From: Candidatus Cloacimonadota bacterium
GTDB lineage: Bacteria; Cloacimonadota; Cloacimonadia; Cloacimonadales; Cloacimonadaceae
DNA: 48,954 nt
Direction of reading: 5' to 3'
Assembly (NCBI GenBank): GCA_020532515.1
Contig: JAJBAY010000005.1
Location: forward strand, 1 to 48,954
The position numbers and the translations under genes were made by a program. How positions within the stretch are numbered: the first letter of the stretch is position 1; each line of letters starts with the position of its first letter. Under the pieces are notes generated by a model, which was not told the DNA's origin, ran no database searches, and worked only from the letters and a program-made list of their open reading frames with translations. Below, piece by piece: positions 1-48,954 of the stretch.

Positions 1-207
1 ATGCTTAATCCGTTCTCTTACAGTCGTTTATGAATATGTAGTTTTCATAATACTTGTCTTTTAATGCCGAGAAATAGGCCGAAAATACCTGTTTTTGCCC
101 TGGGGGTGGTAAAGTCGGGTCAAGTCATCTCGAGTCAAAAGCGAATTGAAGTTAAGTCCAAGGGCAGAGCGTGATGAGGGGCTTGTAGATAAGAGATTTG
201 ATAGATT

Positions 208-230
208 GGAGCGGCCCGGAAGACCGCCCC
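208..230 (-). terminator. imperfect GC hairpin downstream of the 957-aa gene
   Basis: An imperfect GC-rich inverted repeat (GGGGCGG on the minus strand, then CCGCTCC) starts about 12 bases beyond the stop codon of the secreted-protein gene. It lacks a clear T-run, so termination is only a guess from position. The rest of bases 1-241 holds no gene that I can support. Confidence 0.25.
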
Positions 231-241
231 AAAGCTATATC

Positions 242-3115
242 TTAGCGTATCTTAAGTATTTTTATCGTCTTGGATTTCCTGTCTGCCTGCGCTCTTAAGA
301 TATACACACCGCTGGCGCAAGCTTTTCCTTTCTCATCCTTACCATCCCAGTCCAGGTAACTGTTGCCCTTGGGCATATCTGTATTGCACAGAGTTTTCAC
401 CATTTGACCACGGATATTATATACTTTCAGGCTTGCCGGAGCAGATTCATCCAGTTTCAGGCAGATACGGGTCTGTTCCTGGAAGGGATTAGGGAAGTTT
501 TGGCTGAGTAGTTGCACCGGTGGACTCCCATGTGGATCATCATTATTGATTGGATATGCTGCATAGTACTGGACTGCGCTGTAGTGTCCACCTCCGGGTA
601 CCAAGATCATATAGGCACCGTAATCTGTGGGGTATAGATAGGCACCATGATCTGTAGGGTATAGATTGGGAATATCTCCTGCGCCCCACAAAGCATCTGC
701 AGGGATTTCGATGCTGCCGCTGGAATCCAATAAGAAATAGAAGCATTGGTTATTACCACTGGACATTAAAAGGATTCTCCCATCCGGCAAAGGGCAGATA
801 TCTTTTAAGAATGAATCATGACTGAGGGTGGTACTCCAGAGCTGGTTACCCAATAGATCATATTTCAGGATGCCGGAATGTGCAGGGCCACTGCGCTCCA
901 CATAATAGGCGTCTCCTAAAAAGCAGTTCATCGTAGAATAAACATTTTGTTCTAGAGAAGGTGCTGCTCCCAAACTGCCATCTGCATTTATCGACTGAAT
1001 TTTGTGATCTGAGTAATAATGCCAGGACGACGGGCTGCTGGGGCCGTCATCATGCTCCAATACCCGGTAGATATATGCCAGCACATAGATCTGCGTTTCG
1101 TCTTGCCAAAAATAGTGGCTGGGCCTGAGGCCGACATATTCACTCCCCAAATCCCCCAAAGGCAGACCTGTGGCCGAATACTGTAAATTTCCAGTATCAT
1201 CAATGATATTCATAAAACTCATTTCTGGACGAAAACTGAGCGGACCCTGTGACCAGAATATCCTATTGCCAGACAGGGCTTCTAACCATAATGAGTTACT
1301 CAGCCAGTCAGGGTTTTGTATCCCAGCCAGAATCCCATTCTCCTCCCAGGATGGAGATCCATTTACATAGCGGTGAAGCATGATCTGGGTGCCCGTAGAA
1401 CGCGCCATATACAAGGCACCATTATGCATGGAAAAGATAGGGTCACCAGGGCCCGAATACAGCAGCCGGCCTTCCGGCTCCCAGGCAATATTTCCCGATC
1501 TATCCAGCACTTGGGCCCGGGATATGTAATCGTCGCCAGATTTTCTTGTCCACACGATCAGCACTTGGGTGTCGCTGATCGGTAAACACTCATAATTCAG
1601 GTTTGCAGACTCTTCCAGAAAACACTGTGCGGTGGGAAACAGGCTAATGCCGCTGGGACTAATAATGTTATACATCAATTTCTGTTGCCTATTTCGTCCT
1701 TGACGCCACATCATAAGACAAAGACCATCAGGCAGTGTGAAAGCTCTGAGGTCAGAGGCACTGCCCGACATCCCCGTAAGCAGAAGAATCCCCGGCACTG
1801 GATATGTGGCATTTCCCTGGTTATCGATGATCTGAGAGTGAATAGAGTTTTGATCATCCTGATCTATTTGATACAAAAAATGCAGATTTCCCTCATGAAG
1901 CTGCATATTTATATAAACAGCTCCAAAAGATAGGACACCGCCAGTCAAAGGTAGCGCACTGGGCCAAGACGTGAAATCGCTATTGAAATGCTGCACAAAT
2001 GGCTCATTACTGACACATACCAAAAACCATCCCCCCTCATTATCTGCCACCGTATATTTGTATCCACTATAATAACTAAAGTTTGGATCATGCAAATTTG
2101 TGAGCTGGCTGTGAATGACGCTGCCCAAGGGATCGATCACGTCAAAGCGCGATATACGGTAGTAGGGAAAAGCCTGTACGACATCATAATGAACTATTAG
2201 ATTTCCCCCGCTGTTTACGATTATTGCATCCAATATATTAGCAGTACTGCTATCAGAAGCACAATCCACTACCCATAAACACTCCCCCGCATAGCTCATC
2301 CGGCTTGCAGACACAAAAGACGCAGGAGCTGAGATAGTTCTCCAAGCCGCATAAAATGAGTTTAAATCAGCGCCCATGAGTAATAGCCTATCCGGAATCC
2401 CCTCCAGGCTTGGATTAGCAAATTCTCCAGCTATCTGATGATCCGCTCCGATCTTCACGAATTTGACACTTTTAATGTAGTTTACCCTCACGGGTATGGA
2501 CAAGAGAGCTCCATGATCTTCTGTGGTAATCATCCCCCAACCATTATCAATAATCCCTTCAATGTTTAGGCCTTGCACTGGATGGGCAAGATTTCCCAAA
2601 GCATCTATATGCTGATAGCGGTAGGGACCGTTTTCTTCCCGGATGCAGAAATGCAATCCCCCCAAACCATCGCTGACCGGTCTGATACTTAATATAGTTC
2701 TTTGTGTGAGGAGGACCTGGATGTTTGACAGCTCTGAAAGCAGATTGCCCGCTTGGCTATACGTATTCAGAATTAACATGTGCGAGCCATAACCACCATC
2801 TACATTCTGGACCAGCGCTATGCTGTTGTCCGGATTTATGATGAGGTAGCCACTCATCCATGGGGGTCCTACTATAACTGGTTCTGTCAGCAGCGCCTCA
2901 TTTCCCGGCGAATAGATCTGCATGTAGGTGTTTCTGATTCCCTGTTTGCTTTGCTTAAAGAGCACTACCAGATTCCCATTGGGGCATACTGTGCTTTGAG
3001 GGTTGAGTTCATAGTTCTCAAAATCATACAGCGGCACCAATTCATCAAAAGCCAGGCCGGCCAGCATCGGCAAAATAGATATTAGTAGTAGCGTCACAAA
3101 TATCAGCTTTTTCAT
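242..3115 (-). CDS. large secreted protein with C-terminal FlgD-like/Por sorting tail
   Basis: This is a 957-aa exported protein of unknown function. Residues 1 to about 22 form a signal peptide (MKKLIF, then a Leu/Ile-rich core ending near LAGLA). The long middle region has repeated short strands with Gly-Asn and Trp-rich phrases (DGLGGLHF, DALGNLA, DRSGNIAW, DDTGNLQY). That suggests a beta-propeller-like or repeat-strand fold, but I recognise no enzyme family. Residues about 870-957 are a FlgD-like/T9SS type-A sorting module: FPNPF at 874-878, YNIRGQMVKTL, DWDGKDEKGKACASGVYIL and a final KIR. The family role of that tail is export and surface attachment in FCB bacteria. The start is well set by GGGAGG seven bases upstream of the ATG. 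The gene stands alone, with a TTGACA about 100 bases upstream. Two adjacent near-identical LYPTD-GAY phrases near residue 840 mark a small internal duplication. Confidence 0.85.
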   Translation of the reverse strand: MKKLIFVTLLLISILPMLAGLAFDELVPLYDFENYELNPQSTVCPNGNLVVLFKQSKQGIRNTYMQIYSPGNEALLTEPVIVGPPWMSGYLIINPDNSIALVQNVDGGYGSHMLILNTYSQAGNLLSELSNIQVLLTQRTILSIRPVSDGLGGLHFCIREENGPYRYQHIDALGNLAHPVQGLNIEGIIDNGWGMITTEDHGALLSIPVRVNYIKSVKFVKIGADHQIAGEFANPSLEGIPDRLLLMGADLNSFYAAWRTISAPASFVSASRMSYAGECLWVVDCASDSSTANILDAIIVNSGGNLIVHYDVVQAFPYYRISRFDVIDPLGSVIHSQLTNLHDPNFSYYSGYKYTVADNEGGWFLVCVSNEPFVQHFNSDFTSWPSALPLTGGVLSFGAVYINMQLHEGNLHFLYQIDQDDQNSIHSQIIDNQGNATYPVPGILLLTGMSGSASDLRAFTLPDGLCLMMWRQGRNRQQKLMYNIISPSGISLFPTAQCFLEESANLNYECLPISDTQVLIVWTRKSGDDYISRAQVLDRSGNIAWEPEGRLLYSGPGDPIFSMHNGALYMARSTGTQIMLHRYVNGSPSWEENGILAGIQNPDWLSNSLWLEALSGNRIFWSQGPLSFRPEMSFMNIIDDTGNLQYSATGLPLGDLGSEYVGLRPSHYFWQDETQIYVLAYIYRVLEHDDGPSSPSSWHYYSDHKIQSINADGSLGAAPSLEQNVYSTMNCFLGDAYYVERSGPAHSGILKYDLLGNQLWSTTLSHDSFLKDICPLPDGRILLMSSGNNQCFYFLLDSSGSIEIPADALWGAGDIPNLYPTDHGAYLYPTDYGAYMILVPGGGHYSAVQYYAAYPINNDDPHGSPPVQLLSQNFPNPFQEQTRICLKLDESAPASLKVYNIRGQMVKTLCNTDMPKGNSYLDWDGKDEKGKACASGVYILRAQADRKSKTIKILKIR

Positions 3116-3213
3116 CTTAACCTCCCTGGAGCAAACGAAAAAGGAACTTGTTTTGGATCACAATGTATTCCCCTTTTTGGGACCTATGGTCAGACTATGT
3201 ATAATGTTCTGGC

Positions 3214-3219
3214 TGTCAA
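3214..3219 (-). promoter_or_regulatory. candidate -35 element (TTGACA) for the 957-aa gene
   Basis: A perfect TTGACA on the minus strand lies about 99 bases upstream of the ATG at 3115. No convincing -10 follows at normal spacing (TAGTCT at 16 bases is weak). I flag it because the same hexamer recurs upstream of most genes here. Confidence 0.3.
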
Positions 3220-3311
3220 GCTCTTTTTTGCAAATATTATTCGCTTGCTGAGAAGGTTCAAAGCCTTTAGCGATATACGGCTAATTCTTTGTCTTCAATG
3301 AGAGCTGCAGA

Positions 3312-3326
3312 CCGGGATCTTCCCGG
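3312..3326 (-). terminator. small perfect hairpin downstream of the flavoprotein gene
   Basis: CCGGGA and TCCCGG are separated by three bases, 36 bases beyond the stop codon of the minus-strand nitronate monooxygenase-like gene. The hairpin has no T-run, so it may be a weak or Rho-assisted end. The call rests on position and symmetry only. Confidence 0.3.
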
Positions 3327-3361
3327 ATCAGATGCAGCCAGAGTCGTCCAGGGACGGTATT

Positions 3362-4471
3362 TTAGCTGGCGCTGTATTCCTGTTTTATGGTTTCTATCAG
3401 TTCGTGAACGCTGATGATCTGGTTATTCAAGTAGCCATTCACCCCGCTGCAGCATACGCCTTCGTCGATCAAACCGGACTGCGCATTGATCAACGCCTGG
3501 GCAATGCAGAACTGCACCTTATGATAGTCGCAGGTATGCAGGCACTTGTAATTGCAGGAGATAGGCTTCTTTTCACCGGCCATGATTTCTTTCACAAATT
3601 TCGTCTTCAGCACGCGCAGGGGCATACCCACAGGGCTCTGAATTACTACGATATCAACCGGCGCTTGTGCCTTCAGATATTCGTCTTTAAATTCCTGTGT
3701 GGCATCGCACTCGTCTGTGGTGATAAAGCGTGTACCAATCTGTGCTCCGGCCGCGCCCAGCTCTACATACTTTCTGATGTCTGCACCAGTCTGCACTCCA
3801 CCGGCTACGAAGACGAGGATTGTCTTATTATATTGCTTTTCATATTCTGCCAGCAGAGTCAGGACTTTGGGCAATTGCTGGTCGAGCTCAAACTCTTGCT
3901 GCCCCACTTCATCCAGCTTCACGCCCTGATGTCCACCGCTGTAAGGGCTTTCCAGTACCACAGCATCCGGCAGGCAATCGTAGCCTTTCAGCCATTTGCG
4001 GATGACAATGTTCAAAGCTCGGTCTGTGGATACGATAGGCACCAGCTTGGTTTTGCTGCCCGCGGGACGGTATTCCGGTAGATTGAGCGCCAGGCCTGCT
4101 CCACAGATGACAAGATCTATTTTCTCTTGGATGGCAGTGTGCACCATATCGGCAAAGTTCGTCAGCGCCACCATGATATTCACCGCCAATACGCCTTTGG
4201 TTTTCTCGCGGGCTTTGCGGATTTCATTGACCAGGCCACGGATATTGGCCTGGCGGAAGTTAGTGAGGAAATCCGGTTCGCGAAAACCGGGGGCGACAGC
4301 GGATATGGTGCCCACTCCGCCTTCATTGGCCACCGCAGCAGCCAGGCTGGATAAGGACACGCCTATACCCATGCCTCCTTGAATGATAGGGATTTCTATC
4401 TTTAGCTCGCCGATGCAAGCTGCTTTCATTGAGTTTAGTGCTTCGCTAAAACTTGTATTCTTAGGGATCAT
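3362..4471 (-). CDS. nitronate monooxygenase-family (NAD(P)H-dependent) flavin oxidoreductase
   Basis: This is a 369-aa TIM-barrel flavoprotein of the nitronate monooxygenase/2-nitropropane dioxygenase/FabK family, which oxidises nitronates or reduces enoyl-ACP using FMN. Visible marks are the N-terminal IPIIQGGMGIG (about residues 27-37) and VGTISA. The SGGHQG motif places the family catalytic His. The phosphate-binding stretch VAGGVQTGADI is followed by GAAGAQIGTRF, and SPVGMPLRVLKT comes after. The C-terminus adds a cysteine-rich tail (CNYKCLHTC, a further C about 8 residues on, then CC). This tail is seen in one subgroup of the family and could bind metal. I chose the ATG at 4471, not the one 45 bases upstream, because AAGAGG sits seven bases before it and the extra residues do not resemble the family. 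Substrate cannot be told from sequence, and FabK is the main alternative. The gene appears to be transcribed on its own. Confidence 0.85.
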   Translation of the reverse strand: MIPKNTSFSEALNSMKAACIGELKIEIPIIQGGMGIGVSLSSLAAAVANEGGVGTISAVAPGFREPDFLTNFRQANIRGLVNEIRKAREKTKGVLAVNIMVALTNFADMVHTAIQEKIDLVICGAGLALNLPEYRPAGSKTKLVPIVSTDRALNIVIRKWLKGYDCLPDAVVLESPYSGGHQGVKLDEVGQQEFELDQQLPKVLTLLAEYEKQYNKTILVFVAGGVQTGADIRKYVELGAAGAQIGTRFITTDECDATQEFKDEYLKAQAPVDIVVIQSPVGMPLRVLKTKFVKEIMAGEKKPISCNYKCLHTCDYHKVQFCIAQALINAQSGLIDEGVCCSGVNGYLNNQIISVHELIETIKQEYSAS

Positions 4472-4502
4472 GTATCTACCTCTTGATGTATATATTATTA
4501 CC

Positions 4503-4530
4503 AAGATAATGAACATCGTTCAGCTGTCAA
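4503..4530 (-). promoter_or_regulatory. candidate promoter TTGACA-N16-TATCTT
   Basis: On the minus strand, TTGACA (4530-4525) is followed after 16 bases by TATCTT (4508-4503). This predicts a short leader of about 25 bases before the ATG at 4471. It is the best-spaced example of the recurrent TTGACA element in the window. Confidence 0.45.
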
Positions 4531-4582
4531 CCAATATCTCTGTCTTACAGTCCCTTTTTGGGGACACAGTAAGGCTTAATAT

Positions 4583-4933
4583 TCAGCCTTTGGAGCTATT
4601 AATGCACTTGCAGAAGCCATGGTAATTGGCGTAGACGCCGCCCATGAGGGAGATGATTCCCCAAAATAGAGGCCCCAAAACGATATCCAAAAATACCGGA
4701 CTGAGCTCTGGCAAGAGATATAAACCCCAGGTGATTAGATAGGCTCCCACCACGATCATGCTGTGTCCGAAGATAATCCCTGCCCTGCGATTGTTTACCC
4801 AACCCTGATAGATCAGCGCCAGTCCTATTAGAGATGGAATTGCCGCTGCGGTTCGATTGGTAAAAAGCAGCAAGACACCCAAGAGGAGAAGGACTATCCC
4901 CAGGCCGATTGAGCCATACGCAGGTTTTTTCAT
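4583..4933 (-). CDS. small four-helix membrane protein, function unknown
   Basis: This 116-aa hydrophobic protein has four likely membrane segments (about residues 7-25, 31-47, 53-77 and 81-103). Short basic loops separate them (NRT, NNRRAG). The C-terminus ends in a soluble GFCKCINSSKG tail with two cysteines. No family is recognised; small proteins of this kind are often annotated only as integral membrane proteins. The ATG at 4933 is preceded by GTGAGGT, a fair ribosome binding site. It is followed by the flavoprotein gene after a 111-base gap that holds its own TTGACA, so the two are probably not one operon. Confidence 0.6.
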   Translation of the reverse strand: MKKPAYGSIGLGIVLLLLGVLLLFTNRTAAAIPSLIGLALIYQGWVNNRRAGIIFGHSMIVVGAYLITWGLYLLPELSPVFLDIVLGPLFWGIISLMGGVYANYHGFCKCINSSKG

Positions 4934-4991
4934 AATTACCTCACTATGACGATTCTTTCATGCCGGCATTTTATGCAAACACGTTTACTAA

Positions 4992-5018
4992 GTATTATTC
5001 TGGGGTCTTTACTGTCAA
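4992..5018 (-). promoter_or_regulatory. candidate promoter TTGACA-N15-TAATAC
   Basis: On the minus strand, TTGACA (5018-5013) is followed after 15 bases by TAATAC (4997-4992), upstream of the small membrane protein starting at 4933. The spacer is one or two bases short of ideal. Confidence 0.35.
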
Positions 5019-5097
5019 GAGGTTCAGCGGAGAATCCTTGCCTGGCTTAGCCACCGGAAGCACCAAGGACACCAAAACCTCTTTTTTATGCTAAAGA

Positions 5098-5146
5098 GCG
5101 ATGTCGGCGGAACGGAGTCCGCCACTACGATAAAACCATAAAACTC
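5098..5146. repeat. interspersed palindromic repeat, copy 1 (GGCGGAAC family)
   Basis: The core GATGTCGGCGGAAC, GGAGTCCGCCACTAC and GATAAAACC recurs at 18246-18288 and, more diverged, at 30196-30233. GGCGGA and TCCGCC form a 6-bp stem in this copy and copy 2. All three copies are intergenic. Confidence 0.7.
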
Positions 5147-5246
5147 TTGACGAATTTTAAGGGGGAGAATATTGGTGTTAAATTCTAGGGTATTGGTCCT
5201 CAGCCCTGATTGTTACTTTAAGATACACAAAGATATAGGAGTATAT

Positions 5247-8200
5247 ATGAAACGAACACTATTTTTGATTGCACTGATGATGATCATGATTACGAGCCTC
5301 TTTGCAGAGCGGATCAGCCTCGGTAGCGAAGGTAATTCTTTGCAAGTCTTGCAAAGCAGCACGCAGGAAACTATCCTGCAATATAAGATTCAGCACTTTG
5401 ACACCCAGGAAGTGCAAATCCAGGGAAGTTCCTGGTATCACATCACCCTGCCCAATGAAGGCTTCACCCAGGATAAGGGGCTGCCTCAATTGCCGGTATT
5501 CAACCGCAGTATTATTATCGACGGCAGGGCCAGGATGAAACTGGAGATCTATGATATCGAATATACAGACATCAAGCTGCCCATAGCTCCTTCCAAAGGT
5601 GTGATCACTCGCAATATCGATCCCGCCACTATTCCCTATGAATTCGACTCCATCTATCAGGGTAATAGCTTTTACCCGGAGCAGATAGCCGCCCTCAGCG
5701 AGCCTTACATCCTCCGGGATTTTCGTGGTATTACCATCAAAACCACGCCTTTTGCCTACCGTCCTAGCACGGGAACGCTGCGCGTCTATACCGCTTACAA
5801 AGTTCGCGTTTATGGTGATGGCAACGACACCCTGAATACCATGACTCAGAGCCGGGATAGCATTTCACGCGACTTTGCCCCGCTCTATGAAAACCACTTT
5901 GTGAATTGGCAAAACCAACGTTATACTCCCGTGAGCGATAGCTTCGGCAAGCTTTTGGTGATCTGCCACACGAATTATATGAGCACCATCCTGCCTTACG
6001 TCAACTGGAAAATCCAGAAGGGCATACCCACAGAATTGGTGCAGTGGTCCACCATTGGCACCACTGCTGCTCAGCTTCAAACCTATATCAAGAATCGTTA
6101 TACCGCTGATCCCACTATTGCCTATGTGCAGCTTGTGGGTGATGCACCCCAAATTCCTTCCCTTTCCTCTGGTGGCGGCGGATCAGATCCCAGCTTCTCT
6201 CTCGTGGCTGGAACGGATAACTATCCCGATATCTTCATTGGCCGCTTCTCCGCTGAAACCACTGCCCAGGTTACTGCTCAGATAAACAAGGCAATTGTTT
6301 ATGAAAGAGATGTAACCACCAGCGATACCTGGCTTTCCAAAGCCTTAGGCATTGCCTCTGCTGAAGGTGGTGGATCGCAAGGTGATAATGGCGAATCCGA
6401 CATTCAGCACATGAACAATATCCGCACCAAGCTGCTGAACTACGGTTACAGCAGTGTGGATCAGATTTACGATCCGGGCGCCTCAGCTGCTACGGTTACT
6501 ACCAATGTCAACGCCGGCAGAGGGTTCATGAACTACGTAGGACACGGCTCTGACACCTCCTGGAGTACCACAGGATTCAACAACACCAATGCCACCAACC
6601 TCACCAACGGCAACAAGACACCTTTCATCATGGACGTAGCTTGCGTCAATGGCAATTTTGTGTCCATGACCTGCTTCGCCGAAGCCTGGCTGCGCAATGC
6701 CAATGGTGGCGCTGTCGCCATGTATGCCAGCTCCATCAATCAGTCTTGGAACTCACCGATGCTTGCAGAAGACGAGGTTACCATACTGGTGACAACCGAA
6801 GCAAAATATACTACTGGCGGCCTTTACTACAATGGCTCCTGCAAGATGATGGATACTTATGGCAACACAACAGGCTCAGACGGCGTAAATATGTTCAAAA
6901 CCTGGCATATCTTTGGTGACGCCAGCCTGACCGCTCGCACCAAGACTCCTATCGCCATGGCTGTGACCCATCCTTCCAATATAATTTCAGGGACCAGCTC
7001 TATTAGCGTTTCCACAGGAGTCAACAATACCCTGGTGGCTATTACATATAACAACATCATCTATGGACGTGGATTCACCAATAGCTCCGGTAACGCGACT
7101 ATTACGCTCACCAGCCCGCCCACCGGTGTTTTGAACTATACCATCACGGCTTCTGCGCACAACCGCGTTACCTACGTGGGCACCATTGCCCAGACCGTGG
7201 CCTCCGGCCCCTGGATGGAAGTGACTGCCGCAAACTATGATGATGCGAATAACGACCTTCCCGAATACAACGAAAGCGGCTACTTCGACGTTACCTTCAA
7301 GAACTCTGGTACTTCTGCCGCCTCGAACGTTTTCGCCACTCTAAGTTGCTCCACCACTGGCATCAGCATTACAGACGCTGCCCACACCATCAGCAGCCTG
7401 GCTGCCGGAGCTTCCACTGTAGCGGATAATGCCTATGCCATTAGCATTGCCAACAATGTGGCCGATGGCACCCTGGCGAACTTTACCATCACCATGACTA
7501 TGTCCGGTTCTGGGCCCTGGACCTACAACTTCAGCAAGACTATTTCCGCTCCAGAGCTGGCCTTTGGCGATATGACCATCAGCGATCCTACCGGTAATAA
7601 CAATGGCAAGCTGGACCCTGGCGAAACCGCCACCATCTCCATTGTGCTGAATAACACCGGTGCAGCCGCTTCCCTGCCTGGAACCGGCACCCTGAGCTGT
7701 AGCACAACTGGGATCACGATCGTGAATGGCAGTGCCAACTTCACAGCCATCTCTGCCGCGGGTTATACGACCCTGAACTTTACTGTCACTGCCGCTTCTT
7801 CAATGAGCCTAGGTACCCTGGCTGCGTTTGTCTTTAACGCCGCTGCCGGAGCCTATACCGCCACCGCCACCCAGAATGTAGAAGTGGGCGCCCCGATGGA
7901 AATTATTATCGGTAGCGGCAGTTCCACTCAGTCTTACCCCATTGACCGTTACTACACTTATTCCGGTCACGAAGCCATCTATCTGGCAAATGAAATCGGA
8001 ACTCCCGGCACCATCAAATCCATGGCTTTCAACAAAGCCAGCGGTACTGATGTGAACACCATCGAAGCTGTAACCGTCTATATGAAGAACACCACCGCCA
8101 CCAGCCTGGCCACCGGCAACTATTCCACCACCGGCTACACTCAGGTTTACAGCGGTACCTGGCCAAACACCGCCACCAGCGGTTGGATGGAAGTGGACCT

Positions 8201-11200
8201 AAATACCCAGTTTGCCTACGACGGCAGCAACCTCTCCATCCTCACCATTAAAGGTAATCAAGCCTGGATATCCAATTATCCCATGTGGAGCTACACTACC
8301 GCTTCGGCTAACCGGGCACGTCAGAACAGTAATGACAATTCACAACCGACCTCTCTGACTGCCTCCAGAAACCTGCCCAACCTGAAGCTGAAGCTCTTCC
8401 CGGCGGTTGGCATGCTCTATCCTCCGCAGAACCTTACTGCTGAAGCTTCCCATGCTTCAGTGACCCTCACTTGGCAGACCCCGTTCAGCGGCACTCCCAC
8501 CGGTTACAAGATATATCGGAACAATACCGCTCTCACCACCGTTACCACTCTTACCTACAGGGATACAGCAGTAACCGACGGCACTACCTACAGCTACAAG
8601 GTCTCTGCCCTCTACGGCAGCGACGAATCTGACCCCACTGCCGTAGTCACCGCCACTCCAAATATGTATCCGCCCACCAACCTTGTCGCCACTGGCAGTA
8701 ATAATGTAGTCCAGCTCACCTGGACAGCAGCTACCGGACGTGAAGCTGAGGATACGCTTGAGCTTGGCACCAAAAACCGTGCCATCAGCAGCTACAAGAT
8801 CTACCGGAACGGAACTGCCCATACCACTGTAAGCGGCACTTCCTACAACGATACGGCCGTGACCAATGGCACAGCTTACAGCTACTATGTGACTACACTC
8901 TACACCAACCCCGCGGGAGAATCAGCCGCTTCGAATACCGCCACGGCTACCCCGAATATGTTGACAGAAGTGGTCATCGGTACCGGCACCTCTTCCACCG
9001 GCAATTATGATGCCTGCCCGATCAGTGTTTGGTATCAGAGCTTGCACGGACAATCGGTTTATACCAAAGCCGAGCTGAATGCCCTCGGCGTGGTTGGCCC
9101 CATTAATATAAATCAACTTGGCTTCAACGTGACTGGCCTGCCTGCCCAAGCCATGCCGAATTATGTGGTTCGTATGGGACACACTACTGCCACTAACGCG
9201 GCCAGCTGGATATCCACAGGCCTTACCCAGGTGTGGTCTTCAGCATCTTATCAGCCTGCCACCACCGGTTGGAACATGTACACCCTCAGCACTCCCTTCC
9301 TGTGGAACGGAACTGACAACATCGTAATTGATACTGGCTTCGGCTTGATTGGCGGATATGATGCCAGCGGTAGCACCCAATACAGCACTGTCACCAGCGG
9401 ATATCGTTTCGGACGCAGCGACACTGTGGACCAGACCAACCTCTTCACTGGGACAGAAACCTCCACCTACAGACCCAATGTGAAGCTTTCCCTACTGGCT
9501 ATAGCAACTGGTCCTGCCATTGCGGTCAACCCAGCCTCCATATCCGAAACAGCACAGACCGGCAACAGCACCACTGCAACCCTGACAATCAGCAATACTG
9601 GCAGCGCCGCCCTCACCTGGAGCACCCCATCCAGCTTCGCAGCCTGGGGAAGCGTAACACCTCTGAGCGGAACCATTGCAGCAGGAGGAAACACAGTTCT
9701 TACACTCACTCTCAACGCCGCTGCCCTTACCCCCAATACCTACAACGCCAATCTGGTGATAAGCTCCAATGCCCAGAACACTCCCAGCCTCACCGTTCCA
9801 GTCACCTTCACTGTTAATGCAGTGGTAGTGCCTTCGGACATCCGCTTCATCGCGGAGTGGGAACCTGCCACGGGTGTCATCATCGCTTATGCCAGCGGAT
9901 TTGGCCTACCCTATAACATGATCGCTGACCTCTCAAATAGAGGCCAAGTATATGTACTGGGTACCTCCGGTAGCCAGAGCACGGCCACCAGCCAGCTCTC
10001 CTCCAATGGAGTAAACATGTCTAACGTCAGCTACATTGTTCGCAATGGTGTCGATACATATTGGACTCGCGATTACGGTCCCTGGTCCATCTTTGATGCT
10101 AATGGCGAGATGAGCATTGTGGACTTCCGCTACAACCGTAACCGGACTTATGACAACGCGGTAAATGCCATTTTGGACGACCAATTCGGTTTCAACTACA
10201 GCTACATGCCCCTGGTCGCCACCGGCGGAAACGTAATGACCGATGGCCAGGGCAAGATGATGTCCACCACTCTGATCCAGACCGAGAACGATGGCATCCA
10301 GAACTCCCAGGTGACTGAATACAACTATACTATGCCTCAGATTAATGACTTGGTGGAGCAGTATCTGGGTGTGACGGATTACTTCATGTATGCCGATCCG
10401 CTCTCCAACTCCAACATTGACCACATCGATTGCCATGCCAAGCTCTTGGATGTGGACAAGGTTATGATCGCACGCGCGCCTTCAGGCAGTGCCAATTACA
10501 CCGCTCTGGAAGCTACGGCTGCCCTCTGGCAATCCAAAACCTCCAGTTACGGCACCCCTTATCAGATCTTCCGTGTGAACCAGAGCTCTGCTAACGAGCC
10601 CTATGCCAATTCCTTCATCTTCAACAACAAGATCTACGTGCCCCAGTGGAATTCAACCCCTTCCAGTTACGACACAGCCGCCATCGCCGCTTACCAGGCT
10701 GCTATGCCCGGATATACCGTGCAGGGCTATTACAACAGCTCCTGGCTCTCCGACGATGCCGTCCACTGCCGCGTGAATACGATTTATGACGAGCAGATGA
10801 TTAGCCTCCGGCATGTGCCGCTGACTTCGGCCCCTGCCAACAGCAACATCACCGTCACCGTAGAGATCACCCACAGCAATCCGCTGAACCCTTCCAGCAC
10901 TTACGTGGCCTACCGGCACAGTACTACCGGCCAATGGCAAAACGTGCTACTTACCTATGTCAACGGCAAAACCTGGACTGCTCAGATCCCCACACCCGCC
11001 CTGGGCCAAACCCTCTACTATCACATTCTGGCCACGGATACCACTGCCAGATTTGCCGGCATGCCCCTTTGCGGTGCCTCCGATCCCTTCAAAATACTCA
11101 TAAATATCCCCGGCGCGAATACTGCTCCTACGATCGCTCTGCCAAACTCCTTCAGCTTTGAAGAAGACGGCAGTCTGGTAGTAGATTTCAGCCAGTATGT

Positions 11201-12923
11201 GGAGGACGTGGATAATGACACCCTCACCCTCAGTTACAGCGGAAACACCGACGTGATCGTCTCTATCGATGGACTGTCGGTGACTTTCACGGCAACTCCA
11301 GATTGGCACGGCACGGAAAACCTCAGCTTCACAATCAGTGATGGTGTTTTGACCGCCGATGATAATGTAAATGTGATAGTGACCTCGGTCAACGATGCTC
11401 CGACTATTACTCTGCCAGACTCCTTCAGCTTTGAAGAAGACGGCTCGCTAACTGTCGATTTCAGCCAGTATGTGAACGATGTGGACGAAGATGAACTAAC
11501 CCTAAGCTACAGCGGAAACACAAAAGTGACAGTCTCCATCGACGGTTTGAGTGTCACCAACGGTGCGGTGGATGATGTCGATAAAGCTGAGCTAACTCGC
11601 AGCTACAGCAGAAACACGAATGTGAGCGTTTCTATTGACGGTTTGAGCGTCACTTTCGGTGCAACGGCAGATTGGCACGGCACAGAAACCATCACCTTCA
11701 CGATCAGCGACCCAGAACTCTCTGCCAGTGAAGAAGTGGAAGTGATGGTAACCCCCGTCAACGATGCTCCGACCATTGCTCTGCCAGACTCCTTCAGCTT
11801 TGAGGAAGACGGTTCACTAACAGTCGATTTCAGCTCCTACGTAGATGATGTGGACGAAGATGAGCTTACCCTCAGCTACAGCGGAAACACAAATGTGACA
11901 GTCACTATCGACGGCTTGAGCGTCAATTTCGGTGCAACGGCAGATTGGCACGGCACAGAAACCATCACCTTCAAGGTCAGCGACCCAGAACTCTCTGCCA
12001 GTGACCAAGTAGACGTGATGGTAACCCCCGTCAACGATGCCCCAACCATAGCTCTGCCAGACTCCTTCAGCTTTGAGGAAGACGGTTCACTAATAGTCGA
12101 TTTTAGTTCCTACGTGAACGATGTGGACGAAGATGAACTAACCCTCAGTTACAGCGGAAACACCAATGTGATCGTCTCTATCGACGGACTGTCGGTGACT
12201 TTCACGGCAACTCCGGATTGGCACGGCACGGAAAACCTCAGCTTCACAGTCAGTGATGGTCTTTTGACCGCCGATGACAACGTAAATGTGATCGTGACCT
12301 CGGTCATAGATCCTGCCGCCATCCTGGTAGCTCCGCTCAGCCTGGCCTATGGTGAGATCGAAATCGGCAGTACCGACATCAAGACCTTCACCATCACCAA
12401 CAACGGCGAAGCCACCCTCACCGGAAATATTACCACCCCCACGGGATATAGCGTAGCCGAAGCAGGACGTTCCCGCAGTGAATTCGGCATAGCCTCCGAA
12501 ACCGGAAAAGCAGAGCGCAATAGCCTCAGCTATTCCGTTGCGACTGGCGTTACCAAAACCTATAGCCTCAGCTTCACTCCCACCGAGGCCATCGCCTACA
12601 ACGGTGATGTAATAGTTACCAGCAATGACCCGGAAAACCTCACCACAAACATCTCTATCACCGGCATGGGGCAGATCGGATGGCTGGCCAATCCCGCCAT
12701 CTCCATCCTCTATGTGGATGCCGCTACCGACTATGTGAAAGTACAGTGGAATGCCATTCCTAACGCCAACTACTACCAGGTCTGGGGCAGCGAAGATCCT
12801 TACGGGACCTTCAGCTTCCTGGGCGAAACCACCGACGCTTACTGGAATGACATGGACCTCGGCCATGCGATGCGCTTCTATAAAGTAATCGCAGCGAGTG
12901 AATCCTACCTTATCACCAAATAA
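5247..12923 (+). CDS. secreted gingipain-type C25 protease fused to a peptidyl-arginine deiminase-like domain
   Basis: This is a 2558-aa exported multidomain enzyme. Signal peptide is residues 1-20 (ending SLFA). A C25-type propeptide (about 21-225) precedes a gingipain-like protease (about 233-565) with GHGS (His433) and ACVNG (Cys466). Their 33-residue spacing equals the His211/Cys244 spacing of RgpB. An Ig-like domain and two CARDB-like domains follow, then two FN3 domains (about 1053-1237). These are flanked by two copies of a GxGTSSTG...GQSVYTKAEL module (884-1051, 1239-1418). Residues 1530-1851 are a PF04371-type deiminase with WTRDYGPW (Asp1609), HID (His1726, Asp1728), Asn1788 and Cys1841. 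These match the PPAD catalytic set in order and nearly in spacing. As in PPAD, an Ig-like domain comes next (1852-1955). Four cadherin-like repeats (1958-2353), an ASH-like domain and an FN3-like end complete it. No sorting tail is present. The ATG at 5247 follows AGGAG. Substrate specificity is not known from sequence. Confidence 0.9.
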   Translation: MKRTLFLIALMMIMITSLFAERISLGSEGNSLQVLQSSTQETILQYKIQHFDTQEVQIQGSSWYHITLPNEGFTQDKGLPQLPVFNRSIIIDGRARMKLEIYDIEYTDIKLPIAPSKGVITRNIDPATIPYEFDSIYQGNSFYPEQIAALSEPYILRDFRGITIKTTPFAYRPSTGTLRVYTAYKVRVYGDGNDTLNTMTQSRDSISRDFAPLYENHFVNWQNQRYTPVSDSFGKLLVICHTNYMSTILPYVNWKIQKGIPTELVQWSTIGTTAAQLQTYIKNRYTADPTIAYVQLVGDAPQIPSLSSGGGGSDPSFSLVAGTDNYPDIFIGRFSAETTAQVTAQINKAIVYERDVTTSDTWLSKALGIASAEGGGSQGDNGESDIQHMNNIRTKLLNYGYSSVDQIYDPGASAATVTTNVNAGRGFMNYVGHGSDTSWSTTGFNNTNATNLTNGNKTPFIMDVACVNGNFVSMTCFAEAWLRNANGGAVAMYASSINQSWNSPMLAEDEVTILVTTEAKYTTGGLYYNGSCKMMDTYGNTTGSDGVNMFKTWHIFGDASLTARTKTPIAMAVTHPSNIISGTSSISVSTGVNNTLVAITYNNIIYGRGFTNSSGNATITLTSPPTGVLNYTITASAHNRVTYVGTIAQTVASGPWMEVTAANYDDANNDLPEYNESGYFDVTFKNSGTSAASNVFATLSCSTTGISITDAAHTISSLAAGASTVADNAYAISIANNVADGTLANFTITMTMSGSGPWTYNFSKTISAPELAFGDMTISDPTGNNNGKLDPGETATISIVLNNTGAAASLPGTGTLSCSTTGITIVNGSANFTAISAAGYTTLNFTVTAASSMSLGTLAAFVFNAAAGAYTATATQNVEVGAPMEIIIGSGSSTQSYPIDRYYTYSGHEAIYLANEIGTPGTIKSMAFNKASGTDVNTIEAVTVYMKNTTATSLATGNYSTTGYTQVYSGTWPNTATSGWMEVDLNTQFAYDGSNLSILTIKGNQAWISNYPMWSYTTASANRARQNSNDNSQPTSLTASRNLPNLKLKLFPAVGMLYPPQNLTAEASHASVTLTWQTPFSGTPTGYKIYRNNTALTTVTTLTYRDTAVTDGTTYSYKVSALYGSDESDPTAVVTATPNMYPPTNLVATGSNNVVQLTWTAATGREAEDTLELGTKNRAISSYKIYRNGTAHTTVSGTSYNDTAVTNGTAYSYYVTTLYTNPAGESAASNTATATPNMLTEVVIGTGTSSTGNYDACPISVWYQSLHGQSVYTKAELNALGVVGPININQLGFNVTGLPAQAMPNYVVRMGHTTATNAASWISTGLTQVWSSASYQPATTGWNMYTLSTPFLWNGTDNIVIDTGFGLIGGYDASGSTQYSTVTSGYRFGRSDTVDQTNLFTGTETSTYRPNVKLSLLAIATGPAIAVNPASISETAQTGNSTTATLTISNTGSAALTWSTPSSFAAWGSVTPLSGTIAAGGNTVLTLTLNAAALTPNTYNANLVISSNAQNTPSLTVPVTFTVNAVVVPSDIRFIAEWEPATGVIIAYASGFGLPYNMIADLSNRGQVYVLGTSGSQSTATSQLSSNGVNMSNVSYIVRNGVDTYWTRDYGPWSIFDANGEMSIVDFRYNRNRTYDNAVNAILDDQFGFNYSYMPLVATGGNVMTDGQGKMMSTTLIQTENDGIQNSQVTEYNYTMPQINDLVEQYLGVTDYFMYADPLSNSNIDHIDCHAKLLDVDKVMIARAPSGSANYTALEATAALWQSKTSSYGTPYQIFRVNQSSANEPYANSFIFNNKIYVPQWNSTPSSYDTAAIAAYQAAMPGYTVQGYYNSSWLSDDAVHCRVNTIYDEQMISLRHVPLTSAPANSNITVTVEITHSNPLNPSSTYVAYRHSTTGQWQNVLLTYVNGKTWTAQIPTPALGQTLYYHILATDTTARFAGMPLCGASDPFKILINIPGANTAPTIALPNSFSFEEDGSLVVDFSQYVEDVDNDTLTLSYSGNTDVIVSIDGLSVTFTATPDWHGTENLSFTISDGVLTADDNVNVIVTSVNDAPTITLPDSFSFEEDGSLTVDFSQYVNDVDEDELTLSYSGNTKVTVSIDGLSVTNGAVDDVDKAELTRSYSRNTNVSVSIDGLSVTFGATADWHGTETITFTISDPELSASEEVEVMVTPVNDAPTIALPDSFSFEEDGSLTVDFSSYVDDVDEDELTLSYSGNTNVTVTIDGLSVNFGATADWHGTETITFKVSDPELSASDQVDVMVTPVNDAPTIALPDSFSFEEDGSLIVDFSSYVNDVDEDELTLSYSGNTNVIVSIDGLSVTFTATPDWHGTENLSFTVSDGLLTADDNVNVIVTSVIDPAAILVAPLSLAYGEIEIGSTDIKTFTITNNGEATLTGNITTPTGYSVAEAGRSRSEFGIASETGKAERNSLSYSVATGVTKTYSLSFTPTEAIAYNGDVIVTSNDPENLTTNISITGMGQIGWLANPAISILYVDAATDYVKVQWNAIPNANYYQVWGSEDPYGTFSFLGETTDAYWNDMDLGHAMRFYKVIAASESYLITK
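11118..12305 (+). repeat. four tandem cadherin-like repeats inside the protease-deiminase gene
   Basis: Units begin at 11118, 11391, 11760 and 12033. Units 1, 3 and 4 are exactly 273 bases (91 aa). Unit 2 is 369 bases because a 96-base segment is duplicated in it. Each unit starts N-(D/T)-APTI and carries SFSFEEDGSL, DVD, LTLSYSGNT and DWHGTE. Units 1 and 4 share one version of the second half (TADDNVNVIVTSV). Units 2 and 3 share another (SDPELSAS, VMVTPV). The Asp-rich DVDxD loops suggest calcium binding, as in cadherin/VCBS-type domains. Confidence 0.9.
11475..11666 (+). repeat. 96-bp in-frame tandem duplication within repeat unit 2
   Basis: Bases 11475-11570 and 11571-11666 encode two aligned 32-residue copies (NDVDEDELTLSYSGNT against DDVDKAELTRSYSRNT, each followed by VSIDGLSVT). 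The second copy has diverged, including loss of acidic residues in the putative calcium loop. The event is therefore not brand new. Confidence 0.85.
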
Positions 12924-12942
12924 ACAATAGCAACAACTGCAA

Positions 12943-12977
12943 ACAAGCCCGGCCGCAAGGTCGGGCTTGTTGTTTGT
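12943..12977 (+). terminator. Rho-independent terminator after the protease-deiminase gene
   Basis: ACAAGCCCG (12943-12951) pairs perfectly with CGGGCTTGT (12962-12970). An inner CC-GCAA-GG extends the stem to a GNRA-type loop, and TGTTTG follows. It begins 20 bases after the stop codon. Confidence 0.85.
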
Positions 12978-13163
12978 CCCCCAAGCCATAGAGAAAGATC
13001 TGGTTCTCGAGTGGACTTTAACTATGGCCCTACACAGCAATAAAGGCGAAAACCCAAGTGGATCTACTCCTATATCACGACGATATCAATCTCCATTCCC
13101 TGCTAGGAGGCCTTTGCCAGCAGACTGCAACGCAACAATTTATATATTATTTAATTATATATC

Positions 13164-13197
13164 TTGACAAATAATCGTTAAGTGTACGAGCTATATT
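13164..13197 (+). promoter_or_regulatory. candidate promoter region of the subtilase gene
   Basis: TTGACA at 13164-13169 lies in a very AT-rich stretch, followed by TATATT at 13192-13197. The 22-base spacing is not canonical. Either the -10 is a weak one at 15-17 bases or this is another kind of element. Confidence 0.3.
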
Positions 13198-13256
13198 CAA
13201 AGTAAAATTATCTGGAAATCATACAATAAAAGTATATATAAGATAAGGAGTCAATT

Positions 13257-16200
13257 GTGAAGAAGAATTGCTTAGTTCTGGCCTCTGTGATAATCATGTT
13301 AATGATCGCTAATCTGTTTGCCGTAGTAAGTCGCGGAGAACGCCCTTATATTGATATTTATCAAGTGCCGGATAGCGCCATTGTTCCTGGCCTGATTCGG
13401 GTAAAGCTGAGCGAAAACTACTCTCACATCAGCCTCAGCACCCGCACTCTGGATGGGCAGCTAAAGCGTAGCGGGGAAACTGAATGGGATGCCCTGTGCA
13501 CGCAATATGGCGTAAGCAAGATAAATCTTCTCTTTGACTCCCCAGCCCTCGCTACCAGGTATACGGACAGGCATCGCGAATGGGGCTTTGACCGCTGGCT
13601 GGAACTTGAGATAGATAGCAAAGCCAATATCAGAGATATCGTGATGGAATATCGCAAGCTGGGTGATATTGTCGAATTTGCCGAGCCTGAATACAAGAAA
13701 GTACTATATGCCGATCCCAATGGCTTTGTTCCAATTAGCTTGGAAGAGCTTCAGCGCTGGTCTGGTAACGACCCACGCCTGGGTGAGCAGTGGCATTACA
13801 ACAACACCGGACAGCAAGCCGGCACCGCTGGCAAAGATATCAGCCTCTTTGATGCCTGGAATATAGAGAAAGGCCATCAGGATGTGATAGTAGCGGTTAT
13901 TGACGGAGGTATCCAGATCAATCATCCGGATTTGGCAGCCAATATCTGGTCTGGGGTGGGTTACAACTTTGTGACCAATTCATCCACCATCACTGCAGAT
14001 GACCATGGCACCCACGTGGCAGGCACTATAGCCGCTGTGAACAACAACGGTGCAGGTGTAGCCGGCATTGCTGGCGGCTCTTCTCCCACCAGAGGAATCA
14101 GCCTGATGTCTTGCCAAGTGTTTGCAGGCAATTCCGGAAGCGGCTTTGATGTAGCTCCAGTATGGGCAGCTGACCACGGTGCAGCGATCTCACAGAACAG
14201 TTGGGGATATCAGAATGTAAACGTCTTCAATCAGACAGACCTCGATGCCATAGATTACTTTAATTTGCATGGTGGGGGAACTGTGCTAAACGGTGGTCTC
14301 ACCATCTTTGCAGCAGGCAACGACAACGCTGAAGGAAATTGGTATCCGGGCTGCTATAGTGGTGCTATGGCTGTAGCCGCAACAAACAACAAAGACATTC
14401 GCTCCTCTTATTCAAATTATGGCATCTGGGTAGAGATCTCTGCGCCAGGAGGCGAAACGGCCTATGCAAATGATCCCAAGGGTGTGCTTAGCACGATTTC
14501 CGGCAATTCTTATGCCTTTTACCAAGGCACCTCAATGGCCTGTCCCCATGTTTCGGGTGTGGCAGCCCTGGTACTGTCTTATGCACATCGAAACGGAGTG
14601 GCTTTTACCAATACCGAATTGCGCAACCTTCTTAAAAGCACCACCGACGATCATTATGCTGTAAATCCATCTTACATAGGCAAGCTCGGAACAGGGAGAT
14701 TGAATGCTCACGCTGCTTTGTTGGCAGTGAATCCTTCCCTGCCCTCGGTTTCCATCACCACTCCTTCCAACAGCAGTGTACACGATCTTGGTGCTACCAT
14801 CGCAATTAATGCTACAGCCACCGATAGCGATGGCAGCATTACCAGCGTGGCTTTCTATGTAGATGATATATTGAAGTTTACAGATTACAGCGCCCCCTAT
14901 AGCTGGAATTGGAATACCACTTCCTTCAGTGCTGGCGTTCACACTATCAAGGCCATAGCTACAGACAACGATGCCAATACAGCCGTTCACAGCATTTCCA
15001 TCAGACTGGACGCTCCTGCTGATGAAGGTTTTGAAAGCGGCAATTTCTCAGCCTATCCTTGGCTGAATAGTAGCCCCATACCCTGGACCGTGCAGAACAG
15101 CGAGAAATATTCGGGAACCTATGCCGCCAAATCCGGAGCAATAAGTGATAATGCTCAGACCGATCTCAGTGTTACTCTTTATGTAAGTCAAGCGGGCAAT
15201 ATCAGCTTCTACCAGAAGGTTTCTTCAGAGAACAACTACGACAAGCTCTTTTTCCTGATCGACAATGTTTCGCAGGGTGAATGGTCTGGAGCGGGAAACT
15301 GGAGCTATCAAAGCTATCAGGTAAATCCTGGTAATCATACCTTTACCTGGCGCTATGCAAAGGATAGAAACACGATAGGCGGCTCCGACTGCGCCTGGAT
15401 CGATCACATAGTATTTCCTCCTTTGGGAGTCTTTTATGCGCCGCCACAAAACCTAAGCGCTACGCCTGCTGATGGCTCCATCACCTTGAATTGGGATGCC
15501 ACTGGCGACACAGGCGTGCAAAATTACAAGGTTTATCGTAACGGCAACCTGCTTCAGACAACTCCTAATCTTAGCTATCAAGACCTTGCTGTTACCAATG
15601 GTAATACCTATTCCTACTACGTGATTGCCGTTTATGCAGGTGGAGAATCTGAACCCACTCCGACGGCTAATGTGATTGCCGGAGCTGTGCTTGATGCCAT
15701 CCTTGGCACTGGAACTAGCACCACTGGAATCAACCCGATCAATATCTACTACAAATCATCACACGGGCAATCCGTATATACCAAAGCTGAGCTCAACGCT
15801 GCTGGCATTTCCGGACCCATCTATATCACTCAGCTCGGCTTCAATGTTGCCACCGCACCACTCTACAACCTGCCCAATTTCATCGTGCGAATGAAGCACA
15901 CCAGCGCCACAAATGTATTAAGCTGGCAAAATGCTACCGGCATGGAGACTGTTTATAGTACCACCTCCTATGTCCCTCAAACGGGATGGGATATGCTTAC
16001 CCTTAGCAGTCCCTTCCTCTGGAATGGGATGGATAACATTGTGGTGGATACTGCGTTTGGCATTGCCGACAATTGGAATAATTCAGGTACAGTATATTAC
16101 TCTACCAGCACCTATGGCTACAGGTATATAAGATCGGACAACGCTAATCAAACCAATATCTTTAGCGGTGGAGATGTCAACAATAACAGACCCAACCTAA

Positions 16201-17765
16201 AGCTAGTCTTTGCCCCTCCTCCCGAAATCACCGTCCCCTTCGTAGATGGCTTTGAAAGTGGCGCTGACGACTGGGCTATCGTAAATGGTACTCAGGTCAA
16301 TAAATGGCACTGGGGTACAGCTACCGCCAATACCGGTACCCACAGCCTCTACATCAGCAAGGATGGAGGAACCAGCAACAGTTACGACGAAACCAAAGCC
16401 TCCCTCAGCCATTTCTACACCAATGTCAGCTTCCCCGCTGGCACGGAAGATTTCTACCTGCGCTTCAATTGGAAAGCCAATGGACAAGATGCTGCAAACG
16501 ACTATCTACAGGTCTATCTTACCGAAACTTCCATCACACCTTCAGCCGGAACAGAATTAACCACTGGAGCGCTGATATCCGGAGCTTTATCGAACTCAAA
16601 CGATTGGCAAAACTTCAGCATCCAGCTTCCTGCCAATCTTGCCGGAAGCACCAAACGTCTGATCTTCTCCTGGAAGAATAACAGCAGCACTGGAACCCAA
16701 GCCCCTGCAGCCATCGACAACATTCGCATTGTGGAAGCCGAGCAGCAGGATATCGCAGTAGTCGTTGGCACAGAGAGCGAGATAGAGCTGCCAGAGCTTA
16801 CCCTCCCTGATAACACTACCATCAATGCCTCGGTAATTATCAACGGTGTGAGTGGTTCTACTGTGGATTACTGGGCTGGCTATAACTCTGTGGGAAGCAA
16901 CCTCAACAATGCCGGTCTGGATATCAGGCTGATCGTGGATAGCTTTTCCGGATCCGAACTGATTGTTAATATTAACCACAATCTTGGCTTTATCCCACCC
17001 ACTATCGCTTACAGCTTTGGCGGGGGAGCTTGGAATATGCTCACCAATCCCGGTACCTGGACTGAGAATGATGCAGATTTGAACATCACAGTAGATCCAC
17101 AGAGATCCAGTGAACTCATCATTGTCTTTTCAGATAGCGAGGAAAACACCCTGCCCGTTACCCTGTCTTCCTTCACTGCTGTCCATACCGGCCAGGGCTA
17201 TGTCCGCGTGGATTGGGCTACAGCCTCTGAAACAGCCGTGCTGGGATATTACATCCTGCGCTCAAATAGCGCCGAGCTCACGGAAGCAGTGGCGGTTTCT
17301 TCGCTCATCGCGGCAGCCAATGCCTCAAATGGCGCCTACTACAGCTTCCGCGATAAGAGCTTCACGGAAAGTAGCACTTACTACTATTGGCTGAGTAATC
17401 TCGATTTCAATGGAATTGAAGGATTCTTCGGCCCTCTTGCCGTACATATAGACAATATGGGAGGCGGTTCTGAACCTATAGTTCCCCTGCTTACAGAAGC
17501 TCTGGGCAATTACCCCAATCCCTTCAACCCCGTTACCAATCTGCGTTATGCCCTGGCCAAAGCCGGCGAAGTGAATGTGCAGATCTACAACAACCGCGGA
17601 CAGCTCGTGCGCACACTTTCGCAGCAGCACTCTCAGCCTGGCTATTTTAGCCTGATCTTCGATGGCAAAGACGCCGCCGGACTTGGGCTGAGTAGCGGCG
17701 TGTATTTCTATCGCACCCGGATCGGCGAATACTCCGCCACCAACCGTATGTTACTGCTCAAATAA
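13257..17765 (+). CDS. secreted subtilisin-family (S8) serine protease with Ig, FN3 and FlgD-like sorting tail
   Basis: This is a 1502-aa exported protease. It has a signal peptide (1-22, ending ANLFA) and a prodomain (about 25-180). The S8 catalytic domain has Asp216 (AVIDGG), His250 (DDHGTHVAGT), oxyanion Asn355 (AAGND) and Ser426 (GTSMACPHVSG). A bacterial Ig domain follows (about 498-590), then a jelly-roll/MAM-like segment (594-725, opening EGFESGNF) and an FN3 domain (about 727-810). Next come the GxGTSTTG...GQSVYTKAEL module shared with the preceding gene (813-986) and a second jelly-roll (DGFESGADDW, about 995-1165). The LPVTLSSFTA pre-tail module (1299-1400) leads to the sorting tail with YPNPFNPVT at 1419-1427 and a final MLLLK. 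The GTG start at 13257 has AAGGAG six bases upstream. It sits between terminators and appears monocistronic. It probably acts at the cell surface or outside the cell; the substrate is unknown. Confidence 0.93.
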   Translation: MKKNCLVLASVIIMLMIANLFAVVSRGERPYIDIYQVPDSAIVPGLIRVKLSENYSHISLSTRTLDGQLKRSGETEWDALCTQYGVSKINLLFDSPALATRYTDRHREWGFDRWLELEIDSKANIRDIVMEYRKLGDIVEFAEPEYKKVLYADPNGFVPISLEELQRWSGNDPRLGEQWHYNNTGQQAGTAGKDISLFDAWNIEKGHQDVIVAVIDGGIQINHPDLAANIWSGVGYNFVTNSSTITADDHGTHVAGTIAAVNNNGAGVAGIAGGSSPTRGISLMSCQVFAGNSGSGFDVAPVWAADHGAAISQNSWGYQNVNVFNQTDLDAIDYFNLHGGGTVLNGGLTIFAAGNDNAEGNWYPGCYSGAMAVAATNNKDIRSSYSNYGIWVEISAPGGETAYANDPKGVLSTISGNSYAFYQGTSMACPHVSGVAALVLSYAHRNGVAFTNTELRNLLKSTTDDHYAVNPSYIGKLGTGRLNAHAALLAVNPSLPSVSITTPSNSSVHDLGATIAINATATDSDGSITSVAFYVDDILKFTDYSAPYSWNWNTTSFSAGVHTIKAIATDNDANTAVHSISIRLDAPADEGFESGNFSAYPWLNSSPIPWTVQNSEKYSGTYAAKSGAISDNAQTDLSVTLYVSQAGNISFYQKVSSENNYDKLFFLIDNVSQGEWSGAGNWSYQSYQVNPGNHTFTWRYAKDRNTIGGSDCAWIDHIVFPPLGVFYAPPQNLSATPADGSITLNWDATGDTGVQNYKVYRNGNLLQTTPNLSYQDLAVTNGNTYSYYVIAVYAGGESEPTPTANVIAGAVLDAILGTGTSTTGINPINIYYKSSHGQSVYTKAELNAAGISGPIYITQLGFNVATAPLYNLPNFIVRMKHTSATNVLSWQNATGMETVYSTTSYVPQTGWDMLTLSSPFLWNGMDNIVVDTAFGIADNWNNSGTVYYSTSTYGYRYIRSDNANQTNIFSGGDVNNNRPNLKLVFAPPPEITVPFVDGFESGADDWAIVNGTQVNKWHWGTATANTGTHSLYISKDGGTSNSYDETKASLSHFYTNVSFPAGTEDFYLRFNWKANGQDAANDYLQVYLTETSITPSAGTELTTGALISGALSNSNDWQNFSIQLPANLAGSTKRLIFSWKNNSSTGTQAPAAIDNIRIVEAEQQDIAVVVGTESEIELPELTLPDNTTINASVIINGVSGSTVDYWAGYNSVGSNLNNAGLDIRLIVDSFSGSELIVNINHNLGFIPPTIAYSFGGGAWNMLTNPGTWTENDADLNITVDPQRSSELIIVFSDSEENTLPVTLSSFTAVHTGQGYVRVDWATASETAVLGYYILRSNSAELTEAVAVSSLIAAANASNGAYYSFRDKSFTESSTYYYWLSNLDFNGIEGFFGPLAVHIDNMGGGSEPIVPLLTEALGNYPNPFNPVTNLRYALAKAGEVNVQIYNNRGQLVRTLSQQHSQPGYFSLIFDGKDAAGLGLSSGVYFYRTRIGEYSATNRMLLLK

Positions 17766-17808
17766 CTCTCGTAGGGGCGGTCTGGGTACCGTCTCAAACC
17801 TAATAAAT

Positions 17809-17837
17809 AAGGCGGATTTAGTTCCGCCTTTTGTTTG
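17809..17837 (+). terminator. Rho-independent terminator after the subtilase gene
   Basis: AAGGCGGA (17809-17816) pairs with TCCGCCTT (17823-17830) around a six-base loop, followed by TTGTTTG. It lies 44 bases after the stop codon. Confidence 0.85.
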
Positions 17838-17953
17838 CCCAAAGCACTTTATCACAGCTCAGCCCCCAAACCCGTCTAAAGAGCTTGTGCAAAATGCCGA
17901 ATCTACCACAAGTTTACCCCAATAGCTGATAAGAAAAAAGGACTATCAAACGC

Positions 17954-18013
17954 CACGCCTTGGCGTGCTTCTGGATTGGATGCGTCTCGCGTCCAACAAG
18001 GCCACCGGCCTTG
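17954..18013. repeat. double-hairpin intergenic element, diverged copy
   Basis: Three stems lie in a row. CACGCC/GGCGTG is at 17954-17967. TTGGATGCG/CGCGTCCAA is at 17976-17996 and CAAGGCC/GGCCTTG at 17997-18013. The last two abut and match the elements at 29101, 29358 and 29615, with paired base changes that keep the stems. Confidence 0.75.
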
Positions 18014-18112
18014 ATAAAAGCCGAGCCAACTTGAAAAAAGAAGCAGACTTGAAAAAAGCTAAGCAAACTTGATAAGAGGAGCAGACTTGATAAAAGGGCA
18101 AACTTGATATAA
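18010..18112. repeat. six CTTGA(T/A)AA iterons
   Basis: CTTGATAAAA-like words start at 18010, 18030, 18048, 18068, 18086 and 18103, at 17-20-base spacing, separated by purine-rich linkers (AGCAGA, AGCAAA). Two such words also follow each hairpin pair in the 29.1-29.7 kb repeats. Confidence 0.7.
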
Positions 18113-18245
18113 ATGGGTCACCTACCATGCCCTGCAGACAGGACATCTACAATCCAGCCACTCCTCCCTTCGAATCCAGTAGCCATCATACCCTTTATCC
18201 GTGTCAATCCGTCCAATCCGCCCGATCTGTGTTCTCTTGATCCAC

Positions 18246-18288
18246 AGCGATGTCGGCGGAACAGAAGTCCGCCACTACCATAAAACCA
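18246..18288. repeat. interspersed palindromic repeat, copy 2 (GGCGGAAC family)
   Basis: AGCGATGTCGGCGGAACAGA, then AGTCCGCCACTACC and ATAAAACC, nearly identical to 5098-5146. Confidence 0.7.
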
Positions 18289-18493
18289 AGCTCCAAAAAC
18301 CCAGAACTAAGCACAGTCTCTAGCTAAGCTCCTGCTTGTAGTTCCCGTCAGAAATAGTAAGGAAAGCTGCTAAACAGGAAATAGATTTGCAAGATCGCTG
18401 TTTATAGTGCCCCGCAAACCGTCTGACAGCAAGGCAACGAGAGAATGTGGAAATATTTCCACTCACAATATCAGATTTTAAGGTTAAAATGAC

Positions 18494-18521
18494 TTGACAA
18501 GAAATCTACCTGTCATTAAAT
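18494..18521 (+). promoter_or_regulatory. candidate promoter TTGACA-N16-TTAAAT
   Basis: TTGACA at 18494-18499 is followed after 16 bases by TTAAAT (18516-18521), about 120 bases upstream of the adhesin start. It implies a leader of roughly 115 bases. Confidence 0.35.
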
Positions 18522-18643
18522 GTAATCAGTTATGTGTGCGAAGCGTCTGAATGAGGATAGTAAATGGTTCTCAACCATATTGGAACTCAGAGCTAACACC
18601 ACAATGTAGATCATAAAAAATAGACATAGAAATAGGAGAAATT

Positions 18644-21600
18644 ATGAGACACACAAAGATGATTCTCATTTTAGGGTTCATTGTACTGATCGGCGTAGCC
18701 GGTCTCTTTGGGCAGGTCAATACCAGCGGTAGGGAGCTGTCTTTGAAACCTGAATGGGCAGAAAGACAAACTTCAGTTCGGGATTTTTCTCTGCGGGCAC
18801 CTGAGCAAATTGCTACAGAACACAGCAAATCTGCCCGAATAGCAGAAAACCCAGGCAATGGAATGCGGGAAACTAAAACAAGTACTGGCACTGCATGGGG
18901 TACGGCGAATCACTGGAACCCAAGCGGTGTACCTGCAGCCACAGATGATGTGATTATCAATTCGAATATGGCTACTGGAACTGCGAATCGCACATGCAGA
19001 AGCCTCACAGTCAACAGCGGCTTTACCTTAACGGTTACCGCAAATCGCTACCTCGACGTTAGCACAGGCATCACCATCAATGGAACAGTGTCATTGACCG
19101 CTGGAACAACAGCGAACACCACATTGTATAATCAAGGCAATACCACGATAAGCAGCACCGGGAGATTGACCGCTACAGCTGCTAACACGGTAGTTTACTT
19201 TGACGGAACTACCCCTCAGTCTTTTACCAACAATGGTACGGTTACGCCTCCTGCATTTACGCTGGCTCTTGCAAATTCTGCCGGCTTGACTATGTTGGGA
19301 AGCAATCAGGTTACTTGCGCACGAGTCAATCTGTATGTGGGAACAATAAACAATGCCAACAAGATCACTCTGGGGAATGGCGGCACTACTACCGCTGCAG
19401 TTCAAAGAGGAAGCGATGTGTCAATTCCTGCTGGAAGTTTTGACCAGCCACCTACTTTCAATGCAGGGACTGCCGGGATTCAGTTGCTCTATGCCCCTGC
19501 ATCCGCTAATTACTCCACTTCATACGAAGTCCCTACCGATGGCAAGGTAGCTTATTTATTATTAGTCTCTACTCCGGTAACGGTCTCTATGACCAGGGAT
19601 ATCACAATTCCTTATGTCTATACTACCGGGCTAAACTTATCAAACGGTAATCTAAGCATAGGCGCAAATACTCTCACAATCGAGGGGACCATTGGCGTTG
19701 TATCAGGTACTGTGACCGGTGGAAACTCCTCCAATATACTATATTCAGGGGATCCGTCAACCATCCTGCCAGCTGTCGCAGGAGGGTTAAATGACCTGAC
19801 CATACAAACACGAAACGCTGCAACCATGATTTCCATGACCGGAAACGTGACTGTAAACGGAACCCTGTCTTTAACCCAGGGAACTCTTTCTAATGGCAAT
19901 TATCTTACTATGGCAAGCGGAACCACTATATCCCGCGCTGCAGAAGGTGCTCTTTTTTCCGCGCCCACCTTTGCCGGAATTGTAGATCTGCTCTACACAG
20001 GAACCACCCCTATTATTGCGGGCAAGGAGCTTCCTACCAGTGCTTCTGTGATCAATAATTTCACCACGAATCCTGGCGGATTCACCCAATACGCTGAGAA
20101 CTCCAGCACGACAAACCTTTTGACCGATCCATTCACAAACCTGACCAACTGGGCGGGAATGATTGGTACAGGTACAAATCAATATACGACAGTAGCTTCT
20201 GTAAACGCCGGTGGAACATCGCCAGAAACACGGTTTAGTTCAACTGCCGCCCACACCAATAGCGACCTCTATATTTACCGTGGACCGATAAATACAGCAG
20301 GATATGATTACCTGAACGTCTCTTTCCGTTCCAGTGCAGTTGGTTATTATACTCAGAACTACTCGACTTACCTGTCCTTGTTGTGTACGGCTAACCTGGC
20401 TGACCCCTTTGATGCCGTGTGGATGATGGAATATGCATCACACTCCGCTACTACGTTCACAGTACCCGCTCATACTACCAATGTGGGCGGAGACTTCTAT
20501 GTCGCTTTTTGGTACATGGGTGATCCCTATGCTACGGATTACTGGTATTTTGACGATTTGGTGATCGATGGGGTCAAAAGCACTCCCGTTCTCTCAAATG
20601 TTACGATCAATGGCACACTGTATTTAGTCGGCGATTATACCATCGGCACTGGCAACACTCTGGCTATGGCAAACAATGCCACCATCAACCGTTCCGGCGG
20701 AGCACTATCTGCTGCGCCCACTTTTGGAACGCTGGTTAACCTTGTTTATTCCAACACCTCCGCGATTACTACTGCTTATGAAAATCCCGGTACCGGAGTG
20801 GACAAACTGACCCTAAATAATTCTGCTGCGGTCACCTTAGGCCAGAATACAACAGTTAACGCAGTTGTATCAGGCACCGGAAACCTTGTTTTTGATGGTA
20901 AATTACTAACCATGAATGGCAAGGACTTTGCAGTATCCGGTCCTGGCACTATCTCTGCCTTGTCTGTAGCGTTAGCCAATGAGGCTCAAATCTGTAACGG
21001 ATTAACAAGCTTGGCACATGCATGGACGACCTCGGGAACCCAAAATGGCAACTTGGCCGTAACCCTCTCCTATCCTGCAACTATGGCAGAAGACGATTCT
21101 CTTTGGGTCTGGACCAAAACCAGCGGAAGTGAAACGTGTTGGACCCATGAAGGACAATTCGAGACCGCAAGCGGTCCCGGGAGCAATCGCTCTCTCACTG
21201 TAGTATTCACCAGCCTGAACGGAATAGGTAGAGCTGACAAGGATATCGCCATAACAAGGCAAACCTTTACTTTAAACGTCAATTCTACTGGTCATTTACA
21301 GCCTGGCACTGCGATCTTCCAAGACAGCACTGATCTTGGTGAAGTTACAAACGCCATATTTACTGCTAGCAATGCCGCTATGATTTGCGGCAGCTATTCT
21401 CCAGGACCTCCCCCTGCCGGATATGTTTGGACAACTACCCCCATCGTAGTCAGCCCCGGTGACTTTACAGCCGAAAACGGCTATGAGTTTACTATAACCT
21501 TCGTGCTGGAGGAAGATGACACCCTACCAGTGGAATTGAGCAGCTTCACCGCTGCGATGTTTGGAACTAATTCGGTTCACATCACCTGGGTAACTCAATC

Positions 21601-22135
21601 TGAAACTGAGGTTCTGGGTTTCCATATCCTGCGCAGCTTGGAAGAAGATCTTTCTACTGCTCTGCAGATCAGCGATCTCATTCCTGCCACCAATACTTCT
21701 CAGACCAAAGTTTACCTCTATAAGGATAAAGACCTTAACCAGGAAGGAACTTACTATTATTGGTTGCAAAATACAGAATTGAATGGAGAGACTGAATACT
21801 ACGGTCCCATCAATGTCGTGTATAGTGCTACTCAGAATGAGACACCTACGATCCCCAAAGTCACCGGACTGAGCACAATCTATCCCAATCCGTTCAATCC
21901 TTCCACCACCATCAAATACGGTCTTGCCAACGCAGAGACCTTTGATATTACGATCTACAACAGCCGTGGACAGATCGTAAAGGTGATGGAAAGAGCACAC
22001 AAGGAAGCAGGAAATTATTCAGCTTTCTGGAACGGAACTGATGAACAGGGGAAGGCATGCGGTACAGGTGTGTATTATGTGAAAATGCAAGCCGGAAAAT
22101 CCAGCTTTACCCGTAAAATGGTCTTGATGAAATAG
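18644..22135 (+). CDS. secreted beta-helix-like adhesin with jelly-roll insert and FlgD-like sorting tail
   Basis: This is a 1163-aa exported protein. Signal peptide is residues 1-24 (ending GLFGQ). Residues about 75-470 and 650-870 are Gly/Thr/Asn-rich repeated strands (SLTVNSG, TLTNGN, NGTLSL, LSNGNYLTM, ATINRSGGALSAAPTF). They resemble right-handed beta-helix or autotransporter-like passengers. Two copies of a TISR/TINR...SAPTF...LVYS/LLYTGT block can be aligned. Residues about 492-645 interrupt the helix with a jelly-roll segment (TDPFTNLTNW to WYFDDLVIDGV). Residues 961-1060 are the LPVELSSFTA pre-tail module also found in the subtilase. Residues about 1075-1163 are the sorting tail with YPNPFNPST at 1080-1088 and a final MVLMK. 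GGAG precedes the ATG by six bases. No catalytic motif is visible. Adhesion or surface-layer function is an inference from fold and export. Confidence 0.85.
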   Translation: MRHTKMILILGFIVLIGVAGLFGQVNTSGRELSLKPEWAERQTSVRDFSLRAPEQIATEHSKSARIAENPGNGMRETKTSTGTAWGTANHWNPSGVPAATDDVIINSNMATGTANRTCRSLTVNSGFTLTVTANRYLDVSTGITINGTVSLTAGTTANTTLYNQGNTTISSTGRLTATAANTVVYFDGTTPQSFTNNGTVTPPAFTLALANSAGLTMLGSNQVTCARVNLYVGTINNANKITLGNGGTTTAAVQRGSDVSIPAGSFDQPPTFNAGTAGIQLLYAPASANYSTSYEVPTDGKVAYLLLVSTPVTVSMTRDITIPYVYTTGLNLSNGNLSIGANTLTIEGTIGVVSGTVTGGNSSNILYSGDPSTILPAVAGGLNDLTIQTRNAATMISMTGNVTVNGTLSLTQGTLSNGNYLTMASGTTISRAAEGALFSAPTFAGIVDLLYTGTTPIIAGKELPTSASVINNFTTNPGGFTQYAENSSTTNLLTDPFTNLTNWAGMIGTGTNQYTTVASVNAGGTSPETRFSSTAAHTNSDLYIYRGPINTAGYDYLNVSFRSSAVGYYTQNYSTYLSLLCTANLADPFDAVWMMEYASHSATTFTVPAHTTNVGGDFYVAFWYMGDPYATDYWYFDDLVIDGVKSTPVLSNVTINGTLYLVGDYTIGTGNTLAMANNATINRSGGALSAAPTFGTLVNLVYSNTSAITTAYENPGTGVDKLTLNNSAAVTLGQNTTVNAVVSGTGNLVFDGKLLTMNGKDFAVSGPGTISALSVALANEAQICNGLTSLAHAWTTSGTQNGNLAVTLSYPATMAEDDSLWVWTKTSGSETCWTHEGQFETASGPGSNRSLTVVFTSLNGIGRADKDIAITRQTFTLNVNSTGHLQPGTAIFQDSTDLGEVTNAIFTASNAAMICGSYSPGPPPAGYVWTTTPIVVSPGDFTAENGYEFTITFVLEEDDTLPVELSSFTAAMFGTNSVHITWVTQSETEVLGFHILRSLEEDLSTALQISDLIPATNTSQTKVYLYKDKDLNQEGTYYYWLQNTELNGETEYYGPINVVYSATQNETPTIPKVTGLSTIYPNPFNPSTTIKYGLANAETFDITIYNSRGQIVKVMERAHKEAGNYSAFWNGTDEQGKACGTGVYYVKMQAGKSSFTRKMVLMK

Positions 22136-22210
22136 TGTAATATAACTATAGGATGCTTTAAGCCTTTTTAATAAACGAGGTTTCCTAAGGCATCCATAAA
22201 ATAAGCAATG

Positions 22211-22245
22211 GGGCACGGTCTTGCGATCGTGCCCTTTCTCTTTTG
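22211..22245 (+). terminator. Rho-independent terminator after the adhesin gene
   Basis: GGGCACGGTC (22211-22220) and GATCGTGCCC (22225-22234) form a 10-bp stem with one G-T pair around a TTGC loop, followed by TTTCTCTTTTG. Confidence 0.88.
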
Positions 22246-22333
22246 TCTTTGTTTGACCACCGAGAACACCGAAAGAGGGACGTTAAAGGTAACTGGGGAT
22301 ATCGGGGCTTTCTTAATGCAGAGCTTGCCAGGA

Positions 22334-22387
22334 TAAACCCTCTAAACCCTCTAAACCCTCTAAACCCTCTAAACCCTCTAAACCTCC
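22334..22387. repeat. 9-bp tandem repeat (TAAACCCTC)
   Basis: Five perfect TAAACCCTC units span 22334-22378, followed by TAAACCTCC and then TAAACTTTC. The unit contains the word CCCTAAA known from plant telomeres, which is surely chance here. Related AAACCCTA/AAACCTTA phrases occur at 30227-30267. Confidence 0.85.
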
Positions 22388-22590
22388 TAAACTTTCTCGA
22401 CTTTCTACACCCACTCGAAAAAAATCTCTTTACAGATTATGAGTAAAAATTAGAGTGTGCATCTAAGTTAAAAACCGCTTAGACTATGATAGAGACAGGA
22501 AGAAATGAAGATTAGGAAATGCAAGGACTAGATGCGGCTACGAAGGATATAAATGAAGATAATGAATAATAGCAGATATAAGGATACGCG

Positions 22591-25368
22591 ATGAAAAAGC
22601 TCTTTTTGATGCTCTTTGCCCTATGGTGCATAGGCTTTCTCGCTGGCAAGGTGGATCTGAATACAGCCTCCTTGAGCGAATTGAAACTGCTTCCCATCAC
22701 GGAAGCTCAAGCGCGTGATATTTATGAGTACAGGACCTTTGTGAAGATCCTGGAAAATATCTATGACCTGAGGGATATTCCCTCTATAGATCAGCGCACT
22801 TTGAACAAATTGAAACCTCTGGTGGTGGTCTCGCTATATACCCAGACCGATGAAGCGGCCATCCGCAGAGAAGAGATCCGGAGCCAAATCGAACGCCTGG
22901 ACGGCAATGAAGGTGCCTCAGAAGGCATGGCAGACGTCTGGCAGGACTTTTTGATGACTCCCCAAAACGTGAACCGCATGCATTTTGACGACTTCGTGAG
23001 TTTGCCGAATGTCTCCGCGGTGGATGCTGTGGCAGTCCTCAAGAGAGTGGCCAGAGGCGATACCATTGCCGATACCAGAGACCTCAGAAACACCATGGGC
23101 ATCTCCTATTACGGCTATTCAAACCTCAGGAACTACGTGTATTTCCGCGAACCTCCGGTAAAGAACAGGCTGATGTTTGACGCCTCGGCAGAGTATTTTA
23201 CCCGTCCTTATGAGGAGGGGCAATACGATATGCTGCACGAAGCTTTTGTACCCAAGACCTTTGACAACAGGTGGGTCACCATTCCGCACGACAAGCGCAT
23301 TTCCTATTGGGGCTATTTTAATGCAGATCAGGTGCAGCCGGATATGATGGCAAAGCTGAGAATGCGTTATGGAAACAACATCAAGGCCGGCATCATGACT
23401 TACAATCCGAAGACAGGTTCCGGTCTTCTCTTCTCGGATGCCAGCTATGGCTCGGACCGGGATGTGCTCAATACCACCAAGTATTATGCCGGATATGAGA
23501 ATACCCGCCTGCCCAAGCTGGGCAATACCGCCATGAAGCTGTATCTGGGGCATTACCGTGCCACTTATGGTGAAGGCTTGGTGATGGAAAACACAGATTA
23601 CTACAGCGCCCGCAAGACGGGATTTGGCTTTAGCAAGCGCATCATGGGCATCACGCCAGACCTATCGCGTACTCAGGAATATGCACTGAGGGGCGCAGCG
23701 ATCGAGATCAAGAATCCCAAGTTTGGCGCGGCCTTCTTTGTCTCAGACGATGAAAAAGACGCGATGGCCTATGTGAATGAAGATGGCAGCTATGTACTGC
23801 GGGACAACTACGGCAATGACGTATTTATAGATGAAGATGGCGCTCAATACTTCGTTAAGGATGCCGTGCGCATCTACACTTATGAAGATGGCAGCGCGGT
23901 CAAGACAGACAAACGCAAGCTCTTCAGCTATGTGACTCCCACCCTGCCTTATGATAACGACACTTTGCTGGAGGCCGAGCAGTGGTTCAATGAATCCATG
24001 AACCCCACACCCCCGCAGGGACAGACCTATGTGCCTTTTGCCATGCCTTACATCAATCTTGCCACCCGCAGAAACGCCATGCGCGAAAAGCTCTGGGGTA
24101 CTCATCTGCAAGTGAGTCCTTTCATAGGCACCAAGCTCGGTTTTACCACCTACACCGCACTCTATGACAACGCTCATCTTGTGGTACCGGATTTTAATAA
24201 TCTCTTGCCGCTGGTGCTTCGTGATTCCTATAATTATCCCAAGCTCAATAAGACCCTGAATTCCGAAATCTCCAATATGTACAGCACTCAGAACGCTAAT
24301 TATAGCAGAGACTACCGCAGAGTAATCGGCTTTGATGCTGGCACGGTACTGGGGCATATCGCCCTGCAGGGAGAATATGCCGAGCTGAGCGTGAATGGCA
24401 AAGACCACAAGCTGGGCGATGATCCCAGTGCCTGGTTGGCCAGTGCGCATAGCCAATTTGAAAACCTGTATTTTCTCACCCTGATCCGAAATTATGATCT
24501 GGGTTTTGAAAATCCCTATAGCAATAGCTTCTCGGAGCACGAGCGCTTTGATGATACCATCTTGGAAAAGAATATCTACGCCCTTACGAATCCCACGCTT
24601 TCCGATATCTATCAGAATAGCAATCAATCCGCCCCGGAGAAGGGAGTCTATTTTGAAACCCGTTACAAATTCAATAACTACTTTACCATTGGCCGCAGCT
24701 ATCTGGACCTCTGGGAAAGACAGAGTGACGGACGCCGTAGTGCCAGATTCCAGACTGAATTGGAATTTCGCCCGCTGTTTCAAATGGCCATGCGGGTGCG
24801 CTACAAGAACCAGGTAAACCGTTACGACGACTTTGCCGAACGTGGAGTATCCAAGACCAATGAATACACCCTGGCAGTCCGCAGCTTCCTTTCAAATTAC
24901 GATTTCCTGGAACTGGAGTATCGCTACAACACGGTGCTTAGCCCTCCTTACACCTCTCTTACCAATCCTGCCCAGCCCGGTAATAATACCATGGCTGCGG
25001 CGATGACTCTGATGACCGGTGACTATATCGCTGTAAATTATACGCATAATTTCAGCGCAAACCTCAAAATGCAGGGCTCCTTCAATTACTGGTATGGGCA
25101 CGGCATTTCTCACTGGGATTGGGAGGATATGGAAATAGACTTTATGGGAGAAAAAGGTGCCAAAGTTTGGGTCGCCCTCTCCAGCCGCATTTCCAACAAT
25201 ATGTATATGAATATCAAGTTCCGCAATAAAATCTATCAGGATAAAGAGCTTAGAATTCGCCAGAACAACGACCCCAATCATATCAACCTGGCAGATCAGC
25301 TCACCTATTTTGAGAGGGTGGAGCATAGTGAAAACACCATTCGTATTTCCCTTGATTATCGCTTCTAA
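22591..25368 (+). CDS. exported helix-hairpin-helix protein with outer-membrane-barrel-like body
   Basis: This 925-aa protein has a signal peptide (1-19, MKKLFLMLFALW to FLAG). A ComEA-like helix-hairpin-helix domain follows at once (about 21-85: KVDLNTASLSELKLLPI, then ARDIYEYR and LRDIPSID). A second HhH-like segment (about 125-185: FDDFVSLPNVSAVDAVAVLKR) comes next. From about residue 190 the sequence is rich in alternating strands with Tyr/Phe/Arg. It includes tandem acidic phrases (YVNEDGSYVLRDNYGNDVFI, DEDGAQYF, YEDGSAVK), ends in LDYRF and looks like an outer-membrane beta barrel. HhH domains normally bind DNA non-specifically, so placement in an exported barrel is unusual. AAGGA lies upstream of the ATG. 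It is first in a four-gene operon, 12 bases before the next gene. Function is not established; roles in DNA binding or uptake are an inference. Confidence 0.75.
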   Translation: MKKLFLMLFALWCIGFLAGKVDLNTASLSELKLLPITEAQARDIYEYRTFVKILENIYDLRDIPSIDQRTLNKLKPLVVVSLYTQTDEAAIRREEIRSQIERLDGNEGASEGMADVWQDFLMTPQNVNRMHFDDFVSLPNVSAVDAVAVLKRVARGDTIADTRDLRNTMGISYYGYSNLRNYVYFREPPVKNRLMFDASAEYFTRPYEEGQYDMLHEAFVPKTFDNRWVTIPHDKRISYWGYFNADQVQPDMMAKLRMRYGNNIKAGIMTYNPKTGSGLLFSDASYGSDRDVLNTTKYYAGYENTRLPKLGNTAMKLYLGHYRATYGEGLVMENTDYYSARKTGFGFSKRIMGITPDLSRTQEYALRGAAIEIKNPKFGAAFFVSDDEKDAMAYVNEDGSYVLRDNYGNDVFIDEDGAQYFVKDAVRIYTYEDGSAVKTDKRKLFSYVTPTLPYDNDTLLEAEQWFNESMNPTPPQGQTYVPFAMPYINLATRRNAMREKLWGTHLQVSPFIGTKLGFTTYTALYDNAHLVVPDFNNLLPLVLRDSYNYPKLNKTLNSEISNMYSTQNANYSRDYRRVIGFDAGTVLGHIALQGEYAELSVNGKDHKLGDDPSAWLASAHSQFENLYFLTLIRNYDLGFENPYSNSFSEHERFDDTILEKNIYALTNPTLSDIYQNSNQSAPEKGVYFETRYKFNNYFTIGRSYLDLWERQSDGRRSARFQTELEFRPLFQMAMRVRYKNQVNRYDDFAERGVSKTNEYTLAVRSFLSNYDFLELEYRYNTVLSPPYTSLTNPAQPGNNTMAAAMTLMTGDYIAVNYTHNFSANLKMQGSFNYWYGHGISHWDWEDMEIDFMGEKGAKVWVALSSRISNNMYMNIKFRNKIYQDKELRIRQNNDPNHINLADQLTYFERVEHSENTIRISLDYRF

Positions 25369-25380
25369 CGTGGAGGAAAC

Positions 25381-26811
25381 ATGTTATCAAATAAATCTTT
25401 ATTGATCCTTAGCCTGCTGCTCTTGGTCTCTGCACTGAGTGCTTTCAGCATTACAGACACCCATTTTGGTTACCGTTATGGCTCCCTGGATGCCAGAGGC
25501 TTTGCCATGGGCAACGCCGGCATGTATAACAATATGCGTCCCGCCAGCTTTGTGCTGAATCCCGCCAATCTCACCGCACAGCAAAAAACTGTCGGTCTGA
25601 ATGTAAACACCTTGATCAACCGGGCCGAAGATACCCGCATGCTCCCGCTGTACAATTCCTTTGACAATTACATCGATGATGCGGTCTATGCCTCGAACAT
25701 CAATGCCTTTACGGATTTTTCCGGAGCTGGATTTGGTTCTTACGCTTTTGGCGGCTTTCGTTTGGGTCTGGGCGCTTATCACGCACCCTACGCCAGCTTT
25801 GACAGCAAATACCGCGAAGAAATCCGCAACAACCGCAATACCGATAACGACGGCTATCCCGAAAAGATCGCCCAAAACGATATCGAAAACGACGGCGCTT
25901 TGCTGAAGACCGGTTTGGCTGTAGCCATGGCTTATGAGCTCGCACCCTATTGGAATGTGAATATCGGCTTTGATTTTGGCATGATGAATGCCGATGTCAA
26001 GCAGGAGACTACCATCCTCTGGACCGATTGGTCCCGCCAGCAAGTGGCTGAGAATGTGGTCTTGCCGGATTATCGGCGGATTGCAGATTGGAAGCTGGAA
26101 GGCGAGCAGATGAAAGTAGGTGCAGCCTTCAGACTGGGCCCGCGCTTTGGCCTCGGCCTGAGCTATATGCCCCAGACCACTCTGGACCTCACCGGTACAG
26201 ATTACACCCGCAGAGATGCCTATCGCAATACTCCTCTGGACAGCACCTTTGTAGTTCTGGACGGGGATTATGATCTGCCCAGCGAGATCAGGCTTGGCCT
26301 TAGCTATTTCCCGCGCAACGTGATGAATACTGTCTTCAGCATGGATGTGGAAATGGTAAACTACAGCGATGCCATGGACGTCTTTGACGATGTCTATAAT
26401 ATCTATGCCGGAGTGGAACATCACATTATGCATCGCATTCCTCTGCGTTTTGGCTTCCAGGCTGTGAATAGCTATTTCCTGGATACCAAAGAAGCCATGA
26501 ATAGTGATGGCGATCCCATCACCCTCTATACAGCAAATAAAATACTTACACCCATGATCACCGGCGGCTCCAGCGTGCAGCTATTCAAAAACATCGTCCT
26601 GGACCTGGGCTTTGGCTATGCCTGGCGCGAATATGAATCCCTGGATCTCTTTGGTGATGCTTATTACAACGATAAAACCTACACCGGGTCAAGCACCTAC
26701 ACCCTTTGGCCCAATCAATACATCAACCTTCAGAACCGCGGGTGGGAAAATCCTGACAAAGTCAAAGAAAGCTTCATCACCCTGAACGCCGGCCTATCAT
26801 TTAGCTGGTAA
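25381..26811 (+). CDS. OMPP1/FadL/PorV-like outer-membrane barrel protein
   Basis: A 476-aa protein. The signal peptide (1-22, LLILSLLLLVSALSAFS) is followed by the N-terminal pattern of FadL/PorV-type barrels: DARGFAMGNAGMYNNMRPAS, then FVLNPANLTAQQ. The body alternates glycine-rich and aromatic strands (GSYAFGGFRLGLGAYHAPY, then FRLGPRFGLGLSYMP). It ends in a strand closing on Trp (LNAGLSFSW), a usual barrel signature. FadL family members transport hydrophobic compounds, whereas PorV/PorQ relatives serve type IX secretion. The sequence alone does not choose between these. GGAGG is six bases upstream of the ATG. It is 12 bases from the gene before and 23 from the gene after, so it is clearly an operon member. 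Confidence 0.75.
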   Translation: MLSNKSLLILSLLLLVSALSAFSITDTHFGYRYGSLDARGFAMGNAGMYNNMRPASFVLNPANLTAQQKTVGLNVNTLINRAEDTRMLPLYNSFDNYIDDAVYASNINAFTDFSGAGFGSYAFGGFRLGLGAYHAPYASFDSKYREEIRNNRNTDNDGYPEKIAQNDIENDGALLKTGLAVAMAYELAPYWNVNIGFDFGMMNADVKQETTILWTDWSRQQVAENVVLPDYRRIADWKLEGEQMKVGAAFRLGPRFGLGLSYMPQTTLDLTGTDYTRRDAYRNTPLDSTFVVLDGDYDLPSEIRLGLSYFPRNVMNTVFSMDVEMVNYSDAMDVFDDVYNIYAGVEHHIMHRIPLRFGFQAVNSYFLDTKEAMNSDGDPITLYTANKILTPMITGGSSVQLFKNIVLDLGFGYAWREYESLDLFGDAYYNDKTYTGSSTYTLWPNQYINLQNRGWENPDKVKESFITLNAGLSFSW

Positions 26812-26834
26812 ACATCCTTTTCAAGGGAGATACT

Positions 26835-28490
26835 GTGAAAAGATATATAATACTTTCAGTGCTTGTTTTGGCACTGAGCCTGAGCTTTGCGGAGGATTTG
26901 CGCCTGGACATTATTTGGTCAAACGATGTTCATGGCGGGATCGACCGCTCTGAGGCCACCTTCATGAATCCGGAATTCCCCCCCCAATTGGGCGGAGGAG
27001 CTTCCGCTGCTTCTTTAATTAAACAAGTGCGCTCCTTCAGGAGCCCCACACGAGAAACCCTGCTCCTGGATGCCGGAGACTTTTTCCAAGGCAGACCGGT
27101 GGGCACTGTGACCCAAGGACGCGCTGTAATAGAATATATGAATGCCGTAGGTTATGATGCCATGACCCTGGGAAACCATGAATTTGACATCATGCAGCCA
27201 GAATTGATAGAGACCCTGGAGATGGCAAACTTCCCCATCCTGAGCTGCAATGTGATCGACACCACTACCGGTAAAATCCCCTGGTATGCCTTTCCCTACA
27301 CCATCGTAAATAGATTGGGACTGCGCATCGGCATCTTGGGCTTCACCACCACAGATACCAAACTGATGAGTTTCCCGGAGAACATCAAGAATATCGATTT
27401 CCTGGATGAGAAAGCATCGGTCACCAAATATGTGAAGATCCTGCGCGAAGAAGAGAAGGTCGATCTCGTGATAGTTCTGGGACATGCCGGACTGCCTTAT
27501 GACATTGAACAGACCTATCTGACCCGCTACGATGCGCAGGGCAATCCTCTTTATGAAGAACGCCGTGCCCATTGGGGTTATGACGCCCAGGAAGTAGCCC
27601 GCGAAGTGCCAGGCATCGATCTTTTCATCGGCGGACACATGCACAAAGGCGTGCCCAAACCCTGGACCGATCCCGTCACCCACACCCTGGTGATCCAAGG
27701 CTATGCCTATGGCTCTGGCTTGGGGATGATCACCCTCACCATCGATCCTGAAACCAAGACCATCAGTGGATATGAGGCTCCTGCAATGCGGGAAGGCTCC
27801 ATGATCACCTTGTTTGAAGATCAGTTCATCCCCGATCCCGAAATTTCCAAGATGATCGAAGCCCAGGTGGCTGTTGCCGAAAAAGGCATGGATGAGATCG
27901 TGGGAAGTGCCGCTGTGCATCTTTCCCGCACCAATGTGGATGCACAATCTCCCATGGGAAATACCATCGTGGATGCCATGCGCTATATGGTGAATGCAGA
28001 TTTTGCCTTCCTGAATCTGGGTGGTGTGCGTGCCGAAATCAAAAGCGGCCCCGTCAGCTATCGCGATATCTTCGACGTAATGCCCTTTGACAATATGCTG
28101 ATCAGCTTCAAATGTGATGGCGCAACCTTGAAAAGAATCATCGAAACCCGTGTGGAAGGCAGCCGCGCTGGACTCATCGTCTCTGGAGTGAATGTGGTTT
28201 ATTCCCGCACCCGCCCCAGTTGGGATAGAGTGACCACACTGAAGATCGGTGGCGAGCCCTGGGATCCCAATAAGATCTACACTGTGGCCACCACAGACTT
28301 CCTGATGCAAGGCAATGCCGGTCTCACTATGCTCATGGATATTCCTCAGCAGGATATCACAAATAACAACATCAATCTACGGGATGCCATCGTGCATTAT
28401 TTCAAGCAAAATTCACCGGTCAAGACCAAGATCGACGATCGCTGGAAACGTAGTGATGGCTCTCCTATGGCTACTTGGATGAAACCGTGA
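26835..28490 (+). CDS. periplasmic 5'-nucleotidase / 2',3'-cyclic phosphodiesterase (UshA family)
   Basis: This 551-aa enzyme belongs to the UshA/CD73 family, which hydrolyses nucleotides or UDP-sugars outside the inner membrane. Signal peptide is residues 1-19. The N-terminal metallophosphatase domain shows all metal-binding blocks: NDVHGG (Asp31, His33), DAGDFFQG (Asp82), GNHEFD (Asn114, His115), VILGHAG and GGHMHK (His268, His270). The C-terminal 5'-nucleotidase domain shows NLGGVRAEI, VMPFDNMLI and ATTDFLMQGNAG, the substrate-binding landmarks. Length is normal for the family. Start is GTG at 26835 with AAGGGAGA upstream. Its stop overlaps the start of the flavodoxin-like gene (GTGA). Linked to two outer-membrane proteins, it suggests use of extracellular nucleotides; that link is inferred. 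Exact substrate is uncertain. Confidence 0.92.
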   Translation: MKRYIILSVLVLALSLSFAEDLRLDIIWSNDVHGGIDRSEATFMNPEFPPQLGGGASAASLIKQVRSFRSPTRETLLLDAGDFFQGRPVGTVTQGRAVIEYMNAVGYDAMTLGNHEFDIMQPELIETLEMANFPILSCNVIDTTTGKIPWYAFPYTIVNRLGLRIGILGFTTTDTKLMSFPENIKNIDFLDEKASVTKYVKILREEEKVDLVIVLGHAGLPYDIEQTYLTRYDAQGNPLYEERRAHWGYDAQEVAREVPGIDLFIGGHMHKGVPKPWTDPVTHTLVIQGYAYGSGLGMITLTIDPETKTISGYEAPAMREGSMITLFEDQFIPDPEISKMIEAQVAVAEKGMDEIVGSAAVHLSRTNVDAQSPMGNTIVDAMRYMVNADFAFLNLGGVRAEIKSGPVSYRDIFDVMPFDNMLISFKCDGATLKRIIETRVEGSRAGLIVSGVNVVYSRTRPSWDRVTTLKIGGEPWDPNKIYTVATTDFLMQGNAGLTMLMDIPQQDITNNNINLRDAIVHYFKQNSPVKTKIDDRWKRSDGSPMATWMKP

Positions 28491-28960
28491 AGATTCTGAT
28501 AGTTTATCACAGTGAAAGTGGCCACACCAAAGCCTTTGCCGAAGGGATTTTGGGCAAGCTCACCGCCCTGGGGCATATTGTGAATAGCATTCGCTTGGAG
28601 ACAGCTGCGCCTGTAAAAATGAAATCCGTACGAGAGTCTCAGACCATAGATATTGTGAATCTTCCCGATCCACAGGACTATGATGCTCTGCTCTTTGGCG
28701 GACCGGTCTGGGCTTGGGGTCCATCTCCGGTAATCATCAAAGCCATGCACAAAATGGGTAAACTCACCGGCAAGACCTGCCTGCCCTTTGCCACTATGGG
28801 CTTTACTGGAGGCAAGGCCGCGCTCCGCTATATGTCCCGCGAGCTCGGTACCAAAGGCGCCAAAGTGCTGCCCGGTGCGAGCTGCAGACATATGCTCTGC
28901 AATTTTGCTGAAGAGATAGAGAAGAACGCGGCTAAAATCGCCGCTGCTATCAGTTTATAA
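28487..28960 (+). CDS. flavodoxin-like / NAD(P)H-dependent FMN protein
   Basis: This 157-aa cytoplasmic flavodoxin-fold protein has KILIVYHSESGHTK at the N-terminus (FMN phosphate loop, residues 9-14). GGPVWAWGPSP at about 71-81 is the flavin-contacting loop of the flavodoxin/WrbA group. It probably carries electrons or reduces quinones, but the partner is not evident. I chose the GTG at 28487, which overlaps the preceding stop as GTGA. The alternative TTG four codons upstream adds residues not typical of the family. Last gene of the operon, followed by a strong terminator. Confidence 0.8.
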   Translation: MKILIVYHSESGHTKAFAEGILGKLTALGHIVNSIRLETAAPVKMKSVRESQTIDIVNLPDPQDYDALLFGGPVWAWGPSPVIIKAMHKMGKLTGKTCLPFATMGFTGGKAALRYMSRELGTKGAKVLPGASCRHMLCNFAEEIEKNAAKIAAAISL

Positions 28961-28973
28961 ATAATCAGTAATA

Positions 28974-29010
28974 CCGGAAGCAAGCTGTGATGGCTTGCTT
29001 CCGGTTTTTT
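28974..29010 (+). terminator. Rho-independent terminator of the nucleotidase operon
   Basis: CCGGAAGCAAGC (28974-28985) pairs perfectly with GCTTGCTTCCGG (28993-29004) around a seven-base loop, followed by six Ts. It starts 13 bases after the last stop codon. Confidence 0.95.
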
Positions 29011-29086
29011 GTGCTAAAAACTTCCTCCCATTGTAGCGCAAGAGCATCGTAACGCTGTCTTTAGACGGCCACGCACTGTCTTCAGA

Positions 29087-29690
29087 CGCTGCCTGCTGGA
29101 TTCGACGCGTCTCGCGTCGAACAAGGTCGCAGACCTTGATAAAATACGAACCGTCTTGATAAAAAGGGAGCAGTTCCCAATCGGATTCATTGACCATTAT
29201 GCCCTTTATCCGTGTGATCTGTGTGATCTGTGAGAGAGTCTTTTGTATGGTTCACGTACCGGCTGAAGACAGTGCTACTATGTACGCACGCACCAGCTAA
29301 AGCTGATGAAACAGCCGGCTAAAGCCAGCGTTACGGAATAGTTCGCTGCCTGCTGGATTCGATGCGTCTCGCGTCGAACAAGGTCGCAGACCTTGATAAA
29401 AATGCGAACCGTCTTGATAAAAAGGGAGCAGTTCCCAATCGGATTCATTGACCATTATGCTCTTTATCCGTGTGATCTGTGTGATCTGTGAGAGAGTCTT
29501 TTGTGTGGTTCACGTACCGGCTGAAGACAGTGCTACTATGTACGCACGCACCAGCTAAAGCTGATGAAACAGCCGGCTAAAGCCGCGTTACGGAATAGTT
29601 CGCTGCCTGCTGGATTTGATGCGTCTCGCGTCGAACAAGGTCGCAGACCTTGATAAAAATGCGAACCGTCTTGATAAAAAGGGAGCAGTT
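29087..29690. repeat. 257-bp tandem repeat, 2.35 copies
   Basis: Copies run 29087-29343 and 29344-29600, with a partial third at 29601-29690. Each begins CGCTGCCTGCTGGATT, then carries two abutting hairpins. These are TTCGACGCG/CGCGTCGAA (29101-29121 in copy 1) and CAAGGTC/GACCTTG (29122-29138). Two CTTGATAAAA words follow, then ATCCGTGTGATCTGTGTGAT, then short TAAA-loop hairpins. Copies differ by a few substitutions and compensating one-base indels, so the period stays exact. Confidence 0.92.
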
Positions 29691-29694
29691 GATT

Positions 29695-29733
29695 GCTTGG
29701 GTGGCGGGCAGATCTATTCCCCGCGTCCCAAGC
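29695..29733. repeat. 39-base nested inverted repeat
   Basis: GCTTGGG (29695-29701) pairs with CCCAAGC (29727-29733), and an inner CGGG/CCCG pairs within. It directly follows the truncated third tandem copy. It may be the edge of another element; there is no T-run, so it is not a terminator. Confidence 0.5.
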
Positions 29734-29986
29734 GTAGTGGAGGACGACACCTGATCCATCGATAGAGAATGACATTGGCATATTATTTCAGACAGATATG
29801 TGGCTTCTGCCCAGACTACGCTATCCCATTCGTTGTCGTGGAGATGTCGTGGAGATAGCAGGAAGAAACCCTTTTATCTCCACGTCATCTCCAGCATAAG
29901 TTATAGAGCTAGACCGTGGCAATCGTCTGGAAGACATTCACTTTCCCAGACCTTTTTAGGACAAATCGGTGTATATACAATCCTTC

Positions 29987-30163
29987 TTTCGCAGAAACAA
30001 GATCATGTGCTACGGTAAAAGCTCTTTTAATCCAATGAATCCGCCCAATCCGTGTGACTATTATCCTGTTGACCACACAGACCGGCTGAAGCCAGCGTTA
30101 CGGGTCCTTTCGCAGAAACGGCGTTCTGCGCTACGGTGAAAGCTCTTTTAATCCCATGGATCC
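29987..30163. repeat. 55-bp direct repeat, period 121
   Basis: TTTCGCAGAAAC, GCTACGGT and AAAGCTCTTTTAATCC recur at 29987-30041 and 30108-30163. In the second copy CGCAGAA and TTCTGCG form a 7-bp stem that the first copy has lost. Confidence 0.7.
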
Positions 30164-30195
30164 CCCTGATCCACTCAATCTGTGTTCTATTGTGT

Positions 30196-30233
30196 TGTAG
30201 GCGGAACAGGAGTTCGCCACCACGATAAAACCC
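30196..30233. repeat. interspersed palindromic repeat, copy 3 (GGCGGAAC family)
   Basis: TGTAGGCGGAACAGGAGTTC, then GCCACCACGATAAAACC. It is more diverged than the copies at 5098 and 18246, and the stem TCC arm has become TTC. Confidence 0.55.
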
Positions 30234-30270
30234 TAAAACGATAAAACCTTAAAACCCTATAAACCCTTGC

Positions 30271-30297
30271 TTGACAAAAACCCCCACCTCATAAGCT
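30271..30297 (+). promoter_or_regulatory. candidate promoter TTGACA-N15-TAAGCT
   Basis: TTGACA (30271-30276) is followed after 15 bases by TAAGCT, giving a leader of about 55 bases to the hutH start. Confidence 0.35.
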
Positions 30298-30359
30298 TTG
30301 TGCAAAACTACCTGTTTTATATACTTATCGCCAATTGAACGAAAATCTAAGAGGATTAT

Positions 30360-31889
30360 ATGCAAGAAATCATCATTGATGGCAATAGCCTCAGCCTTGA
30401 AGCTGTGGGCTTGGTTGCCAATGAAGCCGCCCCTATCCGCCTGGCCGATAGCAGCATCGCAAAAGTAATAAAGTGCCGGGATTATGTGGACAAAGTCATC
30501 GCCAATGGCGAGATCATATATGGCCTGACCACCGGTTTTGGCAAATTCAGCACCGTGAATATCCCCCGCGAAAACATCGCGGAATTGCAGTGCAACCTGA
30601 TCCGCAGTCATGCGACCAGCGTGGGCGAGCCTTACAGCATCGAAATTACTCGCGCCATCATGCTGCTACGCATCGCTGTCCTGGCCAAAGGGCACTCCGG
30701 CATTCGTCTGGAAACCTTGCAAACCTTGGTTGAGATGTTGAACAAAGGCGTGCATCCCATCATCCCTAAACGCGGATCGGTGGGTGCCAGCGGAGATCTA
30801 TCCCCCCTTTCACACCTGGCTTTGGTGCTTTTGGGTGAAGGTGAAGCCATCTATAAAGGCGAAAGAAGCAGCGGAAGGCAGGCTATGCAAAAAGCCGGCA
30901 TCACTCCGGTGACCCTGGCTGCCAAAGAAGGCCTGGCCTTGAATAACGGCACTCAGGTGATGGCTGCCATCGGCGCTCTGGCGATGTTGCAGGCCGAAAG
31001 CTTATGCCAACAGGCAGATATCACCGCAGCCATGTCCATCGATGCCTTGATGGGCACACCCTGCGCTTTCGACGCTTTGATCAATAATCTGCGGCCCCAT
31101 CCCGGACAAATCACTTCTGCGCAGAACCTCACAAATCTGCTCGCTTGCAGTCCACTGCGGGAGTCTCATGTAAATTGTAAAAACGTGCAGGATGCCTATT
31201 CCCTGCGCTGCACTCCACAAGTGCATGGCGCGGTAAGAGATGCCCTCTCCTATGCACGAGGTGTCTTCGAAATAGAGATCAATAGCGCCACCGATAACCC
31301 GCTCATCTTTCCGGATGAAAACCGGGTGATTTCCGGAGGAAACTTCCACGGCGAACCTCTGGCTATTGCGCTGGATACCATGGCTTTGGCGATCAGTGAA
31401 TTGGCAAATATCAGTGAACGCAGGGTCGAGCAAATCCTCAATCCCGCTCTGTCCCGCGGACTTTCTCCCTTTTTGGCCAAACGTCCCGGCCTGGATTCGG
31501 GCTATATGATCGTGCAGCTCACAGCAGCAGCTCTGATCTCAGAAAACAAAGTTTTAGCGCATCCCGCTTGTGTGGATAGCATTCCCACCTCGGCAAATCA
31601 GGAAGACCATGTCTCCATGGGCTCAGTTTCCGCGATCAAGCTCTTGCAGGTGATGGAAAATGTATCCAACGTCATCGCCATTGAGCTTTTGATCAGCGCT
31701 CAGGCTCTGGATGGCCGTGAGCAATCCAGCTCCCCTGCGCTGGAAGCGGCTAAAGCAGTGCTACGTAAGGAAGTCCCTACTTTGCAGGAAGACAGGATCA
31801 TGTATCCGGATGTGGAAAAAAGCATAGCTCTGATCAAGGACTCCGCCATCCTGAAAGCCGTGCAGAGCGCTGGGATAAATATATATTGA
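30360..31889 (+). CDS. hutH: histidine ammonia-lyase
   Basis: This 509-aa enzyme converts L-histidine to urocanate and ammonia in the cytoplasm. The MIO prosthetic-group triad Ala143-Ser144-Gly145 lies in GSVGASGDLSPLSHLA, at nearly the same positions as in Pseudomonas HutH. Other family marks are YGLTTGFG, LQCNLIRSHATSVGEP (the His that favours histidine over aromatic substrates), SATDNP, GGNFHGEP and SANQEDHVSMG. Length is as usual. AAGAGGA precedes the ATG. No other hut gene is in the window. It lies 31 bases before an unrelated lipoprotein gene and heads a run of co-directed genes. A tyrosine/phenylalanine ammonia-lyase is the alternative, but the SHA motif argues against it. Confidence 0.95.
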   Translation: MQEIIIDGNSLSLEAVGLVANEAAPIRLADSSIAKVIKCRDYVDKVIANGEIIYGLTTGFGKFSTVNIPRENIAELQCNLIRSHATSVGEPYSIEITRAIMLLRIAVLAKGHSGIRLETLQTLVEMLNKGVHPIIPKRGSVGASGDLSPLSHLALVLLGEGEAIYKGERSSGRQAMQKAGITPVTLAAKEGLALNNGTQVMAAIGALAMLQAESLCQQADITAAMSIDALMGTPCAFDALINNLRPHPGQITSAQNLTNLLACSPLRESHVNCKNVQDAYSLRCTPQVHGAVRDALSYARGVFEIEINSATDNPLIFPDENRVISGGNFHGEPLAIALDTMALAISELANISERRVEQILNPALSRGLSPFLAKRPGLDSGYMIVQLTAAALISENKVLAHPACVDSIPTSANQEDHVSMGSVSAIKLLQVMENVSNVIAIELLISAQALDGREQSSSPALEAAKAVLRKEVPTLQEDRIMYPDVEKSIALIKDSAILKAVQSAGINIY

Positions 31890-31920
31890 CAATAAAGTCA
31901 CAAACTCCAGATTAAACTCT

Positions 31921-34584
31921 ATGAGAAGAATATACGCTGTCTTAGTCATGGCAATGCTTTTCGCCCTTCTGGGCTGCGGCATTGACAATACCATGTACAA
32001 TGCCAGAAAGTATTTTAATATGGCACAAGTTCGCCCCTTGAGTGCCAATGGGCGTCCTACGCCTCAAGCAGTGGGCGATTATACCATGGCCATCAAAAAA
32101 TGCGGCATTATTCTCTCGGATGGCGGGAAGGGAAAACGCGCCGATGATGCCCTTTTCCTGATGGCCAGAGCCCTGTTTTACAAAGGCAATTCCTCCTTTC
32201 AAGCCAAGGATGCCTTTGAAGGCCTGATCCGGGGCTATCCCAAGAGCAAACACGTGCCGGAAGCTTATATCTATCTGGGTAAAGTCCTGCGGGACATCAA
32301 TCAGGTCGCAGAATCTGAAGCAGTACTGGAGCGCTTTGTCCGTGATCCCAAATTCGTGAAAAATCACCCCCGCGCCCTTCTGGTAATGGCAGATTTTGAG
32401 ATTCAGGATGAAGATTATTACCGGGCTCAGTACTGGCTGGAACGCATTATCAAAGACTACCCCAAGACTCCCGAAGCCAAAGAAGCAGCCTTCCTCTTTG
32501 GTAAAAACTATTATGTGCAGGGAGACTATGAACGCTCGCTTCAGGAATTTGAGAGCTTCATCAGGACCCGTGGCATTCCCAAGCCCAAAAAGATGGAGGC
32601 AAAGTACTATATCGCGCTGAACCATCTGGAATTGGGAGCGTCTGAAAAAGCCCTGAGAGAAGTAAAATCTCTGGTGCGCAATGAAGAGCGTCCGGACATG
32701 CTCTCCCGGGCCAGAGTGCTATACGGCCAGGCGCTTTTGGCAGCTGGAGATGTGGATGACGGCCTCAAGGAATTGAAAGACGTAACCACCAGCTATCCCC
32801 GCACTGAAAATGCCGCTGCAGCATATTTTTATTGGGGTAACTACCTGTATTATGAAGAGGGCAAGATTGATGAATCCGTGCCGCATCTGAACCGGGTACG
32901 CACCGAATTTGCCCAATCTCCTCTGGCAGAGAAAGGCACGCAAATGGCCGCTGCCATCAATAAAACCAAGCCTGTAGCGAATTTGAATAGCAGCCGCGAT
33001 TTGCAAGCCTGGCTGGACTATCAATATCTGAAAGCAGAAAACCTCATCAGCCCCCTGGCTTTGCCGGATTCTGCCCTGGCTGTGTATCAACGGGTGATCG
33101 ATGAACGGGATTCTTTGGCTGTGAAGCGCGATTCCCTGCTGATCAAGATCGAGGATGCCAATACCGTAATCGATAGCCTCATAGCGGTATTGCCAGCTCC
33201 CCCCGAAGTTGCAGAGCCGGATTCGCTGGAGCTTTTGGCAAATGCGGAGGCTGCTGATTCTTTGCTGACCGATCTAAATCAGCCTTTGCCTGCTGAGCCT
33301 AAAGAGCTGGAAACTGAGCCTGCTGTGACTGACAGCATTGATGCCCATGCAGAAGAAGCCCTGCAGGATGAAAGTATTGAGACAAATGAGCCGGAAGCGG
33401 AAAAGACTCAGGAACTCAGTCCCCCTTCAGATGAACCGGAAGACTCCATCGATGCAGAAGAAGTCAAGCCCGATGAAAGCATAGAGACAGAGAAACTGGA
33501 ATCTGAACCTTCCACAGTTGATCTCACCGATACCGATGAGAAAGAGTCTCCAGATAAGTCTTTAGAACCAGATCAAACGGAAGAGCCTATTGATGAGGAA
33601 GAAATCAAGCCGGAGGAAAGCCCTGAGACCCAGGAGCCGGATCCTGTCCAAATCGGCTCGGCATTGCTCAAGGAACTCCAGCGTGATCTACCCGTCTGGC
33701 AAAAAAAGCTGGACGATCTGCAGCCCTTGATTGAACGCTTTGATACCCAGATTATCCCCTTCTGCTATTTTTCCATGAACAGCCTGCTGCTTGAATTTCC
33801 GGAGCGCGCTGAAGAGGCTGAAACCCTTTATCAGAAAATGCTGGCAGAATACCCCCGCAACATGTATAGCGCTGCCGCCACGGCGATCAAAGAAGGACGC
33901 AGTCCCCGTTTGGTGGACCCAGCTTACAACGAAGCTCTGGCAGCATTTGACGCCGCTTTGGACAGCTATCCTGAGGCTCCTGATTCACTGGTCACCATGA
34001 TGCAGGACTATACCGAAAGTGAATATGATGACCTCAAACTGCGGGCAAATTACCGCCTGGGCTGGTACTATAGCTTTGAGGAACCAGACACCACCCTGGC
34101 CAAAGAATACCTGGATGCCGTCCTGGAAGATCCGGATAATGCCGAATACGCTCCTGCGGTGAGACGCTTCTACAATGGAACTAAATATCTCCTGCGGGAT
34201 TCCGGACTCAGCGATAGCATTGCAGTAGTAGCAGATAGTGTGTCCGCTCCTGCTGCCCAAATAGAGCCTTTGGAAGAAAGCCCGGCAGATAGTACTTTTA
34301 CAGGACCAATTACCGGGGAAGCAGCAAGTCCGGATTCGCTCAAGTTTGAGATAGAATTGCCGGAAGAAGCTTTGCCGGAAACGCCGTTAGAGCTCACTGA
34401 GCCTGCCGTGCCAGATTCCTTACAAGATATACCAGCAGAGCCCCAGGAAGGCGCTACAGAGCCGGAAATCAGGCCTGAAGGGGACTCTGTAGAGCCTCAG
34501 CCAGTTCCCCCCGAGACCGAAGAGACCCCGCCTCCGCTTCAAGATCTCGTCCCTACCCAGATACCGCAAGATCCGAAAGAATGA
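31921..34584 (+). CDS. TPR lipoprotein with long acidic linkers
   Basis: This 887-aa lipoprotein has a signal peptide with lipobox LLGC (lipidated Cys19). Residues about 40-330 are tetratricopeptide-like helical pairs (ADDALFLMARALFYKG, AYIYLGKVLRDINQVAES, AAFLFGKNYYVQGDYERS, AAAYFYWGNYLYYEEGK). They are similar in style to BamD/YbgF-type periplasmic scaffolds. Residues about 415-575 are a Glu/Asp/Pro-rich linker with EPEDSIDAEE-like and DESIET-like near-repeats. A second helical part (about 576-755) is followed by another acidic, Pro-rich tail. Size, lipidation and TPRs recall the type IX secretion lipoprotein PorW/SprE, but I cannot confirm that. Bases before the ATG show no clear ribosome binding site. 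Its last bases overlap the next gene (ATGA). Inner-leaflet outer-membrane location is likely. Confidence 0.75.
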   Translation: MRRIYAVLVMAMLFALLGCGIDNTMYNARKYFNMAQVRPLSANGRPTPQAVGDYTMAIKKCGIILSDGGKGKRADDALFLMARALFYKGNSSFQAKDAFEGLIRGYPKSKHVPEAYIYLGKVLRDINQVAESEAVLERFVRDPKFVKNHPRALLVMADFEIQDEDYYRAQYWLERIIKDYPKTPEAKEAAFLFGKNYYVQGDYERSLQEFESFIRTRGIPKPKKMEAKYYIALNHLELGASEKALREVKSLVRNEERPDMLSRARVLYGQALLAAGDVDDGLKELKDVTTSYPRTENAAAAYFYWGNYLYYEEGKIDESVPHLNRVRTEFAQSPLAEKGTQMAAAINKTKPVANLNSSRDLQAWLDYQYLKAENLISPLALPDSALAVYQRVIDERDSLAVKRDSLLIKIEDANTVIDSLIAVLPAPPEVAEPDSLELLANAEAADSLLTDLNQPLPAEPKELETEPAVTDSIDAHAEEALQDESIETNEPEAEKTQELSPPSDEPEDSIDAEEVKPDESIETEKLESEPSTVDLTDTDEKESPDKSLEPDQTEEPIDEEEIKPEESPETQEPDPVQIGSALLKELQRDLPVWQKKLDDLQPLIERFDTQIIPFCYFSMNSLLLEFPERAEEAETLYQKMLAEYPRNMYSAAATAIKEGRSPRLVDPAYNEALAAFDAALDSYPEAPDSLVTMMQDYTESEYDDLKLRANYRLGWYYSFEEPDTTLAKEYLDAVLEDPDNAEYAPAVRRFYNGTKYLLRDSGLSDSIAVVADSVSAPAAQIEPLEESPADSTFTGPITGEAASPDSLKFEIELPEEALPETPLELTEPAVPDSLQDIPAEPQEGATEPEIRPEGDSVEPQPVPPETEETPPPLQDLVPTQIPQDPKE

Positions 34585-35213
34585 GCTTGCCGCTGATCTA
34601 TCGCCAGCATCTGTATCTTCGGCTGGCCATCTTTTCCCTGGGGATAGCCACAGGCTTTGAAGCCTCTCTGCGGCAATTACTCACACAAATAGCCCTCTCC
34701 CTTTTTTATATCACAGTGGAGCCACAGCTCTTTGCAAAGCTGGGTTTTGCCCTGCGCAAGCTCCTCACTTTTCTAGCCGGATACTGGCTCTTTGCCTTGC
34801 TGTTCAAGGTCGAATTCCCTCAGGCTGTGCTCTTTAGCCTCACGATCATCTATCTCATCCTCATCACCGTGGCAGTTTGGGGATCCCTGGATAAAAGAAT
34901 GCTGCTAGCCCAATGCAAGCCCTGCCGTAACTTCCAAACAGGAAGATCTGTACTGTCTTTCAGCCTGGCCACGTATTTCTTTATCAAGCGGTACTTTGCT
35001 GAATATCAAAGCCTGCAGAAACAGGAGAACATCGCCGGCATTCTGGACCGCGCCATCAGGGCCGGACTCAAGGTGCATGAGGGTGCGGGCGTCATCGAAG
35101 ATAAAGTTCAAACCCTTTTACGCGAGGATTACATCCAGCCCACACGCCAGCCTGCGGCAAATCTCTACGGCCTCATCTTCTTAAGCCTGCTCATTTTGCT
35201 TTCCAATATCTGA
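34581..35213 (+). CDS. integral membrane protein, function unknown
   Basis: This 210-aa protein has about four hydrophobic stretches (residues 12-45, 58-76, 80-102 and 191-209). A basic cytoplasmic-looking loop contains two cysteines (LDKRMLLAQCKPCRNF), and an amphipathic region follows (KRYFAEYQSLQKQENIAGIL). The layout faintly resembles EcfT/CbiQ-type transport components, but no diagnostic Ala-Arg-Gly motif is seen, so I leave it unnamed. It starts in the stop of the lipoprotein gene (ATGA) and ends nine bases before truA, showing translational coupling in the operon. Confidence 0.65.
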   Translation: MSLPLIYRQHLYLRLAIFSLGIATGFEASLRQLLTQIALSLFYITVEPQLFAKLGFALRKLLTFLAGYWLFALLFKVEFPQAVLFSLTIIYLILITVAVWGSLDKRMLLAQCKPCRNFQTGRSVLSFSLATYFFIKRYFAEYQSLQKQENIAGILDRAIRAGLKVHEGAGVIEDKVQTLLREDYIQPTRQPAANLYGLIFLSLLILLSNI

Positions 35214-35221
35214 GGCCCGGC

Positions 35222-36010
35222 ATGCGTTATTTGATTATGATGGAATACGATGGAAGCGAATTTGTGGGCTGGCAAAAACAGAAGCAAGGCCGCAGCGTTC
35301 AGTCTGTAATGGAGCGCGCACTGGAAGCTTTCAGCCAAAAGCCAGCTATGATCACCTCCGCAGGACGCACAGATGCAGGAGTGCACGCTTTGGCGCAATA
35401 TGCCCACTTCGAATATGAAGGCCGCATGACTATGGCGCAGATGCTCAAGGCTTTTCGGCGCTGGCTGCCCGCTGATATCAAGGTCTTGCAGATCTGGCAG
35501 GTGGGGGACGATCTTTCCGCCCGCTATCAAGCCTTTGAGCGCCAATACCGCTATGTCCTGACCAAGGATCTCAGCCCCTTCAACCGCAACTATACCGGCT
35601 TTATCCCGCATCTGAAACTGCGCCTGCTGCCCATGCAAGCAGCGGCAGCAAGGCTCCTCGGCAGGCATGATTTCTCCAGCTTTGGCCGCCTCAATCCGGA
35701 GGTGCCAAATCACATCTGCGAGCTCAAAGAGCTCAGCATCTCTGAAGAAGAGGATGCCTTTGTCTTTACCCTGCGCGCCGATCGCTTTCTGCATCACATG
35801 GTGCGCCGCATTGTGGGCACCCTGGCCTATATCTCCCATTTTGATTTGCCCGCGGATACGATAGACAAGATCCTGGCAGACGAATGCCCGCGGCAAAATC
35901 TGGTTTGCACTGCTCCTGCCCAAGGACTCTTTCTGATTGGGGTCAAATACCCGCCAGAACTGCTTGACGGCAAAGCCACCTGCAAATTATCTGACATCAT
36001 AAGAAGGTAA
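35222..36010 (+). CDS. truA: tRNA pseudouridine(38-40) synthase TruA
   Basis: This 262-aa enzyme isomerises uridines 38-40 of the tRNA anticodon stem-loop. The start YLIMMEYDGSEFVGWQ and the catalytic block GRTDAGVHA (Asp51) are typical. RYQAFERQYRYVL, GRHDFSSFGR and FLHHMVRRIVGTL are the further conserved segments. Length is standard. It lies in a compact run between a membrane-protein gene and hisS, only two bases before the hisS start. Confidence 0.96.
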   Translation: MRYLIMMEYDGSEFVGWQKQKQGRSVQSVMERALEAFSQKPAMITSAGRTDAGVHALAQYAHFEYEGRMTMAQMLKAFRRWLPADIKVLQIWQVGDDLSARYQAFERQYRYVLTKDLSPFNRNYTGFIPHLKLRLLPMQAAAARLLGRHDFSSFGRLNPEVPNHICELKELSISEEEDAFVFTLRADRFLHHMVRRIVGTLAYISHFDLPADTIDKILADECPRQNLVCTAPAQGLFLIGVKYPPELLDGKATCKLSDIIRR

Positions 36011-36012
36011 GC

Positions 36013-37263
36013 ATGAATTATAAAATCCCTCGGGGAACATACGACATAATGCCCAAAGACAGCGCCCGTTGGCAGCATGTGATAGACACATTCCGCCTTG
36101 TGGCACAGCGCTTTGGTTACGAAGAAATCACCACTCCCATCTTTGAGCTGGCAGGCCTTTTTGAACGCAGTTCCGGAGAAAGCTCCGATGTGGTGCAAAA
36201 AGAGATGTACCGCTTTGCAGATCAGAAAGGACGCACCTTTGCTCTGCGGCCAGAAGGCACGGCCGGTGTGGTGCGCGCTTATGTGGAAAAGAGCCTTGAC
36301 CGCCTGGGCGGCAGGAGCAAATACTATTATATCGGTCCGATGTTCCGTTACGATCGCCCTCAGGCCGGACGCTACCGTCAATTCTATCAATACGGTATCG
36401 AGTTTATCGGCAGCAATCATCCTTATTACGATGCGGAAGTAATCGCGCTGGAGATGCAGTTTTTGGCTGAATTGGGCCTGAAGAATGTATCCCTGGAGAT
36501 CAATAGCGTGGGTTGTGCCCAGTGCTCTTTAGATTATGATGAGGCGCTGCGTGCATACTACCAGCCGCATCTGGCTGAGCTCTGTCCGGATTGCCAGAAT
36601 CGCTTTGAGGTTCGCCCTCGCCGTCTTTTGGATTGCAAGGTTTCCTTTTGCCAGAGCCTCAGAAAAGACGCGCCTTCGCAATTGGATTATCTGGATCAGG
36701 ACTGCAAGGAGCATTTCAGTGAGGTGCAAAACTATCTGGATCAAATGGGTGTGAAATACCGGGTCAATCCCGCCATCGTGCGCGGCCTGGATTACTATAC
36801 CAACACCGCCTTTGAACTCATCGTAGATGCTTTGGGCGCACAGGATTCCATCGCTGGAGGAGGCAGATACAATGGCCTGATTTCCCAGCTTGGTGGCAAG
36901 GATACCCCTGCTGTCGGTTTTGCCGGAGGTTTTGAGCGGCTGCTCTTGGCTCTGGAGCTGGAAGGAATCGCGGGTTACGAGCCCGTAAATCCCACTATAT
37001 ACGTGATCGGCATCGGAGAGGAAACCCGGCTCATGGCCCTCGAATATATCACCAAATTGCGTCAGGACGGGATCTATGTGGATTACAATCCCGATAAAAG
37101 CTCCTTCAAGGCCCAGATGAAGGCCGCAGATGCCAGTAAGGCCAGATATGCCCTCATCATCGGTGAGGATGAATTGGCCTCAAAGCTGCCCACTTTGAAA
37201 GACCTGGAAAGTTCCCAGCAGCGTAGTGTTGATTATCAGCAATTGCTTGATATTCTGCAGTAA
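36013..37263 (+). CDS. hisS: histidyl-tRNA synthetase
   Basis: This 416-aa class II synthetase charges tRNA-His. It opens with IPRGTYDIMP. Motif 2 is GPMFRYDRPQAGRYRQF (Arg112) and the histidine-binding blocks are RGLDYYTNTAFE (Arg257) and GGGRYNGL. Motif 3 is GFAGGFERLLLAL (Arg309). The C-terminal anticodon-binding domain (about 330-416) includes YVDYNPDKSSFKAQMKAAD. AAGGT precedes the ATG, overlapping the end of truA. Length and motifs are complete, with nothing odd. Confidence 0.97.
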   Translation: MNYKIPRGTYDIMPKDSARWQHVIDTFRLVAQRFGYEEITTPIFELAGLFERSSGESSDVVQKEMYRFADQKGRTFALRPEGTAGVVRAYVEKSLDRLGGRSKYYYIGPMFRYDRPQAGRYRQFYQYGIEFIGSNHPYYDAEVIALEMQFLAELGLKNVSLEINSVGCAQCSLDYDEALRAYYQPHLAELCPDCQNRFEVRPRRLLDCKVSFCQSLRKDAPSQLDYLDQDCKEHFSEVQNYLDQMGVKYRVNPAIVRGLDYYTNTAFELIVDALGAQDSIAGGGRYNGLISQLGGKDTPAVGFAGGFERLLLALELEGIAGYEPVNPTIYVIGIGEETRLMALEYITKLRQDGIYVDYNPDKSSFKAQMKAADASKARYALIIGEDELASKLPTLKDLESSQQRSVDYQQLLDILQ

Positions 37264-37296
37264 AGCGCATCCCGCAAGGCTATAAATAGGAGATTT

Positions 37297-40200
37297 ATGC
37301 TCTATAATGAGATTTCTGCGCAGCTAAAGCACTCACAGTTCTTTGCGGGTCTGCTGCCGCTGAAGCGTGGCACCCAGATCTACCATCTCAATCAAAGCGC
37401 CAGAGCCTTGGTGGCAGCCCATCTTTGGGCCGAGACCGGCAAGGATATCATCCTGGTCTCGCAAGATGATATCATCGCCGAAGACCTCTGGGAAGATCTG
37501 GTCACTTTGGTGGGACGAGACCATGCCTACTATCTGCCGGATTACGAGATTCTGCCTTATGAAGAGCGCTCTCCGCACTACTCCATCCGCGCCACCAGGA
37601 TGATCACACTGCTGAATGCGGTTACCGATCAGCCGGCCATCTACAGCCTCTCCATCCGCTCATTTCTACGCTACATCCCCTGTAAAGCAAGTCTGGCCCG
37701 ACATATTTTACATCTGAAAACAGGTGACAGCATCGATCCTGAAACCTTACTCAAAAGCCTGCAAAATATGGGCTATGAGATCGAGTATCAGGTCTCCAAA
37801 GTCTATCAGGCAGCCCGGCGCGGTGGCATCATAGATATCTTTTCCCCGCCGAATCTGCAGCCCGTGCGTCTGGAATTTTGGGGCGATGAAATCATCTCCA
37901 TTCGCAGCTTTTCCACTAGTACTCAGCGCTCCATCCCCGGCGAAGTGGGCGAAGTAACCCTCATCCCCGCCCGGGAAATCTCGCTGGACGATATCGATTC
38001 CGGCTCTGTGATCATCTCCAAAGTGCGCGACACAGGCTTTTTTGAGGGCATAGAGAATTATTACAGCCTGCTCACCACCCAGCTTTCCTCCTTTGTAGAT
38101 TACTTCGAGGCTGACCAGAGCATCTTCGTGTTCAGCAATTTCAGCTATGTCAAGGAAGAGATTCAGGCTCTTACCGAACAGACCTTTACCCAATACCATA
38201 AAGAGCTGAAACGCAGCAGCCGCGGCAAGGTGCCCAAGGTGAATAAACTCATCCTGGACGAAGAGGCTTTCTACCAGCGCATCAATGCCCGTGAAACCCT
38301 TTTTGTATCCCAAAGCGAATTTATCCTGCCCGAAATCAAAGAGAATATCCGCGCTCCTTTCGAATCCCAGCCCGTTTTTGAAGCCGATCTCTCCCTGGTA
38401 GCAGATACTCTGAAAGCCAAGCTGGATCAAGGCTGGCAGCATGTTCTACTCTTTGACAACCGTTCCCAGGAAAAGCGCACACGTCAATTGATCTCTGAAG
38501 ATGCCGCCTATCAGAGCCATATCGGTGTTCTGCATGAAGGCTTTGAGATCGAGGATGCCCGCCTGGGCATCTGGACCGATCATGAGATCTTTAACCGCTA
38601 CAAGCGCAAGCGTTATGCCCCCCGTTTTGCCCCAGGCGAGAGCATTGTGGATTACGAGAACCTCAAACCCGGGGATTATGTGGTGCATGTGGATCACGGC
38701 ATCGGTGTCTTTGAGGGCCTCAAAATCATCCGGCTGGACGGACAGGAAGTGGAGTGTCTGGTGCTCCGCTATGCCAATGACGACCGCGTCTATGTGCCTA
38801 CCTTCCAGCTTTCTCTGGTCAGCAGATACGTGGCCGAAGAGGGCGCAGCTCCCACTTTGAACCGCCTGGGCAGCGCCAAATGGCAAAACACCAAACGCCG
38901 CGCCACTCAGCAGATTGAGCTAATTGCCGCAGACCTGGTCAGGCTATATGCCGAGCGCAGCAGCCGTCCCGGCCTCGCTCACGCTGTGGATACCGAGTGG
39001 CAAAAGGACCTGGAAAGCTCCTTCATCTATGATGATACGCCTGATCAGGCCAGGGCCAGCCGCGAGATCAAGGACGATATGGAGCTTCCTACCCCGATGG
39101 AGCGTTTGCTCTGTGGTGATGTGGGTTTTGGCAAGACCGAGGTCGCCATCCGCGCCGCCTTCAAAGCGGTGAATAGCGGCTTTCAAGTGGCCGTGCTAGC
39201 TCCTACTACTCTCTTGGTAGAACAGCATTTCCGTGTCTTCAAAGAACGCCTCGTCCAATATCCTGTGCGCATCGCCATGCTTTCCCGTTTCCGCTCCAAA
39301 GCCATGATCGATAAAGAGATCCAGGATATCGCCGCCGGCAAAGTGGATATCGCCATCGGCACGCATCGCCTGCTTTCCAAAGACATTAAATTCCCCAAAT
39401 TGGGACTCCTCGTTATCGATGAAGAACACCGCTTTGGCGTGCGCCACAAAGACCGCCTGCGCCGGCTGCAAAGCAATGTGGATACGCTATATATGAGCGC
39501 TACCCCCATCCCTCGTACCCTGAATATGGCGCTGGCCAAACTCAAGGAAATCTCCCTGATGCAGACCTCACCCAAAGAGCGCTTGCCCATCCGCACCATC
39601 ATCACCCCGCGGGATCTGGAAGTGATCAAAGACGCCATTCGCCGCGAAGTGGACCGCGGTGGCCAAATCTTCTTCGTACACAACCGCGTCCAGACCATCG
39701 AAACCGTCGCTCTGGAATTGCGCCGCGAAATGCCCGATGTCAGCTTCCTGGTGGGACATGCGCAAATGCCCGAAAAGCATCTGGAAGAGGTGATGAAAGC
39801 CTTTGTGGAGCGCGAAGCCCAGGTTCTGGTCTGCACCACCATCATCGAAAATGGCATCGATATCCCCAATGCCAATACCATCTTGATCGATCGCGCCGAT
39901 AACTTCGGCCTGGCCCAGCTCTATCAAATGCGCGGACGCGTGGGACGCAGCAACCGCCGTGCCTATGCCTACCTGCTGATCCCCAAAGGCACCACCACCG
40001 TGGCCAGACAGCGCCTCGAAGCCCTCACCCAATACGACTATCTGGGCGCCGGATTCCAGGTGGCCCTGCGCGATCTCGAACTCCGCGGAGCCGGAACCAT
40101 CCTGGGCACCAAACAAAGCGGCATCATCCAAGCCATCGGTTTTAACTATTACAATCGCCTCCTGGGCCACGCCATCGAAGCGGTGGAAAGCGGCGATACC

Positions 40201-40674
40201 TCCAGCCTTTACGCAGACGACGATCCCAGCACCCGCCAAAGCATCCGCACCGAAGTCGATCTCTACTTCCCCCCTGAATATATCGATAACGATGAAGAAC
40301 GCCTGCGTGTCTATCGCCGCCTCTCCGAGCTGGAAAACCTGGCCGATATCGAGGACTTTGCCACTGAACTCACCGACCGCTTTGGTGAAATCCCCCAAAA
40401 TGCCCAGTGGCTACTGCTTTACTTCAAGATCGACCTATTGGCCAAGAGGCTGAAGCTGCGCAATTGCACCGTGAAACGCGGCACCATGACCATCGAATTC
40501 GACGGCTCACATACCCCGCCCAAGGCCAATATCCTGCGCTTTGGCGGCAAACTGAGCGAGCCCTTCCGCTTTGAAGCAGAGCGCAATCTCAAGATCATCA
40601 TCGAGCTGGAAGATGGGCTGGATTCCTTGCAGCAGTTTGAAAGGGCGATTGAGATATTGGTGATGTGGGATTAA
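37297..40674 (+). CDS. mfd: transcription-repair coupling factor Mfd
   Basis: This 1125-aa protein removes stalled RNA polymerase and recruits UvrA. The UvrB-like N-terminal module spans about residues 1-330. The CarD-like polymerase-interacting domain begins near 455 (LKPGDYVVHVDHGIGVFEGL). The translocase has Walker A GDVGFGKTE (Lys613) and the DEEH box (Asp708-His711). SATPIPRTLNMAL, TTIIENGIDIPNANT and QMRGRVGRS follow, then the C-terminal TRCF domain (about 995-1095). Length is close to the E. coli protein. AGGAG precedes the ATG. It ends only 30 bases from the convergent drmB, with no visible terminator between. Confidence 0.97.
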   Translation: MLYNEISAQLKHSQFFAGLLPLKRGTQIYHLNQSARALVAAHLWAETGKDIILVSQDDIIAEDLWEDLVTLVGRDHAYYLPDYEILPYEERSPHYSIRATRMITLLNAVTDQPAIYSLSIRSFLRYIPCKASLARHILHLKTGDSIDPETLLKSLQNMGYEIEYQVSKVYQAARRGGIIDIFSPPNLQPVRLEFWGDEIISIRSFSTSTQRSIPGEVGEVTLIPAREISLDDIDSGSVIISKVRDTGFFEGIENYYSLLTTQLSSFVDYFEADQSIFVFSNFSYVKEEIQALTEQTFTQYHKELKRSSRGKVPKVNKLILDEEAFYQRINARETLFVSQSEFILPEIKENIRAPFESQPVFEADLSLVADTLKAKLDQGWQHVLLFDNRSQEKRTRQLISEDAAYQSHIGVLHEGFEIEDARLGIWTDHEIFNRYKRKRYAPRFAPGESIVDYENLKPGDYVVHVDHGIGVFEGLKIIRLDGQEVECLVLRYANDDRVYVPTFQLSLVSRYVAEEGAAPTLNRLGSAKWQNTKRRATQQIELIAADLVRLYAERSSRPGLAHAVDTEWQKDLESSFIYDDTPDQARASREIKDDMELPTPMERLLCGDVGFGKTEVAIRAAFKAVNSGFQVAVLAPTTLLVEQHFRVFKERLVQYPVRIAMLSRFRSKAMIDKEIQDIAAGKVDIAIGTHRLLSKDIKFPKLGLLVIDEEHRFGVRHKDRLRRLQSNVDTLYMSATPIPRTLNMALAKLKEISLMQTSPKERLPIRTIITPRDLEVIKDAIRREVDRGGQIFFVHNRVQTIETVALELRREMPDVSFLVGHAQMPEKHLEEVMKAFVEREAQVLVCTTIIENGIDIPNANTILIDRADNFGLAQLYQMRGRVGRSNRRAYAYLLIPKGTTTVARQRLEALTQYDYLGAGFQVALRDLELRGAGTILGTKQSGIIQAIGFNYYNRLLGHAIEAVESGDTSSLYADDDPSTRQSIRTEVDLYFPPEYIDNDEERLRVYRRLSELENLADIEDFATELTDRFGEIPQNAQWLLLYFKIDLLAKRLKLRNCTVKRGTMTIEFDGSHTPPKANILRFGGKLSEPFRFEAERNLKIIIELEDGLDSLQQFERAIEILVMWD

Positions 40675-40704
40675 GGGATTACTGCGGTTTCTTAGTCTAT
40701 TATA

Positions 40705-42333
40705 TCATCGTGATAGAGCTTTAATAAACCCATAGTCATCGTTAATAACTAATGCCCTATCAAGTAATAGGTTAAAAGACTCACAAGAGGTTTCTGGAAG
40801 CAAGCTGCACGAGAAGCACACAGAGTTATTGCTGTTGCATACAGGATCGTTGGTACAAAACCTTGCCTTATCAAAAGCCTCAGCCAGCAATTGGCGGAGG
40901 TCACCTCTTTCTGTGATGGTAACTATTCCCCCATAGCTACCTTCAGAACCGGCAACAGTATAGATCATAATCCCGGCGTGAAAACCTGAAGAACAATAAA
41001 TCCTTTCGCTCAGGGAAGAAGCGGGATAGCCACATACAAATTCAAGTTGTTTAATAAGTAAATGTGAGATTGTGTGAAGTAGAATGTACTTATATAAAGC
41101 GTAACCTGTGATATTATCATTGCCGAAGGGATTGAAGTTTTTGAGAGCTTCGCTATGATTACTAAAGCGTTGTCGAAAACTCTCATGCTGCTGGGCGGTC
41201 AAGTACCATTTACGAATTGCAAGATCATCAAAGACCATAAGGAAACCTTCGCCTGCCAATTCTACACTAGGAAGATACCGGGTTTTTTCCCCCGCGTTTG
41301 TAACATGTCTGGATTTACCTGTTTCAAAAATTGTGCCGGAGCTAATGGGATTGATTCTACTGTAAGAGCACAATACCGTAGCCATACTCAAAGTTCTGAT
41401 TGAAATTAATGATATGGTGTTAGTTATAGGAGGCATTGATTTGAGATAGATCGGATCTTCGTCGGCAAAGTCATCATTTTTAGCTTTGGAGATCATATAT
41501 TCAAATTCATCACATCTATAATTCATTTCGGAGCCAGGATCATCTTCACTGCTTCTTTTTGAGACAGGGATCATCAGGCTTCTCAGTATTTCCGGAAAAT
41601 AAACACTGTTGCTCGATTTTAAAACTGTTTGCATTGATTCCTTGTCTGATGCTGGATTGAAGATACCAGACAGGTTTACCGATAACTTACATCTTTTACA
41701 AGAGATCCAGATTGATCCTAAATTATCCCGGTTAGCTGAGCTGCGGTACATGAACTCGTGTTTTTCACACTTCTCTGCTCCTAAATCCTTATCGTTGAAC
41801 CAGTCTTCCCAAGGGAAATCTCCAATTTGCCCTGCCTCAGAGACTTGGATGAATCTGACCTGCTCCAGCAATATATACTTTGCCTTCTTGGCACCTGATG
41901 CCATTTGGCAATCGGGGCAGTAAAGATTGAATCTGCCTTTCAGATTCGTCATCTTGTATCTGTGCTGCCAATCGGAGTATTTCATAAAGCGCTTGCACAC
42001 AGGGCAAAACATCCATTGAGGAAAGAATTCTGCCGAGATTAAGCTGGTATCTGATGCAACTTTGTGTCCTGAATGAGTCGTGCTATTTGATGGTACTTTT
42101 AGAAGATATGTCAGATTAGGAAAGGTGGCCTTCAATCTACTAATTAGCCTGTGGTCTTGTACAGAAATAGAATTAACTGTTTCTCTATCTTTGCCATCGA
42201 CCTCATGGATAAAGTATGGCCACTTCTCAAGGGGTTGAATTTGCAGAGATCCCTCTGGAGTCTCAATCAAGGACCCTATCCCCCCATAAGAGCTAATCAC
42301 ACCATGACAGGATAACTCATAGTATCTATTCAT
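40705..42333 (-). CDS. drmB: DISARM protein DrmB (DUF1998)
   Basis: This 542-aa protein has a zinc-ribbon-like pair of CxxC motifs (Cys110/113 and Cys139/142) and a third cluster (CEKH, CKRCK). A C-terminal DUF1998 domain shows LLHTISHLLIKQLEFVCGYP, then LSERIYCSS, EGSYGGI, DPVCNSNNSVCFSC and LLPETSCESFN. In DISARM, DrmB partners the DrmA helicase in a DNA-binding complex. The start overlaps the end of drmA by eight bases (ATGAATAG), with AGAGGA upstream. The base composition is visibly more AT-rich than the neighbouring mfd. No drmC follows; the next gene is convergent mfd. Family assignment is by recognised motifs and by the neighbour. Confidence 0.85.
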   Translation of the reverse strand: MNRYYELSCHGVISSYGGIGSLIETPEGSLQIQPLEKWPYFIHEVDGKDRETVNSISVQDHRLISRLKATFPNLTYLLKVPSNSTTHSGHKVASDTSLISAEFFPQWMFCPVCKRFMKYSDWQHRYKMTNLKGRFNLYCPDCQMASGAKKAKYILLEQVRFIQVSEAGQIGDFPWEDWFNDKDLGAEKCEKHEFMYRSSANRDNLGSIWISCKRCKLSVNLSGIFNPASDKESMQTVLKSSNSVYFPEILRSLMIPVSKRSSEDDPGSEMNYRCDEFEYMISKAKNDDFADEDPIYLKSMPPITNTISLISIRTLSMATVLCSYSRINPISSGTIFETGKSRHVTNAGEKTRYLPSVELAGEGFLMVFDDLAIRKWYLTAQQHESFRQRFSNHSEALKNFNPFGNDNITGYALYKYILLHTISHLLIKQLEFVCGYPASSLSERIYCSSGFHAGIMIYTVAGSEGSYGGIVTITERGDLRQLLAEAFDKARFCTNDPVCNSNNSVCFSCSLLPETSCESFNLLLDRALVINDDYGFIKALSR

Positions 42334-45300
42334 AATCTGTGTTCCTCTTTTTCGCTCTAGGTGGTGCGAGTTTAATCACTGCATTCGGGCTGATCTCACG
42401 CATAGAATTCATGGTAAGCCAATCGCTATCATCATAATCCATTATAGTGGCGTCTGATGCATTAAGCAAAAGCTTTCTGAAAGTGAGCTCGGGATCGATT
42501 GATAGCTTTTCTTGCAAAATATCCATGTGTGTTTTTAGCCTGGATCGGAAAAATGGCATCATTGTAGGATCATCCTGCATCCTCTTAGACATAAAATTGA
42601 TATAATCGTCAAGATCCTGTAAGCTAAGGTCTTGGAGAGAAGAAATACCCTTTATCATACGGATATAAGCCGCCAAAAGAGTTGGCATCATCTTGCGAAT
42701 TGCTACGCGTGTGTAAGGAGTAACAGATATTGGCTCTACATAGCGATAGTAATTTTGGTGAAATGAAGCGAAATTTTCGTAGTGTGACTTATCTCTGGCT
42801 TTGAATGGGTTAAAAAGGGTAAGCACTAGCCCGGGGTGATTACGAGCAATACGACTTGTAACCTGGATATATTCCGAAACACTTTTGGGTTGCCCGTTCA
42901 TTAATATCAGATTCAAGCGGGGAATGTCAAGACCCACCGAGATCATATTCGTGGCAAACACAATATCAATGGCGTTGCTCTGAACTTGACTGGGATCATT
43001 ACTTAAGATGCTCGGCATCTCCAGGGATTTGAGCACTTGTTTTACTTCGTGGCCAGGAATCCGGCTTGTTAATTCTTTGGGATGGCGCAACCAAAACTTC
43101 TTGCTACTGGGATTACGCCTGAGAACCATCTGAGAGTATGCTTGCTGTACTTCATCTCTGGTTTTACTGTACATACGTCCAAGTTCTCTCAGTGAATTAT
43201 AGTAAGACACCACCGTCCAATAGTTATCGAGATCTTCATCAATCCGGCCTGCTAACTCAAGACGTCCGAACAAGAGCAGAGCCAGTAGCTTTACTTGGGT
43301 AGATGTAACTGTCTTACCCGTGGGGCAGATGCCAACATATTCCCGATTAAGGTTGTTCTGGTCTGTTTTGGCAAAGAAGTTATCCCCAAAATGCAACCCT
43401 GAAGGAGGAAAAGTAAATACATCTCGATTACCAAATAGCCCTTTCACCTGAGCGGCAGCGTTTTTAATTGTAGCTGTGGAGGCTACAATTCTGGGCATTT
43501 TATTCCTCTTTTTGCACAGCATTTCTACTACGCTTTCAAATAAAGCCGAGATGCTACCCAAGGGACCGGAAATAAGATGCAGTTCGTCTTGGATTATTAG
43601 GTCTGGAGGCAGATTACCCTCTTCAGAACCAAAAAAGGCTGAAGCTTCTTCTACCCAGGCAAGGCGAGCAAACTTATCAACAGTGGCAAAAAGCAATGAC
43701 GGTGGATTGTGATAAAGGCTTTCATCCACTAAATCTATCGGCAAACCTTGGTGAAAAAAGCATTCTGGATTTAGACAAAAAACCTCAAATTTATCCTTCA
43801 GGCTGTTGAATCCTATTTTATCCTCGCCAATGAGGCTAGTGCCACACCAAGGACAATGGCTGATAGGAAACTTATTTTGCCGCTGAGCTTCTTCTATATT
43901 TGGCACCTCAAAGATCTTGTTGATAACATCTTCTGCAGAGCCATCAGCATCTCGAAGCTTATTGGGCGAAGAAGCGACGCCTATCCATAGTCCTATGGAA
44001 AATGGCCCATTATCAATAGATTGCCGCATGAACTTGGAACAAACGTAATTCAGTGAAAGGATCATTCTGGATGCCCGCTCAAATTGCTGAGCAGTAAGCA
44101 AGCGCAAAGTATAACGCATAATCACGGAAGTACCGTATCCAGCAGAACCATATTTGAAACGTCTGAACAAAAGCGAGAACATTGATAGCAGGAAATAGGC
44201 TTCGGTTTTACCTCCTCCGGTAGGAAACCAGAGCAAGTCAACACTATTAGACCTAGTCTCGGATTCAGGATTAGTAATGCACTCTATATTGATTAACAAG
44301 AACGCCAGCTGAAAAGCATGATAATATATGTTTTCTGCTTCATTGCCGGGTTCTGGATTTCCTTGGGGGTCAATCTTTAACATATTAATAAGCATCGCAC
44401 TATTAGCAAGACGATAAAGCGCCAAATAGCTTGGGTTATGTAGCAGTTGGATACCTTCACGCATTCTACTTAATGCACATCTCTGATTGGTAACCATCGT
44501 CTGTGCAGCTTCTTGATATCTGGAGTCGAGTTCAAGAGATGATTTAACCTGTGTTTCAACCCATGATTCATAACCATCCACAAAGAGGTTCAACCAATGC
44601 AGGATTTGAACGTCTGTGCTGGATGCATAGTAACTGCTGGCCTTGATTTTTAAGGCAGATCTGGCCTCACAATCAAGATTAGCGTTTATGGTAACAGGAG
44701 GTATTATTGAGGGAAGATACTCTGTTTGGATCAGCATTGTTTTTCCATCCACTTCATGCCAGGAACACGCGCAATTGTGCGCTTGAGCATATACTTTAGA
44801 ATCCCGATACTGACAATCAATGATTTTGTCTTCAAGAGTGGCATAGGAGGGCAATTGAGGTTGAGGAAGAGGAATGATATTACCGTTTTGCACTTTGATC
44901 TTGCACTGATACATACACACATAGTTCATGTTGGGGCTGCGCTTCTGCATATTGCCCAGAGATTTTCTGTCGTGGCTATTCTCCAATAGCACTTTCACCA
45001 CTTTTCGCTCTGGCTTGCTTTCAATCAATAACGAGTGTAATCTGTAAATTATCGAAGTATTATTGATTACTTTCGAATGAATACATACGGGTTTGTGAAT
45101 TTCGAGTTCAGACAAATCTATCCTATATTCAAAGGTATGCAAACGCCTTATCCAAACTTTTCGGTATAACGAAAATACCGATTCTAAGATGCTGTTTATC
45201 CTCTCATAACGATTTTTCTCTGCTCCTTTAGCCTTAATCGAGTTTAAGCGCTCGTAAACTTTTCGTCGAATGATTCTGATATTTTCAAAATCTCCACTTA

Positions 45301-45895
45301 TCTTTTCCATGCTGTTGCCTATCAGCTTTCTGGTAAGGGATACTGAATTAGTTTCATTGTCATAAGCCAGTAGGTTACCCAAGTACTCTTTATTATCGGC
45401 ATTAAGATGTCGAATCAGCTCATAATCCTGATAATCCATCTTGATTCGTAACTTAGGATGGATTTCCTGAGTGGGATCAAGTTGACGATAACTGCCAAAG
45501 CTGATGTTGACCACAAAATCTTGGGCTTCTCCATTCAGGCAGAATGATAGCCCCAAGGAGCTGGGGTAAAGCTCTGGCCGGGTAAAATCATCGTTGGATA
45601 TTTTCCCTTGATCCACGAAGTTATCTAATTCTTCAATACTTTTATCCCAGTCTGGATCATGTTGAGACTGTGGCTCTTCCTCGTCGAACAGATTAATTTC
45701 TATTTGCTGCTCATCATCTGAGGATTCGGACAGATTATTTAATTGAGGAAATATAATTCCCGACGAATACTTGTTGAGAGGATAGTCCGATATTATTTCT
45801 TCTTCATCGTTGTCAATAAAAGTATCGTTGCTTGGCCCAATTAAATGCTTGCTCAATAGTTCTTTGAGGATGTTTCTGGGATCGCTATTCTTCAT
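42326..45895 (-). CDS. drmA: DISARM helicase DrmA
   Basis: This 1189-aa SF2 helicase-like protein has Walker A WFPTGGGKTEA (Lys563), the DEAD-like box QDELH (Asp770-His773) and VASTATI. A late helicase lobe carries VFATNMISVGLDIPRLNLIL, then SEYIQVTSRIARN. A zinc-ribbon insert (CPWCGTSL, then CLNPECF) lies between the first motifs. The N-terminal 550 residues are a large accessory region typical of DrmA. Established work describes DrmA-DrmB as the core DISARM complex that senses foreign DNA. The ATG at 45895 has GGAG upstream and overlaps the end of drmE by 11 bases. All helicase motifs look intact, so the gene is probably active. Confidence 0.88.
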   Translation of the reverse strand: MKNSDPRNILKELLSKHLIGPSNDTFIDNDEEEIISDYPLNKYSSGIIFPQLNNLSESSDDEQQIEINLFDEEEPQSQHDPDWDKSIEELDNFVDQGKISNDDFTRPELYPSSLGLSFCLNGEAQDFVVNISFGSYRQLDPTQEIHPKLRIKMDYQDYELIRHLNADNKEYLGNLLAYDNETNSVSLTRKLIGNSMEKISGDFENIRIIRRKVYERLNSIKAKGAEKNRYERINSILESVFSLYRKVWIRRLHTFEYRIDLSELEIHKPVCIHSKVINNTSIIYRLHSLLIESKPERKVVKVLLENSHDRKSLGNMQKRSPNMNYVCMYQCKIKVQNGNIIPLPQPQLPSYATLEDKIIDCQYRDSKVYAQAHNCACSWHEVDGKTMLIQTEYLPSIIPPVTINANLDCEARSALKIKASSYYASSTDVQILHWLNLFVDGYESWVETQVKSSLELDSRYQEAAQTMVTNQRCALSRMREGIQLLHNPSYLALYRLANSAMLINMLKIDPQGNPEPGNEAENIYYHAFQLAFLLINIECITNPESETRSNSVDLLWFPTGGGKTEAYFLLSMFSLLFRRFKYGSAGYGTSVIMRYTLRLLTAQQFERASRMILSLNYVCSKFMRQSIDNGPFSIGLWIGVASSPNKLRDADGSAEDVINKIFEVPNIEEAQRQNKFPISHCPWCGTSLIGEDKIGFNSLKDKFEVFCLNPECFFHQGLPIDLVDESLYHNPPSLLFATVDKFARLAWVEEASAFFGSEEGNLPPDLIIQDELHLISGPLGSISALFESVVEMLCKKRNKMPRIVASTATIKNAAAQVKGLFGNRDVFTFPPSGLHFGDNFFAKTDQNNLNREYVGICPTGKTVTSTQVKLLALLLFGRLELAGRIDEDLDNYWTVVSYYNSLRELGRMYSKTRDEVQQAYSQMVLRRNPSSKKFWLRHPKELTSRIPGHEVKQVLKSLEMPSILSNDPSQVQSNAIDIVFATNMISVGLDIPRLNLILMNGQPKSVSEYIQVTSRIARNHPGLVLTLFNPFKARDKSHYENFASFHQNYYRYVEPISVTPYTRVAIRKMMPTLLAAYIRMIKGISSLQDLSLQDLDDYINFMSKRMQDDPTMMPFFRSRLKTHMDILQEKLSIDPELTFRKLLLNASDATIMDYDDSDWLTMNSMREISPNAVIKLAPPRAKKRNTDYE

Positions 45896-48359
45896 CTTGT
45901 TCTCCCTGTTCTACAAGCTGAATAAACTTCCATTCAATAAAGTTATGCTTGAGGATGCTCTTGATAGCCTGAACATCCAATTTCGAAAGCAAAGGATAGT
46001 CCTCAGTGTTATCACATACATATTGGCCAATAAACTGATCATAATCTGTAGACTTGTTTAAAATAATTGCTTGGGCTTCAGTACTGAGATTGTGCCCCAA
46101 ACTAATCATTACTCCGGTAAAAAAGTCTCTGTGTGAACTTATATCTGCTACTTCACTACTGCTCAAAAATCCTTGCTCGTTAAGGAATTTAGTGAGTTTT
46201 TCAAGTTTGGATTTCTGAGGAAACCGTACCTTAGCATTTGCTGAAACCCAATTATGCAAGAGATATTCAGATCTGAGCCCCGTGTACAAAGAGAGTGTTT
46301 TCAAACGTTCCTCATTGTATGTAGGTTTGGTAAATGCCTCAATATCATCCGGTTCAAAAACCGTGAGTTCCAGATACTCTCGCAGCTTTTGTTTCCAAAG
46401 CATTGAAAATATTTCTACTTGAGCAAATCTCTCAGACTCATCGCTGAGAATTTTGTATAGATAATCCCTACTTGTATTGGTGTAGAGGACTATGGTATCG
46501 CCAGCTTCAAGGTCAGTAACCGAGACTAAAGAGATATCGTCGTCATCTTTTCTAAGCACCTTCTGAGGACAGCTAAGATTTTGGATGTTACCATCATCTC
46601 CTGATGCTCGTATACTGTAACTATCATAAATCTCGTATCTTGCACTGGAAGCGAATAGATCATCTGATACTTCATAGAATTTATCTTCAAATCTGCCAAT
46701 TGGATCATCAATATATCCCTGATCATCTCTATGAAGATCAAGCTCTGGAAATAGTGTTTTATCTTTAGTGCCTGTGTTTTGTCTTTCCCAACGCTGCAAC
46801 TTTTCTATCCGTGATTTTAGAATGCTGATCTCAGGCGGATACAGTAGCATGGTAATACATACTTCTCGATTAATAACTTGGCTGTGTAGCCAATTGATGA
46901 GTTTATCTTTTATTAGGTGAATGAAATAATACTTTTCCATATGGCGACTCCTTTCAATTTCTCTGCGAAAATCCTTGTGTGATATGAGCAGGATATTGCT
47001 AATGCCTTGTTTTTCAATATTTTCACGCCAAATCTCAATGTCATCGTTCTCAACTACAAGATTAATACGCTCGTATCCCAATCCAGAGAAACCAGACCAA
47101 ACAGTGGGACATTCTTTTTTCAGTTTGTAGATTAGGTATATTTGGTTGATTATTTGAATTATATCCTGTTCAACGTCTTCTTTTTCATAATTATCAGAGA
47201 GCATTGATCTAGTTATATCTATCCTAGCTGCCTCCAACTGCTCATCGATGTCCTCCAACACATTAAGCTTGTCACCTAATATACTAAAGAAAAGCTTATG
47301 AGCAGCTCCAAAGTGCTCCAATGAGTCGTATTCTCCCCGCAGGTCTTTGCGAAAACCATAGTATTCAATGCAAGCATTCGTTAGTTCATCACAACCAGCC
47401 AAGGCCTTCATTTCAATTTCCATTTTACATTTGCCTAATAAACGGGATTCTTCATTCCTAGTCCAATGCCAGAGAAGCATGGAATTGTCTTGTTGAATGG
47501 CTTGATTTCCTATAAGGCAATAGCGCCTAAACAAACCGTTGCCGCAGTCGTTTTTTACAAGAGACTTCAATTTGCTGATTCTTGTATCTCCACTTACAAC
47601 AAGATACTCATACTCACAATTTTCCATGTGTTTCAGCATATAGGTTCTGGCAAGTTCATAGTCACTTGCAACCAACACTATGGGGTCAATAGGAAGCGTT
47701 TCCTTGACACACTCTTTGTCGCTTGCAACAATACTGCCAAAGGGAATACAATGATTGAGATTAAGGTTATTGAGCTGAGAAAAGAACTCGCCTTTATTGC
47801 AGATTACCACGATCTTCTTTTTAAAGAATGACGGAGGCTGTTCACTTCCCATTGTTAGGCTCTGGTAAAACTCTTTATACCTATCTAAGGCTTTATGACA
47901 TTTTTGGTCTGAATAATATTTTTTATCCGCCACAAAGTGTGTTAGCAGTACCTCAGATATATCTTTATAATGAGTAAGTCTGTCTCCGCCTTTCACCTTG
48001 CTACCCAAAGTGAAATTATTGCAATTATATTTATAGTAATATGAGATTCCTTCGCGGATAAAAATGTAATGAGACTTCAGGGTTTCAACTTCAGGCATAT
48101 GCAGCATGGAGCTTTTTGCTAACAAAGTGTATGCCGCGGGCATCAATATAGCCAGAGTTATGTTTTGTGGGCTGTTTTGGCTATTTGTACCAATGTAGAT
48201 GTTTTTCCCTTCTTCAAAAGCCTTTTGTGTTATAAGGGAATTGATCAGATGAAAATCACTTTCGTAGACACCACTATAGCCTGGGATATCTTTGTATTCT
48301 TCAAGAGCCACTTCTGCCATAGGGATCAAGCTGTATATATCTTTTCGTTTTTCATTCAT
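45885..48359 (-). CDS. drmE: DISARM-associated protein DrmE-like
   Basis: This 824-aa protein starts with RKDIYSLIPMAEVALEEYKD. It has a degenerate nucleotide-binding-like stretch (YIGTNSQNSPQN), strands such as KKKIVVICNKGEFFSQL and YEYLVVSGDTRISKLK, and a C-terminal region with LEAGDTIVLYTNTSRDYLYK. No intact Walker A or nuclease motif is visible. Size and position directly before and overlapping drmA match DrmE of class 2 DISARM. The name rests mainly on that context and general resemblance. GAGGG precedes the ATG at 48359. It is the first gene of the operon. The nucleotide sequence is AT-rich relative to the left of the window, consistent with transfer. Confidence 0.68.
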   Translation of the reverse strand: MNEKRKDIYSLIPMAEVALEEYKDIPGYSGVYESDFHLINSLITQKAFEEGKNIYIGTNSQNSPQNITLAILMPAAYTLLAKSSMLHMPEVETLKSHYIFIREGISYYYKYNCNNFTLGSKVKGGDRLTHYKDISEVLLTHFVADKKYYSDQKCHKALDRYKEFYQSLTMGSEQPPSFFKKKIVVICNKGEFFSQLNNLNLNHCIPFGSIVASDKECVKETLPIDPIVLVASDYELARTYMLKHMENCEYEYLVVSGDTRISKLKSLVKNDCGNGLFRRYCLIGNQAIQQDNSMLLWHWTRNEESRLLGKCKMEIEMKALAGCDELTNACIEYYGFRKDLRGEYDSLEHFGAAHKLFFSILGDKLNVLEDIDEQLEAARIDITRSMLSDNYEKEDVEQDIIQIINQIYLIYKLKKECPTVWSGFSGLGYERINLVVENDDIEIWRENIEKQGISNILLISHKDFRREIERSRHMEKYYFIHLIKDKLINWLHSQVINREVCITMLLYPPEISILKSRIEKLQRWERQNTGTKDKTLFPELDLHRDDQGYIDDPIGRFEDKFYEVSDDLFASSARYEIYDSYSIRASGDDGNIQNLSCPQKVLRKDDDDISLVSVTDLEAGDTIVLYTNTSRDYLYKILSDESERFAQVEIFSMLWKQKLREYLELTVFEPDDIEAFTKPTYNEERLKTLSLYTGLRSEYLLHNWVSANAKVRFPQKSKLEKLTKFLNEQGFLSSSEVADISSHRDFFTGVMISLGHNLSTEAQAIILNKSTDYDQFIGQYVCDNTEDYPLLSKLDVQAIKSILKHNFIEWKFIQLVEQGEQDEE

Positions 48360-48401
48360 AGTTTCCCTCTGTATGTATGGGTAAGCATTTTGTTTTCAGT
48401 A

Positions 48402-48512
48402 TTAAGGATGAGATAGATCGCCATAGAAGTCTCCACCCTTTTTGAACACGACTTTCTTAATTATGTCTCTTTTGGTTCCTAACATACCAAAGCCTAAAAT
48501 TAGAGCCGCCAT
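48402..48512 (-). CDS. possible 36-aa small protein
   Basis: An open frame encodes 36 residues: a hydrophobic Gly-rich start (MAALILGFGMLG), then basic and Gly/Asp-rich parts (KKVVFKKGGDFYGD). It ends 42 bases before drmE. There is no ribosome binding site, and a second frame over the same bases is also open (starting near 48565), so coding is doubtful. It may instead be a remnant of a mobile element. Confidence 0.2.
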   Translation of the reverse strand: MAALILGFGMLGTKRDIIKKVVFKKGGDFYGDLSHP

Positions 48513-48657
48513 TTCGCCATTGCATTAAATAATTGGGTTGATACTGTAGGCTCTTATACCTTTCCATAAACATGTAGAATCTCCTTATCGTCGAAGTTTC
48601 ATAAATTAATCCTAAAGAATGTTTGACAAGTTATCTTGTCTCCAGTCGTCTGTGCAA

Positions 48658-48685
48658 ATTTTGGCAACATATAGTTAACTGTCAA
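48658..48685 (-). promoter_or_regulatory. candidate promoter of the drm operon
   Basis: TTGACA (48685-48680, minus) is followed after 16 bases by CAAAAT (48663-48658). It would give a leader of about 300 bases before drmE, longer than elsewhere in the window, so the true promoter may be closer. Confidence 0.25.
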
Positions 48686-48847
48686 GCCCTAATATAATTC
48701 ACATTTTTTTGAGGGTTCTTAGCTATAGCCAAAATGGTATGTTAAAAGCATCTGCCACTGTCAAACCACATGCTCATCTACTCGTTTTGATTGTGACATC
48801 TTGGTATTTTCATTGTTTTTTCTTCAGTCTGAATAATCTGATGACAT

Positions 48848-48921
48848 AGAGCCATTAGTCCGCTGTTTGAGAGCCACCCCTCCGAAAAATAGAGCCACCT
48901 GTTCCGCCCATGAGAGCCACC
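48848..48921. mobile_element. four AGAGCCA iterations, probable IS21-like element end
   Basis: AGAGCCA starts at 48848, 48870, 48891 and 48913, spaced 22, 21 and 22 bases (about two helical turns). The last three extend to AGAGCCACC. IS21-family elements carry several such repeats at each end as transposase-binding sites. No transposase gene is inside the window, so this is an inference; the element body would lie to the right. Confidence 0.5.
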
Positions 48922-48954
48922 TTGCCAAATTGGCTCAAAATCAAACCATGGACT

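What the first reader, a model, noticed from the sequence alone, without database searches (positions are those of the whole stretch)
5247..12923. Gingipain-type protease fused to a PPAD-like arginine deiminase in one secreted polypeptide
Seen: a C25 catalytic pair His433/Cys466 with the same 33-residue spacing as RgpB His211/Cys244. Further on lies a complete deiminase set: Asp1609 in WTRDYGPW, His1726, Asp1728, Asn1788 and Cys1841. The gaps of 117, 2, 60 and 53 residues are close to those of PPAD (Asp130, His236, Asp238, Asn297, Cys351). An Ig-like domain follows, as in PPAD. Known: in P. gingivalis, Arg-gingipain makes C-terminal arginines that PPAD citrullinates. Inference: the fusion couples cleavage and citrullination (or arginine-derived ammonia release) on one chain in a presumably free-living anaerobe. 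It suggests the pairing is not specific to oral pathogens.
Basis: partly seen in the sequence, partly recalled or inferred. Interest (0 to 1): 0.88.

Follow-up and report, generated by a model that had tools for sequence, protein, structure and literature searches.

The report
Fused arginine-protease and citrulline-making enzyme
A gene in an uncultured bacterium encodes one secreted protein that carries both a gum-pathogen-type protease that probably cuts after arginine and a gum-pathogen-type enzyme that probably turns the exposed arginine into citrulline, which suggests that this disease-linked enzyme pair is an older and wider bacterial tool than a single mouth pathogen.

Summary
Window 5247-12923 (+) is one 2558-aa ORF with a complete RgpB-like gingipain (RgpB E 4e-90) and a complete PPAD-like deiminase plus its Ig-like domain (PPAD E 4e-64; agmatine deiminase about 7e-7). 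The deiminase model matches PPAD structures (TM 0.87-0.91). The five deiminase residues, the two arginines that hold a C-terminal arginine in PPAD, RgpB's catalytic dyad, S1 Asp163/Trp284 and the Arg|Tyr maturation site are present; PPAD Tyr233 is not. It is not an assembly join: I found the in-frame fusion in 24 of 124 genomes of the phylum, 22 of 49 in the window's family, a lower bound. No such frame was seen in sampled Bacteroidota or Neomarinimicrobiota, where PPADs are separate. PPAD-like matches occur in 112 of 124 genomes of this phylum. Best reading: a secreted two-step enzyme, Arg-X cleavage, then deimination of the new C-terminal arginine. Activity and coupling are inferred, not assayed; self-processing into two enzymes remains possible. 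The 21 fusions with an intact end share a C-terminal module instead of the usual T9SS type A tail.

The parts
5247..12923 (+). Gingipain-PPAD fusion gene, 2558 aa plus stop
   Evidence: one open frame; same architecture in frame in 23 other genomes
5247..5306 (+). Signal-peptide-like N-terminus (about residues 1-20)
   Evidence: read by eye from the translation; no signal-peptide program was run
5340..5834 (+). C25 propeptide (residues 32-196)
   Evidence: Propeptide_C25 1.8e-26, RgpB pro-domain 3.6e-27
5919..5924 (+). Predicted maturation junction Arg225|Tyr226
   Evidence: mature RgpB aligns from residue 226; Arg|Tyr in 22 of 22 fused ORFs that hold the site
5955..6929 (+). Peptidase C25 catalytic domain (residues 237-561); His433 at 6543-6545, Cys466 at 6642-6644, S1 Asp385 at 6399-6401, Trp501 at 6747-6749
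   Evidence: 6.7e-57, RgpB 4e-90
6948..7187 (+). C25 C-terminal Ig-like domain (residues 568-647)
   Evidence: Peptidase_C25_C 2.6e-18
7188..9818 (+). Linker with beta-sandwich modules (residues 648-1524), including a HYDIN/BACON-type Ig domain at 1425-1514
   Evidence: length varies from 0 to 1262 residues among fusions
9837..11099 (+). PPAD-like deiminase and its Ig-like domain (residues 1531-1951); Asp1609 at 10071-10073, Arg1631 at 10137-10139, Arg1633 at 10143-10145, His1726 at 10422-10424, Asp1728 at 10428-10430, Asn1788 at 10608-10610, Cys1841 at 10767-10769
   Evidence: PAD_porph 2e-25, PPAD 3.6e-64
11157..12290 (+). Four tandem-95 / cadherin-like repeats (residues 1971-2348)
   Evidence: NF012211 7.6e-36
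12309..12635 (+). Weak choice-of-anchor-D-like domain (residues 2355-2463)
   Evidence: NF012200, 33.2 bits, below its cut-off of 45
12657..12920 (+). Terminal FN3-like module (residues 2471-2558), possible sorting domain
   Evidence: no Pfam match at E 0.01; 10 places in the own genome, each ending 0-47 residues before a stop

Best explanation
A secreted two-step enzyme of a Cloacimonadota bacterium. After export the RgpB-like part matures itself by cutting at Arg225|Tyr226 and then cuts extracellular proteins after arginine. The PPAD-like part on the same chain deiminates the newly exposed C-terminal arginine to citrulline and releases ammonia. Shown here: one ORF, both complete domain sets, conserved catalytic and specificity residues, conservation of the fusion across genomes, a PPAD fold in the model. 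Inferred: activity, order of steps, benefit of having both on one chain, secretion route, and purpose (most likely use of peptide nitrogen and carbon by a protein-degrading anaerobe).
For: Domain hits and PDB matches. PPAD pentad in 22 of 24 fused ORFs, the other two cut by contig ends; Arg152/Arg154 equivalents in 24 of 24. RgpB His211/Cys244, Gln282, Trp284, Met288 in 24 of 24 and Asp163 in 23 of 23 with the column filled. Arg|Tyr maturation junction in 22 of 22. PPAD fold, TM 0.87-0.91. In-frame fusion in 24 genomes, always C25 then PPAD, with linkerless forms in G001 and G037. In P. gingivalis RgpB plus PPAD make C-terminally citrullinated peptides, and Arg152/Arg154 hold the C-terminal carboxylate (PMC4893104, abstract and passages).
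Against: No assay exists. PPAD Tyr233, said to help bar residues beyond the arginine (PMC9559808, passage), is Asn1723 here and is Tyr in only 14 of 23 fused ORFs with the column filled. Thr209 of the RgpB S1 pocket is Val. Linkers of up to 1262 residues do not suggest a tight geometry. 4 of 34 close C25 relatives are complete without PPAD and 3 lie beside a PPAD frame instead of being fused to it. PPAD-like proteins also occur unfused in the same genomes. The C25 model was unusable.
Confidence: 0.62

Rival explanations
1. Polyprotein: the Arg-specific domain cuts its own linker after export, so the working products are a separate gingipain and a separate PPAD, as recalled for RgpA and its adhesin domains; the fusion only secures equal dose and joint export.
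For: 13 arginines lie in the window's linker and the fusions' linkers average 1.69% Arg. In G021 the two enzymes are separate neighbouring genes, each with its own N-terminal start.
Against: G001 and G037 have no linker between the C25 Ig domain and the PPAD domain. Linker Arg is lower than in the catalytic (2.73%) and PPAD (3.26%) parts and than in the non-catalytic part of the neighbouring subtilase (2.34%), but Lys is low too, so avoidance is not shown. No conserved Arg junction before PPAD was searched for.
Confidence: 0.2
2. Co-export without coupling: both enzymes are bundled with adhesive repeats on one surface protein, but the deiminase acts mainly on free arginine or on other proteins.
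For: PPAD can modify free arginine (PMC4585897, passage). Tandem-95 repeats and other modules on the chain. PPAD Tyr233 is not kept in the window.
Against: The partner in 21 of 34 close C25 relatives is the one enzyme that makes PPAD's substrate; Arg152/Arg154 equivalents are kept in 24 of 24.
Confidence: 0.12
3. Self-protection: the deiminase mainly modifies arginines of the protease chain itself or blocks re-binding of the product, limiting self-cleavage.
For: An Arg-specific protease with arginines in its own linkers.
Against: PPAD-type enzymes are said to prefer C-terminal arginine (PMC4893104, passages); no direct evidence here.
Confidence: 0.04
4. Assembly join or decayed gene.
For: The genome is a draft of 150 contigs.
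Against: No stop in 2558 codons; the same order in 23 other genomes; active-site residues kept.
Confidence: 0.01

Closest known systems
RgpB Arg-gingipain of Porphyromonas gingivalis (Peptidase C25; PDB 1cvr, 4ief)
   Same: Propeptide, catalytic and Ig-like domains; catalytic dyad; S1 Asp163 and Trp284; maturation before Tyr1. The window C25 is 46% identical to the P. gulae match.
   Different: Carries a PPAD domain, long linker, repeats and another C-terminus; Thr209 is Val.
PPAD, peptidylarginine deiminase of Porphyromonas (PF04371; PDB 4yt9, 5ak7, 6i0x)
   Same: Catalytic pentad, Trp127, Arg152/Arg154, Ig-like domain, fold (TM 0.87-0.91, about 30% identity).
   Different: Fused behind a gingipain; Tyr233 replaced by Asn.
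Separate PPAD-like proteins of Cloacimonadota, Neomarinimicrobiota and Bacteroidales
   Same: Same family and conserved residues.
   Different: Not fused in the stretches held; in a few contigs a C25 gene is the neighbour.
Dockerin-bearing gingipain-like peptidase of Ca. Stygibacter (Cloacimonadota; PMC8542988, passages)
   Same: Secreted C25 peptidase in the same phylum.
   Different: No deiminase domain is mentioned in the passages I saw.
Agmatine deiminase (TIGR03380; PDB 3hvm, 6nib)
   Same: Pentein fold and distant sequence similarity.
   Different: Far weaker match (31.6 of 381.8 bits; TM 0.58-0.80).

Membership tests
Peptidase C25, Arg-gingipain (RgpB) type | C25 propeptide, catalytic and C-terminal Ig-like domains | tested here: met
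   all above Pfam cut-offs
Peptidase C25, Arg-gingipain (RgpB) type | His211/Cys244 dyad and S1 Asp163, Trp284 | tested here: met
   His433, Cys466, Asp385, Trp501
Peptidase C25, Arg-gingipain (RgpB) type | S1 base residue Thr209 | tested here: not met
   Val431; a conservative change at one pocket residue, Thr in 1 of 23 fused ORFs with the column filled
Peptidase C25, Arg-gingipain (RgpB) type | Groups with Porphyromonas RgpB rather than with other C25s | tested here: met
   P. gulae and the window's group lie in one 98* set of 56 rows, apart from most other C25s of the own genome; quick tree, long branches present
Peptidase C25, Arg-gingipain (RgpB) type | Cleaves Arg-X | not testable with these tools
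   needs assay
PPAD (Porphyromonas-type peptidylarginine deiminase) | PF04371 domain closer to PPAD than to agmatine deiminase | tested here: met
PPAD (Porphyromonas-type peptidylarginine deiminase) | Asp130, His236, Asp238, Asn297, Cys351 | tested here: met
PPAD (Porphyromonas-type peptidylarginine deiminase) | Arg152 and Arg154 for the C-terminal carboxylate | tested here: met
   Arg1631, Arg1633
[quoted passage not shown]
   Asn1723; Tyr in 14 of 23 fused ORFs with the column filled, so not a fixed feature of the wider family
PPAD (Porphyromonas-type peptidylarginine deiminase) | Ig-like domain after the catalytic domain | tested here: met
PPAD (Porphyromonas-type peptidylarginine deiminase) | Converts C-terminal peptidyl-arginine to citrulline | not testable with these tools
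   needs assay
Agmatine deiminase | Score over the equivalog cut-off | tested here: not met
   TIGR03380 31.6 bits against 381.8
T9SS type A cargo | C-terminal Por_Secre_tail (TIGR04183) domain | tested here: not met
   no match at this protein's end, although three other ORFs of the window have one
T9SS cargo in the wide sense | Host has a T9SS and the protein uses it | tested here: inconclusive
   SprA_N match 4.2e-18 in the genome; use by this protein not testable

The most novel reading that the evidence does not exclude
Gingipain R plus PPAD is an old extracellular two-enzyme module of Bacteroidota, Neomarinimicrobiota and Cloacimonadota for cutting after arginine and then converting the C-terminal arginine to citrulline, used in environmental protein breakdown. 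It became one chain in Cloacimonadota, perhaps more than once. The P. gingivalis virulence pair is a late, unfused use of it. In the fused family, where no cytoplasmic arginine deiminase was found in 24 of 24 genomes tested, extracellular deimination may stand in for that enzyme, and the protein leaves the cell through an undescribed C-terminal sorting domain.
Probability: 0.38. Interest if true: 0.85.

Novelty: new variant of a known kind. Interest (0 to 1): 0.74.

Why it matters
One paper calls P. [quoted passage not shown] a 2021 paper already states that pPAD-type genes are more widespread (PMC8826395, passages). A natural fusion kept across many species of a non-oral lineage is independent evolutionary evidence that Arg-gingipain and PPAD act on one substrate stream. 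It offers a single recombinant protein on which that coupling, and the original purpose of bacterial citrullination, can be tested.

Tried and rejected
Agmatine deiminase: rejected. Assembly join: rejected.

One or several fusion origins: left open. The PPAD tree (119 of 155 distinct rows, quick search) puts 20 of 22 fused rows in one 99* set of 32, with G055 and G072 elsewhere; the C25 tree (76 rows, quick, long-branch warnings) puts those two beside C25s of their own groups. The AU test does not reject one clade of all fusions (p 0.235); a second AU test did not finish.

Arginine avoidance in linkers: inconclusive, since Lys is low as well.

Gene adjacency: 14 of 142 unfused PPAD ORFs have a C25 ORF within 1.5 kb, 12 on the same strand. 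That count includes split relatives of the fusion (L055, L057, L065) and records held twice (11 duplicates); my rough chance estimate from 13 C25 genes in 2.3 Mb is about 6, so the excess is modest. Only L194 and L208, where the neighbour is that genome's best RgpB-like C25, weigh much.

Metabolic link: carbamate kinase matches in 38 of 40 relatives (23 of 24 in the window's family) and arginine deiminase in 8 of 40 (0 of 24 in the family). The 10 ORFs scanned around the kinase in three genomes gave no ornithine carbamoyltransferase, and no genome search for that enzyme was run. Only a lead.

C25 structure: model unusable (pLDDT 53.8, 5 sequences).

Literature: eight full-text searches listed no paper on a gingipain-PPAD fusion; only listings, passages and one section (PMC7864903) were seen; supplements and subscription journals were not searched.

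Full report
What is there. Window 5247-12923 (+) is a single open frame of 2558 codons. In order: a signal-peptide-like start (by eye), Propeptide_C25 32-196, Peptidase_C25 237-561, Peptidase_C25_C 568-647, a long linker ending in a HYDIN/BACON-type Ig domain 1425-1514, PAD_porph 1536-1830, four tandem-95/cadherin-like repeats 1971-2348, a weak choice-of-anchor-D-like stretch, and a terminal 88-residue module without a Pfam match. By sequence against the PDB the first part is RgpB (mature 4e-90, pro-domain 3.6e-27; Lys-gingipain 8e-26) and the second is PPAD over both its domains (1531-1951, 3.6e-64), with agmatine deiminase-type entries far behind (6.6e-7, 7.9e-7).

Residues. RgpB's S1 anchor Asp163 is Asp385 and is kept in 23 of 23 fused C25s with the column filled; Gln282, Trp284 and Met288 in 24 of 24; Thr209 is Val in 20 of 23 with the column filled, Thr in one. 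The roles of Asp163 and Trp284 come from passages of PMC9559808. PPAD's Arg152 and Arg154, which hold the carboxylate of a C-terminal arginine (PMC4893104, passages), are Arg1631 and Arg1633, kept in 24 of 24 fused ORFs. The pentad is intact in 22 of 24; the other two are cut by contig ends. Against the simple analogy, Tyr233, which is said to help bar residues beyond the arginine, is Asn1723 here and is Tyr in 14 of 23 fused ORFs with the column filled. The junction before mature RgpB Tyr1 is Arg|Tyr in 22 of 22 fused ORFs that hold it, which fits self-maturation by an Arg-specific protease.

Fold. An AlphaFold2 model of residues 1525-1956, with 36 relatives, has mean pLDDT 86.0 and pTM 0.88. 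The seven best Foldseek matches in the PDB are all PPAD (TM 0.87-0.91, 2.1-2.6 A); agmatine-deiminase-type structures follow at TM 0.58-0.80. The C25 model was unusable.

Is the fusion real, and how common? The window's genome (G000, 150 contigs) has two PAD_porph matches and 13 C25 matches. Of 124 genomes of the phylum, 112 have a PPAD-like match at E<=0.001 (its list of matches was cut). I fetched 40 of the listed matches, chosen for long or edge-cut frames and for nearness to the window's copy. In 23 of them C25 and PPAD are in one frame, in 23 genomes; with the window, 24 ORFs in 24 genomes: 22 of the 49 in the window's family, plus G055 and G072 of two other families. This is a lower bound. 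In all 24 the order is C25 then PPAD; between the C25 Ig domain and the PPAD domain lie 0 (G001, G037) to 1262 residues. Seen from the protease side, 34 listed C25 matches of at least 70% identity lie in 33 genomes, all in this family (the list was cut lower down). Of these 34, 21 are fused in frame; 3 lie beside a PPAD frame (G021 as two genes, G013 with one stop between, G040 with overlapping frames); 6 run off a contig end; 4 are complete without PPAD (G031, G002, a second copy in G026, G046).

Wider distribution. One scan of species genomes kept the best 80 of 336 relatives of the separate PPAD type: Cloacimonadota, Neomarinimicrobiota, Bacteroidales and other Bacteroidota including Lentimicrobium, Ancylomarina and Porphyromonas gulae, and unplaced bacteria. 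In none of these 80 stretches is C25 in the PPAD's frame. By whole genome, 25 of 395 sampled around a Bacteroidales centre and 80 of 245 around a Neomarinimicrobiota centre have a match at E<=1e-30; the longest frames were 1064 and 1106 aa, shorter than the smallest fusion with both ends (1134). Frames cut by contig ends could hide fusions, and the weaker matches may not be PPADs proper. In L194 (Neomarinimicrobiota) and L208 (Bacteroidales) the genome's best RgpB-like C25 lies directly beside the PPAD gene. In the PPAD tree 20 of 22 fused rows fall in one 99* set of 32 rows; the 12 others there are unfused, split or edge-cut relatives of the same family, and L076 and L077 stand apart, though one origin is not rejected (p 0.235). 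The own separate PPAD groups with a named Cloacimonadota record at 99*.

Mechanism. The best reading is a secreted two-step enzyme: Arg-X cleavage followed by deimination of the exposed C-terminal arginine. The residues that decide both specificities point to the same group, the arginine left by the first cut. Whether the chain stays whole is open: linkerless forms argue for a working fusion, arginine-bearing linkers elsewhere allow self-processing. For purpose I favour nitrogen and carbon supply from protein. As a lead only: among 40 relatives carbamate kinase is matched in 38 and arginine deiminase in 8, with 0 of 24 in the window's family; the rest of that pathway was not tested.

Secretion. 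The genome has a SprA match (4.2e-18) and 99 matches to the T9SS type A tail, 94 of them marked over the cut-off, three on this contig but none at this protein's end. The 21 fused ORFs with an intact 3' end all end in the same FN3-like module and none in a FlgD-like tail; among 131 other PPAD-bearing ORFs with an intact end 9 have the module, 58 a FlgD-like tail by a crude pattern, 64 neither (the profile was trained on the fusions, which favours them). In the own genome the module is matched at 10 places, the window's included, each ending 0-47 residues before a stop; one is 94% identical and sits on a subtilase. A second kind of C-terminal sorting domain is a reasonable guess, untested.

What is known. 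PMC4585897 calls P. [quoted passage not shown] PMC6147916's abstract start (listing) calls PPAD unique to pathogenic Porphyromonas; PMC8826395 states that pPAD genes are more widespread than thought (passages); PMC7864903 (one section read) places PAD homologues in several bacterial groups and in centipede venom, with the two specificity residues changed there. PPAD relatives outside Porphyromonas are therefore not new as such. No report of the gingipain-PPAD fusion appeared in the listings, which cover only the open-licence library.

Noticed in passing
window 12657-12920; L231-L239 (own genome): An 88-aa FN3-like module without a Pfam match is found at 10 places in the own genome, each ending 0-47 residues before a stop, on different proteins including a subtilase with 94% identity; it may be a second C-terminal sorting domain besides the T9SS type A tail.
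   Followed up: partly
G000 as a whole; window 251-496, 17511-17750, 21878-22123: The draft genome carries a SprA match and 94 type A sorting tails over the cut-off, a very large set of likely secreted proteins, three of them on this contig.
   Followed up: partly
window 13257-17765: The next gene downstream is a subtilase (S8) with FN3/MAM-like modules and a FlgD-like tail; a near relative at G000:C60 ends instead in the module of the fusion, so C-terminal domains seem to be exchanged between secreted proteases.
   Followed up: partly
G000 (13 places, L003-L014 and C20): 13 C25 peptidases in one genome, only one of them seen with a PPAD domain (the second PAD_porph match, C125, is a separate gene at a contig end).
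   Followed up: partly
G001-G048 relatives: In the window's family carbamate kinase is matched in 23 of 24 genomes and arginine deiminase in 0 of 24, against 15 of 16 and 8 of 16 in other families. The kinase gene sits next to a conserved CobW-like protein in three genomes looked at.
   Followed up: partly
G023:C15 (L105) and G020:C16 (L106): In two relatives a separate PPAD-like gene lies about 8-12 kb downstream of the fusion on the same contig.
   Followed up: no
L099 second copy, L101 second copy: Two separate PPAD-like proteins of one lineage have Asn in place of Asp238 of the pentad.
   Followed up: no
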